Assembly (NCBI RefSeq): GCF_024972735.1
Contig: NZ_CP087723.1
Span: 2,728,001 to 2,792,000 of the forward strand
Source: Halalkaliarchaeum sp. AArc-CO
GTDB taxonomy: Archaea > Halobacteriota > Halobacteria > Halobacteriales > Haloferacaceae
Direction of reading: 5' to 3'
DNA length: 64,000 bases
Shown: one piece after another, positions 1 through 64,000 of the stretch
Numbering within the stretch: position 1 is the first letter of the stretch
Layout of the letters: each line of letters opens with the position of its first letter
The notes under the pieces: generated by a model
What the model was told of the DNA's origin: nothing
Database searches by the model: none
The model's input: the letters and a program-made list of their open reading frames with translations, nothing else
Program-made: the position numbers and the translations under genes

Positions 1-18
1 CCCGGATCGTGTACCCCC

Positions 19-119
19 ATACACGAGCGTGCCGATTCGATCTCCTCGACGCTCCAACCGGATTCCGGAGAGGCGAGGCCCCAGACCCGAGGAACGCCTC
101 ACAACGTTCGCCGCCAGAG
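19..119. repeat. Left copy of a ~100-bp imperfect direct repeat
   Basis: Positions 19-119 and 1224-1325 share long identical blocks, for example the ones starting ATACACGAGCGTGCCGATTC and ending GTTCGCCGCCAGAG, with scattered substitutions and small indels (roughly 85 percent by eye). The two copies flank the DUF6516/HTH pair at 234-953. I see no convincing protein in either copy. The rest of 1-233 holds only a TATA-like AGTTTATTA near 195-203, suitably placed for the gene at 234. Confidence 0.7.
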
Positions 120-233
120 TGGCCATCCCGCGCTGGCCCACGAGACGATCGAGGGGCGACCCGACGACGCCCGAAACGACTACCGGATCGTCCAACAGTT
201 TATTAGTGATGGGGAGGGAACCATCATTCGTGG

Positions 234-518
234 ATGGCGGACTACGAGACGGTCGAAGAGTACACGCGGAACGTCGGCGATTACGTCGAACACGTTCGCA
301 TCCGACGAACGTGCGACGATCAGTATCCCTCTGGGTGGGACTACGCCCTCCACTACGGGACCGTCGACGGCGAAACGCTGCTTCGATACGATAATGCACA
401 CGAACGTACGAACGGTCACGAGCGGCACACGCCCGAGGGCGTCGAGACGATCACCGTTCCGGGGATGCTCGAACTTCTCGAGCAATTTCAGACCGAAGTC
501 GACGGCCTCCCACCGTAA
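234..518 (+). CDS. Small acidic protein of the DUF6516 (toxin-like) type
   Basis: The 94-residue product contains RRTCDDQYPSGWDYALHYG and a C-terminal leucine-rich stretch. It resembles a haloarchaeal family I recall as DUF6516, which is usually encoded immediately before an HTH protein and is suspected to be the toxin of a toxin-antitoxin pair. The next gene (555) is such an HTH protein, 36 bp downstream on the same strand, so one operon is likely. The ATG at 234 lies about 30 bp after a TATA-like AGTTTATTA, giving a short leader. There is no signal peptide or membrane segment. The family name is from memory; the pairing is seen directly. Confidence 0.65.
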   Translation: MADYETVEEYTRNVGDYVEHVRIRRTCDDQYPSGWDYALHYGTVDGETLLRYDNAHERTNGHERHTPEGVETITVPGMLELLEQFQTEVDGLPP

Positions 519-554
519 CGCCACAACGACAGGACCAGTTTCCGGAGGAAAACC

Positions 555-953
555 ATGACAGATCGAACCAAACTCGTCGTTCGCGTCGGCACCGGCGATC
601 GAACCCGCAGAGAGGCACGAGAACGGATCCGAGCGCTCGAACGCGACGAAGACGTCGAGGACCGACACGTGCTCGTCCTCGAAGACGAGACCGAACTGCA
701 TCGGTTGCTGAGCCCCGCGAACCTCCAGCTGTTGCGGGCGATCAGGGAACACGAACCCGAAAGCATGCGCGAAGCCGCCGACGTCGTCGACCGTGACTTC
801 AAGGAGGTACACCGTAACTTGACCGAACTCGAGGCGCTCAACGTCGTCGAGTTCGAAACGGACGGCCGGGCGAAACGACCGATCGTTCGCTTCGACGAAA
901 TCGACGTCGAGGTTTCTCTCGACGCACCGGACACGGGTCAGGCACCCGCCTGA
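555..953 (+). CDS. Winged-HTH DNA-binding protein, probable antitoxin/autoregulator
   Basis: This 132-residue protein resembles the haloarchaeal HVO_A0114-type putative DNA-binding proteins. The N-terminal half is charged (RRREARERIRALERDEDV-like). Residues 55-110 form an HTH: SPANLQLLRAIREHEPESM leads into an EAADVVDRDFKEVHRNLTEL recognition region, then a wing reading VVEFETDGRAKRPIVRFDEI. A purine-rich stretch (CCGGAGGAAAACC) just before the ATG could serve as a ribosome binding site. It follows the DUF6516-like gene with a 36-bp gap and is the likely antitoxin and repressor of that pair. The pairing is an inference from gene order, not shown by sequence alone. Confidence 0.7.
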   Translation: MTDRTKLVVRVGTGDRTRREARERIRALERDEDVEDRHVLVLEDETELHRLLSPANLQLLRAIREHEPESMREAADVVDRDFKEVHRNLTELEALNVVEFETDGRAKRPIVRFDEIDVEVSLDAPDTGQAPA

Positions 954-1003
954 TCCCGGCCCAGCACGTGCACGGGAGACTGACCCCCACCTCGGTGCCG
1001 AAC

Positions 1004-1152
1004 GACCGGCTGTCGGCTATTCCGGGGACGACCGCGCCCCCACGCGCGGTCGTCCCGGTAGGTGACGAGAGGCGGTCGTAGTGAAGACCGGCTGTCGGCT
1101 ATTCCGGAGGCGACCGCGCCCCCACGCGCGGTCGTCCCGGTAGGTGACGAGA
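1004..1152. repeat. Tandem 82-bp repeat with conserved hairpin (array 1)
   Basis: One full unit (1004-1085) and most of a second (1086-1152) are nearly identical. Each contains a perfect 8-bp stem, GACCGCGC / GCGCGGTC, around a short C-rich loop (stem arms 1030-1037 and 1044-1051 in unit 1), followed by GTCCCGGTAGGTGACGAG. The same unit recurs at 4464-4570. The remaining gene-free DNA up to 1371 holds the right copy of the ~100-bp repeat and no gene I can support. Confidence 0.85.
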
Positions 1153-1223
1153 TCCAACCATCTTCGGGTACAGCCACGGTGCGACCCGGAGGATTCGGGT
1201 TCGAACCTGGGTTGCAGACCCCG

Positions 1224-1325
1224 ATACACGAGCGTGCCGATTCGATTTCCCCGATGGTCCGATCGGATTCCGTAGACGACGAGGCCCCAGACCCGGAGGA
1301 ACGTCCACGAAGTTCGCCGCCAGAG
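1224..1325. repeat. Right copy of the ~100-bp imperfect direct repeat
   Basis: This is the partner of 19-119. It begins ATACACGAGCGTGCCGATTC and ends GTTCGCCGCCAGAG. Just upstream (about 1195-1220) is GGTTCGAACCTGGGTTGCAG, which superficially resembles a tRNA T-arm, but no tRNA fold can be built around it. The repeat ends about 47 bp before the nucleotidyltransferase gene. Confidence 0.7.
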
Positions 1326-1371
1326 ACGAATCCGACCAAATCGTTTTGCCCCCGGGAGCGTAGTGTGACGT

Positions 1372-1812
1372 ATGGCGGAAGGGAACGCGGACGGGGCGAC
1401 GGTCGACGGCGTGGACGTGGAGAGGATTCGCCAGTATCTCGCGGACGCCGACGTGGTCTTCGCGATCCTGTTCGGATCACGGGCTCGGGGCACTCCCCAA
1501 GAATCGTCCGACGTCGATATCGCCCTCCGGTTCCCCGATGAACTGTCCCCGAAGGAGCGGTTCCGCCGGCGAAATCGGATCGACGCGGATCTCCAGGAGT
1601 ACGCCGACGGGTTCGTGGACGTGAGCGACGTCTCCCAGCTCCCGCTTCCGGTCGCCCACGCCGCCCTCCAGGAGGGGATCCGATTGATCGGCGACGAGCG
1701 GGACGTCGACGCTTACCGAGAGCGGATCGACGCCGAATACGAGGAGACGGCCCCCGCTCGGGAACGGGAACGGCGGGAATTCATCGACCGACTCGCGAAA
1801 GGAGAGATCTAG
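1372..1812 (+). CDS. mntA: MNT-type nucleotidyltransferase antitoxin (MntA family)
   Basis: The 146-residue protein has the minimal nucleotidyltransferase signature GSRARG (about residues 37-42) followed by SSDVDIAL, the metal-binding DxD. In known MntA-HepT systems such a protein AMPylates and neutralises the HepT RNase toxin. A GTG-started reading frame 3 bp downstream (1816) matches the start of HepT but is cut after about 22 codons, so here the antitoxin seems to have outlived its toxin. The C-terminal third is a charged helix (ERERREFIDRLAKGEI). The catalytic motif is intact, so enzymatic activity is plausible. Confidence 0.8.
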   Translation: MAEGNADGATVDGVDVERIRQYLADADVVFAILFGSRARGTPQESSDVDIALRFPDELSPKERFRRRNRIDADLQEYADGFVDVSDVSQLPLPVAHAALQEGIRLIGDERDVDAYRERIDAEYEETAPARERERREFIDRLAKGEI

Positions 1813-1815
1813 ATA

Positions 1816-1882
1816 GTGGACGAGGAGGTCGTCGCGACCAAACTGAAACAGGTACACGAGTACACAACTGACGGCAACCGGC
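1816..1882 (+). pseudogene. HepT toxin remnant (5' end only)
   Basis: Three bases after the mntA stop, a GTG opens a frame reading VDEEVVATKLKQVHEYTTDG, which matches the usual start of HepT-family (HEPN) toxins. Coding similarity ends where the 141-bp repeat begins at 1883. The catalytic HEPN motif (RxxxxH) and more than 80 percent of the gene are gone. Truncation by insertion or recombination of the repeat is the simplest reading. Confidence 0.6.
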
Positions 1883-2023
1883 CGGTCAGACAGCGGGGTT
1901 GGGACTGAAAGGGGCGAGTCGCTGGAGGAAGACGGCTGACGGAAACCGCAGCGAACGACGTGAGCGAGGAGCGCACCGAAGCCCTCGACTCCAGCGACTC
2001 GGGGCTTTCGAGGTCGTCACCGA
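1883..2023. repeat. 141-bp dispersed repeat, copy 1
   Basis: Identical base for base to 5783-5923, exactly 3900 bp away. It begins CGGTCAGACAGCGGGGTTGG and ends GGGGCTTTCGAGGTCGTCAC followed by CGA. It abuts the truncated HepT frame. I see no convincing terminal inverted repeat or transposase. The element could be a non-autonomous mobile element or a conserved non-coding unit; function unknown. Confidence 0.9.
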
Positions 2024-2293
2024 TCTGTTCCACGTCGTCGAAAACCCACACCAACGCGATCCCCCGCAGAATCAGTCACCAGGCCCCACACCGACCAGTT
2101 CGTACGACGAGTACTCGATCTCCTCGAAACCCTCGAAGACCGACGAATCAAGAACAGACGAAACGAGGGGTGTGGATGGATCGCGAAAGCCCCTGAAGAA
2201 CACGTCGACGGCGGTGTGTCTCCCCCGACTGGTCTGCAGAACCCTCGACACTGTGAAGACGATTATCGGCAAGGCTTTTTGCGGGGTCAACTG
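2024..2293. other. Gene-free decayed segment between repeats
   Basis: This 270-bp stretch has no intact gene. From about 2040 the + strand has an open, coding-like reading (including HTDQFVRRVLDLLETLEDRR, then IKNRRNEG) without a start codon, possibly a gene fragment I cannot identify. CCGACTGGTCTGCAGAAC at 2225-2242 recurs at 2778-2795. Confidence 0.4.
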
Positions 2294-2368
2294 CCTCGGG
2301 GTCAAGTGGTTCGAGACGCGGAGCGTCTCGTCATCACGGAAATCGGAGATTTCCGTACGACCCCGAGG
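2294..2368. mobile_element. 75-bp double-hairpin element, copy A
   Basis: The element is bounded by 10-bp inverted repeats CCTCGGGGTC / GACCCCGAGG and contains two internal hairpins: GAGACGC-GGA-GCGTCTC and a stem formed by ACGGAAATC / GATTTCCGT. A second copy of exactly 75 bp lies at 29143-29217, with compensatory base changes in the first hairpin. The architecture resembles the palindromic ends of IS200/IS605-type elements or a palindrome-associated MITE, but no transposase is nearby. Its relation to any IS family is from memory and unproven. Confidence 0.65.
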
Positions 2369-2406
2369 TATCCGCCTTGCTTCTTGATGAAGTGCAAACA
2401 ACGCGT

Positions 2407-2559
2407 ATGAGTCTCACCACGGACGATTTCAGAGAGTTCATGGGTTCGGATCCCGAAGACGACGAAACCGTGCCCCTGGGAGATGCACTCGCGGAGCTGG
2501 CTGTCGACGTGGAAGTCGATTCCGTCGAGGAAGTGCGCGACCTCCGCGAACGGATATGA
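2407..2559 (+). CDS. Small antitoxin-like protein upstream of a broken PIN toxin
   Basis: The 50-residue acidic protein (MSLTTDDFREFMGSDPEDDE...) ends in a helical EEVRDLRERI. Its stop overlaps the ATG of the following PIN remnant in an ATGA arrangement, the normal layout of a VapB-VapC operon, so it is probably the antitoxin or its C-terminal part. It is shorter than typical VapB proteins and I see no clear AbrB or RHH domain. The ATG at 2407 was preferred over the upstream in-frame start at 2377 because the preceding codons lie close to the repeat element and look non-coding. Function is inferred from position only. Confidence 0.5.
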   Translation: MSLTTDDFREFMGSDPEDDETVPLGDALAELAVDVEVDSVEEVRDLRERI

Positions 2560-2702
2560 AACTCCGTCTCGATACGAACGTTCTCGTCGCAGCCGTCACC
2601 CGAGATACCGATCGGTCCGATGACGCGATCGATGCAACGCTCGTCTCCTTCGACAGCGAACTGATCGAACACGGCGCGAAATCTCCGACTGCCGTTCGGT
2701 GA
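2556..2702 (+). pseudogene. VapC-like PIN toxin with internal deletion
   Basis: A 48-codon frame starts MKLRLDTNVLVAAVTRDTDR, a textbook PIN-domain N-terminus with the first catalytic Asp (LDTN). It passes at once into DATLVSFDSELIEHGAKSPT, which looks like the last 25 residues of a PIN domain. Roughly 80-100 residues carrying the other acidic catalytic residues are missing, and the frame is kept across the joint. It overlaps the upstream small gene by ATGA. A functional RNase is very unlikely. Confidence 0.6.
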
Positions 2703-3122
2703 CGGCGGCTCTCGTTCCGTCCTCGACCTCGATGAAAGTCGATCCGGACCGGTGCCGGAAACGACACAGACACACCACCGACTGGTCTGCAGAACACTCG
2801 ACGTGGTGGGGTGTGCCTCGAGTCGGACGACGAAACCACACACCAGAATTTCGAGTGAAGCGTGACTGTCCAGTGCATCCCCCGACCACGTCGCGATTCA
2901 CTTGCAAGAGTGGTGTGTCTCTCCGGACCGGCCAACCGATCGTGTCGAACGAAACAGACCGATCGGGGTTACCGAGAACGATTTCCGCGAGTCCGTCCAC
3001 GAACCCGCCGAAGGCGCTCGCCGGATCCAGCCCGCAGACCCTCACGAATCGGTCATGGACATCGAACTGAGTAGTTGTAACAGCGCAATCAGCCAGACTT
3101 TTATTTTGATTTAGTACCAAAA
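2703..3122. other. 420-bp region without a supportable gene
   Basis: It contains short open frames only. An inverted arrangement CACACCAC...GTGGTGGGGTGTG (about 2771-2817) encloses the second copy of CCGACTGGTCTGCAGAAC (2778-2795). Near the right end an A/T-rich ACTTTTATTTTGATTT (about 3098-3113) is the probable promoter of the Fic gene. Confidence 0.5.
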
Positions 3123-4334
3123 ATGCCAATAGTGGTGGGCATATTCGTAAGGATACCACCAATGGAGCGAGATGACTTCGACGAGGCAGCGCCCGGTGAG
3201 ATTGTTCCCACGACGACATCGAAGGGGACGTATGCGGCGTTTCGACCTGATCCGCTTCCGCCCGCAATCAATACTGAACAGCTCATTACGCCGCTAGCGG
3301 AGGCGACACAGGCACTCGGTCGGCTCCATGGCATTGGTCCACGTGTCGGCTCGAGAGAAATCCTTATCGAGCCGTTCATCCGAAAAGAAGCGCTGGAATC
3401 CTCCCAAATCGAGGGGACACATGCTACGCTATCGGACATCTACGCCTATGAGGCCGGACAAAAAGCTCTCATCGACGAAGACAGACAGCAGGGTACCCAA
3501 GAAGTCGTGAACTATCTGCACGCGCTGACGCACGGGTTGGATGCGATCACAGCTGGCGATCCAATCACCGTCGAATTGCTATGCGAGATGCACGACCGGT
3601 TGCTTTCGGGTGTCCGTGGGGACGAGGCTGACCCAGGAGAACTCCGTACGACTCAGAACTTCATCGGCAGTACGCCATACATCCAAGACGCCAGGTACGT
3701 GCCGCCGCCACCGAACGAGATCCCCGACCTTCTCGAAGACGTGCTCGAGTATGCGAACCACGAGACGAATCTGCATCCACTTCTCCGAATCGGGCTGATC
3801 CACTACCAGTTCGAGACGATTCACCCGTTTCTCGATGGGAACGGACGACTCGGGCGGCTATTGATCAGTCTCCTTCTGCAACGTGACGGTCTCTTGCCGG
3901 AGCCGTATCTCTACTTGAGTTCCTATTTCAACGCACGACGGTCGGAGTACGTTGATCATCTCTTGTCAGTCAGTCAGCACGGTGAATGGGAGGAGTGGCT
4001 CCTGTTTTTCCTGCGTGGCGTGCAGTCGCAAGCAGATGAGGCCCACCAGCGGGCCAACCTGCTGGTCGACCTCCGAGAAGACTATCAACAGCACTATCAG
4101 AGCGAGCGGTCCGAGAATATCCTCGAACTGGTGATGCGGCTCTTCGAAGATCCGTACTTGGACGTGAACACAGCAGCCGACTGGTTGGATGTCGAATACA
4201 GCACAGCCAACCGACTGATCGGACAGCTCGAAAATGACGGCATACTCGAAGAACTCACCGGGAAAGACCGGAATCGGTTCTACCGGGCGAGCGAAGTCTT
4301 CCAGATCATCAACAAGCCGATCGACCACCTCTGA
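3123..4334 (+). CDS. Fic-domain protein with C-terminal winged helix
   Basis: The 403-residue protein carries the Fic core motif HPFLDGNGRLGR at about residues 232-243, which in this family transfers AMP from ATP to a target hydroxyl. Further upstream SSQIEGT matches the (S/T)xxxE(G/N) inhibitory helix, here placed N-terminal to the Fic core, so activity is probably self-restrained. The C-terminal ~90 residues (LDVNTAADWLDVEYSTANRL) form a winged HTH, suggesting DNA binding or self-regulation. Base composition is visibly lower in G+C than the neighbours, consistent with transfer. The start at 3123 fits a leaderless transcript from ACTTTTATTTTG; ATG 3162 is an alternative. The target is unknown. 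Confidence 0.9.
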   Translation: MPIVVGIFVRIPPMERDDFDEAAPGEIVPTTTSKGTYAAFRPDPLPPAINTEQLITPLAEATQALGRLHGIGPRVGSREILIEPFIRKEALESSQIEGTHATLSDIYAYEAGQKALIDEDRQQGTQEVVNYLHALTHGLDAITAGDPITVELLCEMHDRLLSGVRGDEADPGELRTTQNFIGSTPYIQDARYVPPPPNEIPDLLEDVLEYANHETNLHPLLRIGLIHYQFETIHPFLDGNGRLGRLLISLLLQRDGLLPEPYLYLSSYFNARRSEYVDHLLSVSQHGEWEEWLLFFLRGVQSQADEAHQRANLLVDLREDYQQHYQSERSENILELVMRLFEDPYLDVNTAADWLDVEYSTANRLIGQLENDGILEELTGKDRNRFYRASEVFQIINKPIDHL

Positions 4335-4370
4335 AGTACCGAGCAGAGAGGGCTCGAGGCATATGCATTG

Positions 4371-4452
4371 ATAATGACGGTTGTAGTGATTTACCGGTCG
4401 ATCGGCCACCCGGTCCGCCGATCGCCCGGTAACGGCCTACAACTGTCATTAT
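4371..4452. repeat. 82-bp near-perfect palindrome after the Fic gene
   Basis: The outer arms ATAATGACGGTTGTAG (4371-4386) and CTACAACTGTCATTAT (4437-4452) pair at 15 of 16 positions. The inner arms TTACCGGTCGATCGG and CCGATCGCCCGGTAA pair at 14 of 15. The whole unit can fold into one long hairpin. It could act as a transcription terminator for fic, but the length and near-perfect ends are more typical of a small palindromic mobile element. Confidence 0.75.
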
Positions 4453-4463
4453 GAGATCACGAG

Positions 4464-4570
4464 GGCGCGGTCGTCCCGGTAGGTGACGAGAGGCGGTCGT
4501 AGTGAAGACCGGCTGTCGGCTATTCCGGGGGCGACCGCGCCCCCACGCGCGGTCGTCCCGGTAGGTGACG
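4464..4570. repeat. 82-bp hairpin repeat, array 2
   Basis: The right part of one unit (4464-4506) is followed by most of a second unit (4507-4570), nearly identical to array 1 at 1004-1152. It includes the same GACCGCGC / GCGCGGTC stem and GTCCCGGTAGGTGACG. The two arrays lie in the same orientation on either side of the mntA-to-fic block. Confidence 0.85.
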
Positions 4571-4584
4571 CGAAAAATAGCCCC

Positions 4585-4812
4585 TCAATCGTCGGCGGTG
4601 TAGGCACCGCTTCGGTGCTCGATTCGATGGACCTCGAGAACCGACCCGTCGCGATCCAGAACGCAAGCCAGCCGGTACTGTCCGACCCGGAGTTTCGAGA
4701 CGATACGATCCTGAACGTGTGGATCCAGGCGCTCGAACTGGTCTGCGGCACGCGGGGAGAACGTCCACTCGTCGTCCACCTTCAATCGTCGTCCACGTCC
4801 AATCGTCTTCAC
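4585..4812 (-). pseudogene. RelE/ParE-type toxin with internal deletion
   Basis: The 75-codon minus-strand frame begins VKTIGRGRRLKVDDEWTFSP, continues with AADQFERLDPHVQDRIVSKL, a typical RelE N-terminal helix pair, and jumps to RVGQYRLACVLDRDGSVLEV followed by HRI, the C-terminal beta sheet. About 20-25 residues normally between these halves (loop and middle strand) are missing, in frame. The GTG start overlaps the stop of the small antitoxin gene, as in intact RelBE-type operons. Family length is about 85-95 residues, so this copy is probably inactive. Confidence 0.6.
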
Positions 4813-4946
4813 TCGCCATCCTCGTCCCGGTCGATCATCTCGACGACTTCCTCGCGCGAAACCAGCTGCGCGTCCCCGGAGCGCAGTTCGTGTTCGCTCG
4901 CGGCGATCTGCTTTACCCCCTCCCGGGAGAACGCCGGATGCTTCAC
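4809..4946 (-). CDS. Small RelB-like antitoxin
   Basis: The 45-residue product includes SREGVKQIAASEHELRSGDA then a SREEVVEMIDRDEDGE tail. Its GTG start overlaps the stop of the upstream VapC gene and its stop overlaps the GTG of the RelE remnant, so four minus-strand genes (5673 to 4585) form one tightly overlapping unit. Usual antitoxins of this kind are somewhat longer, so an N-terminal part may have been lost when it was fused behind vapC. It is too short to be found by most gene callers; the call rests on overlap geometry and on the partner's identity. Confidence 0.55.
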   Translation of the reverse strand: MKHPAFSREGVKQIAASEHELRSGDAQLVSREEVVEMIDRDEDGE

Positions 4947-5380
4947 ACGCCGTCTTCCCGGAACCGGTACAGGGCAACTTCGAGAGGCAGTTCGTCGAAG
5001 TCATCGTCAGCCCCGGCGACGAGCGTCGCGTCACGTTCGCGGGCGAGCGCAACGGCGTACGCATCGGCAAGTGAGATGCTCCCACCGGCTTTCACTTCTG
5101 CTGCCAGTCGCCAGTCAGCCGCTTCGAGTACCAATCCCTGCCGTTCGAGTGCACGAATGTCTCGGTCAGCTTCCCGCAGCGAGACGTCTGTCGGAACGTC
5201 ATCCACGCCTTCGAACCGAGCAACGAGATAGAACACTTCACTCGCGTTTGTCTCGGTGAGGAATCCGTTAGCACTACCGGTGAAGACCTCTTCGAGAAGA
5301 TCAGCGACGGCCTCGTGGCCGGGTTCGTTGTACAGGAAGGCGATGATCGCTTCAGTATCGAAGACGTACCCGTCGCTCAT
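4943..5380 (-). CDS. vapC: VapC-type PIN-domain RNase toxin
   Basis: The 145-residue PIN protein has the first catalytic acid in YVFDTEAIIAFLY, a conserved Glu in LTETNASEVFYLVA and a late acidic group in SISLADAYAVALARERDATLV followed by AGADDDFDEL. The spacing is normal for VapC and the gene looks intact. The family cleaves RNA, commonly tRNA or rRNA, using Mg2+. The ATG at 5380 overlaps the stop of the upstream AbrB-type gene, the expected antitoxin. It has an intact partner, unlike the TA remnants nearby. Confidence 0.85.
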   Translation of the reverse strand: MSDGYVFDTEAIIAFLYNEPGHEAVADLLEEVFTGSANGFLTETNASEVFYLVARFEGVDDVPTDVSLREADRDIRALERQGLVLEAADWRLAAEVKAGGSISLADAYAVALARERDATLVAGADDDFDELPLEVALYRFREDGV

Positions 5381-5673
5381 GCGTCCTCGGACGGGCGTAG
5401 CCGTTCAGCTCGCTCCTCTTCCGTGCGCTTTTCTTCGTCTGTCAGCTCACGAACCCGCGCCAGCACGTCGCCGCGTTCGTGCTCTCCAGCGTGGATTCCA
5501 TGGAGCTCATCCGGCGACGGCACCGGCTCGATGATGATGCGCCCCTGCTCTTCGTAGACGAACACCTCGCCCGGCGTCTCGATCCCGAACTTCTCTCGCA
5601 GTCCCTTCGGGATCGTGGCCTGCCCCTTCTGAGACACGCGTACTACTCTTGGTTCATTTGTACTACTTGCCAT
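5377..5673 (-). CDS. vapB: SpoVT/AbrB-type antitoxin
   Basis: The 98-residue protein has a swapped-hairpin AbrB domain in residues 8-50: RVVRVSQKGQATIPKGLREK, then FGIETPGEVFVYEEQGRIII. This is the DNA-binding fold of MazE/VapB antitoxins. The acidic C-terminal half (LTDEEKRTEEERAERL) would wrap the toxin. Its stop overlaps the vapC start. An inverted repeat covering a TATA-like element lies directly upstream (5676-5707) and is a good autoregulatory operator candidate. Confidence 0.85.
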   Translation of the reverse strand: MASSTNEPRVVRVSQKGQATIPKGLREKFGIETPGEVFVYEEQGRIIIEPVPSPDELHGIHAGEHERGDVLARVRELTDEEKRTEEERAERLRPSEDA

Positions 5674-5675
5674 CG

Positions 5676-5707
5676 TTAGTAGTATCTTTATCCTTCTGTA
5701 TTACTAA
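5676..5707 (-). promoter_or_regulatory. Promoter/operator of the vapBC operon
   Basis: On the + strand, TTAGTAGTAT and GTATTACTAA (5676-5685 and 5698-5707) form an imperfect inverted repeat around an A/T-rich centre that reads AGGATAAAG on the minus strand, a plausible TATA element just before the vapB ATG at 5673. An AbrB-type antitoxin binding here would block initiation. This is an inference from position and symmetry. Confidence 0.45.
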
Positions 5708-5782
5708 AGCTACCGAAGTCAAACGACTTGCGACGTTATCTAACCAACTTATCGTGAACTCGTGGTGCTGGCCGCCGCCATT

Positions 5783-5923
5783 CGGTCAGACAGCGGGGTT
5801 GGGACTGAAAGGGGCGAGTCGCTGGAGGAAGACGGCTGACGGAAACCGCAGCGAACGACGTGAGCGAGGAGCGCACCGAAGCCCTCGACTCCAGCGACTC
5901 GGGGCTTTCGAGGTCGTCACCGA
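5783..5923. repeat. 141-bp dispersed repeat, copy 2
   Basis: Identical to 1883-2023. It lies upstream of the vapBC promoter in a gene-free stretch (5708-6041). Flanking bases differ completely from copy 1 on both sides, so the unit boundaries are sharp. 5924-6041 shows nothing I recognise. Confidence 0.9.
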
Positions 5924-6041
5924 GTGTTCCGCATCGGTGTAGAAGTGGAGTAGCGAAACAGAAAACCTGCCCACCTGAGAGCAGGCGTCCCCGCGCCACC
6001 GTCCGCGGGGGAGCAGTTCACCGGACAGCCCCCCGAGAGTA

Positions 6042-6392
6042 TCAGTAGCCGTCCAGATTCCCGCCACCCAGTACCCGTCTGGACTCGGGGAGGACAGCGG
6101 TTCTGTTCTCGTCGACGCCACACCGACAACTGACCCCGATTGAACACGCCCCACAGTTCGTCAGGGCACAGTAGTCCACCGCCGGCCCCTCGGGATAGTA
6201 CCGGCGATACAGCGGGAGAAACGCGGGGACGAGCGCCAGCGCGACCACGAGAAACGCCACGACGACCAGCCAGTCCGGGAGCAGATACCGCCAGAGAACG
6301 CCCGTGAGGACGACCGCGAGGACGACGTGGGCGAACCCGAGCAGGCCCACGGCCGTGAACTCGTGTGTCGGCGAGGGGAGGGGCTCGAGCAT
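6042..6392 (-). CDS. Small membrane protein with a cysteine-rich tail
   Basis: The 116-residue protein has two hydrophobic segments (about residues 15-35, VGLLGFAHVVLAVVLTGVLW, and 41-59, LVVVAFLVVALALVPAFLPL). These are followed by a short Cys-rich stretch reading DYCALTNCGACSIGVSCRCG and a charged tail. The ATG at 6392 was chosen because upstream codons are Arg/Ser rich and not membrane-like. The cysteines could bind a metal. I do not recognise the family. Gene status is moderately certain, supported by a clean haloarchaeal membrane composition. Confidence 0.5.
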   Translation of the reverse strand: MLEPLPSPTHEFTAVGLLGFAHVVLAVVLTGVLWRYLLPDWLVVVAFLVVALALVPAFLPLYRRYYPEGPAVDYCALTNCGACSIGVSCRCGVDENRTAVLPESRRVLGGGNLDGY

Positions 6393-6713
6393 GGCCACTG
6401 AATACGAACGGTCCGGTGAAGTTCGTTTCGTGGACGAACGCCAGACCGGCTCTCGCCAGGGGGTGCCGACGGATGCACTCCCTGGCATATCTCCACCTTC
6501 GAGAGTCCGTCCATCCCTTGCAAACCGGTCACCTGTTGCAATCATTTCAAAAGATAGCTTGATGACAATAACCCCCCATTGGTTACCACTTCACACAGTC
6601 GATTGACCGGCGGCGATTGCCGTCCCGACTGCGACGAGAGGTGGCCACAGGGGACGAAAACCCCCTCGTCCGGTGGCCAGTGTGAAGCAGTGAGACCAAC
6701 GTGAGACTGAACC

Positions 6714-9251
6714 ATGACAGACACGAACCACACAGAATCCGACGACGACGACGTCCTCCCGGTCAGTCGGCGATCCGTTCTCAGGACCGCCGGTGCCGCC
6801 GGTGCCGTCGGTGCCATCGGATCCCAACCCGCAGCTGCAGCGCGACCGAAACGGCGAATCGTCGGCGTACAGCCGGGCCGAGCAGGGATTGTCAACCGCG
6901 GCTTGCCGGCGGATCGAACGATCAAAACCCTGGATTTCGGCCGGATCGGACAGGCCATCGTCGGCCGGTGGCCCGACCAGGCGCTCCGGGGGCTCCAGCG
7001 GAATCCGAACGTCCGGTACGTCGAAGACGACAGGACGATCTGGCCCGAGGGGCACGGTGGAGCCGACCTCGACTGGGGCGCAGATCGCATCGACGCGGAG
7101 ATCGCCCACGAGGCGGGACACACCGGCGCGGGGGTGAGCGTCGCGATCGTCGACAGCGGGATCGACCTCCGCCACGACGAACTGGTCGACACCCTCCACC
7201 ATTCGCTTCACTTCGCGCCGAACGTCTGCGACAGCGGAGACTGCCCCGAGGACTGGCACGACGACAACGGCCACGGAACGCTCGTCGCCGGAATCGTGGC
7301 CGCCTCCCACGACACCGGCAATCGCCCGATCGGCGTGGCCCCCGAAGCGACCTTACACGCGGTGAAGGTGTGGGCCGGCGCAACCGAAGAGGGCTTCTCC
7401 TCGGACCTGGCGGAGGGGATCAAATGGGTTGCCGACAACGACATCGACATCGCGAACATGAGCCTGGGGTCGTCCCACAGCCAGACCGTCGAGGATGCGA
7501 TGGAGTACGCCACAGCCAGGGACGTCGTGTTGATTTCCTCGGCCGGGAACGAACGGGGCGGGGACGTGACGTTCCCGGGCGGCTATCCACAGGACGTCGG
7601 CGTGAGTGGGATCACCGAACTGGACGAACTGTCGACGATCTCGTCGACGGGACCCGAGGTCGACATCGGCGCGCCGACGGCCCCCGCGCCAGGATCGCCT
7701 CAGGACGGCCGGGGGGTCCTCACAACGCGGCTGAACGGGGGAACCCACCGGACCGGCGGGACCTCCTCGGCTGCGCCACACGTCGCCGGCGCCGCGGCGC
7801 TGTTGCTCGCGAACGGAACCCCGCCGGGAGACGTCCAGGACGTCCTCGAGTCGACGGCCGAGGATCTCGGACTCGATGCACAGGAACAGGGCGCTGGCCT
7901 GGTCGACGTCGCCAACGCGCTCGGCCTCGATTCGGCAAACGACCTGCTCGAGGTGGAGACCCGTGGAACCGGCGCGAGACGCCACGAGCATGCGTCGCTG
8001 ATCGGTCGGGTGAACCATCTCGTCGGCTCGGATACCGCCGAGGTGTTCTTCGAATTCCGAATACAGGGCACGTCCGGCTGGGAGCGCACGGATGGCGAGG
8101 AAATCTCTCCGGACGAGCCGATTGCCCCGATCCTGGGCAATGAGGAACTCTTCGGACAAATCGCCGAGGATCTCGAACCGGACACCCGATACGATTTCCG
8201 GGCAGCCGCAACCGTGACCGAGGACGCCGAAGGGTGGGAATCGACCGAGCACGGCGAACGACTGGTGGTCACCACGCTCGGCTACCCGACCGCAGCCTTC
8301 GAGGTCGCAAACGACCCACCCGTGAACGAAGGGGACACCGTCATCTTCGACGCGTCCGCCTCGGAAGCCCCGACTGATAGGCACACCGGCCAACCGCGAG
8401 AGATCAAGGAGTACAAATGGGACTTCGGCGACGGGACCACCGAGACGACCGACGAACCCACGATCGAACACTCCTACGGACCGGTCGGCGAAGGGAATTA
8501 CGGGACATTCGACGTCACGCTCACCGTCACCGACAAAGACGATGGCTCGGACGAGGAACTATCAGTGACCGAGCAGGAGATCCGGATCAACGCGTATCCG
8601 ATCGCCGAGTTCGACGTGCTGGTCGACCCGCCGGAACAGCCGGCCGTCCGGGGCGAACCCGTCGCGTTCGACGCCTCGGCGTCGTTCGATCCCGACGGTG
8701 AGATCGACGAGTACGAGTGGGACTTCGGCGACGGCATCGTCGAGACGTCCGACGAACCGACGATCGAACACACGTACGACGAGGGTGGCCTGATGACAGT
8801 CACGCTCACCGTCACCGACGACGACGGGGCCGCCCACGAGGAGCGTTCGGTTCACCGCGAAGACGTCACCGTGCACATCCGAGTCTCGATCGACGTCAAA
8901 CCGTCCGAGAACGGGACCAACCCCGTCAATCTGCGAGACGAGACGATCATCCCGGTCGCAGTGTTGCACACAGCCGACTTCGATTCGCCTGCCGCGCTCG
9001 ATCCGGACACGGTGAGGTTCGGCGCACCACCGACGATCGACACCGGGGACGGGGCAGCCCCGATTCACGACGGCGGCCACGTCGACGACGTGAACGACAG
9101 CGGCGACGAGGACTGGCACTGTCACTTCGCGACGGGGGACACCGGCTTCGATCGCGATGACGACGAAGCGAAACTCGCCGGCGAGACGGACGACGGCACG
9201 CCCGTGTTCGGCTTCGACGACGTGCGGATCGTCGGTGGGGGGCGCTCCTGA
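6714..9251 (+). CDS. Secreted subtilisin-like serine protease with PKD domains
   Basis: The 845-residue protein has a Tat-type N-terminus (SRRSVLRTAG, RR at 19-20, then Ala-rich to about 43). An inhibitor-like propeptide follows, then an S8 domain with the triad Asp147 (VAIVDSGID), His187 (NGHGTLVAG) and Ser351 (GGTSSAAPHVAG), plus oxyanion Asn279 (SSAGN). Residues about 400-525 look like a fibronectin-type spacer. Two PKD domains (WDFGDG motifs) span about 530-715. The last ~130 residues form a beta-rich domain with IDVKPSENGTNPVNLRD. It is an extracellular halolysin-like protease. There is no C-terminal membrane anchor, so it is probably released or bound non-covalently. Confidence 0.9.
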   Translation: MTDTNHTESDDDDVLPVSRRSVLRTAGAAGAVGAIGSQPAAAARPKRRIVGVQPGRAGIVNRGLPADRTIKTLDFGRIGQAIVGRWPDQALRGLQRNPNVRYVEDDRTIWPEGHGGADLDWGADRIDAEIAHEAGHTGAGVSVAIVDSGIDLRHDELVDTLHHSLHFAPNVCDSGDCPEDWHDDNGHGTLVAGIVAASHDTGNRPIGVAPEATLHAVKVWAGATEEGFSSDLAEGIKWVADNDIDIANMSLGSSHSQTVEDAMEYATARDVVLISSAGNERGGDVTFPGGYPQDVGVSGITELDELSTISSTGPEVDIGAPTAPAPGSPQDGRGVLTTRLNGGTHRTGGTSSAAPHVAGAAALLLANGTPPGDVQDVLESTAEDLGLDAQEQGAGLVDVANALGLDSANDLLEVETRGTGARRHEHASLIGRVNHLVGSDTAEVFFEFRIQGTSGWERTDGEEISPDEPIAPILGNEELFGQIAEDLEPDTRYDFRAAATVTEDAEGWESTEHGERLVVTTLGYPTAAFEVANDPPVNEGDTVIFDASASEAPTDRHTGQPREIKEYKWDFGDGTTETTDEPTIEHSYGPVGEGNYGTFDVTLTVTDKDDGSDEELSVTEQEIRINAYPIAEFDVLVDPPEQPAVRGEPVAFDASASFDPDGEIDEYEWDFGDGIVETSDEPTIEHTYDEGGLMTVTLTVTDDDGAAHEERSVHREDVTVHIRVSIDVKPSENGTNPVNLRDETIIPVAVLHTADFDSPAALDPDTVRFGAPPTIDTGDGAAPIHDGGHVDDVNDSGDEDWHCHFATGDTGFDRDDDEAKLAGETDDGTPVFGFDDVRIVGGGRS

Positions 9252-9392
9252 TCCCTCGAAATACGACCGGGGAGACGGCCCTCGAACCGGATCCGGCAGC
9301 CGAAAGGCGTCGGCGAGGCCAGGAGCGTGCCGTGTCGCCGGACGGGTCAAAGTCGCGCAAAAAGCTATGAGCGTACAGAACCCTGGTGTGGG

Positions 9393-9926
9393 ATGAACCG
9401 ACGCAGCCTGCTTGCGACGGCGGCCGCCGCAATCGCGGGCGGGGGTGCCGGATGTCTCGACACCGGAGGCAGCGATGAACCACCAGACGAGGATCGAACC
9501 GACGCGGGAGGCACCGACGTGACCGACACGCCGACCGACGGTGGAACTCCCGACGACGGCGACGGCGACGACGTAGCGGGCGTCCGCGAGACGCGGTTCG
9601 ACGTGCTCGGCTCCGCGTTCGAATTCGAGGAGGCTGCAACCGTGAGGTTCGAAGCGGAGACAGTCACGGTGTCGGGAACCATTCCGGGAGACAACACCTG
9701 CTACGTCGCCAAGCTCGAGAGTGTCACCCTTAAAAACGGCACGCTCGAAAACGGAACGCTCGTCGTGAACGTCGAAAGCTACGAGGACGCCGGCGAGGAC
9801 GAGGCGTGCGGGGAAGCCCCGATCGGAATCGACTACGAGACGGTCGTCGTGTTCGAGGACGAACTCCCGTCGGCTGTGACGGTCGAACACGACGGGGAAC
9901 AAGTGGTCTCCGAGCAGCGCTCCTGA
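9393..9926 (+). CDS. Secreted lipoprotein of unknown function
   Basis: The 177-residue protein starts MNRRSLLATAAAAIAGGGAG followed by CLDTGG, a Tat-like signal ending in a lipobox, so the Cys is probably lipidated. A low-complexity Asp/Thr/Gly linker leads to a ~110-residue beta-rich domain (VRETRFDVLGSAFEFEEAAT...) with a cysteine pair (NTCYVAK and DEACGE). It resembles many haloarchaeal surface lipoproteins, but I cannot name the domain. The ATG at 9393 sets the RR motif at the very N-terminus; the longer frame upstream is non-coding. Confidence 0.75.
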   Translation: MNRRSLLATAAAAIAGGGAGCLDTGGSDEPPDEDRTDAGGTDVTDTPTDGGTPDDGDGDDVAGVRETRFDVLGSAFEFEEAATVRFEAETVTVSGTIPGDNTCYVAKLESVTLKNGTLENGTLVVNVESYEDAGEDEACGEAPIGIDYETVVVFEDELPSAVTVEHDGEQVVSEQRS

Positions 9927-9952
9927 CCGCTCTGGCCACCCAGGCCGAACGT

Positions 9953-10087
9953 GACGACCGCCTCGCACCCGACGAACGCCTCGCACCCGACGAACGCCTC
10001 GCACCCGACGAACGCCTCGCACCCGACGAACGCCTCGAACCCGACGAACGCCTCGAACCCGACGAACGCCTCGAACCCGACGAACAG
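9953..10087. repeat. 18-bp tandem repeat, seven units plus a partial
   Basis: The unit GACGAACGCCTCGCACCC repeats from 9953. The first four units end in GCACCC and the next three in GAACCC, with a partial GACGAACAG at 10079-10087. It sits between the lipoprotein stop (9926) and the cupin promoter (TTTTATA at 10098). Unit length is a multiple of three, but the array lies outside any gene I support. Confidence 0.95.
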
Positions 10088-10097
10088 ATCGCCCGCC

Positions 10098-10104
10098 TTT
10101 TATA
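10098..10104 (+). promoter_or_regulatory. TATA box of the cupin gene
   Basis: TTTTATA directly follows the 18-bp repeat array and lies 48 bp before the cupin ATG. This predicts initiation around 10125-10130 and a leader of about 25 nt. The repeat array occupies the position where an upstream regulator would bind. Confidence 0.5.
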
Positions 10105-10152
10105 CAGCCGGGTCGCCAACCGCCCACATCGGCAGCGCACGCCGACGCACTC

Positions 10153-10494
10153 ATGTCAGACGACAGCTCCACTCGGACCGACGACCTCGCCGGCACCGTC
10201 TTCGAACTATCCGACCTCGTCGACTACCAGACCGGCGCGATCGTCAGCCGGACGCTGATCGACGACGAGGGCGGCTCGGTCACCGTCTTCGCCTTCGACG
10301 AGGGGCAGAACCTAAGCGAACACACCGCCCCCCACGACGCGCTCCTGCAGGTGTTCGACGGCACCGCCGCCGTCATCCTCGACGGCGAGCGCCACGAACT
10401 CGAGGACGGCGAATCGATCCTCATGCCCGCCGACGTCCCCCACGCCGTCGACGCCGTCACCTCCTTCAAGATGGCGCTGTCGATGATCCGGTGA
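10153..10494 (+). CDS. Single-domain cupin protein
   Basis: The 113-residue protein is a compact conserved beta barrel. The first cupin motif is around SEHTAPHDALLQVFDGTAAV (two His as metal ligands) and the second is ILMPADVPHAV, with its conserved Pro and His. The family includes small-molecule-binding and detoxifying proteins; the substrate is not evident. It is preceded by a clear TATA element and the 18-bp tandem repeat. No operon partner follows on the same strand. Confidence 0.85.
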   Translation: MSDDSSTRTDDLAGTVFELSDLVDYQTGAIVSRTLIDDEGGSVTVFAFDEGQNLSEHTAPHDALLQVFDGTAAVILDGERHELEDGESILMPADVPHAVDAVTSFKMALSMIR

Positions 10495-10499
10495 GGGGC

Positions 10500-10614
10500 A
10501 ACCCAGTTCGGGAGTCGCGTACGTCAGGGTGATCACGTTCTGTTCGTCGTCCGAATAGGTGCGATCGAGGAACCACACGCCGACAGGGTCGTCCTCGGGG
10601 TCGTCGGTTGTCAC
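10500..10614 (-). pseudogene. Possible truncated gene fragment
   Basis: On the minus strand a GTG at 10614 opens a frame reading VTTDDPEDDPVGVWFLDRTY then SDDEQNVITLTYATPE, with typical haloarchaeal composition and a beta-strand pattern. It then runs into the antisense of the cupin gene with no natural end. I read this as a decayed or truncated small gene. The rest of 10495-10745 holds an A/T-rich stretch (about 10690-10735) that probably contains the promoter of the sugar transferase. Confidence 0.3.
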
Positions 10615-10745
10615 GGAACACGGTAGGGCACCCGCAAAAAGTAGGTTCGGCCGGTCGTTCCGCCGATCCGGACACTCACGCACAGATAACTGTATCTCTC
10701 CATTATCAAAATATTAATATCAGTCCCCATCTGGGGTAGTAACGA

Positions 10746-12173
10746 ATGCTCTCCGGCTGGCGTTACCGCATCGCGAGTGCAACAGGTGTGATCTGTCTCA
10801 CAGCCGGTGCACTGCTCGTGGCCAACCACCCCACTGCCCAATTGCTGTTTACTACATACGTTCCCCTCTTTAACCGCCTCGATCCCACGGTTCTCACAGG
10901 TGCGGAACTTCAGCTCGCACTGTTGTTGAGCGTCGTCGCGATCGGGGGTGCACTCGTTCCCCTTTATAAACCTCGTCCGCGGCGCATCCTCGATACAGTA
11001 TTCTTCGCCCAAAAGCGGGTGCTCGTGGGGGGACTCGCGCTCGCAACGCTCGGGTATTTCCGGTGGTCGTACCGACATCCGCGTGCGACGCTGACGATGA
11101 TGGTCGGGGCCCTCCTCGTGGCGATCCCGCTGTGGTTCGTCTGGATCCGCCGTCGACCCACGAGTGATCCCGAGCGCACACTGCTGGTCGGCGACGATCC
11201 GGGTCAGCTGGAACGGATCGTCACGGAGACTGAGCACCCCTTCGTAGGCTATCTCGCCCCGACGGCAGTCTTCGGCGGCGAGGAGGAAGCCGAGAACGCG
11301 ATCCCTGCACCGCCACGCGCGGACGGTGGGGTCCAGGCCGACCTCGAACACCTCGGTGGACTCTCTCGCCTGGAGGACGCCCTCGTCGAACGCGATATCG
11401 ACGCCGTCGTCCTGGCGTTCCGGCAACCCGATCGGGCGGAGTTCTTCGGCGCGCTGGACGCCTGCTACGAACACGGCGTTGCAGCCAAGGTCCACCGGGA
11501 GTACGCCGACAGCGTGCTCACGGCCGAGGACAGCCTCGGAACACTCGTCGATGTCGAGGTGGAACCCTGGGACATTCAGGACTATGCCCTCAAACGCGCC
11601 TTCGACGTCGCCTTCGCCGGCAGTGCCCTGCTCGCTCTCTCGCCGGTAATCTTGTTAATCGCCCTCGCGATCAAACTCGAGGGTGAGGGACCAGTTCTGT
11701 TTTCGCAAAAGCGAACCTACCTCTTCGGGGAGACCTTCACGGTCTATAAGTTCCGAACGCTCAAGCCCGATCCAGAAGGTGAAGTCGGCACGACGATCGA
11801 CGACAATCGGGAGACGCCACTCGGAAACTTCCTCCGGACGACCCACCTCGACGAGATTCCCCAGCTGTGGTCGATCCTCGTCGGCGACATGAGCGTCGTC
11901 GGCCCCCGGCCGGCCCAGACGGATCTCGAATCGGACTTCGAAGCCGAGGCCGACCACTGGCGACACCGCTGGTTCGTTAAACCCGGCCTGACGGGGCTCG
12001 CCCAGATCAATGACGCAACCAGCCAGGAACCCCGCGAGAAAATTCAGTACGACATTCAGTACATTCGGACTCAGTCATTCACGGGGGATCTGAAAATCGT
12101 CTTCCGACAGTTCTGGCAGGTGGGAACCGACGTATTCGAGCTGGTGATTGGCCAGGACAGCGATGACGAGTAA
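10746..12173 (+). CDS. Polyprenyl sugar-phosphate transferase (initiating enzyme)
   Basis: The 475-residue protein resembles WcaJ/WbaP-type bacterial sugar transferases. The N-terminus has about four transmembrane helices (to residue 130), then a nucleotide-binding-like middle region. The catalytic domain starts at a membrane helix (KRAFDVAFAGSALLALSPVI, about 280-300). It continues with FSQKRTYLFGETFTVYKFRT, then LDEIPQLWSILVGDMSVVGP and RPAQ, and FVKPGLTGLAQIND. These motifs define transfer of a sugar phosphate from a nucleotide sugar to a lipid carrier, the first step of exopolysaccharide or glycan assembly. It sits beside sugar-modifying genes transcribed toward it. Confidence 0.9.
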   Translation: MLSGWRYRIASATGVICLTAGALLVANHPTAQLLFTTYVPLFNRLDPTVLTGAELQLALLLSVVAIGGALVPLYKPRPRRILDTVFFAQKRVLVGGLALATLGYFRWSYRHPRATLTMMVGALLVAIPLWFVWIRRRPTSDPERTLLVGDDPGQLERIVTETEHPFVGYLAPTAVFGGEEEAENAIPAPPRADGGVQADLEHLGGLSRLEDALVERDIDAVVLAFRQPDRAEFFGALDACYEHGVAAKVHREYADSVLTAEDSLGTLVDVEVEPWDIQDYALKRAFDVAFAGSALLALSPVILLIALAIKLEGEGPVLFSQKRTYLFGETFTVYKFRTLKPDPEGEVGTTIDDNRETPLGNFLRTTHLDEIPQLWSILVGDMSVVGPRPAQTDLESDFEAEADHWRHRWFVKPGLTGLAQINDATSQEPREKIQYDIQYIRTQSFTGDLKIVFRQFWQVGTDVFELVIGQDSDDE

Positions 12174-12244
12174 GCCGCATTGAGTTGTACTGACCATACG
12201 GGTCCGCAACTGGCTATCGAATCAAAGCTGTAAACCAGAGACCA

Positions 12245-13600
12245 CTACGGCGACAAAACGGCTGGGTTTAACTCCGCCTGCTCGACGACGTCACCCAGTG
12301 TCACCACGTCGGCGGCACACTCCTCGGGCATCGCGTTCCTGGTGTCGAAGACGAATCGCCCCCGTTCGCCGACGTACTCCAGGTCGAATTCGTCGTGATC
12401 GACGAGCAGCAGCACCGCGTCGGCCCCGGATAGATCTGCCTCCCTGGGCGAACGCAACAGTTGACGTGCGGTTCCATCCTCGTCGACGTGGGGATCAACG
12501 ACCGTCACTGTCGCGCGGTCGTCGAGCCGGTCGGCCACCCGCAGCGCCGGCGAATTCCGGGTGTCGCCGACATTCGGCTTGTACGCGGCCCCGAGCGCCA
12601 CAACCGACGCCTCGTCGGGCGAGACGCCCCGCGCCCTGAGCATTGTCTCCAGCCGGTCGACAACCAGCGCGGGCATGCGCTCGTTGAGCCGGTGGGCGTC
12701 CTGCAAGAACGACAGCTCCCCGCCGAACTCCTCGGCCCGCCACGCCAGGAACTGCGGATCGACCGGGATGCAATGGCCGCCGACGCCCGGTCCCGGGTAG
12801 AAGGCCTGAAAGCCGAACGGCTTCGTCGCCGCAGCGTCGATCGCCTCCCAGACGTCGCCGTCGAGTCCCTCCGCAAGCGTCACCAGTTCGTTCACCAGGG
12901 CGATGTTCACCATCCGGTAGGTGTTTTCGAGTGTCTTCGCCAGTTCGGCGGTCTCGGTCGACGCGACAGGATGCGTGTCGGCGACCACGGCGTCGAACAG
13001 TGCCAGGGCCGCTTCCCGCGCCGGCTCTGTGTCGGCGCCCACCACCAGCGGGATTTCCTCGAACGGGACGTCCCCGCCGGGGTTCAACCGCTCGGGGACC
13101 ATCGCCAGCCGCACCGGCGCGTCGGCCGGCGTCCGTTCGCGGTCGTTCACGACGATCGGTGCGACGATCTCCTGCGTGGCTCCGGGGTAGACCGTACTCG
13201 AAACGACTACCAGCGTCTCCCGGGAGCCCGACTGCGTTGCGACGGTCTCGGCGGCTGCCTCGACGGCGTCCATCCGGGGCTCGCCCGTCGCGTCGTTCAT
13301 CCCGGTAGGTACCGCAATCACGTACGCGTCACAGCCCTCGACGATGCTCGGGTCCGCCCCGGCAGTAAAGCCCGCCGCCAGGCCGGCCGCCAGGTCCCCG
13401 TCGCTCACGTCGTCGACGTAGCTGTCGCCGTTCAATAGCCGTTCCACGCGCCCGACGTCGATGTCGAACCCCGAGACGTCGAAGCCGGCGGCCGTGAACT
13501 CGAGCGCCAGCGGCAACCCGACGTAGCCCAGGCCGACGATGCCGACGCTTGCATCCCTGTCGACCAGCCTGTCCCTGAGGGTCGCCACCTCGCGAGTCAT
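12245..13600 (-). CDS. Nucleotide-sugar dehydrogenase (UDP-sugar to uronate)
   Basis: The 451-residue protein has a Rossmann start (VGIVGLGYVGLPLALEFTAA) and the catalytic Cys277 in PGVGGHCIPVDPQF. The C-terminal UDP-binding domain includes ALGAAYKPNVGDTRNSPALR. It belongs to the WecC/WbpA group, which oxidises UDP-N-acetylhexosamine or UDP-glucose to the uronic acid using two NAD+. Its ATG overlaps the stop of the upstream epimerase gene (13597-14583), so the two are co-transcribed and probably supply sugars for the neighbouring glycan pathway. The exact substrate cannot be told from sequence alone. Confidence 0.9.
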   Translation of the reverse strand: MTREVATLRDRLVDRDASVGIVGLGYVGLPLALEFTAAGFDVSGFDIDVGRVERLLNGDSYVDDVSDGDLAAGLAAGFTAGADPSIVEGCDAYVIAVPTGMNDATGEPRMDAVEAAAETVATQSGSRETLVVVSSTVYPGATQEIVAPIVVNDRERTPADAPVRLAMVPERLNPGGDVPFEEIPLVVGADTEPAREAALALFDAVVADTHPVASTETAELAKTLENTYRMVNIALVNELVTLAEGLDGDVWEAIDAAATKPFGFQAFYPGPGVGGHCIPVDPQFLAWRAEEFGGELSFLQDAHRLNERMPALVVDRLETMLRARGVSPDEASVVALGAAYKPNVGDTRNSPALRVADRLDDRATVTVVDPHVDEDGTARQLLRSPREADLSGADAVLLLVDHDEFDLEYVGERGRFVFDTRNAMPEECAADVVTLGDVVEQAELNPAVLSP

Positions 13601-14583
13601 CGTACCGCCTCCAGGTCAACGGGCGCGTCGGCCTGCGCTTCGATGACGTCCCGGAGGATCCGATCGAGGTCTGCCTCGGGAGCCCAGCCGAGCAGCGACT
13701 CCAGCTTCGAGACGTCCGGTTCGCGGTGATCCGGCTCCTCGAAGTCCTCGCTGTACGCCTCCTCGAATGGGACGTGGACGATCTCCGACTCGCTGCCGGT
13801 CAGCTCCAGTACCCGATCGGCAAGGTCGTTGATCGCCGTTGGCTGGGGAGCGCCGACGTTAAACACTTCGCCGTGCGCCGCGGGGGTCTCGAGTAGCTGG
13901 TGGGTCACAGTGACCGCGTCGGTGACGTGGGTGAAACTCCGGGTCTGCGTGCCGTCGCCGTACACAGTCAGCGGCTCGCCCGAAAGCGCCTGCTCGACGA
14001 AGGTCGGGATCACCATGCCGTACTCGCCAGTCTGGCGCGGGCCGACGATGTTGAAGTACCGCCCGATCACGACCGGGAGGTCGTACTCGTCGTGATAACT
14101 CAATGCGAGGAACTCGTCGGTCGCTTTGGCGGTAGTGTACCCCCAGCGGGTGACCGTCGTCGGGCCGACCACCCGGTCGTCCGACTCCGAGAATGGGAGG
14201 CTTTCGCTCTTTCCGTAAATCTCCGAGGATGAAGCCAGGAAGGTGGGCGTGCCGTCCTCGCTTGCGGCCTCGAGGACGTTCTCTGTGCCGTGAAGGTTCA
14301 CCTGTAGCGACTTGAGTGGGTTGTCGACGACGTTCTGGACCCCCACGGCTGCTGCGAGGTGATAGATCCGGTCAGCCTCGGCCACCGCCTCTGCAACGAC
14401 CTCGGCGTCTCGGACGTCGCCCGTCCGCACCTCGAGCCGATCGGACTCGACGTGAGCGAGATTGGCGACGTCGCCGGTGGAGAAATTGTCGAGGACCAGT
14501 ATCTCCGCCTCCGTTTCCGCAAGAAGGCGATCCACGAGATGAGACCCGATGAATCCGCCTCCACCGGTGATGAGAACCGTCAT
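13597..14583 (-). CDS. NAD-dependent sugar epimerase/dehydratase
   Basis: A 328-residue extended SDR with the nucleotide motif TGGGGFIGSHL at the N-terminus, and the catalytic Ser and YxxxK (SSSEIYGK, then RWGYTTAKATDEF). It also has RYFNIVGPRQTGEYGMVIP, typical of GalE, UDP-glucuronate decarboxylase and dTDP-glucose dehydratase relatives. The ATG at 14583 puts the Rossmann strand directly at the start; the eight codons upstream are not needed. It is the first gene of a two-gene minus-strand operon and is divergent from the GalE-like gene at 14850. Confidence 0.88.
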   Translation of the reverse strand: MTVLITGGGGFIGSHLVDRLLAETEAEILVLDNFSTGDVANLAHVESDRLEVRTGDVRDAEVVAEAVAEADRIYHLAAAVGVQNVVDNPLKSLQVNLHGTENVLEAASEDGTPTFLASSSEIYGKSESLPFSESDDRVVGPTTVTRWGYTTAKATDEFLALSYHDEYDLPVVIGRYFNIVGPRQTGEYGMVIPTFVEQALSGEPLTVYGDGTQTRSFTHVTDAVTVTHQLLETPAAHGEVFNVGAPQPTAINDLADRVLELTGSESEIVHVPFEEAYSEDFEEPDHREPDVSKLESLLGWAPEADLDRILRDVIEAQADAPVDLEAVR

Positions 14584-14607
14584 GTGAATTCCCGTAGTCG
14601 TGGTCAA

Positions 14608-14628
14608 CCAAAAGTGTACTTTTCTTGG
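14608..14628. promoter_or_regulatory. Palindrome in the divergent glycan-gene promoter
   Basis: AAAAGTGTACTTTT (14610-14623) is a perfect inverted repeat inside the slightly longer imperfect palindrome CCAAAAGTGTACTTTTCTTGG (21 bases, described here only by its ends CCAA and TTGG). It lies just upstream of the minus-strand epimerase start, in the 266-bp gap before the GalE-like gene. It is A/T-rich against a G/C-rich background. A regulator site or overlapping TATA elements are both possible. Confidence 0.4.
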
Positions 14629-14849
14629 CGCCGATCTGGATTATGAAGTTAATACCCGCATAAATCGGGACTCTCGGAGCGTTTTCGACGCATAACTAAC
14701 TCACAGAGTATCGCACCCCAATTCGTGTGTCCCGCTGTCCATCCCGCGAATCGAGCCTCCGTCCCCGGTCTCCATCCCGGACGCGGCGAAACGATCACTG
14801 AATCCAGGACCCATTCGATTTGGAACTCCGTCTGGTCCAGGGCTGTAGT

Positions 14850-15797
14850 ATGACCGGGTCTCCCCCGTCTGCCGCGGATGCGGGCCTCGACGGACAGACG
14901 ATCCTCGTCACCGGCGGCGCCGGGTTCGTCGGGAGCCACCTCGTCCGGGCGCTGCACCCCGAAAACGAGGTCCGAGTTCTGGACGACTTTTCGACCGGTC
15001 GCCGCGAGAACGTCCCCGACGGCGTCGAGGTGTTTGCGGGGGACGTCCGCGAGGACGACCTGCTCGAACGAGCGGCGGCGGACGTCGACGGCATCTGTCA
15101 TCTGGCCGCACTCGTAAGCGTCGAGGAGTCGGTCCAGGACCCCGAGCGCACCCAGTCGATCAACGCCGACGCGACGCTGTCGACCCTGGAAGCTGCCAGG
15201 AGAGCGGACGCCAGGTTCGTCCTGGCGTCCAGTGCGGCCGTCTACGGGGAGCCCGAATCGGTCCCGATCACCGAATCCCACCCGACCGAGCCGACCTCGC
15301 CGTACGGGCTCTCGAAGCTCACCGCGGACCAGTACGCGAGACTGTACACCCGGCTCTACGACGTACCGACCGTCGCACTGCGGTATTTCAACATTTACGG
15401 CCCGGGACAGCAGGGCGGCGATTACAGCGGCGTGATCGACGTCTTTCTCGAACGTGCGCTGGCGGGCCAACCGATCGAAGTGCACGGAACCGGGACCCAG
15501 ACCAGGGACTTCGTCCACGTCGACGACGTCGTTCGGGCGACGGTGCGCGCATTCGTCACCGACTCGGTAGGCGAGGCGTTCAACGTCGGCACCGGCGACA
15601 GCACGAGCATCAACCAGCTCGCAACCGTCGTCGCCGAGTGCGTAGACTCGACCGTCGAAATCGTCCACACCGACCCGCGGGCGGGCGACATCGAGGAGAG
15701 CACGGCGAGCACTGAAAAGGCCAGCCAGCAGTTGGGCTTCGACTCGGAGATTGACCTCTCCGAGGGAATCGCCGAACTGGTCTCACATCGGCGGTAA
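14850..15797 (+). CDS. GalE-like NAD-dependent nucleotide-sugar epimerase
   Basis: A 315-residue extended SDR with TGGAGFVGSHLVRALHPENE at residues 22-41, catalytic SSAAVYGEPES and SPYGLSKLTADQYARLY (YxxxK), and RYFNIYGPGQQGGDYSGVID. The C-terminal part (HGTGTQTRDFVHVDDV, FNVGTG) is the substrate-binding half. It most resembles UDP-glucose/UDP-GlcNAc 4-epimerases. The start at 14850 was chosen over the upstream frame because the earlier codons overlap the presumed promoter. It is transcribed away from the dehydratase-dehydrogenase operon and shares the intergenic regulatory region with it. Confidence 0.88.
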   Translation: MTGSPPSAADAGLDGQTILVTGGAGFVGSHLVRALHPENEVRVLDDFSTGRRENVPDGVEVFAGDVREDDLLERAAADVDGICHLAALVSVEESVQDPERTQSINADATLSTLEAARRADARFVLASSAAVYGEPESVPITESHPTEPTSPYGLSKLTADQYARLYTRLYDVPTVALRYFNIYGPGQQGGDYSGVIDVFLERALAGQPIEVHGTGTQTRDFVHVDDVVRATVRAFVTDSVGEAFNVGTGDSTSINQLATVVAECVDSTVEIVHTDPRAGDIEESTASTEKASQQLGFDSEIDLSEGIAELVSHRR

Positions 15798-15838
15798 CGG
15801 CACCACAACGGTTTCGCCGGAGCCGAGACCCCAGCACC

Positions 15839-16084
15839 CTACGGCTCGTCCCGTGTCTGCTGGTCGGCCTGTTCCGCCAGCCGCTCCAGTTCCGCCTCCG
15901 CCGCCGGCGACCGACGGTGTTGGGGCGACAGGATCGCCTCCCCGGAGCCGACAACCTGATCCGACTCCCCGTCCCGGTCGTCAGTTCCGTGGTCCTGGTC
16001 GTCCGTTCCGCGGTCCCGGTCGTCGGTCTCACTGGAACGGGCTCGAGAAACCGACCGAAGCAGATTGCGCAGACGGTCGAACAC
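15839..16084 (-). CDS. Small acidic protein with Asp-rich repeats
   Basis: The 81-residue product begins with an amphipathic, positively charged helix (MFDRLRNLLRSVSRARSS), followed by three imperfect copies of an eight-residue TDDxDxG-type repeat, and a Glu-rich C-terminal helix. I do not recognise the family. Haloarchaea encode many such small, highly acidic proteins, and the composition differs from antisense shadows. It lies convergent to the GalE-like gene. Moderate confidence that it is a gene; no function assigned. Confidence 0.45.
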   Translation of the reverse strand: MFDRLRNLLRSVSRARSSETDDRDRGTDDQDHGTDDRDGESDQVVGSGEAILSPQHRRSPAAEAELERLAEQADQQTRDEP

Positions 16085-16150
16085 GTGATTCTCGACAGCT
16101 GCCAGCAGTAAAAATCCACGGAGTCCCGTTTCAAACGTTCTCGGCCCCGA

Positions 16151-17101
16151 TCAACCCCACACATCGCGATGTTCCCGAACGAACGCCGACAGCCCCCTTG
16201 GCTCCCGTCCCAGCACCCGCCGGACGTCGTTGGTCACGCGGTCGGCCAACCCCAGCCGCGCAGTTGTGTAGATGCCGGCCATCACGGCCGCCTTTCCGAA
16301 TCCCTCGCCGGCCCGAATACGCCGCCACAGGAACCGGATCACCGACGGGTCGACGTACTGCACCTCCCGCCCCAGTTCCCGTGTGAGGAGGTCCGCCACC
16401 TCCGTGTACCCGAGGGCAGCCGGCCCCGTCAGGTCGTACGCCCGGACGTCACCGTCGGTCCCCTCGCGGAGGGCTGTGACGCCCACGGCGGCGACGTCCC
16501 GGGCGTCGACGAAACTCGTCTTCCCGGAGCCGGCAGGAACGAACAGCTGGCCGTCCCGGATCTCCTCGCGATGGTCCTCGAGCAGGTTCTGCATGAAAAA
16601 CGACGCCCGGAGGAACGTCGCGTCGACCCCCGACTCGGCAAGCCACGATTCGATCCGGGCGTGTGGGACGATCGGGTTCCGATCGGCGCCGATTACCGAC
16701 AGGAACACCACCCGTTCGACCCCCGCCCCGATCGCTGCCGACAGCGCGGGAAGCAGATCCCGCCGAACCCGGGAGATCGCAGGAGGACGCACCAGAAACA
16801 GCGCGTCAACGCCCGCAAACGCCGCCCGCCACGTCGTCGGATCGGTGAAATCGAACCGGACGACCTCGTCGGCAGCCCCGTCGAACGTCCCCGGGGAGCG
16901 AGTCGCCGCCCGGATCGTCAGATCACCGCCGTCGAATCGGCCCGCCGAACCGCCTCCACCGGCCCGAACCGTCGAACCGTCTCCACCGGTCCGACCCGAC
17001 GGTCCCTGATCCCCCGCCAGTTCCTCACAGACCGCCCCGCCGACGGTCCCGGTCGCCCCCGTGACGAGGATCGTCTCGCCCGCGGTTCGATCCCCACTCA
17101 C
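16151..17101 (-). CDS. NmrA-like NAD(P)-binding protein
   Basis: The 316-residue atypical SDR has the glycine-rich motif TGATGTVGGAV near residue 14, no YxxxK, and an NmrA-like layout (ALFLVRPPAISRVRRDLLPA; RVVFLSVIGADRNPIVPHAR; FFMQNLLEDHREEIRDGQLF). Such proteins sense NAD(P) state or act as quinone/flavin-linked reductases. The GTG start overlaps the stop of the upstream gene (17098-17736). A Gly/Ser-rich insertion after about residue 35 (GDGSTVRAGGGGSAG) interrupts the domain and looks like a low-complexity expansion. Confidence 0.8.
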   Translation of the reverse strand: MSGDRTAGETILVTGATGTVGGAVCEELAGDQGPSGRTGGDGSTVRAGGGGSAGRFDGGDLTIRAATRSPGTFDGAADEVVRFDFTDPTTWRAAFAGVDALFLVRPPAISRVRRDLLPALSAAIGAGVERVVFLSVIGADRNPIVPHARIESWLAESGVDATFLRASFFMQNLLEDHREEIRDGQLFVPAGSGKTSFVDARDVAAVGVTALREGTDGDVRAYDLTGPAALGYTEVADLLTRELGREVQYVDPSVIRFLWRRIRAGEGFGKAAVMAGIYTTARLGLADRVTNDVRRVLGREPRGLSAFVREHRDVWG

Positions 17102-17736
17102 GCCGGTCCCACCTTCGGACACTCCCGGACGTACGTCCCGTCTTCGAGCACCTCGAGGATGGCGGCCGCCACGTCGGCACGGTCGACCGCCCCGAACCCG
17201 AGGTCGATGTCGCCGAGCCGGTACTCCCCGTCGGGATCGCCCTCGCCGAGTCGCGGCACTCGCAGAACCGTCCACTCCAGGTCCGTCGCTCCGACGCGCC
17301 GGACGTGTTCGCCGGCGTCCGCGAGGACGTCCCCGGCGAACAGCCGCAACAGAAGACCCATCACCCGCCCGCCGAGGGACACCGACTCGCCGTCGGTCCG
17401 AACGCCGGCGCCCACGAGCGTCACGTATCGCGAGACGCCCGCCTCGGCCATCGCTGCGGTCACGTGTCCGCCCGCGACTGCGAGCAGGTCGTCGGGGCCG
17501 TCGCCGGTCTGGCCGAGCACGCTCGCGACAGCGTCGACTCCTTCGAGAGCCGTTTCGATTCCCTCCCCTCGGTAGACATCGCCCGTCACGACGGTCACCC
17601 CCTCGTCTGTGCGCAACTCCGGGGGTAGTTTCTCCGGCGATCGGGTGTGCGCGACCACCTCGTGTCCCCGGGAACGCGCTCGCTCACACAGCGGGACGCC
17701 GGTCCGTCCCGTCGCACCGAATACGGCGATCTTCAT
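17098..17736 (-). CDS. NAD(P)H-binding SDR-like protein
   Basis: The 212-residue protein starts MKIAVFGATGRTGVPLCERA, the classical GATGxTG dinucleotide motif of the SDR_a5/NmrA group, and continues through EGVDAVASVLGQTGDGPDDL and VTLVGAGVRTD to WTVLRVPRL. Members are thought to reduce flavins, quinones or NADPH-linked substrates. It is the first gene of a two-gene operon with 16151-17101 and is divergent from a HxlR-type regulator, a pairing seen often where the regulator controls redox enzymes. Confidence 0.82.
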   Translation of the reverse strand: MKIAVFGATGRTGVPLCERARSRGHEVVAHTRSPEKLPPELRTDEGVTVVTGDVYRGEGIETALEGVDAVASVLGQTGDGPDDLLAVAGGHVTAAMAEAGVSRYVTLVGAGVRTDGESVSLGGRVMGLLLRLFAGDVLADAGEHVRRVGATDLEWTVLRVPRLGEGDPDGEYRLGDIDLGFGAVDRADVAAAILEVLEDGTYVRECPKVGPA

Positions 17737-17770
17737 GCGTTCATTATCACCCCCGACCGGATATACTTGC

Positions 17771-17828
17771 AACTTCGAAGTGTCGAAGTATTGGGCCCGA
17801 AGATGGTGTTTTCGCTATACTTCGAAAG
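17771..17828. promoter_or_regulatory. Divergent promoter region with repeated ACTTCGAA motif
   Basis: The palindrome ACTTCGAAGT lies at 17772-17781 and a second ACTTCGAA at 17819-17826, about 47 bp apart, with GTCGAAGTA between them. The region separates the NAD(P)-binding operon from the HxlR gene. HxlR proteins bind inverted repeats near their own divergent promoters, so these are good operator candidates. Confidence 0.4.
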
Positions 17829-17862
17829 AAAGAGTAATACTCAGAGTCGCCAGAAACTTACT

Positions 17863-18273
17863 ATGGATTCCGACGCCGAATTCGAACTCGGATTGGGATA
17901 CACACCCGAGAAAGCCCGGAGACTTCGGGAGGAACTGGCCCCGGACGAGCGCGAGCGCGTCGAGGCCACCGTCGCCAGACTGCTTGGGCTGCTCGGCAGG
18001 GCTCACGCGATCGCCGTCCTCTCGGCGTTCGCCTTCGCCGACGGACCCCTTCGGTTTCGCGACCTCGAATCGAGCCTCGAGGTTCCCCCGAACACGCTCT
18101 CGACCCGGCTCACGGAGCTTTCCGACGCCGGACTGCTCTCACGGACCGCCTACGACGAAGTCCCACCGCGGGTCGAATACGAACCGACGGAAACGGCTCG
18201 GGCACTGTTCCCCGCGTTCGGTCACCTCCACGTCTGGGCGCTCGAACACGAACTCGAACCAGAAACGGAGTGA
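17863..18273 (+). CDS. HxlR-type winged-helix regulator
   Basis: The 136-residue protein has an N-terminal acidic helix, then a winged helix at about residues 45-115: LGRAHAIAVLSAFAFADGPL, RFRDLESSLEVPPNTLSTRL (recognition helix), TELSDAGLLSRTAYDEVPPR and VEYEPTETA (wing). This is the HxlR pattern. It probably regulates itself and the divergent NAD(P)-binding operon through the ACTTCGAA motifs. Start ATG 17863 follows an A/T-rich stretch; a longer start at 17805 is possible. The stop codon falls inside a 15-bp tandem repeat, so the C-terminus is prone to length variation. Confidence 0.8.
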   Translation: MDSDAEFELGLGYTPEKARRLREELAPDERERVEATVARLLGLLGRAHAIAVLSAFAFADGPLRFRDLESSLEVPPNTLSTRLTELSDAGLLSRTAYDEVPPRVEYEPTETARALFPAFGHLHVWALEHELEPETE

Positions 18274-18315
18274 CCAGAAACGGAGTGACCAGAAACGGAG
18301 TGACCAGAAACGAAG
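18259..18315. repeat. 15-bp tandem repeat across the HxlR stop codon
   Basis: CCAGAAACGGAGTGA occurs three times in a row (18259-18303), followed by a partial CCAGAAACGAAG. Each unit ends in TGA, so the first unit supplies the stop codon of the HxlR gene and the others repeat it downstream. Confidence 0.95.
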
Positions 18316-18349
18316 ACGGCCGACGGCAGTTTCCTCCCTAACCGTGAGG

Positions 18350-18679
18350 CTAGCCGGCATCAGCCCGGTCGATCGCGTCCGTGACACGTTCCAACAGCGC
18401 CTCTATCTCCGGCCTGTCGAGCTCCCAGTCGGTCGGCGAATGATGATACGCCGACAGCACCGACTGCACCGCCTCGAGTTGGGCGAGTGTGAACGCCATC
18501 TCGCCGTCGTCGAGGCGATCGAACGCCCGATACACCTCGATCGACGGCGGCCCCGTTTCCGAGGACTTCACCGTGCGTTCTCGTTCGATCCGGTCGAGGA
18601 GGACGTGATGGAGCGTCCACTGCTCCTCCCGCGGGATCGACAGCGCAACCGACCGACCTGTGTGCTGTGAACTGGACAT
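18350..18679 (-). CDS. Conserved haloarchaeal protein (DUF7853-like)
   Basis: The 109-residue protein reads SVALSIPREEQWTLHHVLLD, then RIERERTVKSSETGPPSIEV and YRAFDRLDDGEMAFTLAQLE, ending in helices. It is nearly all alpha-helical, with no membrane segment or signal. I recall a haloarchaeal family of this size and pattern (DUF7853), but the name is from memory and no function is known. The gene stands alone, convergent with the HxlR gene across the 15-bp repeats. Confidence 0.7.
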   Translation of the reverse strand: MSSSQHTGRSVALSIPREEQWTLHHVLLDRIERERTVKSSETGPPSIEVYRAFDRLDDGEMAFTLAQLEAVQSVLSAYHHSPTDWELDRPEIEALLERVTDAIDRADAG

Positions 18680-18784
18680 GACCTTCGATCTCTCTTGTTA
18701 GGCGTCCGCCCCTATGTCATGCTCCTTGTTAACTCTTACCACAGACCGGGCGAAATGATGACGATGCGCTGCGCCCGAGATCCG

Positions 18785-19435
18785 CTAGGAGTCGGTCTCT
18801 TCGACCGGCGCACCCGGGACGTTGTTTTGGACGCTTGTGAGCCCCTGTTTCGCCTTCTGTTTCGAGGCGTAGCCCTGCCCCGAGTCGGCGATGATGTTGC
18901 CGTTCTGGTGGACGAGCCGCCAGCGCCACCCGCCTTCGGCGTCCTCGAACAGTTCGAATGTAGCGTTGCTGCCGCCTTCCTCCGGCGCCTCCTCGTCTTT
19001 CGACTCGTCGACGGTGTATGCGCCCGGGGCGTTGCGCCGGACGCTTTCGAGCCCCTGTTCGGCCTTCTGCCTGGAGGCGTACCCTTCCCCGGAGTCGGCG
19101 ATCACGTTGCCGTTCCGGTGGACGAGCCGCCAGCGGTACTTCCCGCCGGCGTCCTCGTACAGTTCGAACCGGGCCTTGCTCGCGACGACGTCCGTTTCGA
19201 CCTCGCCGTCCGCTTCGGGCCACTCCAGCCCGACGTCGAGACGGACGTCGTCCCCCGCTCTGGTGAGTTCGACGTCCACCTCCGCCTCCGCGGGCGGGTC
19301 GATCGTCACGCTCTGGTCGTCGTCGACCGGGACCGCCTCGCCGCGGCGGAACCGGTCGGCCAGGCGGCCGAAGAACGTCGCCAGTCGCCGTCGCTTTTGT
19401 ACCTCCGTGGACTCGTGGATCGTCCCGTCTGTCAT
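18785..19435 (-). CDS. DUF1508 (YegP-like) tandem protein with N-terminal amphi-Trp domain
   Basis: The 216-residue protein has two DUF1508 repeats. Repeat one reads FELYEDAGGKYRWRLVHRNG, then NVIADSGEGYASRQKAEQGL. Repeat two reads FELFEDAEGGWRWRLVHQNG, then NIIADSGQGYASKQKAKQGL. The N-terminal ~80 residues (VDVELTRAGDDVRLDVGLEW) look like the amphi-Trp domain often joined to it. YegP-like proteins are stress-associated and of unknown biochemistry. The start ATG 19435 was chosen because upstream codons lack protein character. Confidence 0.82.
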   Translation of the reverse strand: MTDGTIHESTEVQKRRRLATFFGRLADRFRRGEAVPVDDDQSVTIDPPAEAEVDVELTRAGDDVRLDVGLEWPEADGEVETDVVASKARFELYEDAGGKYRWRLVHRNGNVIADSGEGYASRQKAEQGLESVRRNAPGAYTVDESKDEEAPEEGGSNATFELFEDAEGGWRWRLVHQNGNIIADSGQGYASKQKAKQGLTSVQNNVPGAPVEETDS

Positions 19436-19625
19436 GCGGGCGAATTGTCGAAGGGAGACAACAAATAACTCCTCCCTGGACGGGACCGTCGCGTCGCCGG
19501 CCCGAGGGGCCCCACGCGCTGTACGTCGGGATTTGGGTCGTCTTCCTCGGGCAGGTGGTGCTCGTCGCGGCGGCGGAGTTAGCCGCGAGGAAGTTTTTAG
19601 GGTCGGTCGGGGCGTACCCCTGGAT

Positions 19626-20210
19626 ATGAGCAAACTCGCGTTCGATCCCGACGAAACGGCGCTCGTGGTGGTGGACATGCAAAACGGGTTCTGTCACCCC
19701 GAGGGAAGCCTGTACGCCCCCGGCAGCGAGCAGGCGCTCGACCCGGTGTCGACGCTCGTCGACAGGGCCCGCGAGGCGGGCACGCAGGTGGTGTACACCC
19801 GCGACGTCCACCCGCCCGAGCAGTTCGAGGACGCCCACTACTACGACGAGTTCGAGCAGTGGGGCGAACACGTCCTGGAGGGCTCCTGGGAGGCGGAGAT
19901 CCACGACGACCTCGCGGTCAGACCCGAGGACCACGTCGTCGAAAAGCACACCTACGACGCCTTTTATCAAACCGAACTCGAAGGATGGCTGACGGCCCGA
20001 AACCTCCGGGAGCTGGTGATCTGCGGGACACTGGCGAACGTCTGCGTGCTCCACACCGCCGGCAGCGCCGGCCTGCGGGACTTCCGGCCGGTGCTCGTCG
20101 AGGACGCGCTGGGGGCGATCGAGGACGATCACCGGGAGTACGCCGTCGACCACGCCGACTGGCTGTTCGGGGAGCGTGCGACCGTCGAGGAGATCGAGTT
20201 CGAAAACTGA
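19626..20210 (+). CDS. Isochorismatase-family cysteine hydrolase (nicotinamidase-like)
   Basis: The 194-residue protein has the family triad: Asp17 (ALVVVDMQNGF), Lys107 (HVVEKHTYDAF) and Cys140 (VICGTLANVCVLHTA). The metal-site region TRDVHPPEQFEDAHYY resembles nicotinamidase. Nicotinamide to nicotinate is the most likely reaction, but ureidoacrylate- or isochorismate-type activity is not excluded. Start ATG 19626 directly follows a short leader; a TTTTTAG-like element about 30 bp upstream is a possible TATA. No operon partner. Confidence 0.85.
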   Translation: MSKLAFDPDETALVVVDMQNGFCHPEGSLYAPGSEQALDPVSTLVDRAREAGTQVVYTRDVHPPEQFEDAHYYDEFEQWGEHVLEGSWEAEIHDDLAVRPEDHVVEKHTYDAFYQTELEGWLTARNLRELVICGTLANVCVLHTAGSAGLRDFRPVLVEDALGAIEDDHREYAVDHADWLFGERATVEEIEFEN

Positions 20211-20260
20211 CCGGCAGGATCTCGCTGGACCGGACGGCGTTCGTCGAGTCGAGCCAGAGA

Positions 20261-20317
20261 GGCTCACACAGTACACACGAAAATAGCTAAGTACGCTGGC
20301 TCACAACGTACACACGA
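20261..20317 (+). promoter_or_regulatory. 20-bp direct repeats upstream of an RHH/PIN operon
   Basis: GGCTCACACAGTACACACGA (20261-20280) and GGCTCACAACGTACACACGA (20298-20317) match at 18 of 20 positions, 37 bp apart. The second ends on the first base of the antitoxin ATG. A ribbon-helix-helix antitoxin binding such repeats would autorepress. The site is inferred from position. Confidence 0.45.
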
Positions 20318-20619
20318 TGAGCAGCGACAAGAAGCGCGTTCAATTTCGGGCCCCACATCGACTCATCGATCGGACCGATGCCCTCGCGGAAGTTCTCGGG
20401 GAGGACCGGACGGATATCCTCGTGACCGCGCTGCGGGAGTACCTTCGGGAGGCCACCCACGACGACGCGCTCGTTCAGGAGATCGCCTCCGCCTACTACG
20501 ACGACGAGATCTCCTTCGAACAACTCAAATCACTCGTCGGTGCCGAAGAGGCGGCGAACCTCCGCGTGTTGAAACAGCAACTGGACGAAGACTTCATCGA
20601 CGAGGTCGCCGACACATAG
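20317..20619 (+). CDS. Ribbon-helix-helix antitoxin
   Basis: The 100-residue protein starts MSSDKKRVQFRAPHRLIDRT, a short basic beta strand followed by two helices (DALAEVLGEDRTDILVTALR), the CopG/MetJ-type fold. The C-terminal half is acidic and helical and would bind the toxin. It is immediately followed, with no gap, by a PIN-domain toxin gene. Autoregulation through the direct repeats just upstream is likely. The operon looks intact. Confidence 0.82.
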   Translation: MSSDKKRVQFRAPHRLIDRTDALAEVLGEDRTDILVTALREYLREATHDDALVQEIASAYYDDEISFEQLKSLVGAEEAANLRVLKQQLDEDFIDEVADT

Positions 20620-21132
20620 ATGACGACGCTCGTCGCAGACACCTCCGCTCTCGTCAGTCTCGGAGTCGTCGCCGATGCGGAGCACGATCCGCTCGAGCTG
20701 TGTCTGGCCCGATACGAGGTCGTCGTCCCGGCAGTTGTTCTCGACGAACTCCGGGAGGTTTCCTCGTACGACGACGCACACGGCCGTGCCGCAACCGTCG
20801 TCCTCGACCGAACAGCTGCACTCGACGTGCGGGCGGTCGAGCTCGATACCGGGTTTCCGCTCGACGACGGTGAAAACGCTGCTGTCTCACTCGCGAACGA
20901 ACTCGATGCCGGACTTCTGCTCTGTGATGAATTCACACAGCTCGGATTGATCCACGCGTCGCTTTCGGATACCAGACTCGTGACGACACCGACGCTGCTC
21001 TCGGTTCTCGTTCGGACCGATCGGCTCTCCGTCGCCGATGCTCGCACGCACCTCGAAGAGATCAGTGACGCGCGCAGCTGGGAAGCAAACAGCTACGTTC
21101 GGCGGGCCCAGTCGCTGTTCGAGGAACGATAG
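20620..21132 (+). CDS. PIN-domain toxin (DUF3368-like)
   Basis: The 170-residue PIN protein has VADTSALVSLG (first Asp), VVVPAVVLDELREVSSYDDA (Glu), DDGENAAVSLANELDAGLLL then CDEF (acidic cluster), ending in a long helical tail. The layout matches the haloarchaeal PIN toxins recalled as DUF3368. It starts directly after the RHH antitoxin stop. A metal-dependent RNase is expected. All recognisable catalytic acids are present, so this pair is probably functional, unlike the remnants at 2.5 and 4.6 kb. Confidence 0.82.
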   Translation: MTTLVADTSALVSLGVVADAEHDPLELCLARYEVVVPAVVLDELREVSSYDDAHGRAATVVLDRTAALDVRAVELDTGFPLDDGENAAVSLANELDAGLLLCDEFTQLGLIHASLSDTRLVTTPTLLSVLVRTDRLSVADARTHLEEISDARSWEANSYVRRAQSLFEER

Positions 21133-21141
21133 CAACGGCTC

Positions 21142-22239
21142 CTAGCCGTCGAACCCGTCCTCCCACCGGAACCGCCCGTCGCGCTGGATCACCTCGCCGT
21201 CGACAGACAGCGTGGCGTCCTCGCTGGTGTCCGTGATCAGGTCCACGTGGACTGCCGAGTCGTTGCCCGACTCACCCTCCGGCAAGCAGGCGTCGTAGGC
21301 CCGCCCGAGCGCCAGGTGGACCGTCTCCCCCATCTTCTCGTCGAACAGGATGTTGTCCGTAAACCGGTCGATGCCGCGGTTCATCCCGATTCCCAGCTCC
21401 CCCAGCCGTCGGGCGCCGTCGTCCGTCTCGAGGATCGACGCCAGTTCCGCCTCGTTTTCGCCGGCCGCGAAGTCGACCACCGCCCCGTCTTCGAATGTCA
21501 GGTGGACGTCCCGCAGGCGCTTGCCGTTAATCGTCATCGGCACGTCGAAGTACACCTCCCCCTCGGTCGCGTACGGCGCGGTGAACACCTCCCCCGACGG
21601 GAGGTTGTGCGAATCGTACGCCACCGACGCACAGGAGTTGACGGCGGTGCGTCCCTCGATCGACATCGTCAGGTCCGTGTCCGCCTTCCGGAGCCGGACC
21701 TCGCTGCCCGCGTCCAGAACCTCTTTCAGCTGTTGCATCTCCGCCGCAAGCGACTCCCAATCGCGCAAGGTCGCGTCGTAGACGAACTCCCGATACTCCT
21801 CGAAGGCCATCCCGGCCTGCTGGGCCAGCGACCGGGTCGGATGCACCGTCGACACCCAGTCGGTTCCCATCCGGGCCTCGCGGATCCCCGTCCGGGCTCG
21901 CGAACTGGCCTGCCTGACGTCGGGGGCGACGTCCGCCATCGCCGCGGTGTTCCGTCCGCCGCCCAGAAACAGAACGGCGTCGGCCGCCTCGTACAGCGCG
22001 AGTTCGTGCTCCGGATCCGGCTCGAACTCCCCGTCGTGCGCCTGCAGATACGCCCGCGTCAGCTCGTCGGAGGCGTAGATGAAAATCGGGTTCGCCCCGC
22101 GTTCGCCCAGCAGCTCCGCGGTCGCGACGCCCAGGTCGTGGGCGCCCTCCGCCACCGAAACGACGACGTCGTCGCCCGGTTCGATCCGTGCGCTCCAGTC
22201 GACCAGCAACTGTGCGTGGTCGGAGACGCGATCGTCCAT
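21142..22239 (-). CDS. M29-family aminopeptidase
   Basis: The 365-residue protein matches the AmpS/aminopeptidase T family. The N-terminal half has ALYEAADAVLFLGGGRNTAA. The metal-binding C-terminal half has VNSCASVAYDSHNLPSGEVF then TAPYATEGEVYFD (Glu ligands), and IGMNRGIDRFTDNILFDEKM then GETVHLALGRAY (Glu, His). A dinuclear metallopeptidase removing N-terminal residues is expected. It is cytosolic, without a signal. It is convergent with the RHH/PIN operon and sits downstream of the TRAP operon on the same strand, about 50 bp after the permease stop, so read-through is possible. Confidence 0.85.
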   Translation of the reverse strand: MDDRVSDHAQLLVDWSARIEPGDDVVVSVAEGAHDLGVATAELLGERGANPIFIYASDELTRAYLQAHDGEFEPDPEHELALYEAADAVLFLGGGRNTAAMADVAPDVRQASSRARTGIREARMGTDWVSTVHPTRSLAQQAGMAFEEYREFVYDATLRDWESLAAEMQQLKEVLDAGSEVRLRKADTDLTMSIEGRTAVNSCASVAYDSHNLPSGEVFTAPYATEGEVYFDVPMTINGKRLRDVHLTFEDGAVVDFAAGENEAELASILETDDGARRLGELGIGMNRGIDRFTDNILFDEKMGETVHLALGRAYDACLPEGESGNDSAVHVDLITDTSEDATLSVDGEVIQRDGRFRWEDGFDG

Positions 22240-22289
22240 GTATCACCCGAGTGGCCCGGACCTATAGGGTGTGGCGATCCGGTGTCGAG

Positions 22290-25058
22290 TTACCGCTCGG
22301 TCGGCGCAGCCCCGGACGTCTCCCCGCCCGCGGGCGCTCCCTCGGACGCCTCGGTGGCGGCCCGGCGACGGTTCCGGATCACGCCGGCAACGAGCATCGC
22401 CGCCCCCACCCCGCGCAGGACGAGGTCGTTCGAAAGCGTAAACAGCGTGACGTCGGCGCCGACGAGCCCGAGCATCGTTCCCGCGGGCATGAGCACCATC
22501 CCCGGCACCGACAGCAGCACGGCGGCGACGATGAAGCCGACCCGCGAGGATCGGGAGACGTCGGTGCGGTAGTAGCCGATGATCGCGATCCCGAGCGCGT
22601 ACACGCCCGCGAACATCGCGACAACCGGGGCGACGACCTCCGGCAGGAAGAACCCGAGGTCGGTCATGTCGGCCCACGAGAGGACCGACGCCTCGCCGGG
22701 CGGGGCGTCCTCGGGGATCCGCAACAGCAGGATTCCCGGCGCGAACACGAACGCAAAGGGCACCAGAATCTTGTTCAGCGACAGCAAGAACGCGAGCTTC
22801 CCGGTCGGGAACGGATCCGACTTCGCCACCCCGGCGGCGGCGTAGGCGGCGACCATCACCGGCGGCGTCACGTCGGCCATCAGCCCCAGGTACAGGACGA
22901 ACAGGTGTGCCGCGAGGATGGCGATTCCGAACTCCGGCAGCACCGGGCCCAGGAGCACGACGATGATGATGTACATCACCGTCGTCGGCATCCCCATTCC
23001 GACGACGACCGAGGCGATCCCCGCCAGGATCAAAAGCAGAACGAGCGACCCGCCGCTGACGTCGAGGATCAGCGCCCGGAAGCTCCCGCCCAGTCCGGTG
23101 AGGTTAATGACGCCGGGAATGACGCCGGCTGCGGCGACCGCGATCACGACGACCGTCGCCGTCCGAGCGCCCGAGTCCATCGACTTGAGCACGAACGACA
23201 CGAAGCTCCCGGCACGGGTGGTGGCGACCTCGCGGTCGAGCTTCGCGTCGATCAACTCTGCGGCGGCGTCGACGGAGTCGTCCAGGTTCAAAAGCGGTGC
23301 CTCGCCCCGGGGATCCGCGAGCAGGAACAGCACGCTGATTCCGATGACGATCGCGCCCAGCGAGGAGAGCGCCTCGACGGCGGCGGCCCCCAGCGACAGC
23401 CCGACGCCGGTCGTCCCGGCGATGAGCTCGGTCGGCGGGACACCGTACAGGTGCCAGGAGACGACCGTTGCGGCGTATCCCGCGGCGACCGCCCCGACCA
23501 GGTACGGGCCCGTTCGTTCGTTGTACGCCGCCACCATGGCGATCAGCGCGACGGTAGCGATGATGGTGAACCAGCCCGCCCGGCCGATCGAGAGCCGCGC
23601 GATCACGAGGTAGTACAACAGCAGCCCCAGCGGTACGAGATAGAACCACCCCCGCCGCATGTGGGGGCCGATGTCGAGCAGCTCGTCGCGGTCGAGCCCG
23701 CCGATCCCGTGTTTGACTGCCTCGAAGTGGACCATCACCCACATTCCGAAGAAGAACGCAAGCGCAGGCAGCGTGGCGGCGATGATCACCTCGCGGAACG
23801 GCGTCCCGGTGAACTCGACGATCAGGAACGCCGCCGCGCCCATCACCGGCGGGAGGATCTGTCCCCCCGAGGAGACGGACGACTCCACCGCGCCGGCGAA
23901 CTCCGGCGAGTAGCCCGACCGCTTCATCAACGGGATCGTCAACGCCCCGGTCGTCACCGTGTTCGCGACCGACGATCCGGAAAGCATCCCCATGAAGCCC
24001 GAGGAGACGACGCTGGCCTTCGCCGGGCCGCCTTCCCGTGTCCCGGTGATCGAGTACGCGAGGTCGATGAACCACTTGCCGGCGCCGGACATCTCCAGGA
24101 ACGCACCGAAGAGGATGAAGATGTAGATGAACCGCACCGACACCCCCACGGGGACACCCAGGATCCCCTCGACGGTGTACCAGAGGTTCTGGACGATCTG
24201 GTCCCACCGCAGTTCGGAGGTGGCGAAGATCCCGATCCCGGGAGCACCACGCGGGATGAGGAACCCGTACTTCGCGTAGACAATAAAGAGGCTCACCAAC
24301 CCCATCAGGAGAATCCCCAGCGCCCGACGGGTCGCCTCCAGCACGAGAAGGATCGCGAGCACGCCCATCAGATACGCGACCGGGTACGTCGCCAGTGGGC
24401 CCACCGCCAGCGGTTCGAGGAACGGGTACACCTCGCCGAGCGTGCCGGCGCCCCGCAGGCCCCGAACGCGCACGACGTCCGTAATTTCGCTGTAGCGAGT
24501 GACGTAGTAGGCGGTCGGCAAAAGCGACAGGAAAATGAGAACGACGTCAGAGGGGGTGACCCGGTCGGAGTTCTCATCGACGAAAAACCAACTGGCCCAC
24601 CCGCGGAGCCGTTCGACCCCACGGGAGACGGGGTGGTCGCCCAGTCGATCGCGCACCGCCGCCACGCTCCGCCCGCACCACTGGACGACGGCGCCGGTTC
24701 CGGTCGACCCGGGGTACAGGAGGAACGCGAGGATCAGCGCGAAATTGACGTGGATCGCCCGGATCTGGAGCTGCGCGAGCGCGCCGATCCGGATGTATCC
24801 GACGAACGGCACTGTGAACCCGAACGTGAACCCTCGGGCAGCGAGCCACATCTGGAACGCCGAAAAGGAGATCGCGACGATCGCGACGACGACTGCCGCA
24901 ATCCCGCGGACGTTCCGTTTCTTCTCGATCTCTTCGAGCACCTCGTCGGCAGCCGACGCCGCGGTGCTCCCGCGTTTGGCGACACCACCGCCATCGGGTG
25001 CGGGTTCGCCGCCGGGAGCACGGTCGTCGTCGGGAAAACCTTCGTTGTGTGTGGTCAT
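22290..25058 (-). CDS. TRAP transporter fused permease (small plus large subunit)
   Basis: The 922-residue membrane protein combines the DctQ-like and DctM-like parts, as usual for TAXI-type TRAP systems. There is an N-terminal soluble acidic tail (to about 45), many hydrophobic helices, and large-subunit motifs such as MGMLSGSSVANTVTTGALTI, GGQILPPVMGAAAFLIVEFT and GMGMPTTVMYIIIVVLL. It uses an ion gradient (Na+ or H+) to import organic acids or amino acids delivered by the binding protein. It lies in an operon after the TAXI binding protein and the DUF1850 gene. The C-terminal ~30 residues are Ala/Gly rich and variable. Confidence 0.9.
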   Translation of the reverse strand: MTTHNEGFPDDDRAPGGEPAPDGGGVAKRGSTAASAADEVLEEIEKKRNVRGIAAVVVAIVAISFSAFQMWLAARGFTFGFTVPFVGYIRIGALAQLQIRAIHVNFALILAFLLYPGSTGTGAVVQWCGRSVAAVRDRLGDHPVSRGVERLRGWASWFFVDENSDRVTPSDVVLIFLSLLPTAYYVTRYSEITDVVRVRGLRGAGTLGEVYPFLEPLAVGPLATYPVAYLMGVLAILLVLEATRRALGILLMGLVSLFIVYAKYGFLIPRGAPGIGIFATSELRWDQIVQNLWYTVEGILGVPVGVSVRFIYIFILFGAFLEMSGAGKWFIDLAYSITGTREGGPAKASVVSSGFMGMLSGSSVANTVTTGALTIPLMKRSGYSPEFAGAVESSVSSGGQILPPVMGAAAFLIVEFTGTPFREVIIAATLPALAFFFGMWVMVHFEAVKHGIGGLDRDELLDIGPHMRRGWFYLVPLGLLLYYLVIARLSIGRAGWFTIIATVALIAMVAAYNERTGPYLVGAVAAGYAATVVSWHLYGVPPTELIAGTTGVGLSLGAAAVEALSSLGAIVIGISVLFLLADPRGEAPLLNLDDSVDAAAELIDAKLDREVATTRAGSFVSFVLKSMDSGARTATVVVIAVAAAGVIPGVINLTGLGGSFRALILDVSGGSLVLLLILAGIASVVVGMGMPTTVMYIIIVVLLGPVLPEFGIAILAAHLFVLYLGLMADVTPPVMVAAYAAAGVAKSDPFPTGKLAFLLSLNKILVPFAFVFAPGILLLRIPEDAPPGEASVLSWADMTDLGFFLPEVVAPVVAMFAGVYALGIAIIGYYRTDVSRSSRVGFIVAAVLLSVPGMVLMPAGTMLGLVGADVTLFTLSNDLVLRGVGAAMLVAGVIRNRRRAATEASEGAPAGGETSGAAPTER

Positions 25059-25107
25059 GCGTTAGTCGTGTTCGATGTCGTACTCGCTTGTCACGCCCCA
25101 TCCTCGC

Positions 25108-25587
25108 CTATCTAATTCGGATTTCGACCGTTCCGCCGTCGGCCATCCCCGAGAGATCGTACCGCGTTCCGTCGACGACGAGATCGTGATCGGCGATGAG
25201 ACCAGTCGAGATCCGGAGCGTCCCGTATTCCTGTCCGTCGATGTCGTACACGTATCTCCCGTCCTGCTGTGTGACTTCGGCGTGCGAGGGGAGACCGGCA
25301 CCGAACGAACTGAACTCCATTCTGTCCATTACCAGCTTCCCGTCCGAGACGACGTAAACGTCCCGAACGAGCGTCCGTTCGACGCTGTGCTCGTATTCGA
25401 TAACGACTTCGGCGCCGTCGGCGACGTCGACTGCGGTCAGTTCCTCGCCGGTCTCGTCGGTGACGATCAGCGTCTGGTCGGCCGAAAGGACGCTCCCGAC
25501 ACCACCGAACGGAGCCACGAAGAGCCCGACGGACAGGACCGCTGCGAGCCCGACGAGGACGGCGTACGGCCACAGCCGACGGGACAC
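25108..25587 (-). CDS. DUF1850 protein of the TAXI-TRAP operon
   Basis: The 159-residue protein has one N-terminal membrane helix (LWPYAVLVGLAAVLSVGLFV) and an extracellular beta-rich domain (TLIVTDETGEELTAVDVADG; VVIEYEHSVERTLVRDVYVV). DUF1850 genes regularly sit between TAXI binding proteins and TRAP permeases. The role is unknown; assembly or substrate handling is assumed. It starts two bases after the binding-protein stop, which supports co-transcription. Confidence 0.75.
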   Translation of the reverse strand: MSRRLWPYAVLVGLAAVLSVGLFVAPFGGVGSVLSADQTLIVTDETGEELTAVDVADGAEVVIEYEHSVERTLVRDVYVVSDGKLVMDRMEFSSFGAGLPSHAEVTQQDGRYVYDIDGQEYGTLRISTGLIADHDLVVDGTRYDLSGMADGGTVEIRIR

Positions 25588-25588
25588 G

Positions 25589-26551
25589 CTAGTCGAAGTA
25601 GCGTGCTGCGCCCTCGTGGAGGTCGATCGGCATCCCGTCCTGGGCCGTCTCGACGCTGATGAAGTCGGTCTTGATCGTCAGCCGATCGAGGTTGTCGAAG
25701 ATCGCCGCCGTCACGTCCTCAACGATGTCCGCGGAGTACTCCTCGCGGGTCGCGATCATCGCCTGGACGGAGACGGTGTCGACGTCCTCGCCGATCCCCT
25801 CGTAGGTGCCGCCGGGGATGGTGTCGTCGGCGAACCACTCGGCGGCGTCACGTGCGGCCTGCCGCTCGTCGTCGGACATGTTCAAAATCTCGATGTCTGC
25901 AGTGGTCGCCAGTTCCTCGACAGCACCGACTGGCCAGCCACCCACGACGAACGCGGCGTCGACGTCGCCGTCGCGGATCTGGTCTGCCGCCTGCGTGAAG
26001 TCGGTGTTCTGCTCGTCGAAGTCGTCCGGCGTCAGCCCGGCGACCGACTCGAGGATCTGCAGGGCGTTGACCTGCGTCCCGCTGCCGAGGTCGCCGGTGT
26101 TGACCGCCGCGCCCTCCATGTCGGCGATCGAGTCGATCCCGGCGTCGGGTCGAGTGATGATGTGGATCGTCTCGGGGTACAGCGTCGCCACGCCCTGGAG
26201 GTTCTCGATCGGGTCGCCCTCGAACGCCTCGAGACCGGTGCCGTTTGCCGCGAAGAAGGCGATGTCGTTTTGGATCAGCGCGAAGTCGGCGTCGCCGGAG
26301 CCGAGACTCCCGACGTTTTCGACGGACGCCCCCGTGGCGGAGACTTCCATGTCGTAATCGGTGTTGTCCTCGACGATTCCCTCAAACTCGCCGGACAACG
26401 GAAAGTACGTCCCGCCCGTGCCGCCGGCGTGCCAGCGGATGACTTCCGCCTCGTCGTCGCCCAGACAGCCCGCCAGGCCGACGATTCCTGCCGCTCCGAG
26501 TCCTTTGAGTACGTCCCGTCGGTCGACGTGTCCGTTGATATTGGATGTCAT
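25589..26551 (-). CDS. TAXI-family TRAP substrate-binding lipoprotein
   Basis: The 320-residue protein starts with a Tat/lipoprotein signal (VDRRDVLKGLGAAGIVGLAG then CLGDDE, lipobox LAGC). The binding domain begins IRWHAGGTGGTYFPLSGEFE and continues with MEVSATGASVENVGSLGSGD and ADFALIQND, the TAXI pattern. It captures substrate outside the cell and delivers it to the fused permease. It is the first gene of the three-gene operon. ATG 26551 places the RR motif near residue 11. The substrate is not evident; glutamate and C4-acids are common for the family. Confidence 0.9.
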   Translation of the reverse strand: MTSNINGHVDRRDVLKGLGAAGIVGLAGCLGDDEAEVIRWHAGGTGGTYFPLSGEFEGIVEDNTDYDMEVSATGASVENVGSLGSGDADFALIQNDIAFFAANGTGLEAFEGDPIENLQGVATLYPETIHIITRPDAGIDSIADMEGAAVNTGDLGSGTQVNALQILESVAGLTPDDFDEQNTDFTQAADQIRDGDVDAAFVVGGWPVGAVEELATTADIEILNMSDDERQAARDAAEWFADDTIPGGTYEGIGEDVDTVSVQAMIATREEYSADIVEDVTAAIFDNLDRLTIKTDFISVETAQDGMPIDLHEGAARYFD

Positions 26552-26655
26552 ATACCAGTAAGTCGAACGGGATGAGCAGCTATAATGGTTTTCCCCGCGG
26601 TTTATATTAAGGCAGTTTAAATATCCCTGTCGAGAAATAACCGCCTGCCGACAGC
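26552..26655 (-). promoter_or_regulatory. Promoter region of the TRAP operon
   Basis: The gap between the radical SAM gene and the TRAP operon is strongly A/T-rich compared with its surroundings. Read on the minus strand it contains ATATTTAAACTG and TAATATAAACC, two TATA-like elements 65-90 bp before the binding-protein ATG, then TATAATGG-like bases read on the + strand near 26580. At least one promoter is likely here. Confidence 0.4.
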
Positions 26656-27651
26656 TCACGCCAGCGGCGTCCGCTCGACCACAGTACCGTCGACGGTCGG
26701 ATACTGTTCGACGATCTCGCCGTCCGCGAGGTCGCCCTCCTCGATCATCTCCTCGAGAAGCCACCAGGCGACCTCGACGTGGCTCCGCTTTGCGGTGTAA
26801 AACTCCTCGGGAACGCCCAGTTCCTCGAACCGTTCTGGTTCCGCCTTGGTCTTCCCGTAGACGATGGTGCCGTCGTCGGTGATCTCGTCGAACTCCCGAC
26901 GAACGTTCCTGGCCATCCGTTTGAGCCTGTTGCGGTGCTGGGCGGCGTCCTTGAACACGCTGGTACAGAAGTAGACGCGCTCGTGGGCGGCCATCTCCTC
27001 GAGGATCGCGGTTTTCGACCCGTCGACGGCGGACATATGGCCCTCCTGGAGTTCGAATCCCTCCTGTTGCATCCGGCGGTAGTTGCCCTGGCTCATCTCG
27101 AACTCGTTGACGTTGCAAAACTCCGCGGCGCCCTCGTCGAGAAACTCCAGGAACTCCGGTTCCGCACGGATCCCGGGAATCTCGAAGGCCGGCGTGAGAC
27201 CCTCCTCGCGGGCGACATAGAGGATGTCTTCCCACTCCGTGCCGTGGAGATCGCCCCACAGTTCCAGCGGGGGATGAAACCGGATCTCGTCGAGACCGGC
27301 CTCCGCGAGCCGCCGCATGTTCTCCCGCCCGCCCGTGATTCCGGTGTAGAGGTGGATGTGGTGATCCTCGCCGAACTCGTCTTTCAACAGCCGGATGTAG
27401 CGACAGGTCCGTTCCATCGCCTCCTGTGGCTCGCCGCCGGTGATCGACGAGCCCAACGCGTCCATGCGTTTCGCCTCCTCGATGACGTCCTCGTCTGACT
27501 CGACGAGCCGTTCGTTCGCGTAGACGTCAGTGACGTTCTTGCGGTTCTCCCCGAGCGGGCAGTAAAAGCAGTCGCGCTGGTCGCAGTAGCCGTACACGAA
27601 AAGCACCAGCTTGCCGCCTTTAGCGCACTGTTTGCACCCCTCGGAGATCAT
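26656..27651 (-). CDS. Radical SAM protein with unusual CX4CX2C motif
   Basis: The 331-residue protein has GYCDQRDCFYCPLG in place of the usual CX3CX2C: the first two cysteines are four residues apart. TGGEP-like SSITGGEPQEAMERTCRYIR supports SAM binding. An extra N-terminal pair CKQC (residues 6-9) precedes the barrel. The C-terminal third is helical without obvious extra cluster ligands. It is a cytosolic archaeal family I cannot assign to a reaction. It sits upstream of the TRAP operon on the same strand, 104 bp before its promoter region, and is divergent from OsmC. Confidence 0.82.
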   Translation of the reverse strand: MISEGCKQCAKGGKLVLFVYGYCDQRDCFYCPLGENRKNVTDVYANERLVESDEDVIEEAKRMDALGSSITGGEPQEAMERTCRYIRLLKDEFGEDHHIHLYTGITGGRENMRRLAEAGLDEIRFHPPLELWGDLHGTEWEDILYVAREEGLTPAFEIPGIRAEPEFLEFLDEGAAEFCNVNEFEMSQGNYRRMQQEGFELQEGHMSAVDGSKTAILEEMAAHERVYFCTSVFKDAAQHRNRLKRMARNVRREFDEITDDGTIVYGKTKAEPERFEELGVPEEFYTAKRSHVEVAWWLLEEMIEEGDLADGEIVEQYPTVDGTVVERTPLA

Positions 27652-27831
27652 GAAGTAGCCGTGTTAGCGTCTCCGAGACCAAAAAGCGTGCGAAATCCGA
27701 TCTGCCGGTCGTTCCTGTCGCAGCCCGTCGTGTCTCGCCTGCCGGGCGGCGAGTCTTGCCGACGCCGTCGACAACGGACGCGTGTTGCCGGGGCGAACGC
27801 CTCTTTACGTGGTCCGTCCCGAACGAAGAGT

Positions 27832-28302
27832 GTGAGCCAGAAACAGGAGCAATCCGAACGCGACTCCGTACCGACCTTCGGCGTGACAGCGACCGCAGAG
27901 ACAGCCACGAAAACGACCGTCCAAGCCCGCGGATTCGAGTTCGTGATCGACGAACCCGAAGACCTCGGGGGAGAAAACGCCGGCCCGAACCCCGTCGAGT
28001 ATCTGGCGGGATCGCTCGCCGGCTGTCTGAACGTCGTCTGCCACCTCGTCGCCGACGAGTACGGCATCGAGATCGACGATCTCGAGTTCGAGATCGAAGG
28101 CGAACTCGACCCGTCGAAGCTGCTCGACGACGCCGAAGGCGTCCGGGCGGGCTACCAGGGACTTCGCGTCGGGATCGACGCGACGACCGACGCCGACGAG
28201 GCGACCCTCCAGGAGTGGCTGGCGGAAGTCGAGGACCGCTGTCCGGTCACCGACAACGTCGCCAACGAGACGCCGGTCGCGATCGAACTGACGGCCCAGT
28301 GA
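27832..28302 (+). CDS. OsmC/Ohr-family peroxide-reducing protein
   Basis: The 156-residue OsmC-fold protein has LGGENAGPNPVEYLAGSLAG then CLNVVCHLVADEYG, where the first Cys follows the SLAGC motif, and a second Cys near the C-terminus in VEDRCPVTDNV. The family reduces organic hydroperoxides using a cysteine pair. The GTG start at 27832 is used because the upstream frame has no protein character; CTCTTTACGTGG about 30 bp before it could be the TATA region. It is divergent from the radical SAM gene. Confidence 0.85.
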   Translation: MSQKQEQSERDSVPTFGVTATAETATKTTVQARGFEFVIDEPEDLGGENAGPNPVEYLAGSLAGCLNVVCHLVADEYGIEIDDLEFEIEGELDPSKLLDDAEGVRAGYQGLRVGIDATTDADEATLQEWLAEVEDRCPVTDNVANETPVAIELTAQ

Positions 28303-28478
28303 CGGAGCTCGGCAGCGAGAATCGCCGAATCCGTGGCATCTGTGTTGTATTTTAATTACAATACCGCCTCATCTCCGAGATCCTATCCGCCGATATACGG
28401 GCTTTTATAACTCTCTCCCGGCCTAGGTATTGCAATCAAAGCACAATACTTTAGTACACCATGCACAAATAGGCTTGT

Positions 28479-29111
28479 ATGGCAATGGGCACATCGACCA
28501 AGAACGTGTTCGATTACGAGTGGGAGTATTCACCGCGGGTGACGACCCTATTTGGGGTTTTCACTGCGGTTGCGCTAGTTGGCTGGCTGGTGACTGTGAT
28601 CCTGACGGCGATTCACATGTTCGCACTCCCTGCAATTCCGGCTGACGCACCGGTGCAGGGAAGCATCGAAGTGATCACGAGTCAGTGGGCGTACGTCTTC
28701 GGGATCCCGCTTGCGACGCTGGGTGGGTTCTACTACCTGACGACGATCGGGCTGGCGCTGTGGTGGTTCGACACCCGGCACCCGCTGATCATCAAGATCC
28801 TCACGCCGATCACCGTCACCGGCGTGCTGGCGTCGTCGTACTTCGTGTGGCTCCAGCTGGTTCCGATCGGCGAGATCTGCCCGTTCTGTATGGTCTCCGC
28901 CAGCGCGACGGTGATACTGCTGGGGCTCGAACTCGCCATCCTGCGCGTGAGTGACACCCCCTCGCTGGGAAGTATGCTCGGCGACTTCGGGACGGTTCTG
29001 GGTACCACCCGGTTTTCACAGATCCTCGTCCCGGTCACCATCGGCCTGCTGACCCTCGCCGGCATGTTCCTCGTTCCGATGCTTCCGCTCCCGGATCCGG
29101 TTCCGTTCTGA
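28479..29111 (+). CDS. VKOR-like membrane protein lacking the loop cysteines
   Basis: The 210-residue protein has four to five membrane helices. C134 and C137 form the CPFC active-site motif on the fourth helix (GEICPFCMVSASATV). The conserved VFGIPLATLGGFYYL segment is present. The extracytoplasmic loop before it (VQGSIEVITSQWAYVFGIP) carries no cysteine, whereas standard VKOR proteins have a pair there that relays electrons to a partner. It may therefore act alone or with a separate thiol partner. The 176-bp leader region holds GCTTTTATAACTC (about 28401), a good TATA element. Start ATG 28479; ATG 28485 is an alternative. Confidence 0.8.
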   Translation: MAMGTSTKNVFDYEWEYSPRVTTLFGVFTAVALVGWLVTVILTAIHMFALPAIPADAPVQGSIEVITSQWAYVFGIPLATLGGFYYLTTIGLALWWFDTRHPLIIKILTPITVTGVLASSYFVWLQLVPIGEICPFCMVSASATVILLGLELAILRVSDTPSLGSMLGDFGTVLGTTRFSQILVPVTIGLLTLAGMFLVPMLPLPDPVPF

Positions 29112-29142
29112 GTAGCGGACCGGTAGTGGGAACAATGAACCG

Positions 29143-29217
29143 CCTCGGGGTCAAGTGGTTCGAGAATCGAAGATTCTCGTCATCACGGAAATCTCCGATT
29201 TCCGTACGACCCCGAGG
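29143..29217. mobile_element. 75-bp double-hairpin element, copy B
   Basis: The ends CCTCGGGGTC / GACCCCGAGG, the length and the spacing match copy A at 2294-2368. Hairpin 1 reads GAGAATC-GAA-GATTCTC instead of GAGACGC-GGA-GCGTCTC: three base pairs differ and all remain paired. Hairpin 2 keeps its stem, with the loop changed from GGA to TCC. It lies 32 bp after the VKOR stop. Confidence 0.7.
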
Positions 29218-29320
29218 CACTCGGCCTGTCTTACCTGTAGATACCCCTTTCTGACGCGAAAACGATCGAGAGCAACGCGAAAAGAGCAAAAAGCGGCTGC
29301 AAAAAGCGGTTCGAAAATAC

Positions 29321-29337
29321 GGCGCCCCCGTGGCGCC
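29321..29337. terminator. Hairpin between converging transcription units
   Basis: GGCGCC-CCCGT-GGCGCC is a perfect 6-bp stem with a 5-nt loop, located just before the stop of the minus-strand gene at 29367 and preceded on the + strand by A-rich AAAAAGCGG repeats. A terminator role for one or both strands is plausible but not proven. Confidence 0.3.
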
Positions 29338-29366
29338 TGTGGGCAATTTCACCGAGTAGCCGATCG

Positions 29367-29945
29367 CTAGTTCAGCGTGGGGTTCGTCGGGTGGAACACA
29401 CCTGCCGGGTTCCCCCGGTGGACCCAAACGTGCAGCGCTGTAAACGGGGAGTCCGGAATGGGATGCCATCCCTCCTCCTCGGAGACAGCGAGCGAACGCC
29501 TCGACTCCTCGTCGGAAAAGTAGTTCGCTGGGGCGTTGAGAGTCCCCATGTGTGCGAACTCTACTGCACCGAGACGGAGATCATCGTCGTGGTCGGGGTC
29601 GTGAATGTCACCCGGTTCCGGACGGTAGTTCCCTGTGGTGTAGTAAACGAGCATGGGCGGCACCGTGATATCGGCGTCCACATCTTCGTCCGCCGCAATG
29701 AGAGCAGGGTTGACGAAGTGGAATCCCATACCCGGGACATACGGGGAGATCAATCCAGCGTAGCCATCGTCACGGGCTAGCTGTACGTCCCTGTACTTTC
29801 GCGTCGCGGCGCGAACTGCATTGAGTTCCGCTGTTAGCGTGTCGGCGCTCGCAGTGACCGACCCGACCGAGGCTAGACCGGCAACAGCTGCCGCAGTTCC
29901 CAGCAACGTTTCTCGTCTTGTCAGTTCGAATAACGACTGTTTCAT
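29367..29945 (-). CDS. Secreted conserved protein with Tat signal
   Basis: The 192-residue protein has an RR-type signal (TRRETLLGTAAAVAGLASVG then SVTASADT). The mature part includes KYRDVQLARDDGYAGLISPY, VPGMGFHFVNPALIA and LRLGAVEFAHMGTLNAPANY, ending HVWVHRGNPAGVFHPTNPTL. I recognise this as a widespread secreted family in haloarchaea and bacteria (VPGMGFHFxNPAL and LHVWVxxxNPxGxF motifs) without known function. Start ATG 29945. The upstream DNA is A/T-rich and probably contains its promoter. Confidence 0.75.
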   Translation of the reverse strand: MKQSLFELTRRETLLGTAAAVAGLASVGSVTASADTLTAELNAVRAATRKYRDVQLARDDGYAGLISPYVPGMGFHFVNPALIAADEDVDADITVPPMLVYYTTGNYRPEPGDIHDPDHDDDLRLGAVEFAHMGTLNAPANYFSDEESRRSLAVSEEEGWHPIPDSPFTALHVWVHRGNPAGVFHPTNPTLN

Positions 29946-30075
29946 CGCGAAGAGAGGAAGGGCACGCGAGGAGATAAACCATGCAGTATACATAACTAAT
30001 TTTCATTATAAATACAGCTCTTCGACGATCCGAGAGTATGAGAAAGTGTAAACCGACTGGTCGGCTACTGTCGTT

Positions 30076-31101
30076 GTGGCGAGTCCGTTACGATTCAGAT
30101 ACGCCCCCGGTTCCTGGAGCCCCGGCCGCGTCGAGTCGGATCTCTATCGGCCCCTGGACTCGAACCTGGGTGCAGACAGCGGCCGGCCGTGGTTCAAGCC
30201 CCCGTCGGGCTACCAGGCGCGACGGTTCGAGATGGACAACGGCGACGTCGCGCTGTTCTGCTGGGGGAGCGACGACGGCCCAGAGGGAACCGACGGCGGC
30301 CCCGCGGGCTACTGGATCGGCAACACCGAGACCCCCCAGCGCCTCTGGAAGACCGAGAAGTACGGCTTCGAGGAGATTCCGTATCCGATCAGCCGGTGGG
30401 CCGAGAAGGAACTGCTGGCCCAGCTACACCGGGAGTCGCCGTGGCTCGAACCGTATGCCCACATCTCGTGGTTCTTCTTGCCGGTGTTCCTCTCGAAGGA
30501 CGGTCGGGAGACGACCCGGGAATTCTTCCGGGACCACGCCGCCGGATTCCCGGACGCGACCCGCGAGGATGGCCTCTCGTTTTACGAATCCGTGCTGTCG
30601 ACCGGCGCGCTCGATCCGTACCGGGAGACGATGGCTGGCAAGCTCGGCACCTCCAAGCAGCTCGATCTCACCCGCATGCGGGCGGCGATGGGCGAGTTCG
30701 ACGCCGCCAAGCTCCTGATCGACGCCGGCTACGAGATCACCCCCGAAATCCCGGTGACGACGGGGCACTCGCTCGATTACCGCGCCGAGAAGTCCGGGAC
30801 GGAGCCGACGCTCGTGGAAGTCACCCGACCCCTTCCCCCGAGCCGACGGGCCGCCTCCACCCCCGTCGCCGCGGTGCGGGACACCGCCGAAACGAAAACC
30901 AGCGGTCAGTTGGAGGCCCACGCCGGCGGCGTCACCCTGTTCGTCGACTGCACGTCGTTCCCCGACGACGCCTGGGCGTCGGTGCTCGCCGAGAAGCCGG
31001 AAGTGCGACACCGACCCGCCGTCGTCTTCCGGTTCCGGCCAGACGGCCGGGTCGAGGGGTACCGGAAGGGCGCGGCGCTTGATCTCGGCGGCGCAGTCTG
31101 A
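30076..31101 (+). CDS. Conserved haloarchaeal protein (DUF5784-like)
   Basis: The 341-residue protein starts with GTG (MASPLRFRYAPGSWSPGRVE). It has a conserved RRFEMDNGDVALFCWG near residue 50 and TETPQRLWKTEKYGFEEIPY. The middle is helical, and the C-terminal half is beta-rich (EPTLVEVTRPLPPSRRAAST; VTLFVDCTSFPDDAWASVLA). The pattern matches what I recall as DUF5784, restricted to halophilic archaea. No catalytic motif is evident, and there is no signal or membrane segment. It stands as a single gene before the aminotransferase (87-bp gap), possibly co-transcribed. Confidence 0.78.
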   Translation: MASPLRFRYAPGSWSPGRVESDLYRPLDSNLGADSGRPWFKPPSGYQARRFEMDNGDVALFCWGSDDGPEGTDGGPAGYWIGNTETPQRLWKTEKYGFEEIPYPISRWAEKELLAQLHRESPWLEPYAHISWFFLPVFLSKDGRETTREFFRDHAAGFPDATREDGLSFYESVLSTGALDPYRETMAGKLGTSKQLDLTRMRAAMGEFDAAKLLIDAGYEITPEIPVTTGHSLDYRAEKSGTEPTLVEVTRPLPPSRRAASTPVAAVRDTAETKTSGQLEAHAGGVTLFVDCTSFPDDAWASVLAEKPEVRHRPAVVFRFRPDGRVEGYRKGAALDLGGAV

Positions 31102-31188
31102 TCCTCACGACTCCCCGCTCGATTCTCGAACCGGCGGAACCCAACCGATTCATCAACTTATAACTCCGGGTGTGTCGAAGCCTGAACT

Positions 31189-32382
31189 ATGGTCGAACCA
31201 GACAACGTCGACGAGGAGTTCCTGCTGCTCAACCCCGGCCCGGTACCGGTGACCGAGGACGTGCTCGCGTCGATGACCGAGCCGATGGTCTCCCACCGGT
31301 CGGCCGACTTCGAGGCGACCTACGAGCGCGCCCAGGAGGGCCTCGAGACGGTGTTCACCCGATCGACACCCGAGGGGACCTCGACCAGCGAGGCCGGCAC
31401 GAGCCTGATCCTCAACGGCACCGCCACCATGGGGATGGAGGCGGCCGTCGCGAACGTGATCGACGAGGGCGACGAAGTAGTCGCGCTGGTCAACGGGAAG
31501 TTCGGCCGGCGGTTCGCCCGGATCGCCGACCGCTACACCGACTCGGTCACCCGCGTGGAGGCGACGTGGGGGGAGTCGATTCCGCTTTCGGCCGTCCGGG
31601 AGGCGGTCACCGGCGACACCGACCTGGTGACGATGGTCCACAACGAGACCTCCACCGGCCTTTTGAACCCCGTCGAGGAGGTGGGCGAAATCGCCGAGAA
31701 ACACGACGCCTGCTTCGTCGTCGACGGCGTCACCAGCATCGGCGGCGACGTCTTCAGGGTCGACGACTGGAACGTCGACGTCGCCGTCACCGACGCCCAG
31801 AAGGCGCTCGGTGCGCCGCCAGGGGTCAGTGCGATGTACGTCACCGAACGTGCCGAGGAGGCCATCGACGGCGAGTCGGCTCCCTTCTACGAGGACCTCG
31901 ACTGGCACCTCCGAAAAGCCGACCAGCATCAGACCCCCTTCACCTCGGCGGTGCCGCTGTTCCGGGCGCTGGCAGTCGCCGTCGAGGAGATCACCGACGA
32001 GGGGATGCCCGCCCGCATCGAACGTCACCGCCGGCAGGCGGCGGCGTTCCGCGAGGGCTTCACCGCGATGGGGCTGGAGCTGTTCGCCGATCCGGAAGGG
32101 CCCACCGAACTGTCGAACACCGTCACCGCGGTCGCGCTGCCCGAGTCGCTCCGGGAGGCCGACCCCGACGCGTTCTTCGCCGCCGTCAAAGAGCGCAACG
32201 TCTCGATCTCCGGCGGGCAGGCGCACCTGGGCGGGCAGATCTTCCGGGTGTCGAACATGGGATCGCTGTCGCCCGACCAGATCCTCCGCGGCGTACAGAC
32301 AGTGGGCGAGGCGATGACGGACGTCGGGATCGATGTCGACGTCGAGGCGGGGCTCGACGCCGCGAACGCGGAACTCCAATAG
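31189..32382 (+). CDS. Class V pyridoxal-phosphate aminotransferase
   Basis: The 397-residue protein has an LLNPGPVPVTEDVLASM start, the PLP pocket NGTATMGMEAAVANVIDEGD, the HNETSTGLLNPVEEVG region, aspartate in FVVDGVTSIGGD, and the Schiff-base lysine in VTDAQKALGAPPG. It belongs to the alanine-glyoxylate / serine-pyruvate aminotransferase group. Glyoxylate or serine metabolism is likely; the preferred amino donor cannot be told. It is cytosolic and convergent with uspA. Confidence 0.88.
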   Translation: MVEPDNVDEEFLLLNPGPVPVTEDVLASMTEPMVSHRSADFEATYERAQEGLETVFTRSTPEGTSTSEAGTSLILNGTATMGMEAAVANVIDEGDEVVALVNGKFGRRFARIADRYTDSVTRVEATWGESIPLSAVREAVTGDTDLVTMVHNETSTGLLNPVEEVGEIAEKHDACFVVDGVTSIGGDVFRVDDWNVDVAVTDAQKALGAPPGVSAMYVTERAEEAIDGESAPFYEDLDWHLRKADQHQTPFTSAVPLFRALAVAVEEITDEGMPARIERHRRQAAAFREGFTAMGLELFADPEGPTELSNTVTAVALPESLREADPDAFFAAVKERNVSISGGQAHLGGQIFRVSNMGSLSPDQILRGVQTVGEAMTDVGIDVDVEAGLDAANAELQ

Positions 32383-32394
32383 CCCCCCGTCAAC

Positions 32395-32832
32395 TCAATC
32401 TCCTGATTCTCCCGGCGGCACCGCAAGTACCGGTATCGGCGACTGCCGGAGCACCCGTTCGGTCGTGCTACCGGCGTGTCGGAACCGGTCGAAGCCGCTC
32501 CGGCCGCAGGTTCCCACGACGATCAGGTCGGCGTCGATTCCCTCGGCCAACGCGACGATCTGCGCTGCCGGATGCCCGCGTCGGAGGCGTTTCTCCACCT
32601 CGATTCCGGCTTGCTCCCCCATCTCGCCGACGGCGTCGAGCGCCGCCTCGCCCTCCGCCTCCTGCCGTTCGACGACGATGTCCCAGTCGCCCGGCCGGCC
32701 GATTCCCTGATCGACGACATACAGGGCGTGGACGGTCGCCCCGGACTCCGCCGCGAGTTCGATCGCCCGCTCGACGCCCCTGCTCGCGCAGGGACTTCCC
32801 TCGGTCGCCACGACGATCCGGTCGTAAGCCAT
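32395..32832 (-). CDS. Universal stress protein (UspA family)
   Basis: The 145-residue single UspA domain starts YDRIVVATEGSPCASRGVER and ends with the nucleotide-binding signature VVGTCGRSGFDRFRHAGSTT then ERVLRQSP, the G2xG9xG(S/T) pattern of ATP-binding Usp proteins. It is expected to be a cytosolic homodimer involved in stress tolerance. It is transcribed toward the aminotransferase gene with a 12-bp gap between the stop codons. Confidence 0.88.
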   Translation of the reverse strand: MAYDRIVVATEGSPCASRGVERAIELAAESGATVHALYVVDQGIGRPGDWDIVVERQEAEGEAALDAVGEMGEQAGIEVEKRLRRGHPAAQIVALAEGIDADLIVVGTCGRSGFDRFRHAGSTTERVLRQSPIPVLAVPPGESGD

Positions 32833-32932
32833 GGCTACGCGTTCGACGGCGCTTATAAAAAAGGTGAGCCGGGATGGCTACGATCGCCCCTCGTCCGGGG
32901 GGAATCGGACGATCCCGATCGGACGATCCCGA

Positions 32933-34861
32933 TCAGTCGTCGGCGGGCGCGGTGCCCTCGTCGCCCATCGAAACGCCGGTTCCGGGTCCGACGTCGATCC
33001 CCAGGTCATCGAGCTTCTCGTCGGGGACGACCCCGTCGACCCACTCGCGGTGGTCGTAGTACTCTGCTTTCATCTCCTCGAGCTCACACAGTTCGCCCTC
33101 CGAGCCGCCCTGGCCCGGGATGGCGTCCTCGTGACCCTTCACGAACCGGCCCGGCAGCGAGTCGTCGGCGCCGTCGAAGCCGTTGAGGTTGTTGTAGTAG
33201 CGCTCGAGGTTGTAGATGCGCTCGCCGGCCTCGAACAGCTCGTCCTCGGTGAGGTCGCGGCCGGTCATGCCGTTGTACTGGAGCACGTACTCTTCGATCC
33301 CCTCGGCGAAGGCGTTGAACTTGCAGATGTCGAAGCTGTCGGAGATCGCGTGCAGGTCCTGGAAGGTGGCGGTGAGTTCGCCTTTCCCCTCCCACTCGTA
33401 GGGGTCGACCTTCTCCGGGACGCCGAGGATCTCCGCCGCCGGCGTGTACCCCCGGAGGTGGTCGGCGCCGCGGTTCGAGGTGGCGTAGCCGATGCCCATT
33501 CCCTTCATGCAGCGCGGGTCGTAGGCGGGAATTCCCTGCCCTTTCACGGTCATCGCGATCCGGGAGTCGCCGAACTGCTCGGCCGCGCGGGCGGTCCCCT
33601 CCGCCAGCGCGTCTGCGAGGTCGTCCTCGCGGTGGGCGATCCGCTCGATCATCTCGATCATCGTGTCGGCGTCGCCCCACTCGATCCCCTCCTCGATGAG
33701 GCCCTTCTCGGTGGCTTCCATCGCCATCGAGAGGGTGTTTCCGGTCTCGATGGAGTCGATGCCCATGTCGTTACAGCGGTCCATGATGACCGCCGTCTTC
33801 GCGGCGTCGTCGTTCAGCGAGTTCGGCCCCAGCGACCAGGCGGGCTCGTACTCGAACGACTCCATCCGGACGTTCATGTCCTCGCCTTTGTGCATCGTCT
33901 GCACCTCGACCTCCTTCTTGCAGGCGACCGGACAGGAGTGACACGTCGGCTCGTCGACCAGGATGTTCTCCCGGACGTGCTCGCCGGAGACCTTCTCGGC
34001 GTCGGCGCCGGTGTCGAAGTCCTCCCGGGCGCTCTTGGTGGAGGTGTACCGGCCGTTCTTGGTGGGCAGGCCGTCCATCTCCTCGGTGATGTTCATCAGG
34101 ACGTTCGTCCCGTACACCGAGAGGCCGCCCTCGTTCGGGGCGGTGACGTCGGATTCTCGCACCACCTGCATCGCCTGCTGGGCGCCCTCCTGGAACGTCT
34201 CCGCGTCGGCCGGCTTGGGCATCTTGGTGCCGGACTTGACGACGACGGCTTTCAGCTTCTTGTCGCCCATGACCGCGCCAGTGCCGCCACGGCCGGAGGC
34301 GCGGTCGTCCTCGTTCATGATGCAGGCGTACCGGACGCCGTTCTCGCCGCCCGGTCCGATCGCCATCACGCTGAGGTTCTTGCCGATCTCACCGTCGACC
34401 TCTTCGCCGAGGGTTTCGATCGTCTCGTGGACGCCCTTGCCCCACAGGTGGCTGGCGTCGCGCAGTTCGAGTTCGCCGTCCTCGACGACGGCGTAGACGG
34501 GATCGTCGCTGCGCCCGTCGAACAGCAGGCCGTCGACGCCGGCCCACTTCAGCCGGGCGCCCGACCAGCCGCCGTGATGCGAGTCGGTGACCGTCCCCGT
34601 CAGCGGGGATTTGGTCACGACCGCGATCCGGCCGCTCATCACCGCCTGCGAGCCCGTCAGCGGCCCGGTCATGAAGCACAGTCGGTTCTCCGGGCTCAGC
34701 GGCTCGAGCTCCGGATCCTTCTCGAACATGTACCGCACTCCGAGCCCGCGTGCGCCGATGTACTTCTCGGCGTCCTCGTCGTCGATGCCCCGGTAGTTCA
34801 CGTCGCCCTCGGTGAGGTCGACCGCTACCACGTTGTCCCTGAATCCGCCATACTCTGTCAT
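32933..34861 (-). CDS. aor: Aldehyde ferredoxin oxidoreductase (tungsten/molybdopterin)
   Basis: The 642-residue protein matches AOR length. N-terminal domain: NVVAVDLTEGDVNYRGIDDE, GLGVRYMFEKDPELEPL, then pterin-binding SGRIAVVTKSPLTGTVTDSH. The 4Fe-4S ligands appear in EPTCHSCPVACKKE, with further conserved helices such as SIETGNTLSMAMEATEKGLI. The family oxidises aldehydes to acids with ferredoxin as electron acceptor. No MoaD-like or ferredoxin gene adjoins it, so cofactor and partner genes must lie elsewhere. A TATA-like element is probable in the A/T-richer stretch after 34861. Confidence 0.92.
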   Translation of the reverse strand: MTEYGGFRDNVVAVDLTEGDVNYRGIDDEDAEKYIGARGLGVRYMFEKDPELEPLSPENRLCFMTGPLTGSQAVMSGRIAVVTKSPLTGTVTDSHHGGWSGARLKWAGVDGLLFDGRSDDPVYAVVEDGELELRDASHLWGKGVHETIETLGEEVDGEIGKNLSVMAIGPGGENGVRYACIMNEDDRASGRGGTGAVMGDKKLKAVVVKSGTKMPKPADAETFQEGAQQAMQVVRESDVTAPNEGGLSVYGTNVLMNITEEMDGLPTKNGRYTSTKSAREDFDTGADAEKVSGEHVRENILVDEPTCHSCPVACKKEVEVQTMHKGEDMNVRMESFEYEPAWSLGPNSLNDDAAKTAVIMDRCNDMGIDSIETGNTLSMAMEATEKGLIEEGIEWGDADTMIEMIERIAHREDDLADALAEGTARAAEQFGDSRIAMTVKGQGIPAYDPRCMKGMGIGYATSNRGADHLRGYTPAAEILGVPEKVDPYEWEGKGELTATFQDLHAISDSFDICKFNAFAEGIEEYVLQYNGMTGRDLTEDELFEAGERIYNLERYYNNLNGFDGADDSLPGRFVKGHEDAIPGQGGSEGELCELEEMKAEYYDHREWVDGVVPDEKLDDLGIDVGPGTGVSMGDEGTAPADD

Positions 34862-35112
34862 TGTAACGTACGTCTATTACGTACGGTCGGCAGCCTGTTA
34901 GCTATTGCTTCGCGAGTATAACCGGAACCGGTTACGAGAGCACCGAGGCGGGGGGATCCAGCTATCAAAACTGCTTACCTGACGGGACGGTGATGCAGCC
35001 GGAAACGTGCCGGAACGGGGCGGAGACGCCGGTTCAGCGATCCGACACCGAAACGGATCAGCGATCGGCCGACGACGACACGGCTTTACGGCGTCGAACC
35101 CACCCTCCAGTA

Positions 35113-36189
35113 ATGAGCAAAACGAGCCTCGAAAGCTACGAGGAGGGGCGCGGGATGGACGCCCACAACCGGGTGATGCGCGAGATCCGCGCCCGCCGGG
35201 AGGAGACCTACGACCCCCACGAGCCGACGCGGGTGTGGCTCGACGAGGACAACACTCCCGACGGCGTCTACCAGTCGCTGACGATCATCCTCAACACCGG
35301 CGGCTGCCGGTGGGCGCGGGCGGGCGGCTGCACCATGTGCGGCTACGTCGCCGAGTCCGTCGAGGGGGGCTCCGTGAGCCACGAGGCGCTCGTCGATCAG
35401 CTCGAGGTCTGTCTCGAGTACGAGCGCGAACACGCCGACGAGCCGGCCGGCCTGATCAAGATCTACACCTCCGGCTCCTTCCTCGACGAGCGGGAGGTGC
35501 CCGCCGAGACCCGGGAAACCGTCGCCGAGACGTTCGCCGACCGCGATCGAATCGTCGTCGAGTCGCTTCCGGATTTCGTCGAGCGGGAGAAGCTCGCAGA
35601 CTTCACCGACCGCGGGCTCGAAACCGACGTCGCGGTCGGCCTCGAGACCGCGACCGACCGGGTTCGACACGACTGCGTCAACAAGTACTTCGACTTCGTC
35701 GACTTCGAGGACGCCTGCAGGGAGGCGAACGCCGCCGGCGCCGGCGTGAAGGCGTACCTCCTGATGAAGCCGCCGTTCCTCGCGGAGCCGGAAGCTGTCG
35801 AGGACATGATCGACTCGATCGAGCGCTGTGCGACGATCGACGCCTGCCACACAGTCTCCATGAATCCGTGTAACGTCCAGCGATACACGATGGTCGAGGA
35901 GCTGTACTTCTCGGACGGCTACCGACCCCCGTGGCTGTGGTCGGTCGCCCACGTCCTCGCGGAGACCGCCGACGTCGACGCGATCGTCGTCTCGGACCCG
36001 GTGGGTCACGGCTCCGACCGGGGACCGCACAACTGCGGCGACTGCGACGACCGGGTCCAGACCGCGATCAAGGATTTCGGCCTCAGACAGGATCCATCAG
36101 TGTTCGAGCAGGTCTCCTGTGACTGCGAGTCGACCTGGGAGCTGGTGATGGACGCGGAGACGGCGTACAACATGCCGCTGGTCGGGTGA
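35113..36189 (+). CDS. raSEA: Archaeosine biosynthesis radical SAM protein RaSEA
   Basis: The 358-residue radical SAM protein has NTGGCRWARAGGCTMCGYVA as its cluster motif region (spaced cysteines), then IKIYTSGSFLDEREVPAETR and KAYLLMKPPFLAEPEAVEDM. C-terminal cysteines occur in NPCNVQ and HNCGDCDDRV. This is the archaeal family identified as the partner of ArcS in converting preQ0-lysine-modified tRNA G15 to archaeosine. ATG 35113 fits family starts (MSKTSLESYEEGRGMDAHNR); the longer upstream frame looks non-coding. It acts in the cytosol on tRNA. Confidence 0.88.
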   Translation: MSKTSLESYEEGRGMDAHNRVMREIRARREETYDPHEPTRVWLDEDNTPDGVYQSLTIILNTGGCRWARAGGCTMCGYVAESVEGGSVSHEALVDQLEVCLEYEREHADEPAGLIKIYTSGSFLDEREVPAETRETVAETFADRDRIVVESLPDFVEREKLADFTDRGLETDVAVGLETATDRVRHDCVNKYFDFVDFEDACREANAAGAGVKAYLLMKPPFLAEPEAVEDMIDSIERCATIDACHTVSMNPCNVQRYTMVEELYFSDGYRPPWLWSVAHVLAETADVDAIVVSDPVGHGSDRGPHNCGDCDDRVQTAIKDFGLRQDPSVFEQVSCDCESTWELVMDAETAYNMPLVG

Positions 36190-36281
36190 GGCGAAGGAAA
36201 ACACAGTAGCTGCCGATTTTTTATAAGGACTCGGACGAGCTAATTTCATCATTCTGATGCGTACTGTTTAGTGGGGAGGCC

Positions 36282-39200
36282 GTGAATCGGAGGCCGATGG
36301 ACGACCGGATCCAGGAGGCGCTGCGGACGATCGATCGGCGCCGTACGATGCTCGACCGACTCCGGTCGCCGGCGGAAAAGCGGGAACTCGTCGAGGGGCT
36401 CGACTGCTCGCGGGCGACGGTCGACCGGGCGATCCGTCGGCTCGAGGACTGGGGATGGATCGAGCGCGTCGACCAGGGGTGGCAGTTGAGCTACGCGGGA
36501 CGGACGCTGCGTGACCGGTACGTCCGGTTTCAGGAGGAGTTCGCCGACGTACTCGCGGGCACCGAGGTGCTCGCTTCGCTGCCGTCGGACGCCGACGTGG
36601 ACGCCGACCTGTTCACGGGTGCGATCGTCACTGCAGGGAACCGACGGGACGTCGACCCCGGCGGCGACGGAAACGAGTTGCCGACTGAACTGCGGGCGCG
36701 GATCGAATCCGCGGATCGGATCCGGCTGGTCGCGCCCGCCGAGACCGCGGCGAGGCTGCTTTCCAGCTGTCGGGAGCTCTCCAGCGGGACCGTCGAGGCC
36801 GTCATCGACCGGCACGTACTCTCGCGGCTGCCGGAGCGAACGCCGGCGCTGGCGCGGTGGCTCGTCCGATCCGATCGGACGGAAGCGTTCGCCGCCGAGA
36901 CGCCACCCTACGCGCTGCTGTTGCTCTCCGAGGGGGACGCGACGACCGTCTCGGTCGTCGGCCACCGCCAGAACCGCACCGTCGAGGGGGTCGTTTCGAA
37001 CGACACCGATCCCGCAGTCGGGTGGGCCGAGCGTCGATATCGGGCGCTCAGGCGGACCGCCACGCCGCTTGCCGAGGCCGTCGAGTGGGGCGGCGTCCCC
37101 GTGCCGAGCGATCCCGACCCCACGGACGCGCTCTTCCGGGAGGGATTCCTGAAGCTGACGCCGTCGTACTTCACGGAGCGTGATCCGCTTCCGCTGTCGA
37201 CCGCGTGGCGGGCCGGCGTCGGCTTCCCCGAGATCGCTGCCGGCCACGCCCTCGAACGGGAACACGTCAAGGACGGCAGGCGGCGGTCGCTGGTGGCGGA
37301 TCTCCTCTCCGCGCTCGAAGGAGGAGGAACCCGCGCGCTGATCGGCCCGCCGGGTTCCGGGAAAAGCACCGTCTGTCGCGACGTCGCCTACCGGTGGTAC
37401 CGGACGGTGGGATCCGTACTGTATCGACCGGAGGGCGGCACCGAACCGTTCGAGTCGTGGCGGGCGCTCGTGCGGCTGCTCCGGGAGCGAACCCGCCCCA
37501 CCCTCGTCGTAATCGAGGGAGCGCTCCGCGCCGATGCGAGGGCGGTATTCCGTGCGGTCGAAGCGCTGGAGGACGACGCCGGCGTCGCGTTCCTCCTCGA
37601 GTCGGGAAACGATCGGTGGGCCGTCGACGGGACGTTCGACGTCGACCCGCACGATCTGGCGATCAGAGAGCGGATCGGAACCGTTCGGATGCCGGCACTG
37701 GACGCGATCGAGCGCGATCGGTTCCGATCGCGGCTGGAAGAGGCGACGGGCGTCTCGATCGACCTCGACGTCGGCGGATCGGCAAACGAAGACGGGCAGA
37801 CCGACGCCGACGGGCAGACCGACGCCGACGGGCAGACCGACGCCGACGGGCAGACCGACGCCGACAGGACCCAGGCGACGGAACCGGGGGAGTTGCTGTT
37901 GTTCCTCACCCGGCTCGTGATGCAGGTTGATCCGGCCGGACGAAACGGATCCAACGGAGCCACTCCTCCGGGAACGACCGTCGACTCGGGAGCTGCCTCC
38001 GAGCTGGACGCCGACGTCGAAGAGCTGTGTGCGTCGCTCCGGGGGGACGAGCTGGCGATAGATACCGCCGTGCTCGTCAACCTCCTCAACGCCGCGGAGC
38101 TTCCGGTGGCCCTCGAGTACGCCTACGCGCTGGCGTTCGAGGCGGGCGACGGGATCGTCGCCCCGGCGGCAGACGTGGGCGGAAAGACCGGACAGTCGTC
38201 TAAAGACCGCCTCGAAGAACGGATCCACCGGGTCGAACGGGCGATCGAGACGTTGTCGGGGCGAGTGCTGTTCGACACGTCCGACCGGGAGGAGTACCGG
38301 ACAGTTCACGCGGGGTGGTCGAGTGCGTTTCTGCGGCGGCTGCTCGAGACGGACGGACGCGCCGCGATCGACCGGGTCGATCGGTGTGTGAGTACGGTGC
38401 TCGCGCTCGCAGTCGACGAGCGGACCCGAGATCGGATCCGAAATAGACGGGACGAGGAGCGGCTGTCGTCGACTACAAGCGAGAAGGACCCGCTCGATCG
38501 GATCGAGGACGATCCCGGCGGGTGGGCGGAGTCGATCGCGCGTCGACTGGTCGAGTTCTCGGCGGACCACCCCGCGCTGGCCCCGCTTCTATGCGGCTGT
38601 GACGGTCCGACGTTCGCCGTCCCGCGGGGGCGGTCGGCCGGCCTGACCGTCGAGCTCGCCGAACGCTGCGGCCGGGGCCACCTCGCGGGCGGCCGGCTCG
38701 AGGAGGCCGAACGGGCCTTCGAATCCGCACTCGAACGCCTCGAAGTCGCCCCGATCGTCACCGAGGACCGGACCCGACTCCGGGCGCGCTGTCGGGTCGG
38801 GCTCGGAAACGTCGCCGTCGAACGGGGAGCCTACGACGAGGCCGAACGGCTGTACCGGGAGGCGCTGTCGGGCTACCGCGAACTGGACGACAGCCTCGGG
38901 GTCGCAGACAGCCTCAGACATCTGGGATCCGTTTCCCAGCGTCGCTCCGAACTCGACGACGCAGCGGATCGATACGCCCGGAGTCTCGGTATCTATCTGG
39001 AGCTGGGCGCCGAACGGAAGCTCGCCACGGCGCTTGCCGACATCGGATCGGTGGCTCAGGATCGGGGCGACTTCGAGACCGCCGCCAGACACTACCGCGA
39101 GAGCCGGCGACGATACTCGGCGCTCGGACAGCGTCGTGATCTCGTGGACGTCCTCGGAAAGCTGGCGACCGTCGGCTGGGTCACCGGCGACCTCGAGGCC

Positions 39201-39995
39201 GCCGAAAAGCGGGCACGGCGGGCCGCAGCGATCGCCCGGGAGATCGGCTACGAACACGGGCTCGCGACCGCCCAGTACCATCTCGCCGTGGTGTCGAACG
39301 TCCGTGGCGACACGGCGGCAGCACGAGAGCACGCCGAACGGGCGGTCGACGGGTTCGTGGCGATCGGAAACGACCACCACGAGGCGAGCGCCCGATCCCT
39401 GCTCGGGGAGATCGAGCGGGCGAACGGAAACCTCGACCGGGCCGAGGAGCACTACAGGATGGCCGCACGGAGACACGAAGAGGTGGAGGACGATCGAGGA
39501 CATCTCGACGCGCTGATGGGGCTCGGGCGGATCGCGCGCCAGCGGGGCGACCTCGGCGGGGCGACCGAGCGCGCCGAACGCGCCCTGGAGCTTTCCCGAG
39601 CGGTCGGCGACGCGCGCAGCGAGGCGGCGTGTCTGCGGCTGCTCGGTACGATCGATCGGGAGAGAGGGGAGCTCGATCGGGCGGACGACCGGCTCGAGTC
39701 CGCTCTGTCGGGATACCGCGACGTCGAAGAGCGCCACGGCGAGGCGGCGACGCTCCTCGAACTGGCCGAGGTCGCGGCCGAGCGCGGCGAGCGCGACCGC
39801 GCCCGGGGGCTGTTCGAGCGGGCGATCGAAGGCTACCGGGAGATCGACGCGACCCCCGACACCGCCGATGCCCTCGAGCGGTTCGCCGATCGGTGCGAGG
39901 CGTGGGGCGCGGTCGACGAGGCACGCCGACGACGCGCGACCGCAGACCGGCTTCGCGAGGGGGACTCGGACCCCGAGAACCCGCTCGCGGAGTAA
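36282..39995 (+). CDS. Fusion of FilR1-type regulator, STAND-like ATPase and TPR array
   Basis: The 1237-residue protein has three parts. Residues ~10-75 are a winged HTH (GLDCSRATVDRAIRRLEDWG), and ~90-275 resemble the FilR1/haloarchaeal regulator middle domain (RIRLVAPAETAARLLSS; ALLLLSEGDATTVSVVGHRQ). Residues ~330-600 are a P-loop ATPase with Walker A GPPGSGKST (~354-362) and a weak Walker B TLVVIEGAL (no canonical DD/DE). From ~787 to ~1215 run about ten TPR-like repeats (GDFETAARHYRESRRRYSAL type). An acidic DGQTDA repeat linker lies at 504-527. Such layouts (MalT, STAND sensors) couple ligand sensing to oligomerisation and gene control or defence. TTTTTTATAAGG at about 36217 is a likely TATA. 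GTG start; ATG 36297 is possible. Confidence 0.82.
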   Translation: MNRRPMDDRIQEALRTIDRRRTMLDRLRSPAEKRELVEGLDCSRATVDRAIRRLEDWGWIERVDQGWQLSYAGRTLRDRYVRFQEEFADVLAGTEVLASLPSDADVDADLFTGAIVTAGNRRDVDPGGDGNELPTELRARIESADRIRLVAPAETAARLLSSCRELSSGTVEAVIDRHVLSRLPERTPALARWLVRSDRTEAFAAETPPYALLLLSEGDATTVSVVGHRQNRTVEGVVSNDTDPAVGWAERRYRALRRTATPLAEAVEWGGVPVPSDPDPTDALFREGFLKLTPSYFTERDPLPLSTAWRAGVGFPEIAAGHALEREHVKDGRRRSLVADLLSALEGGGTRALIGPPGSGKSTVCRDVAYRWYRTVGSVLYRPEGGTEPFESWRALVRLLRERTRPTLVVIEGALRADARAVFRAVEALEDDAGVAFLLESGNDRWAVDGTFDVDPHDLAIRERIGTVRMPALDAIERDRFRSRLEEATGVSIDLDVGGSANEDGQTDADGQTDADGQTDADGQTDADRTQATEPGELLLFLTRLVMQVDPAGRNGSNGATPPGTTVDSGAASELDADVEELCASLRGDELAIDTAVLVNLLNAAELPVALEYAYALAFEAGDGIVAPAADVGGKTGQSSKDRLEERIHRVERAIETLSGRVLFDTSDREEYRTVHAGWSSAFLRRLLETDGRAAIDRVDRCVSTVLALAVDERTRDRIRNRRDEERLSSTTSEKDPLDRIEDDPGGWAESIARRLVEFSADHPALAPLLCGCDGPTFAVPRGRSAGLTVELAERCGRGHLAGGRLEEAERAFESALERLEVAPIVTEDRTRLRARCRVGLGNVAVERGAYDEAERLYREALSGYRELDDSLGVADSLRHLGSVSQRRSELDDAADRYARSLGIYLELGAERKLATALADIGSVAQDRGDFETAARHYRESRRRYSALGQRRDLVDVLGKLATVGWVTGDLEAAEKRARRAAAIAREIGYEHGLATAQYHLAVVSNVRGDTAAAREHAERAVDGFVAIGNDHHEASARSLLGEIERANGNLDRAEEHYRMAARRHEEVEDDRGHLDALMGLGRIARQRGDLGGATERAERALELSRAVGDARSEAACLRLLGTIDRERGELDRADDRLESALSGYRDVEERHGEAATLLELAEVAAERGERDRARGLFERAIEGYREIDATPDTADALERFADRCEAWGAVDEARRRRATADRLREGDSDPENPLAE
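37791..37862 (+). repeat. 18-bp in-frame minisatellite (four units)
   Basis: GACGGGCAGACCGACGCC is repeated four times without interruption inside the large regulator-ATPase gene, encoding (DGQTDA)4 in the linker after the ATPase core. Unit length is a multiple of three, so copy-number change would only lengthen or shorten the acidic linker. Confidence 0.95.
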
Positions 39996-40008
39996 GAACG
40001 ATCCACCC

Positions 40009-40395
40009 TCAGACGGACGGAACCGACACCGTCATCGACGCCTCGGTGTCGACGTTCTCGGCGGTCACCACGCCACGAACCTCGTACGTGCCGGCGGGCG
40101 GGTTCTCCCAGATCGCCCCGTGGGACCGCGACTCGCCCGGCGCGAGGGTCTCGCGTCCGAGTGCCTGGGTGAACAGCCGCCCGTCGCTGTACCGCCACAC
40201 CACCTCGCCACCTTCCTCGCCGTCCTCGCCATCCGCCCTGTCCCTGTCCGTGTCGTCGATCCGCTCGACGACGAAGTCGAACCGCTGGCCCGACCGGAAC
40301 GACAGCTCCACGGGGTCGTCGCCGTCGTTCGTAACCGTCAGGGTGAGTTCGAACCCCTCTTCGACCGGCGCGACCGACAGCGTCGACGTGAGCAT
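40009..40395 (-). CDS. BsuPI-like intracellular proteinase inhibitor domain protein
   Basis: The 128-residue beta-sandwich protein has FELTLTVTNDGDDPVELSFR then SGQRFDFVVERI, and TLAPGESRSHGAIWENPPAG then TYEVRGVVTAEN, matching the BsuPI domain. An acidic loop (DDTDRDRADGEDGEEGG) is inserted in the middle. There is no signal peptide, so an intracellular role is likely. ATG 40395 was chosen (MLTSTLSVAPVEEG); the upstream frame is not protein-like. It follows the membrane protein gene (40419-40772) on the same strand with a 23-bp gap. Confidence 0.75.
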   Translation of the reverse strand: MLTSTLSVAPVEEGFELTLTVTNDGDDPVELSFRSGQRFDFVVERIDDTDRDRADGEDGEEGGEVVWRYSDGRLFTQALGRETLAPGESRSHGAIWENPPAGTYEVRGVVTAENVDTEASMTVSVPSV

Positions 40396-40418
40396 ACGTC
40401 GCCGTTTGGCCCGGGGAG

Positions 40419-40772
40419 CTAAACGTTTCTCGCCATCCGCGCCGCCTCCAGGGCCACAAGCAAGATCGTGATCAACATCGCCGACGTCACCGCCAGCACG
40501 AACGCCAGCACCAGAAACCACCCCTCCGGGCCGAGGATCGGATACTCGCGTCCGCCAGCCGGCGGGCCCAACAGCTCGAGCACCCGAACGAGATACGCCG
40601 CGATCGCGAGCGACAGTCCCGCGAGCCCGCCACGTTTCGCGTGTTTGGGCACCGAAAGCGCCGACAGCATCGCCGAGGCCGGCGGTCGGTCGGGTCGCTC
40701 CTGTTCTGCACGTTCGTCCGCGCCCCCCGAACGCTCGAAGCCGTCCGTTCCGTCAGTCCCCTCTCGACTCAC
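40419..40772 (-). CDS. Small membrane protein (two helices)
   Basis: The 117-residue protein has an N-terminal acidic, disordered part (GTDGTDGFERSGGADERAEQ) and two hydrophobic segments (LAGLSLAIAAYLVRVLELLG and WFLVLAFVLAVTSAMLITIL). I recall a haloarchaeal family of similar shape (DUF7536) but am not certain. GTG 40772 was chosen as start because it lies just before the acidic part. It is divergent from purS and forms an operon with the BsuPI-like gene downstream. Confidence 0.6.
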   Translation of the reverse strand: MSREGTDGTDGFERSGGADERAEQERPDRPPASAMLSALSVPKHAKRGGLAGLSLAIAAYLVRVLELLGPPAGGREYPILGPEGWFLVLAFVLAVTSAMLITILLVALEAARMARNV

Positions 40773-40894
40773 GTCCGGCGATAGTCGCCGACCGATGAAA
40801 GGCGCATCGCTCCCCGACAGCGGAGAAATCCACGTTTGTGTATATCGAATCGTATCCAAAACGGTTTTTGCACACGAGGGCGCACCCTCACACG

Positions 40895-41146
40895 ATGACC
40901 CCCTACACCGCGACGGTGACCGTCCGGCTGAAACCCGGCGTGCTGGATCCGGAAGCGGAGACGACACAGCGCGCGCTGGAGCGACTCGGGTTCGAACTGG
41001 AAGACCTCCGGTCGGCCGACCGGTTCGAGATCGACCTGGAGGCGGCCGACGCCGAGGACGCCGGCGACCGGGCCGCGGAGATGGCAGAGCGGCTGCTCGC
41101 GAACCCGACGATCCACGACTACGAGGTCGCGGTCTCCGAACGATGA
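40895..41146 (+). CDS. purS: Phosphoribosylformylglycinamidine synthase subunit PurS
   Basis: The 83-residue protein (MTPYTATVTVRLKPGVLDPE; GFELEDLRSADRFEIDLEAA) has the length and ferredoxin-like fold of PurS, the small structural subunit that bridges PurL and PurQ in step four of purine synthesis. Its stop overlaps the purQ start (ATGA). ATG 40895 is preferred because it gives the family N-terminus. CGTATCCAAAACGG and TTTTTGCAC upstream (about 40849-40870) probably hold the promoter. Confidence 0.93.
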   Translation: MTPYTATVTVRLKPGVLDPEAETTQRALERLGFELEDLRSADRFEIDLEAADAEDAGDRAAEMAERLLANPTIHDYEVAVSER

Positions 41147-41832
41147 CCGTCGCAGTCGTCCAGTTCGGCGGGTCCAACTGCGACCGGGACGGCGTCCGTG
41201 CGCTGGAGCATCTCGGGATCGGCGCCGAGCGCGTCTGGCACGAGGATGGCCTCCCGGACGACGTCGAGGGGATCCTGCTTCCAGGGGGGTTCTCCTACGG
41301 CGACTACCTCAGGGCGGGCGCGATGGCCGCCCGGGCGCCGGTGATGCAGGAGGTGCGTGCGGCCGCAGCCGAGGGCGTGCCGGTGCTTGGCGTCTGCAAC
41401 GGCGCCCAGATCGGCTGCGAGTCGAGCCTGACACCCGGAGCATTCACGACCAACGAGAGCGCCCGGTTCCAGTGTGAACACGTCCACTGCCGGGTCGAAC
41501 GCGCCGACACCCCCTGGACGGCAGCGTACGAGGAGGGGGAGGTGCTCCGGCTGCCGATCGCCCACGCGGAGGGGCGCTTCGAGATAAGCGAGGAACGATA
41601 CGCCGACCTCGAGGAGAACGACCGGATCCTGTTCCGGTACTGTGAGCCCGACGGGACCGTCACCGACCAGGCGAACCCGAACGGCTCGACGGGCAACGTC
41701 GCGGGTCTGCTCGGGGAACGCGAGACCGTCGCGGTGTTGATGCCCCATCCCGAACGGGCGACGCTGCCCGACCTCGGGCTCACCGACGGCGCCGGTGTAC
41801 TGTACGGGTTCGATCCCTCGCTGCGGGATTGA
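41143..41832 (+). CDS. purQ: Phosphoribosylformylglycinamidine synthase subunit PurQ
   Basis: The 229-residue class I glutamine amidotransferase has the nucleophile Cys85 in VLGVCNGAQIG and the catalytic His-Glu in MPHPERATLP. GGFSYGDYLRAGAMAA marks the oxyanion region of PurQ. It releases ammonia from glutamine for FGAM synthesis by PurL, which is not in this window. It is translationally coupled to purS by overlap. Confidence 0.95.
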   Translation: MTVAVVQFGGSNCDRDGVRALEHLGIGAERVWHEDGLPDDVEGILLPGGFSYGDYLRAGAMAARAPVMQEVRAAAAEGVPVLGVCNGAQIGCESSLTPGAFTTNESARFQCEHVHCRVERADTPWTAAYEEGEVLRLPIAHAEGRFEISEERYADLEENDRILFRYCEPDGTVTDQANPNGSTGNVAGLLGERETVAVLMPHPERATLPDLGLTDGAGVLYGFDPSLRD

Positions 41833-41841
41833 CTTCACTAG

Positions 41842-42339
41842 TTAAAACACCGCCGCGATCGCGACTGCCCCTGCGCCCAACAGAAACAGGGAGACGTTCA
41901 CATCCCGGTGTTTCGACGGGACCAGATCCAGTGTCACGTGCCGGTCCGAAAGCGGCGCAAACGGTCGGATCCCCATGGGCGTGGCTGCGTCTGCCGCCAC
42001 GTGTGTGACCACCGCGCCCGCAGCGAGCAGGCCGGCGACGGGACTCCAGGAGAACCGGAGCCCGGTCGCTGCCGCCAGCGCAGCGACGCTGGCGGCGACG
42101 AGCAGCCCGACCGCGGCGGCGAACCAGACGGTGTGTGTCGGCCCCCGGTGCGGGATCGGAAGGTGTTCGTCGCAGTCAGGCACAACTGCGGCGCCGGCGA
42201 CGAGCAGTCCACCAGCCAGCGCCGCCTGCGGCTCCCCGGCGTCGACGAATAGCCGCGCGACGGGTGCGTAACACAGCAGCGCGATCCCGTAGTGCCCCAG
42301 CTGGTACACAGTCGAATCGGATTTGGCCCGGTCGAACAT
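41842..42339 (-). CDS. DUF457/YdjM-like membrane metal-dependent hydrolase
   Basis: The 165-residue integral membrane protein has four hydrophobic segments. The metal motif is HRGPTHTVW in the second, with a conserved GIRPFAPLSDRHVTLDLVPS at the end (His). The pattern is that of LexA-regulated/YdjM-type membrane-bound metal-dependent hydrolases, with an unknown substrate, probably lipid-linked. ATG 42339 is divergent from the creatininase-family gene, and its stop lies 9 bp from the purQ stop. Confidence 0.75.
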   Translation of the reverse strand: MFDRAKSDSTVYQLGHYGIALLCYAPVARLFVDAGEPQAALAGGLLVAGAAVVPDCDEHLPIPHRGPTHTVWFAAAVGLLVAASVAALAAATGLRFSWSPVAGLLAAGAVVTHVAADAATPMGIRPFAPLSDRHVTLDLVPSKHRDVNVSLFLLGAGAVAIAAVF

Positions 42340-42401
42340 GAAGGTCTCGCTCGTTCGCCGCCACCCGACGGTATTTGTTCCCGGCGCCCCCGGACGGACG
42401 T

Positions 42402-43178
42402 GTGACCGACGAACACGACGCAACACCGCGAGGACCGGCGGAAACGGCGTTCGATCTCGGGGGGATGACCTGGGAGGAGGCCGGCGAGGCGTTCCTCTCG
42501 GCGGACGCGGTCGTCCTGCCAACGGGCAGCACCGAACAGCACTCCCGACATCTCCCGCTGTCGGTCGACAGCCTGCGGGCGGATCACCTCTCCGTGGAAC
42601 TCGTCGAGGCGGCCGACCGGCGGGACCTGCAGCTGTACCGGCTGCCGACGCTCCCGTACGGCTACTCACAACACCACATGCGGTTCCCGGGCACCGTGAC
42701 GCTGTCTCCGGAGACGTATCGCGAGGTAATCGTCGAGATCGGCGCGTCGATCGCCGACCACGGGGTCGCCCGGCTGCTGCTTTTGAACTGCCACGGCGGC
42801 AACCGGGAGCCGCTGAAGCTCGCGGCCGACCGGCTCGGACGGGAGTACGACCTCGCGGTTCACTTCGTCCACTGGACCGACTTCGCCCGCGAGAAACTGG
42901 AGGAGGTGTTCGGCGACGACTGGGGCCACGCCGGGGACCACGAGACCAGCGTGATCGGGCTGTTCCGGCCGGATCTGGTTCGCGAGGATCGCAAAGAGCC
43001 ACAGACGACCAGAGAGTTCCCCGAGACGCGGTCGTACAGCTACTTCGACGAGGTGACAGAAGAGGGCGGCCTGGGCGATCCGACGAACGCCGATCCCGAC
43101 GCGATGGAAACGATCGTCTCGGAGACGACCGAGGAGATCCTGGACGCGTTCGAGGCGGACCTCGACGACGGGTGGTAA
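42402..43178 (+). CDS. Creatininase-family amidohydrolase
   Basis: The 258-residue protein has VVLPTGSTEQHSRHLPLSVD (Glu and His metal ligands; conserved Asp), LPYGYSQHHMRFPGTVTLSP, LLLLNCHGGNREPLKLAADR, and a late Glu in GDHETSVIGL. The family includes creatininase and FAPy deformylase (ArfB); the substrate is not evident. The GTG start at 42402 lies about 30 bp after GGTATTTGTTC, a fitting leaderless promoter. Confidence 0.83.
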   Translation: MTDEHDATPRGPAETAFDLGGMTWEEAGEAFLSADAVVLPTGSTEQHSRHLPLSVDSLRADHLSVELVEAADRRDLQLYRLPTLPYGYSQHHMRFPGTVTLSPETYREVIVEIGASIADHGVARLLLLNCHGGNREPLKLAADRLGREYDLAVHFVHWTDFAREKLEEVFGDDWGHAGDHETSVIGLFRPDLVREDRKEPQTTREFPETRSYSYFDEVTEEGGLGDPTNADPDAMETIVSETTEEILDAFEADLDDGW

Positions 43179-43213
43179 ACCGGAGGACCTCGCTGGAACA
43201 GCCGTTCGGCCGA

Positions 43214-44821
43214 TCAGTCGGCGTCGCGCCGGCTCTCAGTATCGTCGAGGACGATCTCGTTGACTTCTGTGATCCGGTCGTCGGCGAGCAGTTCCTGGTG
43301 GACCGATTCGGGGATCGGGTGATCGAGGTTGTAGACGGTGATCGCCTCGCCGCGTTCGGTCTGGCGGGCGTTGAACATCCCGGCGATGTTGACACCTGCA
43401 TCGCCCAACGCGGTGCCGATCAACCCGAGTACGCCCGGTTCGTCCCGGTTGCGCACGACCAGCATGTGGCCGTACGGGATCGCGTCGACGCGGAAGCCGT
43501 CGATGCGAACGATTCTCGGGTCGTCGCCCGCAAAGAGGGTTCCACACACCGAGATCGACGTGTTACCGTTGCCGACGGTGACCGTCACCAGGCTCTGGAA
43601 GTCTTCGGCCTGCCGGCGTTTCGACTCGGTGACGTCGATCCCGCGCTCGTCGGCGAGCCGGGGCGCACTGACCGCGTTCACCTGCCACTCCAGCGGCTCG
43701 AAGACGCCCTTCAGGGCGGAGGCGGTCACCACCTCGACGTCCTCGTCTGCGATCTCGCCCTCGTAGACGATCTCGACGTCGGTGATCCGCCCCTCGAGCA
43801 GCTGGGTCGCGATCTTGCCGGCGGTCTCGGCGATGTCGAGGTACGGTCGGACGCGGTCGAACGCCGCTTCGTCGATCGAGGGGGCGTTGAGCGCGTTCGC
43901 CACCGGCTCCCCGCGGAACGCCGCGAGCACCTGTTTTGCGGTGTCGACGGCGACGTTCTCCTGGGCGGCCTCGGTGGACGCCCCCAGATGTGGGGTGACG
44001 ACGACGTCCTCGACGTCCAGTAGCGGCGAGTCGGCGGGCACCGGCTCGGTCTCGAAGACGTCGATCGCCGCGCCCGCGAGGGTGCCGTCCTCGACGGCGG
44101 CCGCGAGCGCCGCCTCGTCGACGATCCCGCCCCGGGCGCAGTTGACCAGGTGGTCCCCCTCGAGCAGTTCGAGCTCCTCGGCGCCGATCATCCCCCGGGT
44201 CTCGGGCAGCAGCGGCGTGTGGACGGTGACGACGTCGGCACGCTCGAGACACTCCTCGAGCTCTTCGACCAGTTCCGCGTTGAACTGGGCGGCCCGTTCC
44301 TGGGAGATGTACGGGTCGTACACCACAAGCTCCATTCCCAGGGAGTCGAGTCGCTTTGCGACCTCCTGGCCGACCCGTCCGAGGCCGACGATCCCCAGCG
44401 TCTTGCCGTTGAGTTCGGTGCCGACGAACTCGCTTTTGGCCCACTCGCCGTCCCGCAACCGGATGTGCGCCTGCGGGATCGACCGCGCTGTGGCGAACGC
44501 CATCGCGACGGTGTGTTCGGCCGCTGCGCGGACGTTCCCCTCCGGGGCGTTGGCGACGATTACCCCGTGTTCAGTGGCGGCCTCGATGTCGATGTTGTCG
44601 ACGCCGATCCCCGCCCGGCCGACGATGACGAGCTCGGTGGCCGCCTCGAACACCTCGTCGGTGACCTCGGTTCCCGACCGGACGATCAGGGCGTTCGCGT
44701 CCGACACGGCCGACAGGAGCGCCTCGCCCTCGACGTCGTAGGCCGTCTCCACCTCGTGGCCAGCCTCGCGGAGTCGCTCGATGCCGGCATCGGCTATCGG
44801 GTCGGTAACGAGTACCTTCAT
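43214..44821 (-). CDS. serA: D-3-phosphoglycerate dehydrogenase
   Basis: The 535-residue long-form SerA has a catalytic Rossmann domain with LGIVGLGRVGQEVAKRLDSL, catalytic Arg in VNCARGGIVDEAAL, Glu in IDVFETEPVP and His in VVTPHLGASTEAAQEN. The ASB domain follows (about 320-440), then a C-terminal ACT domain (GHMLVVRNRDEPGVLGLIGT) for serine feedback. It makes 3-phosphohydroxypyruvate, the first step of serine synthesis. ATG 44821 gives the standard MKVLVTDPIAD start, and GGGATTTAAAGC (minus strand, about 44846-44857) is a well-placed TATA element. Confidence 0.95.
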   Translation of the reverse strand: MKVLVTDPIADAGIERLREAGHEVETAYDVEGEALLSAVSDANALIVRSGTEVTDEVFEAATELVIVGRAGIGVDNIDIEAATEHGVIVANAPEGNVRAAAEHTVAMAFATARSIPQAHIRLRDGEWAKSEFVGTELNGKTLGIVGLGRVGQEVAKRLDSLGMELVVYDPYISQERAAQFNAELVEELEECLERADVVTVHTPLLPETRGMIGAEELELLEGDHLVNCARGGIVDEAALAAAVEDGTLAGAAIDVFETEPVPADSPLLDVEDVVVTPHLGASTEAAQENVAVDTAKQVLAAFRGEPVANALNAPSIDEAAFDRVRPYLDIAETAGKIATQLLEGRITDVEIVYEGEIADEDVEVVTASALKGVFEPLEWQVNAVSAPRLADERGIDVTESKRRQAEDFQSLVTVTVGNGNTSISVCGTLFAGDDPRIVRIDGFRVDAIPYGHMLVVRNRDEPGVLGLIGTALGDAGVNIAGMFNARQTERGEAITVYNLDHPIPESVHQELLADDRITEVNEIVLDDTESRRDAD

Positions 44822-45135
44822 AGTAAAAGCTGAAACAAGTGCGGGCTTTAAATCCCACCATTTTCGACCCACCGATTTCTTCGTCGGGTGCATCGCTCAC
44901 TTCGTTCGCTCTGCACCTCTCGTCGAAACGCTGTCACGCAAATCCGACGGAGTTGCTGGATGCCACGGAGCTTCCGTCCGTGAGCAGACCAAAACGGGCG
45001 GTGGCTCGGGCCTGCGGCCCTCGCCATCGGTACAACGTCCTCATCATTCAGCCTCGGTTTTCCGCGAATTCGTCCCGATCGACCCCGGAGTGTAGGACGA
45101 ATCCACTTATCAACGTCGACGGCGAAGTCTACGGT
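44822..45135. other. 314-bp intergenic region between serA and ubaA
   Basis: The left 40 bp contains the serA promoter (GCTTTAAATCCC on the + strand). The middle holds GGTGCA...TGCACC (about 44887-44916) enclosing CTCACTTCGTTCGCTC, an inverted repeat of unknown role. There is no open frame with protein character. The right end, up to 45135, should hold the ubaA promoter (CCACTTATCAACG near 45104). Confidence 0.45.
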
Positions 45136-45948
45136 ATGAGTCTCTCCCTCGATTCGACCCAGCTCGACCGCTACTCCCGGCACATCATCATGGACGAGAT
45201 CGGCCCCGAGGGTCAGGAGGCGCTGCTCGAGGGCAGTGTGCTCGTCGTCGGTGCGGGTGGTCTCGGCTCGCCGGCGATCCAGTATCTCGCGGCCGCAGGG
45301 GTGGGAACGATCGGAATCGTCGACGACGACGTCGTCGAACGCTCGAACCTCCAGCGGCAGATCATCCACACCGACGACGCCGTCGGCGATCCGAAAACCG
45401 AGTCGGCCCGCCGATACGTCGAGAATCTCAACCCCGACGTCACCGTCGACACGTACGAAACCCGGCTCGAAACCGATAACGCCGCCGACCTGCTGTCCGG
45501 CTACGACGTCGTCCTCGACGCCTCGGACAACTTCCGAACGCGGTACATCGTCAACGACGTCGCCCGACTCGAGGGACTCCCGGTCGCCCACGGCGCCATC
45601 TACAAGTTCGAGGGGCAGGTGACGACGCTCGTTCCCGATGGCCCCTGCTACCGGTGTCTGTTCCCGGAGGCGCCCGATCCGGGGACCGTCCCCGACTGCG
45701 CGACCACGGGCGTGCTCGGCGCCCTGCCGGGGACGGTCGGCTGCATCCAGGCGACCGAGGCGATGAAGCTGCTCGTCGGGGAAGGCGAGCCGCTCGTCGG
45801 CCGGCTGCTGTTTTACGACGCCATGGAGATGAGCTTCGAGACGGTCTCGTACGCGCCGAACCCAGGCTGTCCGGTGTGTGGCGACGACCCGATCGACGAC
45901 ATCGACGGGGTCGACTACTCGGACGGCTGTGCGATCGAAGCGGACTGA
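45136..45948 (+). CDS. ubaA: Ubiquitin-like protein activating enzyme UbaA (E1-like)
   Basis: The 270-residue MoeB/ThiF-type adenylyltransferase has ATP-binding VVGAGGLGSPAIQYLAAAGV (39-58), Arg and Asn in ERSNLQRQIIH and Cys188 in TVPDCATTGVL, the position of the catalytic cysteine reported for Haloferax UbaA. The zinc-binding pairs are CYRC (171-174) and CPVC near the end. It activates SAMP proteins for both protein conjugation and sulfur transfer (tRNA thiolation, molybdopterin). ATG 45136 gives the family start; the longer frame upstream is non-coding. Confidence 0.92.
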   Translation: MSLSLDSTQLDRYSRHIIMDEIGPEGQEALLEGSVLVVGAGGLGSPAIQYLAAAGVGTIGIVDDDVVERSNLQRQIIHTDDAVGDPKTESARRYVENLNPDVTVDTYETRLETDNAADLLSGYDVVLDASDNFRTRYIVNDVARLEGLPVAHGAIYKFEGQVTTLVPDGPCYRCLFPEAPDPGTVPDCATTGVLGALPGTVGCIQATEAMKLLVGEGEPLVGRLLFYDAMEMSFETVSYAPNPGCPVCGDDPIDDIDGVDYSDGCAIEAD

Positions 45949-45985
45949 CGAGGGCACACAGTTCCGGCAGAACAGTATCGAACGC

Positions 45986-46357
45986 TCACCGACCCATCCG
46001 ATCGCTCGTGGGGGAACTGCCGTCAGCGACGCCCCCGGCCCCCCCGTGAAGCTGGGAGACGCACAGCCGACAGTACTGGTAGGCCGCCTCGTTTTCTGCA
46101 CCGCAAGCGGGACAGCGGACGGTGGCTTCGTCGGTGTCGAGTGACGGCCCGACCTGCTCGCCAGTCACCGACCGCGAGTCGCGATCCGATCGTTCGGCCC
46201 CGGCCTCGCCCTCGCGGCCCGCGAGCGACGAGAGACCGCCGTCACCCGTGGGGGGGCTGTCCGCGGCATCCGACCAGCGTATCACCAGCGCGAACACCAC
46301 CACGTGGAGCAGCCCAACCGCGACGGCCAGCAGGAGCAGCTGGTTCGGGTCGGGCAT
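45986..46357 (-). CDS. Membrane-anchored zinc-ribbon protein
   Basis: The 123-residue protein has one N-terminal membrane helix (LLLLAVAVGLLHVVVFALVI), a charged linker, and a C-terminal zinc ribbon, RCPACGAENEAAYQYCRLCV, with four cysteines in the CX2C...CX2C spacing. Haloarchaea carry many such small zinc-ribbon proteins (recalled as DUF7577-like). The function is unknown. ATG 46357 places the membrane helix directly at the N-terminus. It is convergent with ubaA. Confidence 0.7.
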   Translation of the reverse strand: MPDPNQLLLLAVAVGLLHVVVFALVIRWSDAADSPPTGDGGLSSLAGREGEAGAERSDRDSRSVTGEQVGPSLDTDEATVRCPACGAENEAAYQYCRLCVSQLHGGAGGVADGSSPTSDRMGR

Positions 46358-46475
46358 CACAGATAAATGTACGTAGTTCACACACTTCAGCGCTACGTCA
46401 GAATTCCGAACAGTCTGGCGAGCGGAACGGAGCAGCCTGGACCGGCACGCAGTGCTCCCGACCGTTCCGAGACCG

Positions 46476-47060
46476 TCACGACAGCCGAACGTGGTCGACG
46501 TAGCGGGTGATCTCCGCCTGCCGGGCCACGGAGATCCCGACTGCCACGAGACCGACACCCTCCGCGTCGACCGGATACTCGACGGTCTCCCAGCCCTCGT
46601 GGTCCTCGACAGGGCGGGTACTATCGAAGTGCTCGGCCCGGAGGTAGCCACGGTTCGGTCGCGGCCCCACATACGCCGCGACCCTGGAGATCGTCGCTGT
46701 CGATTCCTCGGGGCTGTACACGTCGAAGGAAAGGCTGGTCACCCCTGTGAGATCGACCGCCTGCTGGGCCCAGATCGTCCCGCTGTCCTGTCGGCCGTCG
46801 ACGAACAGTTCGCAGGAACGCTCTCCCTCCGAGGCGACGTCCGTCGTCGATCCCGCCCGGGAGGCCACGTACTGGCCGGTGGTGGGGTCAACCGGCAGGT
46901 CGCGGCCGATCACCCACGCCAGCAGCCCGTCTTCGAAGCCGGGGTTCGCCAGCTCCCCCGGCGCTGAGGGGTCGTCGGGACCAATCCACGGTGCAGTACA
47001 GCCAGCGAGCCCCGCTGTCGTCGCACTGCCGAGCACACAGATGAACTGTCGTCTGTCCAT
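46476..47060 (-). CDS. Tat-secreted lipoprotein with carbohydrate-binding-like fold
   Basis: The 194-residue protein starts MDRRQFICVLGSATTAGLAG followed by CTAP, an RR signal plus lipobox. The mature part has NPGFEDGLLAWVIGRDLPVD, then TSLSFDVYSPEESTATISRV and TRYVDHVRLS, resembling the jelly-roll fold of carbohydrate-binding modules. It is probably bound to the outer face of the membrane and may contact surface glycans; this is inferred from fold pattern only. It is divergent from pheA. Confidence 0.7.
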   Translation of the reverse strand: MDRRQFICVLGSATTAGLAGCTAPWIGPDDPSAPGELANPGFEDGLLAWVIGRDLPVDPTTGQYVASRAGSTTDVASEGERSCELFVDGRQDSGTIWAQQAVDLTGVTSLSFDVYSPEESTATISRVAAYVGPRPNRGYLRAEHFDSTRPVEDHEGWETVEYPVDAEGVGLVAVGISVARQAEITRYVDHVRLS

Positions 47061-47144
47061 GGTGGATCGTTTCCCCACCTCCGCCAAAAGTAGCCACCGC
47101 GTTACCCACGCGTTTATCCCGCGCGATGGTGTATCCGACAAGCG

Positions 47145-47957
47145 ATGAGAGCTGTCACACTCGGGCCCGCCGGAACCTACTCCCACCGGGCGGCCCGCGC
47201 AGTCGCCGAGGAGGTCGCGTTCCGCGAGTCGGTCACCGCCATCGTCGAGGCGGTCGCCGACGGGGAGTTCGAGCGGGGGGTCGTCCCGATCGAGAACAGC
47301 ATCGAAGGGTCGGTCACGGAAAGCCTCGACGCGCTCGCAGACCGCGAGGTTGCCGTCACAAGGGAGATCGTCACCCCGATCCGACACGCGCTGCTGGCGC
47401 AAGGCGAGGAGTTCGACGTCGTCGCCAGCCACTCGCAGGCGCTCGCGCAGTGTCGATCGTTCCTCGAATCCGAGTATCCCGACGTCGGCCAGGAGGCGGT
47501 CGCCTCCACCGCCCGGGGGGTCGAACGCGCCCGGGAGGACCCGACGGTGGCCGCGATCGGTCACCCCGACAACGCGAACAACGGCGTCGAACTGCAGGTG
47601 CTCGCGGAGGACATCCAGGACCGCTCCTCGAACGCGACCCGCTTTCTGGTTGTCGCGCCCGTCACAGAGCGCTCGGAGGCCGGCGGCAAGACGACCCTTG
47701 TCGTTTACCCGAACGCGAACTACCCCGGGCTCCTGTTGGAGCTGCTGGAGGCGTTCGCCGATCGGGACATCAACCTCTCGCGGGCGGAATCGCGCCCCAG
47801 CGGTCGGCGGCTCGGCGACTACCTGTTCCACTTCGACGCCGAGGCCGGACTCTACGAAGAGCGGACCAGGGAGGCGATCGAGGAGATCGAACGGATCGCC
47901 GAAAACGGCTGGGTCCGCGTGCTCGGCAGCTACGACACGATGCACGTGTTGTACTGA
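47145..47957 (+). CDS. pheA: Prephenate dehydratase
   Basis: The 270-residue protein starts VTLGPAGTYSHRAARAVAEE, with the effector-linked catalytic motif NATRFLVVAP (family NRTRF; the Arg is replaced by Ala), RGVVPIENSIEGSVTESLDA and the C-terminal ACT domain (TTLVVYPNANYPGLLLELLE; ESRPSGRRLGDYLFHFD, the phenylalanine-binding ESRP motif). It converts prephenate to phenylpyruvate and is expected to be inhibited by phenylalanine. Confidence 0.92.
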   Translation: MRAVTLGPAGTYSHRAARAVAEEVAFRESVTAIVEAVADGEFERGVVPIENSIEGSVTESLDALADREVAVTREIVTPIRHALLAQGEEFDVVASHSQALAQCRSFLESEYPDVGQEAVASTARGVERAREDPTVAAIGHPDNANNGVELQVLAEDIQDRSSNATRFLVVAPVTERSEAGGKTTLVVYPNANYPGLLLELLEAFADRDINLSRAESRPSGRRLGDYLFHFDAEAGLYEERTREAIEEIERIAENGWVRVLGSYDTMHVLY

Positions 47958-47969
47958 TACTATCGGTCG

Positions 47970-47996
47970 AAAACCCGGCGGGTTTTCTCCCGCCGG
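47970..47996 (+). terminator. Two mutually exclusive hairpins between pheA and hsp20
   Basis: AAAACCC-GGC-GGGTTTT (47970-47986) and CCGGCGGG-TTTTCT-CCCGCCGG (47975-47996) share bases and cannot both form. The second is a perfect 8-bp stem. Either could terminate pheA transcription; being 38 bp before the hsp20 start, they may also lie in the hsp20 leader. Confidence 0.5.
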
Positions 47997-48034
47997 TAAA
48001 CATTCAAGAGATCTCTCGCCGAACAAACAACAGC

Positions 48035-48475
48035 ATGACAGACAGAGATCCGTTCAGCGAGATCGACGAACTGTTCGAACGGCTGAACAGGGAACTCGAC
48101 CAGTTCGGCGGACAGTTCGATCCGAGCCTTCCCGGCCGGGGCGTCAAGGTCGACATCGCCGAACACGACGACGAACTGGTCGTCACTGCCGATCTCCCCG
48201 GCTTCGAGAAGGACGACATCGAGGTGACGATACAGGAGGGGACGCTCACGATCGAAGCCGACCGGGAGGTCGAGTCAACACAGGAAGCGGAAGCGGACGA
48301 CGGGCCGCGATTCCACCGGCGCGAACGCAGCCGGACGGCCGTCTCCCGGCGAATCCGTCTCCCGGTCGAGGTCGACAAGGCAGACGCCCGGGCGACGTAT
48401 GCGAACGGCGTGTTGACGATCACCCTCCCGAAGCTGAAAAGCGACGACGGGGGACACACGATCGACGTGAGCTGA
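48035..48475 (+). CDS. hsp20: Hsp20/alpha-crystallin small heat-shock protein
   Basis: The 146-residue protein has an N-terminal helix (FSEIDELFERLNRELDQFGG), the alpha-crystallin domain from VDIAEHDDELVVTADLPGFE then KDDIEVTIQEG to AVSRRIRLPVEVDKADARAT, and GVLTITLPKL, the conserved C-terminal motif. It is an ATP-independent chaperone forming oligomers. It is the first of two Hsp20 genes; the next (48597) is a diverged paralogue 121 bp downstream. Confidence 0.93.
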   Translation: MTDRDPFSEIDELFERLNRELDQFGGQFDPSLPGRGVKVDIAEHDDELVVTADLPGFEKDDIEVTIQEGTLTIEADREVESTQEAEADDGPRFHRRERSRTAVSRRIRLPVEVDKADARATYANGVLTITLPKLKSDDGGHTIDVS

Positions 48476-48596
48476 AAGAAGTCCACCTTACTGATACTAC
48501 ATCCCGGCTGTCCACACCACCACCCGTGCGACGGGCTATCCAGTATTCTGCTGTCTTTAAGCCCTGAGGCGCCGATATACGACCTGGTGAATACTG

Positions 48597-49088
48597 ATGA
48601 GATACACGCCCTTTGAGGACATCGACCGACTGTTCGAACGGATGAGCGAGCGCCCCGCCGCCCGTGGGTGGAGCCCGTGGGGAGAGACGTGGAGCCGGAT
48701 GGACGACAACCGAATGGACGTCGACGTCGCCGAATACGACGACGAAATCGTCGTGATGGCCGACCTCCCGGGCTTCGAGCGCGAGGAGATCGAGGTGACG
48801 ATCGACGAGGGGTCCCTGCGGATCCACGCCGAGCGGGAACGCGAGTCCGAGCACCGCTCGGGCGACGAACGCGGCGCAGACGGGGAACTGATGACCCGCG
48901 AGCGCGGCAGCCGCCAGACGTATCTCCACCACGAACGCCGGCACGAATCCGTCTCCCGCCGCATCGACCTCCCCCGATCGGTCCGCGAAGCCGAGGCGAG
49001 CGCCCACTACCGCAACGGCGTGTTGACGGTGACCCTGCCGCTTGACCTCGATAGCGAGGGCGACGGTCACCGGATCGACGTCGAATAA
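48597..49088 (+). CDS. Second Hsp20/alpha-crystallin paralogue
   Basis: The 163-residue protein has the domain VDVAEYDDEIVVMADLPGFE then REEIEVTIDEG, and ESVSRRIDLPRSVREAEASA then HYRNGVLTVTLPL. A charged insertion (ESEHRSGDERGADGELMTRE) is absent from the first paralogue. The 121-bp gap before it holds its own TATA-like element (TCTTTAAGCCC near 48553), so separate control is likely. The two genes probably arose by tandem duplication. Confidence 0.9.
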   Translation: MRYTPFEDIDRLFERMSERPAARGWSPWGETWSRMDDNRMDVDVAEYDDEIVVMADLPGFEREEIEVTIDEGSLRIHAERERESEHRSGDERGADGELMTRERGSRQTYLHHERRHESVSRRIDLPRSVREAEASAHYRNGVLTVTLPLDLDSEGDGHRIDVE

Positions 49089-49113
49089 CGAGCGGGGACA
49101 ACCTCCCCGTTTT

Positions 49114-49455
49114 TTACTCCGCGTTTTCAGCAGTGTCTGTGTTTCCTCGTTCGTCCGAAACGTAGCCGAACTTCGCGGCGGCGAGCCCGATCGTCACCAC
49201 GAGCGTCGTCCCGATCACCGCGGTTTCGGCGTTGTCGACCTCGGCGTACGTGAGCGGGAACAGGAAGATCGGAACCAGATACGCGAACCAGGCGACGGCC
49301 TCGGCGCGTCGCCCCCGTTGATAGCGCAGATAGCCGGCCAGGGTGACGATCGCAGTGACGATGCCGACGGCGATGCTCGGCGGGAGGTAATCGCCGACGA
49401 CGATCACCGTCACCGCCATGAGCCCGACGAGGACGAACCAGTCGACGGTATCCAT
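49114..49455 (-). CDS. Small integral membrane protein
   Basis: The 113-residue protein has four hydrophobic segments (WFVLVGLMAVTVIVVGDYLP; IAVGIVTAIVTLAGYLRY; VAWFAYLVPIFLFPLTYAEV; AVIGTTLVVTIGLAAAKFGY) and a charged tail. I recognise no family. ATG 49455 (MDTVDWFVLVG) was preferred over 49473. It is convergent with the second hsp20 (25-bp gap). Confidence 0.65.
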   Translation of the reverse strand: MDTVDWFVLVGLMAVTVIVVGDYLPPSIAVGIVTAIVTLAGYLRYQRGRRAEAVAWFAYLVPIFLFPLTYAEVDNAETAVIGTTLVVTIGLAAAKFGYVSDERGNTDTAENAE

Positions 49456-49537
49456 CGGCCGGGAGTGTGCCACGCGAGCTTAAAAAACCGCGTGACTGGG
49501 CCACGCAAACGACTGGCACCAACAGGGGGTCGAACGG

Positions 49538-50140
49538 CTATCCGTACCGGTCGAGCTGGGACTGTCCCTCGCCGTCGGACGATCCCACGCCGGCGATCGA
49601 GGCCGCCCGTTCGATCGCCGCGAAGAATCCGTCCCGCTGGCCACGGTCGTACAGCGTCGCCGCCGGATGCACCGACAGCAATACCCGGCGCGACCGATCG
49701 CCGATTCGGGCGTCGACCACGTCGCCGGCCTCGGACGTGATCGCCACCGGTCGATCCAGGAGGTGTTCGCTGGGCACCTTTCCGAGCGTGACGATCAGCT
49801 CCGGATCCACGGTCTCGATCTCGCCCTCCAGGAACTCGCGACAGTTACCCAGTTCCTCGGCGGTCGGATCCCGGTTGTCGGGGGGGCGACACCGGACGCA
49901 GTTGGTGATCCGGACGTCGCGACGTGGTACCGCCGCCGCCGACAGTGCCTCATCGAGCACGTCGCCCGACCGCCCCACGAACGGCTCTCCTCGCTCGTCT
50001 TCCTTCTTTCCGGGTCCCTCCCCGACGAACAGGAGCGCGGCGTCGGCGGGACCCACCCCGTTGACGATCCGGCTGCGCGACTCCAAAAGCGCGGGACACT
50101 GGCTACAATCACTCACACACAGTCCGTCGAAGTCGGCCAT
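49538..50140 (-). CDS. udg: Family 4 uracil-DNA glycosylase
   Basis: The 200-residue protein has the active-site motif FVGEGPGKKEDERGEPFVGR, the second motif LSVHPAATLYDRGQRDGFFA, and 4Fe-4S cysteines in SDCSQCPALLE (C12, C15), CVRCRPPDNRDP (C84) and LGNCREFL (C100). It removes uracil from DNA after cytosine deamination, important at high temperature or salt stress. The ATG at 50140 directly precedes the acidic N-terminus. The methyltransferase gene upstream on the same strand ends 45 bp before it. Confidence 0.92.
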   Translation of the reverse strand: MADFDGLCVSDCSQCPALLESRSRIVNGVGPADAALLFVGEGPGKKEDERGEPFVGRSGDVLDEALSAAAVPRRDVRITNCVRCRPPDNRDPTAEELGNCREFLEGEIETVDPELIVTLGKVPSEHLLDRPVAITSEAGDVVDARIGDRSRRVLLSVHPAATLYDRGQRDGFFAAIERAASIAGVGSSDGEGQSQLDRYG

Positions 50141-50185
50141 CTGTCTTTTGAGTCGGTGGCTACAGTTCGAGTTAAAGCTGGCGAG

Positions 50186-50866
50186 TCACGGTGCGACGCC
50201 CACCGTCAGAAGCGTCCCCCAGGTCCGGTAGCGGTCGACCATCTCCTCGCGGGTTTCCCAGTCGTCAGTCGGGAACTCCTCGGCCGGCGGGATCTCGATT
50301 TCCCGGTCAGGGATCGTGTCCTGCTCGACGACGTACAGCCCCGCCTCCCGGAACGCCTGCCGGTACTCCTCCCGGCTCCACCGGGTCATGTCGACGGTGA
50401 TGTTCTCCTGCCACTCGTGGGAGGCCTCGTTTTCCTCGTAGTAGTTGACCGCACAGTAGAACGTCCCACCCGACCGGAGCACCCGTTCGACCTCCCGAAG
50501 GGTTTCGTCCGGATCCGCCGCATAATAAAATGCCTCCATCGAGAAGACGTGATCGACGCTCCCGTCGGGAAACGGGAGATCACCGAAGTCGCCGACGAGA
50601 TACCCCACCGACGAGTCGTCGGTGTACGACCGGGCGTTTCGAGTCATTTCGGGCGAGCCATCCAGTCCGTACGCCCGGCCGACGCCGGCGGTCTCACGCA
50701 GCGCTCGCAGCGAGTAGCCGCTGCCGCATCCGAGATCCAGTACCGTTTCCCCCGCCTCGACGGGCATCCGAGCGAGAACGTGTTTGGCCGTGTGCCAGTG
50801 TCGCTGTTCCATCCCGCGGTCCTTGCCGGCCGCCGCCCAGGCGTCGAACTCCTCGCGAACGCTCAT
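50186..50866 (-). CDS. Class I SAM-dependent methyltransferase
   Basis: The 226-residue protein has motif I VLDLGCGSGYSLRALRETAG, post-I LDGSPEMTRNARSY, motif II GDFGDLPFPDGSVDHVFSME and motif III RVLRSGGTFYCAVNYYEE. The AFYYAADPDETL acidic-aromatic region and the size resemble UbiE/small-molecule methyltransferases. The substrate is unknown. ATG 50866 follows a poorly conserved stretch, so the start is the natural one. It is upstream of udg on the same strand. Confidence 0.85.
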   Translation of the reverse strand: MSVREEFDAWAAAGKDRGMEQRHWHTAKHVLARMPVEAGETVLDLGCGSGYSLRALRETAGVGRAYGLDGSPEMTRNARSYTDDSSVGYLVGDFGDLPFPDGSVDHVFSMEAFYYAADPDETLREVERVLRSGGTFYCAVNYYEENEASHEWQENITVDMTRWSREEYRQAFREAGLYVVEQDTIPDREIEIPPAEEFPTDDWETREEMVDRYRTWGTLLTVGVAP

Positions 50867-50985
50867 ATGTCCGCGACGGGCGGGCGAAACAAAACGGGTT
50901 CGGACCGGACTCGAGTCCGAACCTTCCGGAGCCCCATTCTGCACTGATGTCCACGCTTAAGTTACTGGGGAGCGACCCACGTCGT

Positions 50986-51567
50986 ATGGATTACGCCCTC
51001 GAACTCGAGGACGGGCCGGAAACGATCCCGGGGGGAACCGGACTACTGTTGTTGCACCCGAGCATCGGCGAAACCGACCGCGTCGACACCGGCTTTCTGA
51101 AGGTCGACACCGACCGATTCCTGGTGGTTTCCACCCGAACCACCGCCCGCGAAGTCGAACAGAAGCTGGAACACTACGAGGTCGACGAGACCAAAGCCGA
51201 GATCCTCGACACCCTCTCCGTCGAACGGGGCTACTCCCGACGCAAGAGCGACGACGTCCACTACGTCGGCTCGCCGGACGACCTCGCAGGGATCGTCGCA
51301 AAGGTGGAGGCGTTCCTCGAGTCGACGACCGGGAAGCGGCGGGTCTCGGTCGACTCGCTCACCGAGATGGCGTACTACGCCGACGTCGACGGCGTTCTCG
51401 ACGCGACCGCGGAGATCCTCGATCTCCTGGGGGAACACGACGCGGTCGGCCTGTTTCACCTCTCGAAGGAGGTCCACGACGAGGAGACGGTCGATCGGTT
51501 CCGGGAGCTGTTCGACGGCGTCGTCGATCTCGCACCCGACGGCAACGTCTCCGTCGAGATCCAGTGA
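50986..51567 (+). CDS. Conserved haloarchaeal protein (DUF7090-like)
   Basis: The 193-residue protein starts MDYALELEDGPETIPGGTGL, followed by LLLHPSIGETDRVDTGFLKV, FLVVSTRTTAREVEQKLEHY and ILDTLSVERGYSRRKSDDVH. Its fold resembles RecA/KaiC-like or MEDS-type proteins lacking Walker A; recalled as DUF7090. ATG 50986 is supported by CACGCTTAAGTTACTGG about 30 bp before it, a typical leaderless promoter (TTAAG at about 50957). ATG 50947 is possible but would place the TATA inside the gene. Confidence 0.72.
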   Translation: MDYALELEDGPETIPGGTGLLLLHPSIGETDRVDTGFLKVDTDRFLVVSTRTTAREVEQKLEHYEVDETKAEILDTLSVERGYSRRKSDDVHYVGSPDDLAGIVAKVEAFLESTTGKRRVSVDSLTEMAYYADVDGVLDATAEILDLLGEHDAVGLFHLSKEVHDEETVDRFRELFDGVVDLAPDGNVSVEIQ

Positions 51568-51604
51568 CGCCCGAGCGGAAGGCCGGTGCCGAACAGACCC
51601 CGTG

Positions 51605-52273
51605 TCACCTGAAGCGGACGCCCAGATCGTGTAGCCCGTCGTTGTGCTGTGCGACGTTTATCAAAAGCGGCGTGAGCGCCTCCACCTCCGCCGCGTTCGC
51701 GAGCCCGCCGGCGTCCAGCGCCCGCAACCCGTCGATGTCCTCCGCGAGCAGCGTCGCGATCTCCTTTGCGCCCTCGTCGTCGCCGACCAGCAGCGTGTCG
51801 ATCCCCAGCTCCGCGTCGAGGTCTGCGAGCCGGCCGGCCGAGAGGTTGTGAAACGCCCCGACGACCGACACCTCGTCGGGAACGGCCCCAGCGGCCAGTT
51901 CGGTGACGCTGCCAGCACTGGGTGGATGGGCGTGAAAGCCCGACTCGTCGCGTTTCATCCCCGTCGCCGGAGAGATCACCACGTCGGCGTCGGAAAGCGT
52001 CGACGCCACCGCCTCGACGGTGTCGGTGACGTGATACGGCGGCACCGCGAGCACGACGGCGTCGGCGCCGGCCGCCGCGTCGGCGTTATCCCGTCCCTCG
52101 ATGGTGACGTCGATCCCGCGGCTGTCCAGCTCCGTCTCGTAGGCGTCGGCCTTCGTCTGCGCCCGGGTCGCCTCCCGCGAACCGATCACCAGCTCGTGGT
52201 TCGCGTGGTAGCCCCACCGGAGCGCCAGCCCTTCGCCGATATCGCCCGTGCCGCCGAGTATTGCAATTCGCAT
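51605..52273 (-). CDS. npdG: F420-dependent NADP oxidoreductase-like protein
   Basis: The 222-residue Rossmann protein starts MRIAILGGTGDIGEGLALRW, with VIGSREATRAQTKADAYETE, AVVLAVPPYHVTDTVEAVAS and VVGAFHNLSAGRLADLDAEL, matching F420H2:NADP+ oxidoreductases (Fno/NpdG). It is expected to exchange hydride between F420 and NADP. It is convergent with the DUF7090-like gene and divergent from hel308. Confidence 0.85.
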   Translation of the reverse strand: MRIAILGGTGDIGEGLALRWGYHANHELVIGSREATRAQTKADAYETELDSRGIDVTIEGRDNADAAAGADAVVLAVPPYHVTDTVEAVASTLSDADVVISPATGMKRDESGFHAHPPSAGSVTELAAGAVPDEVSVVGAFHNLSAGRLADLDAELGIDTLLVGDDEGAKEIATLLAEDIDGLRALDAGGLANAAEVEALTPLLINVAQHNDGLHDLGVRFR

Positions 52274-52413
52274 AGCGGTATCCCCGTCCGGCAGGGGTGA
52301 AAGCGTTTCGCGACGCCGGACGACTCGGGCGACCGATGAACGGAAGTAAACTCGAGTGACGACGGCACCCGACATCCGACGGTTTAAACGGGATCGGCAA
52401 CCAATCCCTGGTG

Positions 52414-54735
52414 ATGGAACCGACCGCCCTCGCGGGGCTGCCCGACGGCGTGACCGAGGCGCTCGCAGCGGAGGGAATCGAGGAGCTGTATCCGCCACAG
52501 GCGGAGGCCGTCGAGAAGGGGTTGCTCGACGGCGAGAGCCTCGTCGCCTCGGTGCCGACCGCATCGGGCAAGACGCTGATCGCGGAGCTCGCGATGCTGT
52601 CGGCGATCGAGCGCGGAGGGACCGCCCTCTACATCGTCCCGCTGCGGGCCCTCGCAAACGAGAAGAAAACGGAGTTCGAACGCTGGGAGGAGTTCGGCGT
52701 CTCGGTCGGCGTCTCGACGGGGAACTACGAGTCCGACGGCGAGTGGCTCGCCTCCCGGGACATTGTCGTCGCCACCAGCGAGAAGGTCGACTCGCTGGTC
52801 CGCAACGACGCCCGCTGGCTCTCGGATCTCTCCTGTGTGGTCGCCGACGAGATTCACCTGGTCGACGACAGTCACCGCGGGCCGACGCTGGAGGTGACGC
52901 TGGCGAAGCTGCGCCGGATCAACCCCGGGCTCCAGACCGTTGCGCTGTCGGCCACCGTGGGCAACGCCGACGTCGTCGCCGACTGGCTCGACGGGGAACT
53001 CGTCCGGTCCGACTGGCGACCGATCGACCTCCGGATGGGCGTCCACTACGGCAACGCGATCAACTTCGACGACGGCAGCCAGCGCGAGGTGCCCGTCGGC
53101 GAGGGACAGCGACAGACCGAAGCGCTCGTGGCCGACACGCTCGATGAGGAAATCGACGGCCAGGGCGGCTCCCTGCTCGTGTTCGTCAACTCCCGGCGCA
53201 ACGCCGAGTCGGCCGCCCGCCGGCTCGCGGGCGTCACGGACCCCCGGCTGACCGCCGACGAACGGAACCGCCTCGAGGAACTCGCCGCCGAGATCCGCGA
53301 CGGCTCTGACACCGACACCGCCGAATCGCTGGCCGACTGCGTCGCCCGCGGCGCGGCGTTTCACCACGCTGGGCTCACCGGCGACCACCGCCAGGCCGTC
53401 GAGTCGGCGTTCCGCGAGCGCCTGATAAAGGTGATCTGTGCGACGCCAACCCTCGCGGCGGGCGTCAACACGCCCGCGCGTCGGGTGATCGTCCGGGACT
53501 GGCGGCGCTACGACGGCGAGTTCGGCGGGATGCAACCGCTCGACGCCCTGGAGATCCACCAGATGTGCGGCCGGGCCGGACGGCCGGGACTGGATCCGTA
53601 CGGCGAGGCGGTGCTGCTCGCCTCGGACGCCGAGACGATGGACGAACTGTTCGAACGGTACGTCTGGGCCGACCCCGAGCCCGTCCGGTCGAAGCTCGCA
53701 GCCGAACCCGCCCTCCGCACCCACGTCCTCTCGACGATCGCCTCCGGCTTCGCGGCCTCCCGGAGCGAACTACTGTCGTTCCTCGATCGAACACTGTACG
53801 CCACCCAGACAGCCGATCCCGGACGGCTCGAGGACGTCACCGACACCGTGATCGACTACCTCGAGGCGAACGGGTTCCTCGAACGGGACGCCACCGACGG
53901 GGGCGGCGACACGCTCACAGCGACGAGTCTGGGCCACACCGTCTCCCGGCTCTATCTGGATCCGATGTCGGCAGCCGAGATCGTCGACGGACTGCGAGAC
54001 CGGGAGAGTGAAACCGAGGACCCACCCACCGCGCTCGGTCTGTACCACCTTGTGAGCCGGACCCCGGACATGTACGAACTGTATCTGAAATCCGGCGATC
54101 GGGAGCAGTACACCGAACTCGCCTACGAGCGGGAGGGAGAGTTCCTCGGGGCGATGCCCTCGGAGTTCGAGGACGTTCGGTTCGAAGACTGGCTCGCCGC
54201 GCTGAAGACCGCGAAACTGCTCGAAGACTGGGCGAGCGAGGTCGACGAGGACCGGATCACGGAGCGATACGGCGTCGGCCCGGGCGACATCCGCGGGAAA
54301 GTCGAGACCGCCGAGTGGCTGTTGCGGGCGGCAGAACGGCTGGCCGGCGAGGTGGGTGTCGACGCCGTCCCGGTCCGGGAGGCCCGGAAGCGCGTCGAGT
54401 ACGGCGTCCGGGAGGAACTGCTGGATCTGGCGGGCGTTCGGGGCGTCGGGCGCAAGCGCGCTCGCCGGCTGTTCGAGGCCGGAATCGAGACCCGGACGGA
54501 GCTCCGGGAGGCGGACAAAAGCGTCGTGCTGGCGGCGCTGCGGGGGCGTCCACGGACGGCCGAACGGATCCTCGAAAACGTCGGCCGGGAGGACCCATCG
54601 ATGGACGGCGTGCGCGAGGACACCGAGGCGACGGCCGCGGTCGCCGGCGAGGGCGACGATAGCGACGGCGGACGCAGTCGCGAGCGGGGAGGCACGGCCG
54701 ACGAGAGCCAGTCGAACCTGGGTGATTTCGGATGA
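52414..54735 (+). CDS. hel308: DNA helicase Hel308
   Basis: The 773-residue superfamily 2 helicase has a Q-region [10 protein letters not shown], Walker [17 protein letters not shown] (47-62), motif Ib/II VATSEKV and [12 protein letters not shown] (DEIH 145-148), motif [17 protein letters not shown], motif IV region [14 protein letters not shown], motif [21 protein letters not shown] and motif [18 protein letters not shown]. The winged helix and ratchet domains follow, ending with the HhH domain [20 protein letters not shown]. It unwinds branched DNA at stalled forks. ATG 52414 directly follows GTG 52411. cgi121 follows on the same strand, an arrangement common in archaea. Confidence 0.95.
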
Positions 54736-54757
54736 CGGCGCGTTCGGAGGTGGTGAA

Positions 54758-55252
54758 ATGAAACTCGTGGAGGGAGTCGCCCACGTAGACGACCTCGAGG
54801 AGTTCCTGGCGGCGGTCGACCGGATCACCGCAGAGACCGGCGCGATCGTCCAGGTGTTCGACGCCCGGTACGTCGTCTCCCGGGAGCAGCTGGAACGGGC
54901 GGTCGAGCTCGCCGAGCGCGCCCGCGACCGCGGTGAGGAGATCGCCCGCGATCCGGCCGTCGAGATCCTCCTGTATGCGGCCGGGCGCCGCCAGATCGAT
55001 CGGGCCCTGGAGATGGGGATCGAGGAGGGAGAAACCCCCGCAGTCGCCGTCGTCGTCGGGAACGACGGCGACGAATCGGCGGCCGCAGCGGCGCTGGGGT
55101 CACTGTTCGCCGACGCCGACACGCTCGGCGAGTACGACGAGACGCGCGTGCGGGAGTTCTTCGACGTCTCCACCGCCGAACTCGCCGCCGTCGACGGCGG
55201 GCTGGCTGACGTCGTGCTCGAACGGGTGGCGCTTCTGGACGTCGAAAAGTGA
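54758..55252 (+). CDS. cgi121: KEOPS complex subunit Cgi121
   Basis: The 164-residue protein (MKLVEGVAHVDDLEEFLAAV; VQVFDARYVVSREQLERAVE) has the all-helix/beta fold and length of Cgi121, the tRNA-recruiting KEOPS subunit in t6A37 synthesis. The conserved ILLYAAGRRQIDRALEMGIE segment is the Bud32-binding core. It lies 22 bp after hel308; co-transcription is likely. The kinase subunit is not in this window. Confidence 0.88.
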   Translation: MKLVEGVAHVDDLEEFLAAVDRITAETGAIVQVFDARYVVSREQLERAVELAERARDRGEEIARDPAVEILLYAAGRRQIDRALEMGIEEGETPAVAVVVGNDGDESAAAAALGSLFADADTLGEYDETRVREFFDVSTAELAAVDGGLADVVLERVALLDVEK

Positions 55253-55278
55253 GCGACCCGACCCGGGCTGGTTCGCCT

Positions 55279-55395
55279 TAACAGTAGTTGGCAATATGAC
55301 CAGCATTTATATACGAAACCGGAGTACTCGAACGTGGAACGCTAGTTTGCGGGTTCCGACCCGAATAAAGAAGATCGAATTGCCAACAACTGTTA
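55279..55395. repeat. 117-bp element with 17-bp inverted ends
   Basis: TAACAGTAGTTGGCAAT (55279-55295) and ATTGCCAACAACTGTTA (55379-55395) pair at 16 of 17 positions. The interior includes GCATTTATATACG, a strong TATA-like sequence, and no open frame. The final TTA forms the stop codon of the minus-strand kinase-like gene. It has the appearance of a small MITE; no matching transposase is in the window. Confidence 0.7.
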
Positions 55396-56007
55396 AATCT
55401 CCAGTTCCGGCGTCGGGAACGCCCCCTCGTCGACCTGCGAGTCGTACTCCTCGATGGCCCGCAACACGATGTCCAGCGTTCCCCCCGGGCTCCAGCGGGC
55501 CGTGTTAATGACCAGGTCGTAGATCGACCGATCCGAGAGGTCGATCCCGTAGTAGGACTCGTACCGCTGGCTTTCGATTACCTCCCTGACTTGCATCTCC
55601 GCCCCGCGCTCCTCGCGATCCTCCGTGCGCTCGAGGCGTACCTCCTCGGGGGCGTCCAGCCAGATCCGCAGATCCGCCCGATTGCCGGCGAGCCAGCCGG
55701 CGAGACGCGATTCCAACACGAACGCCTTGTTTGTCGACCCCCACTTCTCGGCGATCGTCCGGAGCCGACGATCGATCGCCCGGTCGAGTTCGTCCGACTC
55801 GCTCGCCCTGGCGGTCAGCTGCGAGAGGCTCAGGTCCCGCTCGGTTGCGATCTCCCGGAACACCTCGCCGCCGGAGACCCACCCGCAGTCCAGCGCCGCC
55901 GACAATCCCTCACACAGGGTGGTCGCCCCACACCCCGGCGGCCCCGAAACGGTGATAAAGAGGTTGGCGTCGAGTTCCCGCTCCGTGGTCCGATCGGTCG
56001 ATGACAT
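55393..56007 (-). CDS. Cytidylate-kinase-like P-loop protein with altered Walker A
   Basis: The 204-residue protein resembles archaeal (d)CMP kinase: TVSGPPGCGATTLCEGLSAA, WVSGGEVFREIATERDLSLS, RLAGWLAGNRADLRIWLDAP and EEVRLERTEDREERGAEMQV. The Walker A reads GPPGCGATT, so the lysine expected in GKS/GKT is Ala. Phosphate binding must therefore be altered, or the protein has a non-catalytic or binding role. It ends inside an inverted-repeat element. The promoter is probably the A/T-rich stretch after 56007, shared with the tfb unit on the other strand. Confidence 0.75.
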   Translation of the reverse strand: MSSTDRTTERELDANLFITVSGPPGCGATTLCEGLSAALDCGWVSGGEVFREIATERDLSLSQLTARASESDELDRAIDRRLRTIAEKWGSTNKAFVLESRLAGWLAGNRADLRIWLDAPEEVRLERTEDREERGAEMQVREVIESQRYESYYGIDLSDRSIYDLVINTARWSPGGTLDIVLRAIEEYDSQVDEGAFPTPELEI

Positions 56008-56159
56008 GACTCGGCTATCGGCACCCGAGGTGTTAAACGTCCCCGCGTGGGGCGGCCCCGATCGTCTACCGTTCGCAACGGAGTATAATTACTTTTGGTT
56101 TCGTTAACTGTTATTTGGAACTAATAAACTTTACATCATTGGGTGTGTTATCTACAGTC

Positions 56160-56309
56160 ATGACGATCGAACGCGCGGACGGGACCACACGGACGAAACA
56201 GACGATTGCGACGGAATGTGTCGCGACTACGAGTGAACGGGCGAGGATACGGGAGCGACTCGCCAGCGATCCACCGACTGTCCACCGATCGGGAGGTGAA
56301 GACGGGTGA
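56160..56309 (+). CDS. Micro-ORF translationally coupled to tfb
   Basis: The 49-residue product (MTIERADGTTRTKQTIATEC; SERARIRERLASDPPTVHRS) is preceded by TAATAAACTTTAC (about 56122), a strong TATA element, and ends with a TGA that overlaps the GTG of tfb by the GTGA arrangement. Codon use is haloarchaeal and the product is hydrophilic. I know no family. It may act as a regulated leader or a small co-expressed protein. Confidence 0.5.
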   Translation: MTIERADGTTRTKQTIATECVATTSERARIRERLASDPPTVHRSGGEDG

Positions 56310-57316
56310 CGAAGTCGGGGTCGATCAGAGAGTCGACGAAAGAGCGACCGCGTGAGCACGGCACCCGGGAGCAGGAGAACTGCCCGGAGTGCGCCGGACC
56401 GCTCGTCGTCCGCGAGGACGACGGGGAGACGGTCTGTGACGACTGCGGGCTGGTTACCAGGGAGGCGGCGCTGGATTCGGGTCCCGAGTGGCGGGCGTAC
56501 GACGCCGCCGAACGGGAAAAGAAATCCCGAGTCGGCGCGCCGTCGACGGAGCTGCTCCACGACCGGGGGCTGTCGACGACCATCGGGTGGGACGACCGGG
56601 ACGCTCACGGACGGACACTGGATTCCCGAAAGCGACGGCAGCTCGCGCGGCTCAGGCTGTGGGACGAGCGGTTCCGGACCAAGGACGCGCACGAACGGAA
56701 CCTCAAACACGCGCTCGGCGAAATCGACCGGATGGCGTCCGCACTCGGCGTGCCCGATCCGGTTCGAGAGACCACCGGCGCGATCTATCGTCGGGCACTG
56801 AACGACGATCTACTTCCGGGTCGGTCGATCGAGGGGATGGCTACCGCTGCGCTGTACGCGGCTGCCCGGCTGGACGGGGTCGCTCGGTCGATCGAGGAGG
56901 TGACAGCGGTCAGTCGGGTCGATGGGATGGAGGTGAAACGGACCTACCGGTATCTCTCCCGCGAACTCGAACTCGAGGTCCCCCCGACCCATCCCGCGGA
57001 GTATCTCGGTCGGTTCGCCTCCGACCTCGGCTGCACCGACGAGACCGAACGCCGCGCGCGGGAGCTCATCGACGCCGCGACCGAACGAGGGGTCCACAGC
57101 GGCAAACATCCGGTCGGAATCGCCGCGAGTGCCCTGTATGCCGCCGCAACGCTGACCGACGAGGAGGTGACCCAGTACGATGTGTCCGACGTCGCGAACG
57201 TGAGCGAGGTCACGATCCGGAACCGGTACCGCGAGGTGCTGGAGGCGGGCGCGTCCGAGGGCGTCGTCGACGACGATAGCTTCACGAACGAGGGGACCGA
57301 GGAGGCCGACGCCTGA
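56306..57316 (+). CDS. tfb: Transcription initiation factor TFB
   Basis: The 336-residue TFB has an N-terminal zinc ribbon (NCPECAGPLVVREDDGETVC then DDCGLV, four cysteines) and a B-finger/linker (RVGAPSTELLHDRGLSTTIG then WDDRDAHG). Two cyclin-fold repeats follow: ALGEIDRMASALGVPDPVRE to YAAARLDGVARSIEEVTAVS, and YLGRFASDLGCTDETERRAR to VSEVTIRNRYREVLEAGASE. It recruits RNA polymerase to TBP-bound promoters. Haloarchaea have several TFBs with different promoter preferences; this is one paralogue. The GTG start overlaps the micro-ORF stop. Confidence 0.95.
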   Translation: MTKSGSIRESTKERPREHGTREQENCPECAGPLVVREDDGETVCDDCGLVTREAALDSGPEWRAYDAAEREKKSRVGAPSTELLHDRGLSTTIGWDDRDAHGRTLDSRKRRQLARLRLWDERFRTKDAHERNLKHALGEIDRMASALGVPDPVRETTGAIYRRALNDDLLPGRSIEGMATAALYAAARLDGVARSIEEVTAVSRVDGMEVKRTYRYLSRELELEVPPTHPAEYLGRFASDLGCTDETERRARELIDAATERGVHSGKHPVGIAASALYAAATLTDEEVTQYDVSDVANVSEVTIRNRYREVLEAGASEGVVDDDSFTNEGTEEADA

Positions 57317-57392
57317 CTGCGAGGACAACCGATCGAGGCCACCTGTTCCGCGGCGACGCCGGTGCAGTGACGGCATCTCCCCCGAATCCGTC

Positions 57393-58364
57393 TCACGACG
57401 GCGCCCGATAGAGCAGATCGTACTGGTGGGCGACGTAGGCAAGCTCCGCCGTCGCGAGTTGTCGCCGGCGCGTCTCAAGCCAGTCGTCGAATCCGTCCCG
57501 GTCCAGTTCCGGAACCGTCGAGGCCGCCGGATCGACCGCACCGTCGACGAACGAGAGGATCCGAGAGACGAACCAGCGCTCGTCCAGGGGATACCCGCCA
57601 GTCGCTCCGTCCCGGGGCCGGACGATCCAGTCGGAAGCGTTCGCCGCGAGGAGCGTGCCGTCACGGTCGGCCAGACGCGAGAGCGCGGCCCGTCCCGCAC
57701 GGCTGTTCCGCCCGTCGACGGCGTCGATTGCGTCGTGATAGGCTCGCTCGACGGCGTCGTCGAGCGGGTGGTCGGGAGCGAACAGCGTCCCGCCGTCGAA
57801 CGTGATCGGCAGGTACGCCAGGCCGCCGGGCGCGAGCGCAGACTCGATCGCCTCGATCGTCGGCTCCAGCGGTGCCACGTCGAGGAACGCCCCCGCGACG
57901 ACGAGGTCCGCGCCGCGTTCGCCCGATATCCGTTCCTCCCCGCCGCGTTCGCCCGATGTCCGTTCCTCCCCGCCGCGTTCGTTCGCTCGTTGCGAGAGCA
58001 GTTCGAGCGCGTCACCTGTCTCGAAGGCGAACTGTACCTCGACCGGGCGACTCTCCCGGGAGGCCTCGATCCGTCCGCCGCGTTGGGTGTCGACCGCCTC
58101 GTATCCCCGATAGCGGAGCTCCTTCGGACGAGCGTCGCGTGCGAACGCGATCACTCGGGGGTCGCGATCGACGCCGAGGTAGTCGAACGCCCGGACGCCC
58201 CACGACAGCAGTCGGGGGACGGTCACCCCTGTTCCGCAACCCGCCTCGAGCACCCGCGGCGCTCGGGGGAGCCCCGCCAGTAGTGCCGCGCGCACCCGCC
58301 TCGAGAGCGCCCGCCGGTCGACGGATCGCTTCGCCTCGAGGTATCTGGGCTCGGCGTGGTCCAT
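57393..58364 (-). CDS. SAM-dependent methyltransferase with decapeptide repeats
   Basis: The 323-residue protein has motif I RVLEAGCGTGVTVPRLLSWG, post-I YLGVDRDPRVIAFARDARPK and, later, ADLVVAGAFLDVAPLEPTIE and ALAPGGLAYLPITFDGGTLF. A low-complexity insertion repeats GERGGEERTS-type units (10 residues, about 2.5 copies) at 135-160. The C-terminal half is helical (DEWFV-like DERWFVSRILSFVDGAV). The substrate is unknown. ATG 58364 (MDHAEPRYLEAKRSVDR) was chosen over 58394. It is divergent from the glycosyltransferase gene. Confidence 0.8.
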   Translation of the reverse strand: MDHAEPRYLEAKRSVDRRALSRRVRAALLAGLPRAPRVLEAGCGTGVTVPRLLSWGVRAFDYLGVDRDPRVIAFARDARPKELRYRGYEAVDTQRGGRIEASRESRPVEVQFAFETGDALELLSQRANERGGEERTSGERGGEERISGERGADLVVAGAFLDVAPLEPTIEAIESALAPGGLAYLPITFDGGTLFAPDHPLDDAVERAYHDAIDAVDGRNSRAGRAALSRLADRDGTLLAANASDWIVRPRDGATGGYPLDERWFVSRILSFVDGAVDPAASTVPELDRDGFDDWLETRRRQLATAELAYVAHQYDLLYRAPS

Positions 58365-58477
58365 CGTCCCCAACTGTGTGGCGCTTCTCATCAACGTTCG
58401 GGTCAGGGGGCGGCTGGGTTGGTCCCGAGACGAGAACGGTCCGTGAGCTTGATTGCAGTTCCGCCCCCCGTTGGACC

Positions 58478-59614
58478 ATGGCGAGGGTGGCGGTCGTCCA
58501 CAACACGCTGGATTTCCGGGGCGGCGCCGACGTCGTCGCGCTGTCGGTCTGTGACGCGCTCGACGCCGGCCACCGGGGGAGCCACGACGTCGATCTGTTC
58601 ACAATCGCGGAAACCGACCCCGACGAACTGGCGCCGCGGTTCGGACTCGACGTCGACGTTCCGGTCTGTGAGCCCCCCATGGCCGATCGGATCGCCCGGA
58701 CGCTGGGAACGCTCACTCCACAGATCGGTCCCCAGATGGCCGCCAGGAGCGCTCTCGTCTCGCGGTTCTTCCGACGTCACGCCGACGGCTACGACCTCGC
58801 GGTGAGCACCACCAACGAACTCTCGCTTCCGCTACCCTCCGTGCAGTACGTCCACTTCCCGCAGTTTTCCCTCGGCCGTCTCCCGGACCGGTTCGACGCC
58901 GACCCAGGTCGGTTCGACTGGCTGTGGGCCCGACTAAGTGCGCCGACGCCCGGGGAACTCCCCGATGACGCGACGTTCGTGGCCAACTCCGAGTGGACCG
59001 CAGACGCTGTCGAGGCGATCTACGGCCGGTCGGCCGCCGTCGTCTACCCGCCCGTCCGGCCGATCCCGGGGCCACGGCCCTGGGAGGAGCGGGAGCTCGG
59101 AGCGGTGGTCGTCGGACGGATCGCACCCGATCGACGGACGTTCGAGGCGATCGACGTCGTCGACCGCGTTCGCGACCGGGGTCACGACCTCCACCTCCAC
59201 GTGGTCGGCACCGCTCCGCGGGCGTACCGGCCGTACGTCGACCGGGTTCGTCGGGCGGCACGAGGACGGCCGTACGTCCACCTCGAGACGGACGTCCCGC
59301 GGGATCGGCTCGAGGCGCTGCTGCGGTCCCACCGATACGGGCTGAACGTCCGTCCGGACGAGTCGTTCGGAATCGGCGTCGCGGAGTTCCGCGCGGCGGG
59401 GATGATCGCGTTCGCCCCCGACGCCGGCGGGCAGCGGGAGGTGCTCGATGGCCGATCCGACAGGCTCTTCGAATCGCTCGAAGAGGCCGTCGATCTCCTC
59501 TCGGCGTCGATCGAATCGGGAGATCGTCCCGGGATGCCGACGGATCGATTCGGGCCCGACCGGTTCCGATCCGAGATCCGAACGCTCGTCGCGGACGCAC
59601 TGGCTGAACTGTGA
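58478..59614 (+). CDS. Group 1 glycosyltransferase
   Basis: The 378-residue GT-B protein starts MARVAVVHNTLDFRGGADVV, with QYVHFPQFSLGRLPDRFDAD and FVANSEWTADAVEAIYGRSA in the first domain, and VVVGRIAPDRRTFEAIDVVD then RYGLNVRPDESFGIGVAEFR (nucleotide-binding Glu region) and AFAPDAGGQREVLDGR in the second. It transfers a sugar from a nucleotide donor, probably to a lipid or surface glycan. No other glycan gene adjoins it; downstream are a membrane protein and a ParB-like protein on the same strand. Confidence 0.87.
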   Translation: MARVAVVHNTLDFRGGADVVALSVCDALDAGHRGSHDVDLFTIAETDPDELAPRFGLDVDVPVCEPPMADRIARTLGTLTPQIGPQMAARSALVSRFFRRHADGYDLAVSTTNELSLPLPSVQYVHFPQFSLGRLPDRFDADPGRFDWLWARLSAPTPGELPDDATFVANSEWTADAVEAIYGRSAAVVYPPVRPIPGPRPWEERELGAVVVGRIAPDRRTFEAIDVVDRVRDRGHDLHLHVVGTAPRAYRPYVDRVRRAARGRPYVHLETDVPRDRLEALLRSHRYGLNVRPDESFGIGVAEFRAAGMIAFAPDAGGQREVLDGRSDRLFESLEEAVDLLSASIESGDRPGMPTDRFGPDRFRSEIRTLVADALAEL

Positions 59615-59676
59615 GGTTCCGTCAGTCCTGTCGTTTCGACGGTCGCGTTTATGATCCCGGGATGCTATCATGGACC

Positions 59677-60057
59677 ATGGTCCAGTTCGAGCTCGATTTC
59701 GATTCGCTGACCGGCCTTCACTGGTTCGGCGTCGGTTGCGCGGCGGTGACGGGCGTCATTCACCTCTGGTTGGGCGTCGAGTTCATCGACAGCCCGATGG
59801 GGTGGAGCTTCCTGGCGGCCGGCCTGGGGTTTTTCGGCGCCATCGGTCTGCTGCTCGTTGGCGTCCGTCGGCGCCTGCTGTATCTGGTCGGCATCCCGTA
59901 CACCGGAATCCAGATCCCGCTGTGGTGGATCGCCAACGACATCGTGGTTGCTGACCTGTTCGAACCCGGGATCGGCGTGTTCGACAAGCTGGTGCAGTTG
60001 CTGTTGATCGGTACGCTGGTCATCCTCTACCGTCGCGAGCGGGACGTCCCACAGTGA
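59677..60057 (+). CDS. Four-helix membrane protein (DUF7475-like)
   Basis: The 126-residue protein has four hydrophobic segments (LHWFGVGCAAVTGVIHLWLG; WSFLAAGLGFFGAIGLLLVG; LLYLVGIPYTGIQIPLWWIA; LVQLLLIGTLVILYRRE). Its stop overlaps the GTG of the ParB-like gene, so they are one unit. I recall a haloarchaeal family of this shape (DUF7475); the function is unknown. ATG 59677 (MVQFELDFDSLTGLHWFG) was selected over the earlier in-frame starts. Confidence 0.68.
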   Translation: MVQFELDFDSLTGLHWFGVGCAAVTGVIHLWLGVEFIDSPMGWSFLAAGLGFFGAIGLLLVGVRRRLLYLVGIPYTGIQIPLWWIANDIVVADLFEPGIGVFDKLVQLLLIGTLVILYRRERDVPQ

Positions 60058-60872
60058 GCGATCGAACCGTGGCCGGAACCCACAGCTGGACCGCACGGCT
60101 CCGGGCCTCGTTCAAGCGGCGGATGGTGTGGCCCCTCGCGGGTCGTCTCGTCCGGACGCCCGCCTGGGACGCAGCGCTCGTGGGGTACGCCGCGGTCGCG
60201 TCCGCCGGGTTCCGTCCCGGCAGGCGGACCGACGCCGATCCGCTTGCACTGCGGTGGATCGATCCGGCCCGACCGCTGGCGGACGCACTGCCGCCGGCGC
60301 CGGAACGCCCACCGATCGGTCGCGTCGAGGGGGGCGACTGGGATCTGGTCGACGACCGGTTCGCCGATCGGCCGGTCCCGCGGGCGATCGAGTTGCGCTT
60401 CCGGGAGGGGAAGCCGTGGGAGGAAACGCCGCTTTCGGATCACGTTCGCGATCAGGTCGAGCGATTCGGCGACGCCTGGGGCCACGTCGAAGAGGCGTTC
60501 GAACGGCGGTCCAGGGAGATAGAAGCGCTGTACGAAGCAATGCGAGCCGACGGCTACCGCACCCAGGCCGAACTCACAGCCCGCGGCGATGGCGGCCCGG
60601 GACCGCCGCCGGTTCCGACGCTGGGGGAGATCACCGTCGACGTCGGCCGCGACGGGAGGCTCTGCTGGCGGCGCAACGGGCAACACCGGCTGGCGATCGC
60701 CCGGGTGCTCGGGATCGATCGGGTGCCGGTGCTCGTGGCCCGACGACACGAGGAATGGCAGGACGTGCGCGACCGGATCCGTGACGGCGGTGTCGGAGCC
60801 GTGGATCCGACTCTCGTCGGACACCCTGACCTCGCCGACCTGACCGGCTCGGCCGGGGTCGCTGGCCCGTGA
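60054..60872 (+). CDS. ParB-like fold protein of unknown function
   Basis: The 272-residue protein has a helical N-terminal part, and in the C-terminal half GEITVDVGRDGRLCWRRNGQ then HRLAIARVLGIDRVPVLVAR and RHEEWQDVRDRI, the ParB/sulfiredoxin-like nucleotide-binding pattern (GxHRxxxA). The GTG start overlaps the upstream stop. It may bind nucleotides or act as an ATP-dependent enzyme in surface or nucleic-acid processes; this is not resolved by sequence. Confidence 0.65.
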   Translation: MSDRTVAGTHSWTARLRASFKRRMVWPLAGRLVRTPAWDAALVGYAAVASAGFRPGRRTDADPLALRWIDPARPLADALPPAPERPPIGRVEGGDWDLVDDRFADRPVPRAIELRFREGKPWEETPLSDHVRDQVERFGDAWGHVEEAFERRSREIEALYEAMRADGYRTQAELTARGDGGPGPPPVPTLGEITVDVGRDGRLCWRRNGQHRLAIARVLGIDRVPVLVARRHEEWQDVRDRIRDGGVGAVDPTLVGHPDLADLTGSAGVAGP

Positions 60873-60900
60873 CTGTCGTCGAAACCCCCGACCTCGCCCG

Positions 60901-62052
60901 TCAGTCGCCGGTCGCCGCGCAGTTGTTCGGGCCGAGTTCCAGTTCGACCGTCCGCTGTTCGTCACCCGGTGGTTCCCGACTCGCGTTGACGTCGATGATC
61001 GTCTCGTAGTTCGGCGGCTTCTCGGGGACCGACTCGGTCACCCGGCTCACGAACGTTTCCCTGTCGACCGCCAGGAGGTCGACGCCGGTCCGGACCGCGC
61101 CGATCGTCGCCGCCACCGGCTCGCCGGGCGTCACCGCGGTCGTCCCGTCGGCGTCGATGGCGAAGTGACCCGGAAGCACCGTGATCGAATCCGGTTCTGC
61201 CAGGAGTGTCCAGTGGAGGGAATCGTACAGGAGCTTCGCCCCTTCGGCGGCGTCGCCCTCGCCGAACTGTAGTTCGGTCCGGCCAACCGAATCGACGAAG
61301 AGGGTATCGCCGGTCACTACGGCCTCGGCGTCGACGAGATAGCTCACGGCCTCGGAGGTGTGTCCCGGCGTCTGGATCGCCTTCACGGATACGTCACCGA
61401 CGCGCACGACCTCGTTGCGCTCCAGCGGTCGGTAGTCGACGGTGACGCCCCGGTCGCTGGCGTCGGCGCCGAGGTAGTACGTCGCGCCGACGTGATCGGC
61501 GAGTTCCCGTCCCCCGGAGAGGTGATCCGCGTGGACGTGGGTGTCGAGGACGGCCTCGATCGTGTACCCGCGATCGCTCGCGAGGGCGGCGAATTTCTCG
61601 ACGTGCCGCGTCGCGTCGACGACCGCGGCGACCTCGGCAGCCGGATCGGCGATCAGATAGCCCAGACAGCCTTTCGCCCGGCGCTGGAACTGGACGATCT
61701 CGACGTCGCCGTCGGTCGGCACGTCCACGACGTCGTACACCTCGCTCCATCCCTGCATCCCTCCCTCGACGACGGTCACCTCCCCGTAGCCGCTGTCCTC
61801 GAGTCGCTTTGCGATGTCGAACGACGATACGCCTTTCGCACAGATGGTGACGATCTCGTCGTCAGGCGAGAGTTCCGTCTGTGCCCGGAACTCCGCGGGG
61901 TCGAACTCGAAATCCGGCTTGTACGTGTACTGGATCGCGTCCCGGATGTGCCAGGCGTCGTAGCTGTCGTCCGGACGGGTGTCCAGCAGGGCAAACGACC
62001 GTCCCTCGTCGATCCAGTCCCGGAGACGCGCAGGTGTGATCGTTTCGACCAT
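60901..62052 (-). CDS. Rhodanese-MBL fusion, persulfide-dioxygenase-like
   Basis: The 383-residue protein has an N-terminal rhodanese domain (LLDTRPDDSYDAWHIRDAIQ; catalytic Cys in VTICAKGVSSFDIAKRL) followed by a metallo-beta-lactamase domain with DTHVHADHLSGGRELADHVG (HxHxDH), the conserved Gly-His in IQTPGHTSEAVSYLV and the metal-binding late HFAIDADG region. The layout suggests sulfur transfer coupled to sulfide or persulfide oxidation (ETHE1-like) or glyoxalase II-like activity. The rhodanese lies N-terminal, the reverse of the common bacterial arrangement. Confidence 0.83.
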   Translation of the reverse strand: MVETITPARLRDWIDEGRSFALLDTRPDDSYDAWHIRDAIQYTYKPDFEFDPAEFRAQTELSPDDEIVTICAKGVSSFDIAKRLEDSGYGEVTVVEGGMQGWSEVYDVVDVPTDGDVEIVQFQRRAKGCLGYLIADPAAEVAAVVDATRHVEKFAALASDRGYTIEAVLDTHVHADHLSGGRELADHVGATYYLGADASDRGVTVDYRPLERNEVVRVGDVSVKAIQTPGHTSEAVSYLVDAEAVVTGDTLFVDSVGRTELQFGEGDAAEGAKLLYDSLHWTLLAEPDSITVLPGHFAIDADGTTAVTPGEPVAATIGAVRTGVDLLAVDRETFVSRVTESVPEKPPNYETIIDVNASREPPGDEQRTVELELGPNNCAATGD

Positions 62053-62117
62053 GCAGATGGTACGGACTCACACTCCATATACTGTGGCAAGACCGAGATG
62101 CCCCTTGCTGTTTAGGT

Positions 62118-62286
62118 TCCCTCGACTATTCGTTCTCACTTCGTTCGAACAGAATAGTCCCACCAGGATATCGAACCGGAACCAGACGTGCTCGCTCACC
62201 CTCGTTCGCTGCGCGCGACTGGTAGGGCTCGAATCCCTCGACTATTCGTCCTCACTTCGTTCGAACAGAATAGTCCCACCAGGATT
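62118..62286. repeat. Direct repeats flanking a short insert next to tRNA-Gln
   Basis: 62118-62169 and 62235-62286 (52 bp each, 117 bp apart) match at all but one position (CGTTCTC versus CGTCCTC). The right copy covers the last 15 bases of tRNA-Gln plus its downstream flank; the left copy is a duplicated tRNA 3' end. Such duplications are typical attachment-site scars of tRNA-targeting integrases. Confidence 0.75.
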
Positions 62287-62344
62287 CGAACCTGGGTCGC
62301 GAGCCCCAGAAGCTCGCAGGATTGGCCACTACCCCATGGGACTG
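62272..62344 (-). tRNA. trnQ: tRNA-Gln, anticodon CUG
   Basis: The minus-strand cloverleaf is complete. The acceptor stem AGTCCCA pairs with TGGGACT, with discriminator A. The T-arm is CCAGG-TTCGAAT-CCTGG, and the anticodon arm is CGAGC-TTCTGGG-GCTCG with anticodon CTG, decoding CAG. It has 73 nt without an encoded CCA. No intron is evident. The 3' end is partly duplicated at 62155-62169. Confidence 0.93.
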
Positions 62345-62451
62345 CACTCGTCGGTTGGTCTCAGTTCCGTTTAGATGTTGCGATCCAGACCGACTGCCAC
62401 CCGGTGGGATGCAAAGGAAGCGGTAAGTGATCCGGGGATCTACGCCTCGCC

Positions 62452-64000
62452 ATGCGGGACCCGGTCGCGTGGTATCTGTCGATCTTTCGGAGACGCCGAC
62501 GGGCGATCGTCGTCGTGCTGTTGCTCGCGACCGTCGTCGTCGGCGCCGGTGCGGCCGGGCTCTCGGGCGATCTCGCGATCGTCGAGTTCGACGCCGACTC
62601 CGAGGCGGCCGCTGCCGACGAGTACGTCGACCGCCACTTCGTGACCGACAGCAGGACAGTCACGCTGGTGGTCCTTCACGGCGAGAACACGCTCACCCGG
62701 GAATCGCTGGCGGAGAGCCTCGAGTTCCAGCGGGCGGTCCGCGAGAACGACACCGTCGCCCCGACGCTCGTGAAGCGTCGACCAACCGTCGGGACTGGCT
62801 CGGCCTTCGTCGAGACGTATCTCCGGTCGCTCGGGGCGTTCGGAACGCTCACGATTGAGGACAAACAACGGACGTTCGCCACGTTCGACGAGGAGGAACT
62901 CACAACGGAGCTCCCGGCAGCGATCGAAAGCGACCGTCCGATCCTCGGACCGGGGACGACCGCGAGGACCCTGTTGCCGACCGACTATCGGACCGGTTCG
63001 ACCCAGGCGGACGCCCGTCTCGTGGTCGTCGTTCACGACGCCGACGTGGAGCCGGCGGCGCTTTTGGACGCCCAGCTGGCCATCGAGGACCTGGCCGACG
63101 ACCACCTGGCGTCCACGGACCAGTTCGTCTTCGGGCAGGCGCTCGTCGAACGGCGGGCCTCCGCCGCGACGGAAGCGGCGTTTTCGGTGCTGGGACCGCT
63201 GGCGCTGGTCGTCATCGTGGGGCTGTTGCTGGTGGCGTACCGGGATCCCGTCGACGTCGCGGTGACGCTGTTCGGGCTCGGCGTCGTGCTGGTCTGGACC
63301 GCCGGGTTCGTCGGCTGGACCGGGATCCAGCTCACCCAGCTGCTCGTTGCGGTGCCGTGGCTGCTCGTCGGCCTCGCCATCGACTACGGGTTGCACGTGG
63401 TGATGCGGTATCGGGAGACCCGGGAGGCGGGAACGGCGGACCCGGTGACGGCGATGACAGCCGGGCTGGCGGGCGTCCTGGTGGCGATCGGCGTGACGAC
63501 TCTCACGACCGCCGCCGGGTTCCTCTCGGGGGTGTTCGGCCCGTTCCCGGCAGTGAGAGAGTTCGGCGTCGTCGCCGCCTTCGGGATCGTCGCTGCGTTT
63601 CTCGTCTTCGGCGGGCTGGTGCCGGCGCTCAAACTCGAACTCGACGAATTGCTGGATCAGGACGACCGGACGCGCCCAGTGGGACGGCTCCCGGCCGTGG
63701 AACGCCTCCTTTCGGTCGGTGTCCTCGGAGCCAAACGCGCCCCGGTAGCGGTCGTGGCGGTTGCGCTGCTCGTGACGCTTGCGGGCGCCTACGGGGCTGC
63801 ACACGTCGACACGTCGGTCGACCGGACGGACTTTTACCCGGGCGACCCGCCCGACTGGGTCTCGCTGTTTCCGGGCGGTGGCGACGCGACCGACCGCGAG
63901 GGGCCCGGGAGCCTCCGCGAGCAGGCGGCGTTCCTCGACGAGCGGTTCGAAATCGCCGGCGGGGACCAGCGCGTGGAGATCCTGATACGCGGGGCGGTGA
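62452..64000 (+). CDS. RND/MMPL-family membrane transporter (partial, runs off the right edge)
   Basis: An open frame of at least 516 codons has no stop before the window ends. It begins MRDPVAWYLSIFRRRRRAIV, a basic stretch then a membrane helix, followed by a large extracytoplasmic domain (about 40-240) and helix bundles, including VLGPLALVVIVGLLLVAYRD, LVAVPWLLVGLAIDYGLHVV and TTAAGFLSGVFGPFPAVREF. The GLAIDYGLHVVMRYRETRE motif is the RND/SSD-type signature. A second extracytoplasmic domain begins near the edge. The family exports lipids or hydrophobic compounds, or acts as a protein-export-like subunit. Confidence 0.85.
   Translation, partial: MRDPVAWYLSIFRRRRRAIVVVLLLATVVVGAGAAGLSGDLAIVEFDADSEAAAADEYVDRHFVTDSRTVTLVVLHGENTLTRESLAESLEFQRAVRENDTVAPTLVKRRPTVGTGSAFVETYLRSLGAFGTLTIEDKQRTFATFDEEELTTELPAAIESDRPILGPGTTARTLLPTDYRTGSTQADARLVVVVHDADVEPAALLDAQLAIEDLADDHLASTDQFVFGQALVERRASAATEAAFSVLGPLALVVIVGLLLVAYRDPVDVAVTLFGLGVVLVWTAGFVGWTGIQLTQLLVAVPWLLVGLAIDYGLHVVMRYRETREAGTADPVTAMTAGLAGVLVAIGVTTLTTAAGFLSGVFGPFPAVREFGVVAAFGIVAAFLVFGGLVPALKLELDELLDQDDRTRPVGRLPAVERLLSVGVLGAKRAPVAVVAVALLVTLAGAYGAAHVDTSVDRTDFYPGDPPDWVSLFPGGGDATDREGPGSLREQAAFLDERFEIAGGDQRVEILIRGAV

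What the first reader, a model, noticed from the sequence alone, without database searches (positions are those of the whole stretch)
36282..39995. One-gene fusion of FilR1-type regulator, STAND-like ATPase and TPR array
The N-terminus is a winged HTH followed by a region that looks like the FilR1 middle domain of haloarchaeal regulators. A P-loop ATPase (GPPGSGKST, about residues 354-362) and about ten TPR-like repeats follow. The Walker B is weak (TLVVIEGAL, Glu but no acidic pair), which hints at signalling rather than strong hydrolysis. MalT- and STAND-type sensors link ligand binding to ATP-driven oligomerisation, but usually have the HTH at the other end. A single 1237-residue protein with this order could be a self-contained sensor, and might take part in phage defence like other STAND proteins. 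Neither role is shown.
Basis: partly seen in the sequence, partly recalled or inferred. Interest (0 to 1): 0.7.

Follow-up and report, generated by a model that had tools for sequence, protein, structure and literature searches.

The report
Haloarchaeal STAND-type transcription regulator with TPR sensor
This single large haloarchaeal protein joins a DNA-binding head, a STAND-type ATP switch and a repeat-built sensor, and it belongs to a widespread, apparently unstudied family that most likely works like the maltose regulator MalT; it matters mainly because close relatives carry the same switch and sensor without the DNA-binding head.

Summary
Foldseek ties the module to Avs5, SAMD9, MalT, PH0952, NOD2 and Apaf-1. 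It is not a one-off: all 32 family members scanned have the HTH, the STAND match and TPRs, and 30 have FilR1. Relatives were found only in Halobacteria. 'HTH at the wrong end' is not unusual: Pyrococcus PH0952 has the same order without FilR1 (PMC6468293). The weak Walker B is specific to this genus: 37 of 42 sequences have Glu-Asp, while the window and its sister species lost the Asp and a nearby Arg. Neighbours argue against a defence island: in its subclade the gene keeps one chromosomal slot between raSEA and purQ. Best reading: an inducer-gated STAND transcription regulator; ligand and targets are unknown. Relatives that share the switch and TPRs but have an unknown, non-HTH N-terminus also exist. 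New variant of a known kind.

The parts
36282..39995 (+). Whole gene: HTH-FilR1-STAND-TPR protein, 1237 aa from GTG 36282 (or 1232 aa from ATG 36297, likelier)
   Evidence: start choice from relatives' N-termini and DNA
36217..36227 (+). TATA-box-like stretch (TTTTTATAAG) 55-70 bases before the gene; possible own promoter, could also be a T-rich terminator of raSEA
   Evidence: read directly; not tested
36318..36542 (+). Winged HTH, HVO_A0261_N (residues 13-87); T46 and R49 invariant in the family
36675..37055 (+). FilR1_middle domain (residues 132-258)
37131..37271 (+). Segment just before the NTPase (residues about 284-330: GFLKLTPSYF...WRAGVGFPEIAAGHALER), shared with the relatives that lack the HTH, so it marks the N-terminal edge of the shared module
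   Evidence: alignment
37344..37370 (+). Walker A GPPGSGKST (residues 355-363), invariant lysine 361
37281..37622 (+). nSTAND_NTPase5 match (residues 334-447)
37500..37520 (+). Walker B TLVVIEG (407-413): E412 invariant in 42 sequences; position 413 is D in 37, G only here and in L062
37590..37619 (+). FLLESGNDRW (437-446), at the place of the family's FLLDARxxEW; near-invariant R442 is G here and in L062
37791..37865 (+). 18-bp tandem repeat, 4.2 perfect copies (QTDADG), low-confidence linker inside the STAND module
38001..38348 (+). Winged-helix domain of the STAND module (about 574-690) with H676 (39 of 42 sequences)
   Evidence: domain borders inferred
38352..38642 (+). Helical 'arm' between the winged helix and the TPRs (about 691-787)
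   Evidence: border inferred by analogy with PH0952/MalT
38643..39902 (+). TPR array, ten 40-residue hairpins plus one helix (residues 788-1207)
35113..36189 (+). raSEA, archaeosine biosynthesis radical SAM protein, same strand, 92 bases upstream; conserved neighbour in the subclade
41143..41832 (+). purQ, conserved flanking gene on the other side of the slot (purS 40895-41146 next to it)

Best explanation
A one-protein, inducer-gated transcription regulator of the STAND type. At rest, the winged HTH-FilR1 head would sit on a closed, ADP-bound nucleotide-binding module held shut by the helical arm and the TPR superhelix. An inducer bound by the TPRs (and perhaps a second ligand on the FilR1 domain) would open the module, allow ATP binding and self-association, and bring several winged HTH heads together so that they bind operator DNA. 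Shown here: the domains, their order, their conservation, the STAND fold and the family's spread. Inferred from MalT and PH0952: the closed/open switch, oligomerisation and DNA binding. Unknown: inducer, target genes, and whether it activates or represses. In this genus the second Walker B acid and the conserved Arg are gone, so hydrolysis (the reset step) is probably slow or lost and the switch probably relies on nucleotide binding.
For: HTH and FilR1 domains at good E-values; HTH in 32/32 and FilR1 in 30/32 family members. AlphaFold2 model of the module, mean pLDDT 84.6, matches STAND proteins including the regulators MalT (8bob) and PH0952 (6mfv); the near-full-length model again finds PH0952 over 786 columns, and the MalT sensor domain 1hz4. 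Invariant Walker A lysine and E412, H676 in 39/42. Precedent with N-terminal wHTH-NOD-arm-TPR: PH0952 (PMC6468293). MalT cycles between monomeric ADP-bound and oligomeric ATP-bound forms on maltotriose (PMC10427625). Neighbours are housekeeping genes. Purifying selection, strongest on TPR and NBD (dN/dS 0.15 and 0.18).
Against: No inducer, operator or regulon is known. TM-scores to solved STANDs are low (mostly 0.2-0.4), so the domain arrangement is not shown. Loss of D413 and R442 in this genus could mean a crippled switch. Full-length pTM is only 0.60, so inter-domain placement is unsure.
Confidence: 0.68

Rival explanations
1. A STAND immune sensor: the TPRs recognise a viral protein, the module oligomerises, and the HTH head binds nucleic acid or switches on a defence response.
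For: Best Foldseek matches of the module include Avs5 filaments and SAMD9. Relatives with the same module and TPRs but no HTH have neighbours that include TnpB/IS605 genes, toxin-antitoxin-like genes and other PADLOC matches.
Against: No PADLOC model of a defence STAND matches the protein; the hits are generic TPR or weak. The nearest neighbours of 27 HTH-bearing loci show only HerA/AAA-type and 'mad' PADLOC matches. The gene keeps a fixed slot between raSEA and purQ. The TPR part is 87.6% identical between sister species, more than FilR1 at 81.7%, the opposite of a diversifying sensor.
Confidence: 0.14
2. A regulator or accessory factor of the neighbouring archaeosine tRNA-modification gene raSEA (or of purine synthesis), kept beside its target.
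For: raSEA lies directly upstream on the same strand, with gaps of 36-92 bases in 6 of 7 loci measured and 349 in the seventh, in loci of two families whose STAND proteins are only 33-37% identical to the window's. In the Halorubrum group the next gene downstream encodes a protein like the C-terminal part of archaeosine synthase ArcS.
Against: raSEA and purQ are near-universal and lie close together in many genomes whose slot lacks the STAND gene, e.g. G138, G066, G100, G040, so the slot may simply be inherited. Haloferax relatives have the gene elsewhere. A TATA-like stretch suggests its own promoter. The Halorubrum link is within one genus.
Confidence: 0.13
3. A degenerating pseudo-ATPase in this genus with no switching function left.
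For: Two catalytic-site residues conserved in nearly all relatives are lost (D413, R442); the stem branch of the genus in the module tree is long (0.95 changes per column).
Against: The frame is intact in both species, dN/dS is 0.22, and the NBD is the best conserved part between them at 89%; Walker A is intact.
Confidence: 0.05

Closest known systems
PH0952 of Pyrococcus horikoshii (PDB 6mfv; PMC6468293)
   Same: Archaeal, N-terminal winged HTH, then STAND module, arm and TPR sensor; found by Foldseek with both models.
   Different: PH0952 has an ArsR-like HTH and no FilR1 domain reported, and six TPRs instead of ten; only 11% identity in the structural match.
MalT of Escherichia coli (PDB 8bob, 1hz4)
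   Same: STAND transcription regulator with a superhelical TPR-type sensor; the TPR_MalT model matches, and the sensor fold matches (1hz4, TM 0.74 by target length).
   Different: MalT has its HTH at the C-terminus, no FilR1 domain, and a known inducer (maltotriose).
Haloarchaeal stand-alone HVO_A0261_N-FilR1_middle regulators
   Same: Same HTH-FilR1 head as separate genes, mostly 255-350 codons long, common in the class.
   Different: No STAND module or TPRs.
FilR1 of Methanosaeta harundinacea
   Same: wHTH followed by the PF08350 (formerly DUF1724) domain (PMC5847659).
   Different: FilR1 carries a C-terminal receiver domain and belongs to the FilI two-component system; this protein has a STAND-TPR part in that place.
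Avs5 / AVAST type 5 anti-phage STAND
   Same: STAND module; top Foldseek match.
   Different: Avs5 has a SIR2 effector; here the head is HTH-FilR1 and there is no defence neighbourhood.

Membership tests
STAND NTPase superfamily | P-loop NTPase with Walker A and an acidic Walker B | tested here: met
   Walker A intact; E412 invariant in 42 sequences, but second acid D413 lost in this genus
STAND NTPase superfamily | NBD-HD followed by a winged-helix domain (NOD), with arm and repeat sensor | tested here: met
   AlphaFold2 models and Foldseek matches to Avs5, MalT, PH0952, NOD2, Apaf-1; TM-scores are low
STAND NTPase superfamily | ADP/ATP switch with oligomerisation | not testable with these tools
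   needs purified protein
Pfam PF25199 nSTAND_NTPase5 | score over the curated cut-off of 34 bits | tested here: inconclusive
   33.9 bits in hmmscan of the whole protein, 38.0 and over the cut-off in the genome search; many relatives score clearly over it
Pfam PF08350 FilR1_middle | score over the curated cut-off of 27 bits | tested here: met
   53.2 bits, residues 132-258
Pfam PF25213 HVO_A0261_N | score over the curated cut-off of 35 bits | tested here: met
   57.6 bits, residues 13-87
MalT-type STAND transcription regulators | DNA-binding effector fused to NOD and TPR-like sensor | tested here: met
MalT-type STAND transcription regulators | NCBIfam equivalog for MalT (PRK04841), cut-off 537 bits | tested here: not met
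   23.8 bits: may work like MalT, is not MalT
MalT-type STAND transcription regulators | inducer-dependent DNA binding and gene activation | not testable with these tools
   needs experiment
Anti-phage STAND (Avs and similar) | match to a defence STAND model | tested here: not met
   only generic TPR and weak matches in PADLOC-DB
Anti-phage STAND (Avs and similar) | location in defence islands | tested here: not met
   housekeeping neighbours, fixed raSEA-purQ slot

The most novel reading that the evidence does not exclude
One haloarchaeal switch-and-sensor platform (nSTAND5-like module plus TPRs) carries two kinds of head: an HTH-FilR1 head that makes a chromosomal transcription regulator, and, in a sister set, an unrelated Gly/Ala-rich, probably helical N-terminal domain that acts as a death or membrane effector in immunity. 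That would be an archaeal example of gene regulation and immunity branching from one STAND by head exchange.
Probability: 0.3. Interest if true: 0.65.

Novelty: new variant of a known kind. Interest (0 to 1): 0.42.

Why it matters
Large inducer-gated STAND regulators are well known in bacteria, but in archaea the literature found here covers essentially PH0952. This family is spread over the Halobacteria, including Haloferax and Halorubrum, relatives of genetically tractable lab species, so inducer, regulon and nucleotide switch can be tested directly. It also joins two possible ligand modules (FilR1 and TPR) on one switch, which raises the question of dual-input control. The head exchange with HTH-less relatives offers a way to see how regulators and possible immune sensors share one STAND core. 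No paper found here describes the family.

Tried and rejected
Phage defence by context: PADLOC scans of the protein and of 103 neighbours gave no support. Operon with raSEA: considered, but raSEA and purQ lie close together in many genomes with no STAND gene in the slot, and the intergenic stretch has a TATA-like box. 'Unique fusion': rejected, the fusion is the rule. 'Weak Walker B as a family trait': rejected. Domain capture history: the module tree separates HTH-bearing (60) and HTH-less (13) rows, but that branch is the weakly supported root (SH-aLRT 36), so neither one gain nor one loss is shown; the head tree does not put all fused heads in one clade, and repeated exchange with solo regulators is neither shown nor excluded. 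Literature: searches for FilR1, nSTAND, DUF1724, PH0952 and archaeal STAND found no paper on this family. Reading of the long antisense ORFs as genes: rejected, typical of high-GC halophile DNA. Not done: viral contig scans, and statistics of neighbours against a matched control.

Full report
Observation. The open frame at 36282-39995 (+) is real and encodes 1237 residues. Met6 (ATG 36297) is a likelier start than the GTG, judging from the N-termini of relatives. Pfam finds HVO_A0261_N (13-87, 1.2e-15), FilR1_middle (132-258, 3.8e-14), nSTAND_NTPase5 (334-447, 3.4e-8, a hair under its cut-off) and many TPR models. It is the only copy in its 3.18-Mb genome. Against the same-genus orthologue L062 (84% identity) dN/dS is 0.22, with the TPR part (0.15) and NBD (0.18) most constrained.

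Fold. AlphaFold2 of residues 272-830 with 32 family sequences gives mean pLDDT 84.6. Foldseek against the PDB returns, among generic AAA+ hits, a line of STAND proteins: EfAvs5, SAMD9, AVAST5, MalT (8bob), PH0952 (6mfv), NOD2 and Apaf-1. TM-scores are low (mostly 0.2-0.4), which supports the fold but not a given domain arrangement. The near-full-length model (residues 12-1211, pLDDT 84.0, pTM 0.60) shows ten 40-residue TPR hairpins plus a helix and again matches PH0952 over 786 columns and the MalT sensor domain 1hz4.

Family. nSTAND_NTPase5 is over its cut-off in 58 of 294 genomes sampled from the class; these include HTH-less relatives. In a phylum-wide sample every genome with a match to the module profile belongs to the window's own order. 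Forty-one relatives were fetched and aligned with the window protein. Of 32 scanned (the window included), all have HVO_A0261_N, nSTAND_NTPase5 and TPRs, and 30 have FilR1_middle. Named carriers include Haloferax, Halorubrum, Halocatena, Halegenticoccus and Haloarchaeobius species. Hence the fusion is an old and common haloarchaeal architecture, not a curiosity of this genome.

Catalytic site. In 42 sequences K361 and E412 are invariant. Position 413 is D in 37, N in 2, E in 1, and G only in the window and L062; position 442 is R in 40 and G in the same two. So the family has a normal Glu-Asp Walker B and a conserved arginine that looks like a sensor-type residue (inference), and both were lost in this genus. 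Both species have an Arg at 445 instead, possibly compensating. The winged-helix histidine (H676) is kept in 39 of 42; by analogy with Apaf-1 it may contact the nucleotide (own knowledge, not tested).

Neighbourhood. In the window the gene sits between raSEA (archaeosine radical SAM protein, TIGR01210) and purS/purQ. The raSEA-STAND-purQ order recurs in L062, L063, L065, L066, L076, L077, L105, L110 and L111 (L102 and L153 duplicate L065 and L105), across at least two families, with STAND proteins that, outside the genus, are only 33-37% identical to the window's in the ones aligned. All lie within one subclade of the module tree. Many genomes have raSEA and purQ close together and convergent with no room for a STAND gene, e.g. 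G138 (34 bases), G100 (10), G066 (34), G123 (about 290). The slot is therefore an inherited, stable one, in housekeeping surroundings. In 27 representative loci the nearest genes are metabolic or unrelated; the only PADLOC matches at 1e-10 are HerA/AAA-type ATPases and a few 'mad' hits.

Relatives without the HTH. Thirteen fetched relatives (L118, L137-L139, L141, L143-L147, L149, L152, L154) share the module and, where scanned, TPRs, but have no HTH-FilR1 (one search finds no match to the head profile in the gene). Eleven of them have a conserved N-terminal domain of about 200 residues with a Gly/Ala-rich start and no Pfam match in the nine scanned; similarity to the HTH-bearing proteins begins just before the NTPase ('GFxxL...YF...P...WR...AG'). 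Their surroundings more often hold TnpB and toxin-antitoxin-like genes, but thresholds and numbers of genes differ from the other scan, so this is a lead, not a result. The tree splits HTH-bearing and HTH-less rows, but that branch is the weak root.

Mechanism. By precedent, STAND regulators with a TPR sensor rest as ADP-bound closed monomers held by the arm and sensor, and open on inducer binding to self-associate (PMC6468293, PMC10427625). This protein has every part needed: DNA-binding head, nucleotide module, arm, TPR sensor. Domains and fold are shown here; switching, oligomerisation and DNA binding are inferred; ligand and targets are unknown. FilR1_middle is described as uncharacterised (PMC5847659) and may be a second ligand site or a dimerisation domain (inference). 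The HTH-first order has a direct precedent in PH0952 (wHTH-NOD-arm-TPR).

Verdict. A new variant of a known kind: a FilR1-bearing STAND-TPR regulator family, spread over the Halobacteria and apparently undescribed. The defence idea is not supported for this gene. The most interesting open point is the exchange of the head in HTH-less relatives.

Noticed in passing
L137:3438-6434, L138:6703-9822, L139:5047-8313, L141:6107-9079, L143:7038-9806, L144:6556-9489, L145:603-3371, L147:7781-11317, L118:6120-9056, L152:5233-8538, L154:6133-9273: Relatives with the same STAND module and TPRs but an unknown, conserved, Gly/Ala-rich N-terminal domain in place of HTH-FilR1; no Pfam match for that domain.
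   Followed up: partly
L146:7058-9628 and L149:6273-8690: Two more HTH-less relatives with N-termini that look different again (hydrophobic, membrane-like).
   Followed up: no
L074:12316-12822 and the same place in other Halorubrum-group loci (L080, L087-L089, L091, L093, L094): The gene directly downstream of the STAND gene encodes a protein like the C-terminal (PUA) part of archaeosine synthase ArcS, a second neighbour from the archaeosine pathway.
   Followed up: partly
window 37791-37865: Perfect 18-bp tandem repeat (4.2 copies, QTDADG) in a disordered linker of the STAND module; the relatives' alignment is gapped nearby, so it looks recent.
   Followed up: partly
L101:7216-10677 and 10801-14706: Two STAND-HTH paralogues in tandem, next to a PQQ-type beta-propeller gene and a 1697-residue surface-type protein.
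   Followed up: no
L073, L075, L096, L097, L101, L077, L095: PQQ-like beta-propeller proteins recur near several relatives (one blastp family in 7 of 41 loci, four PF13360 matches among the 103 nearest neighbours).
   Followed up: no
L082, L083, L085, L078: In one group the STAND gene is followed by a NikR-type nickel regulator, with a HerA-like ATPase gene close by.
   Followed up: no
window 32933-34861: Aldehyde ferredoxin oxidoreductase family gene on the other strand beside raSEA, also near raSEA in L062 and L066.
   Followed up: no
window 40009-40670: Two small genes on the minus strand between the STAND gene and purS with no NCBIfam match; seen only in the window and the sister species among the loci compared.
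   Followed up: no
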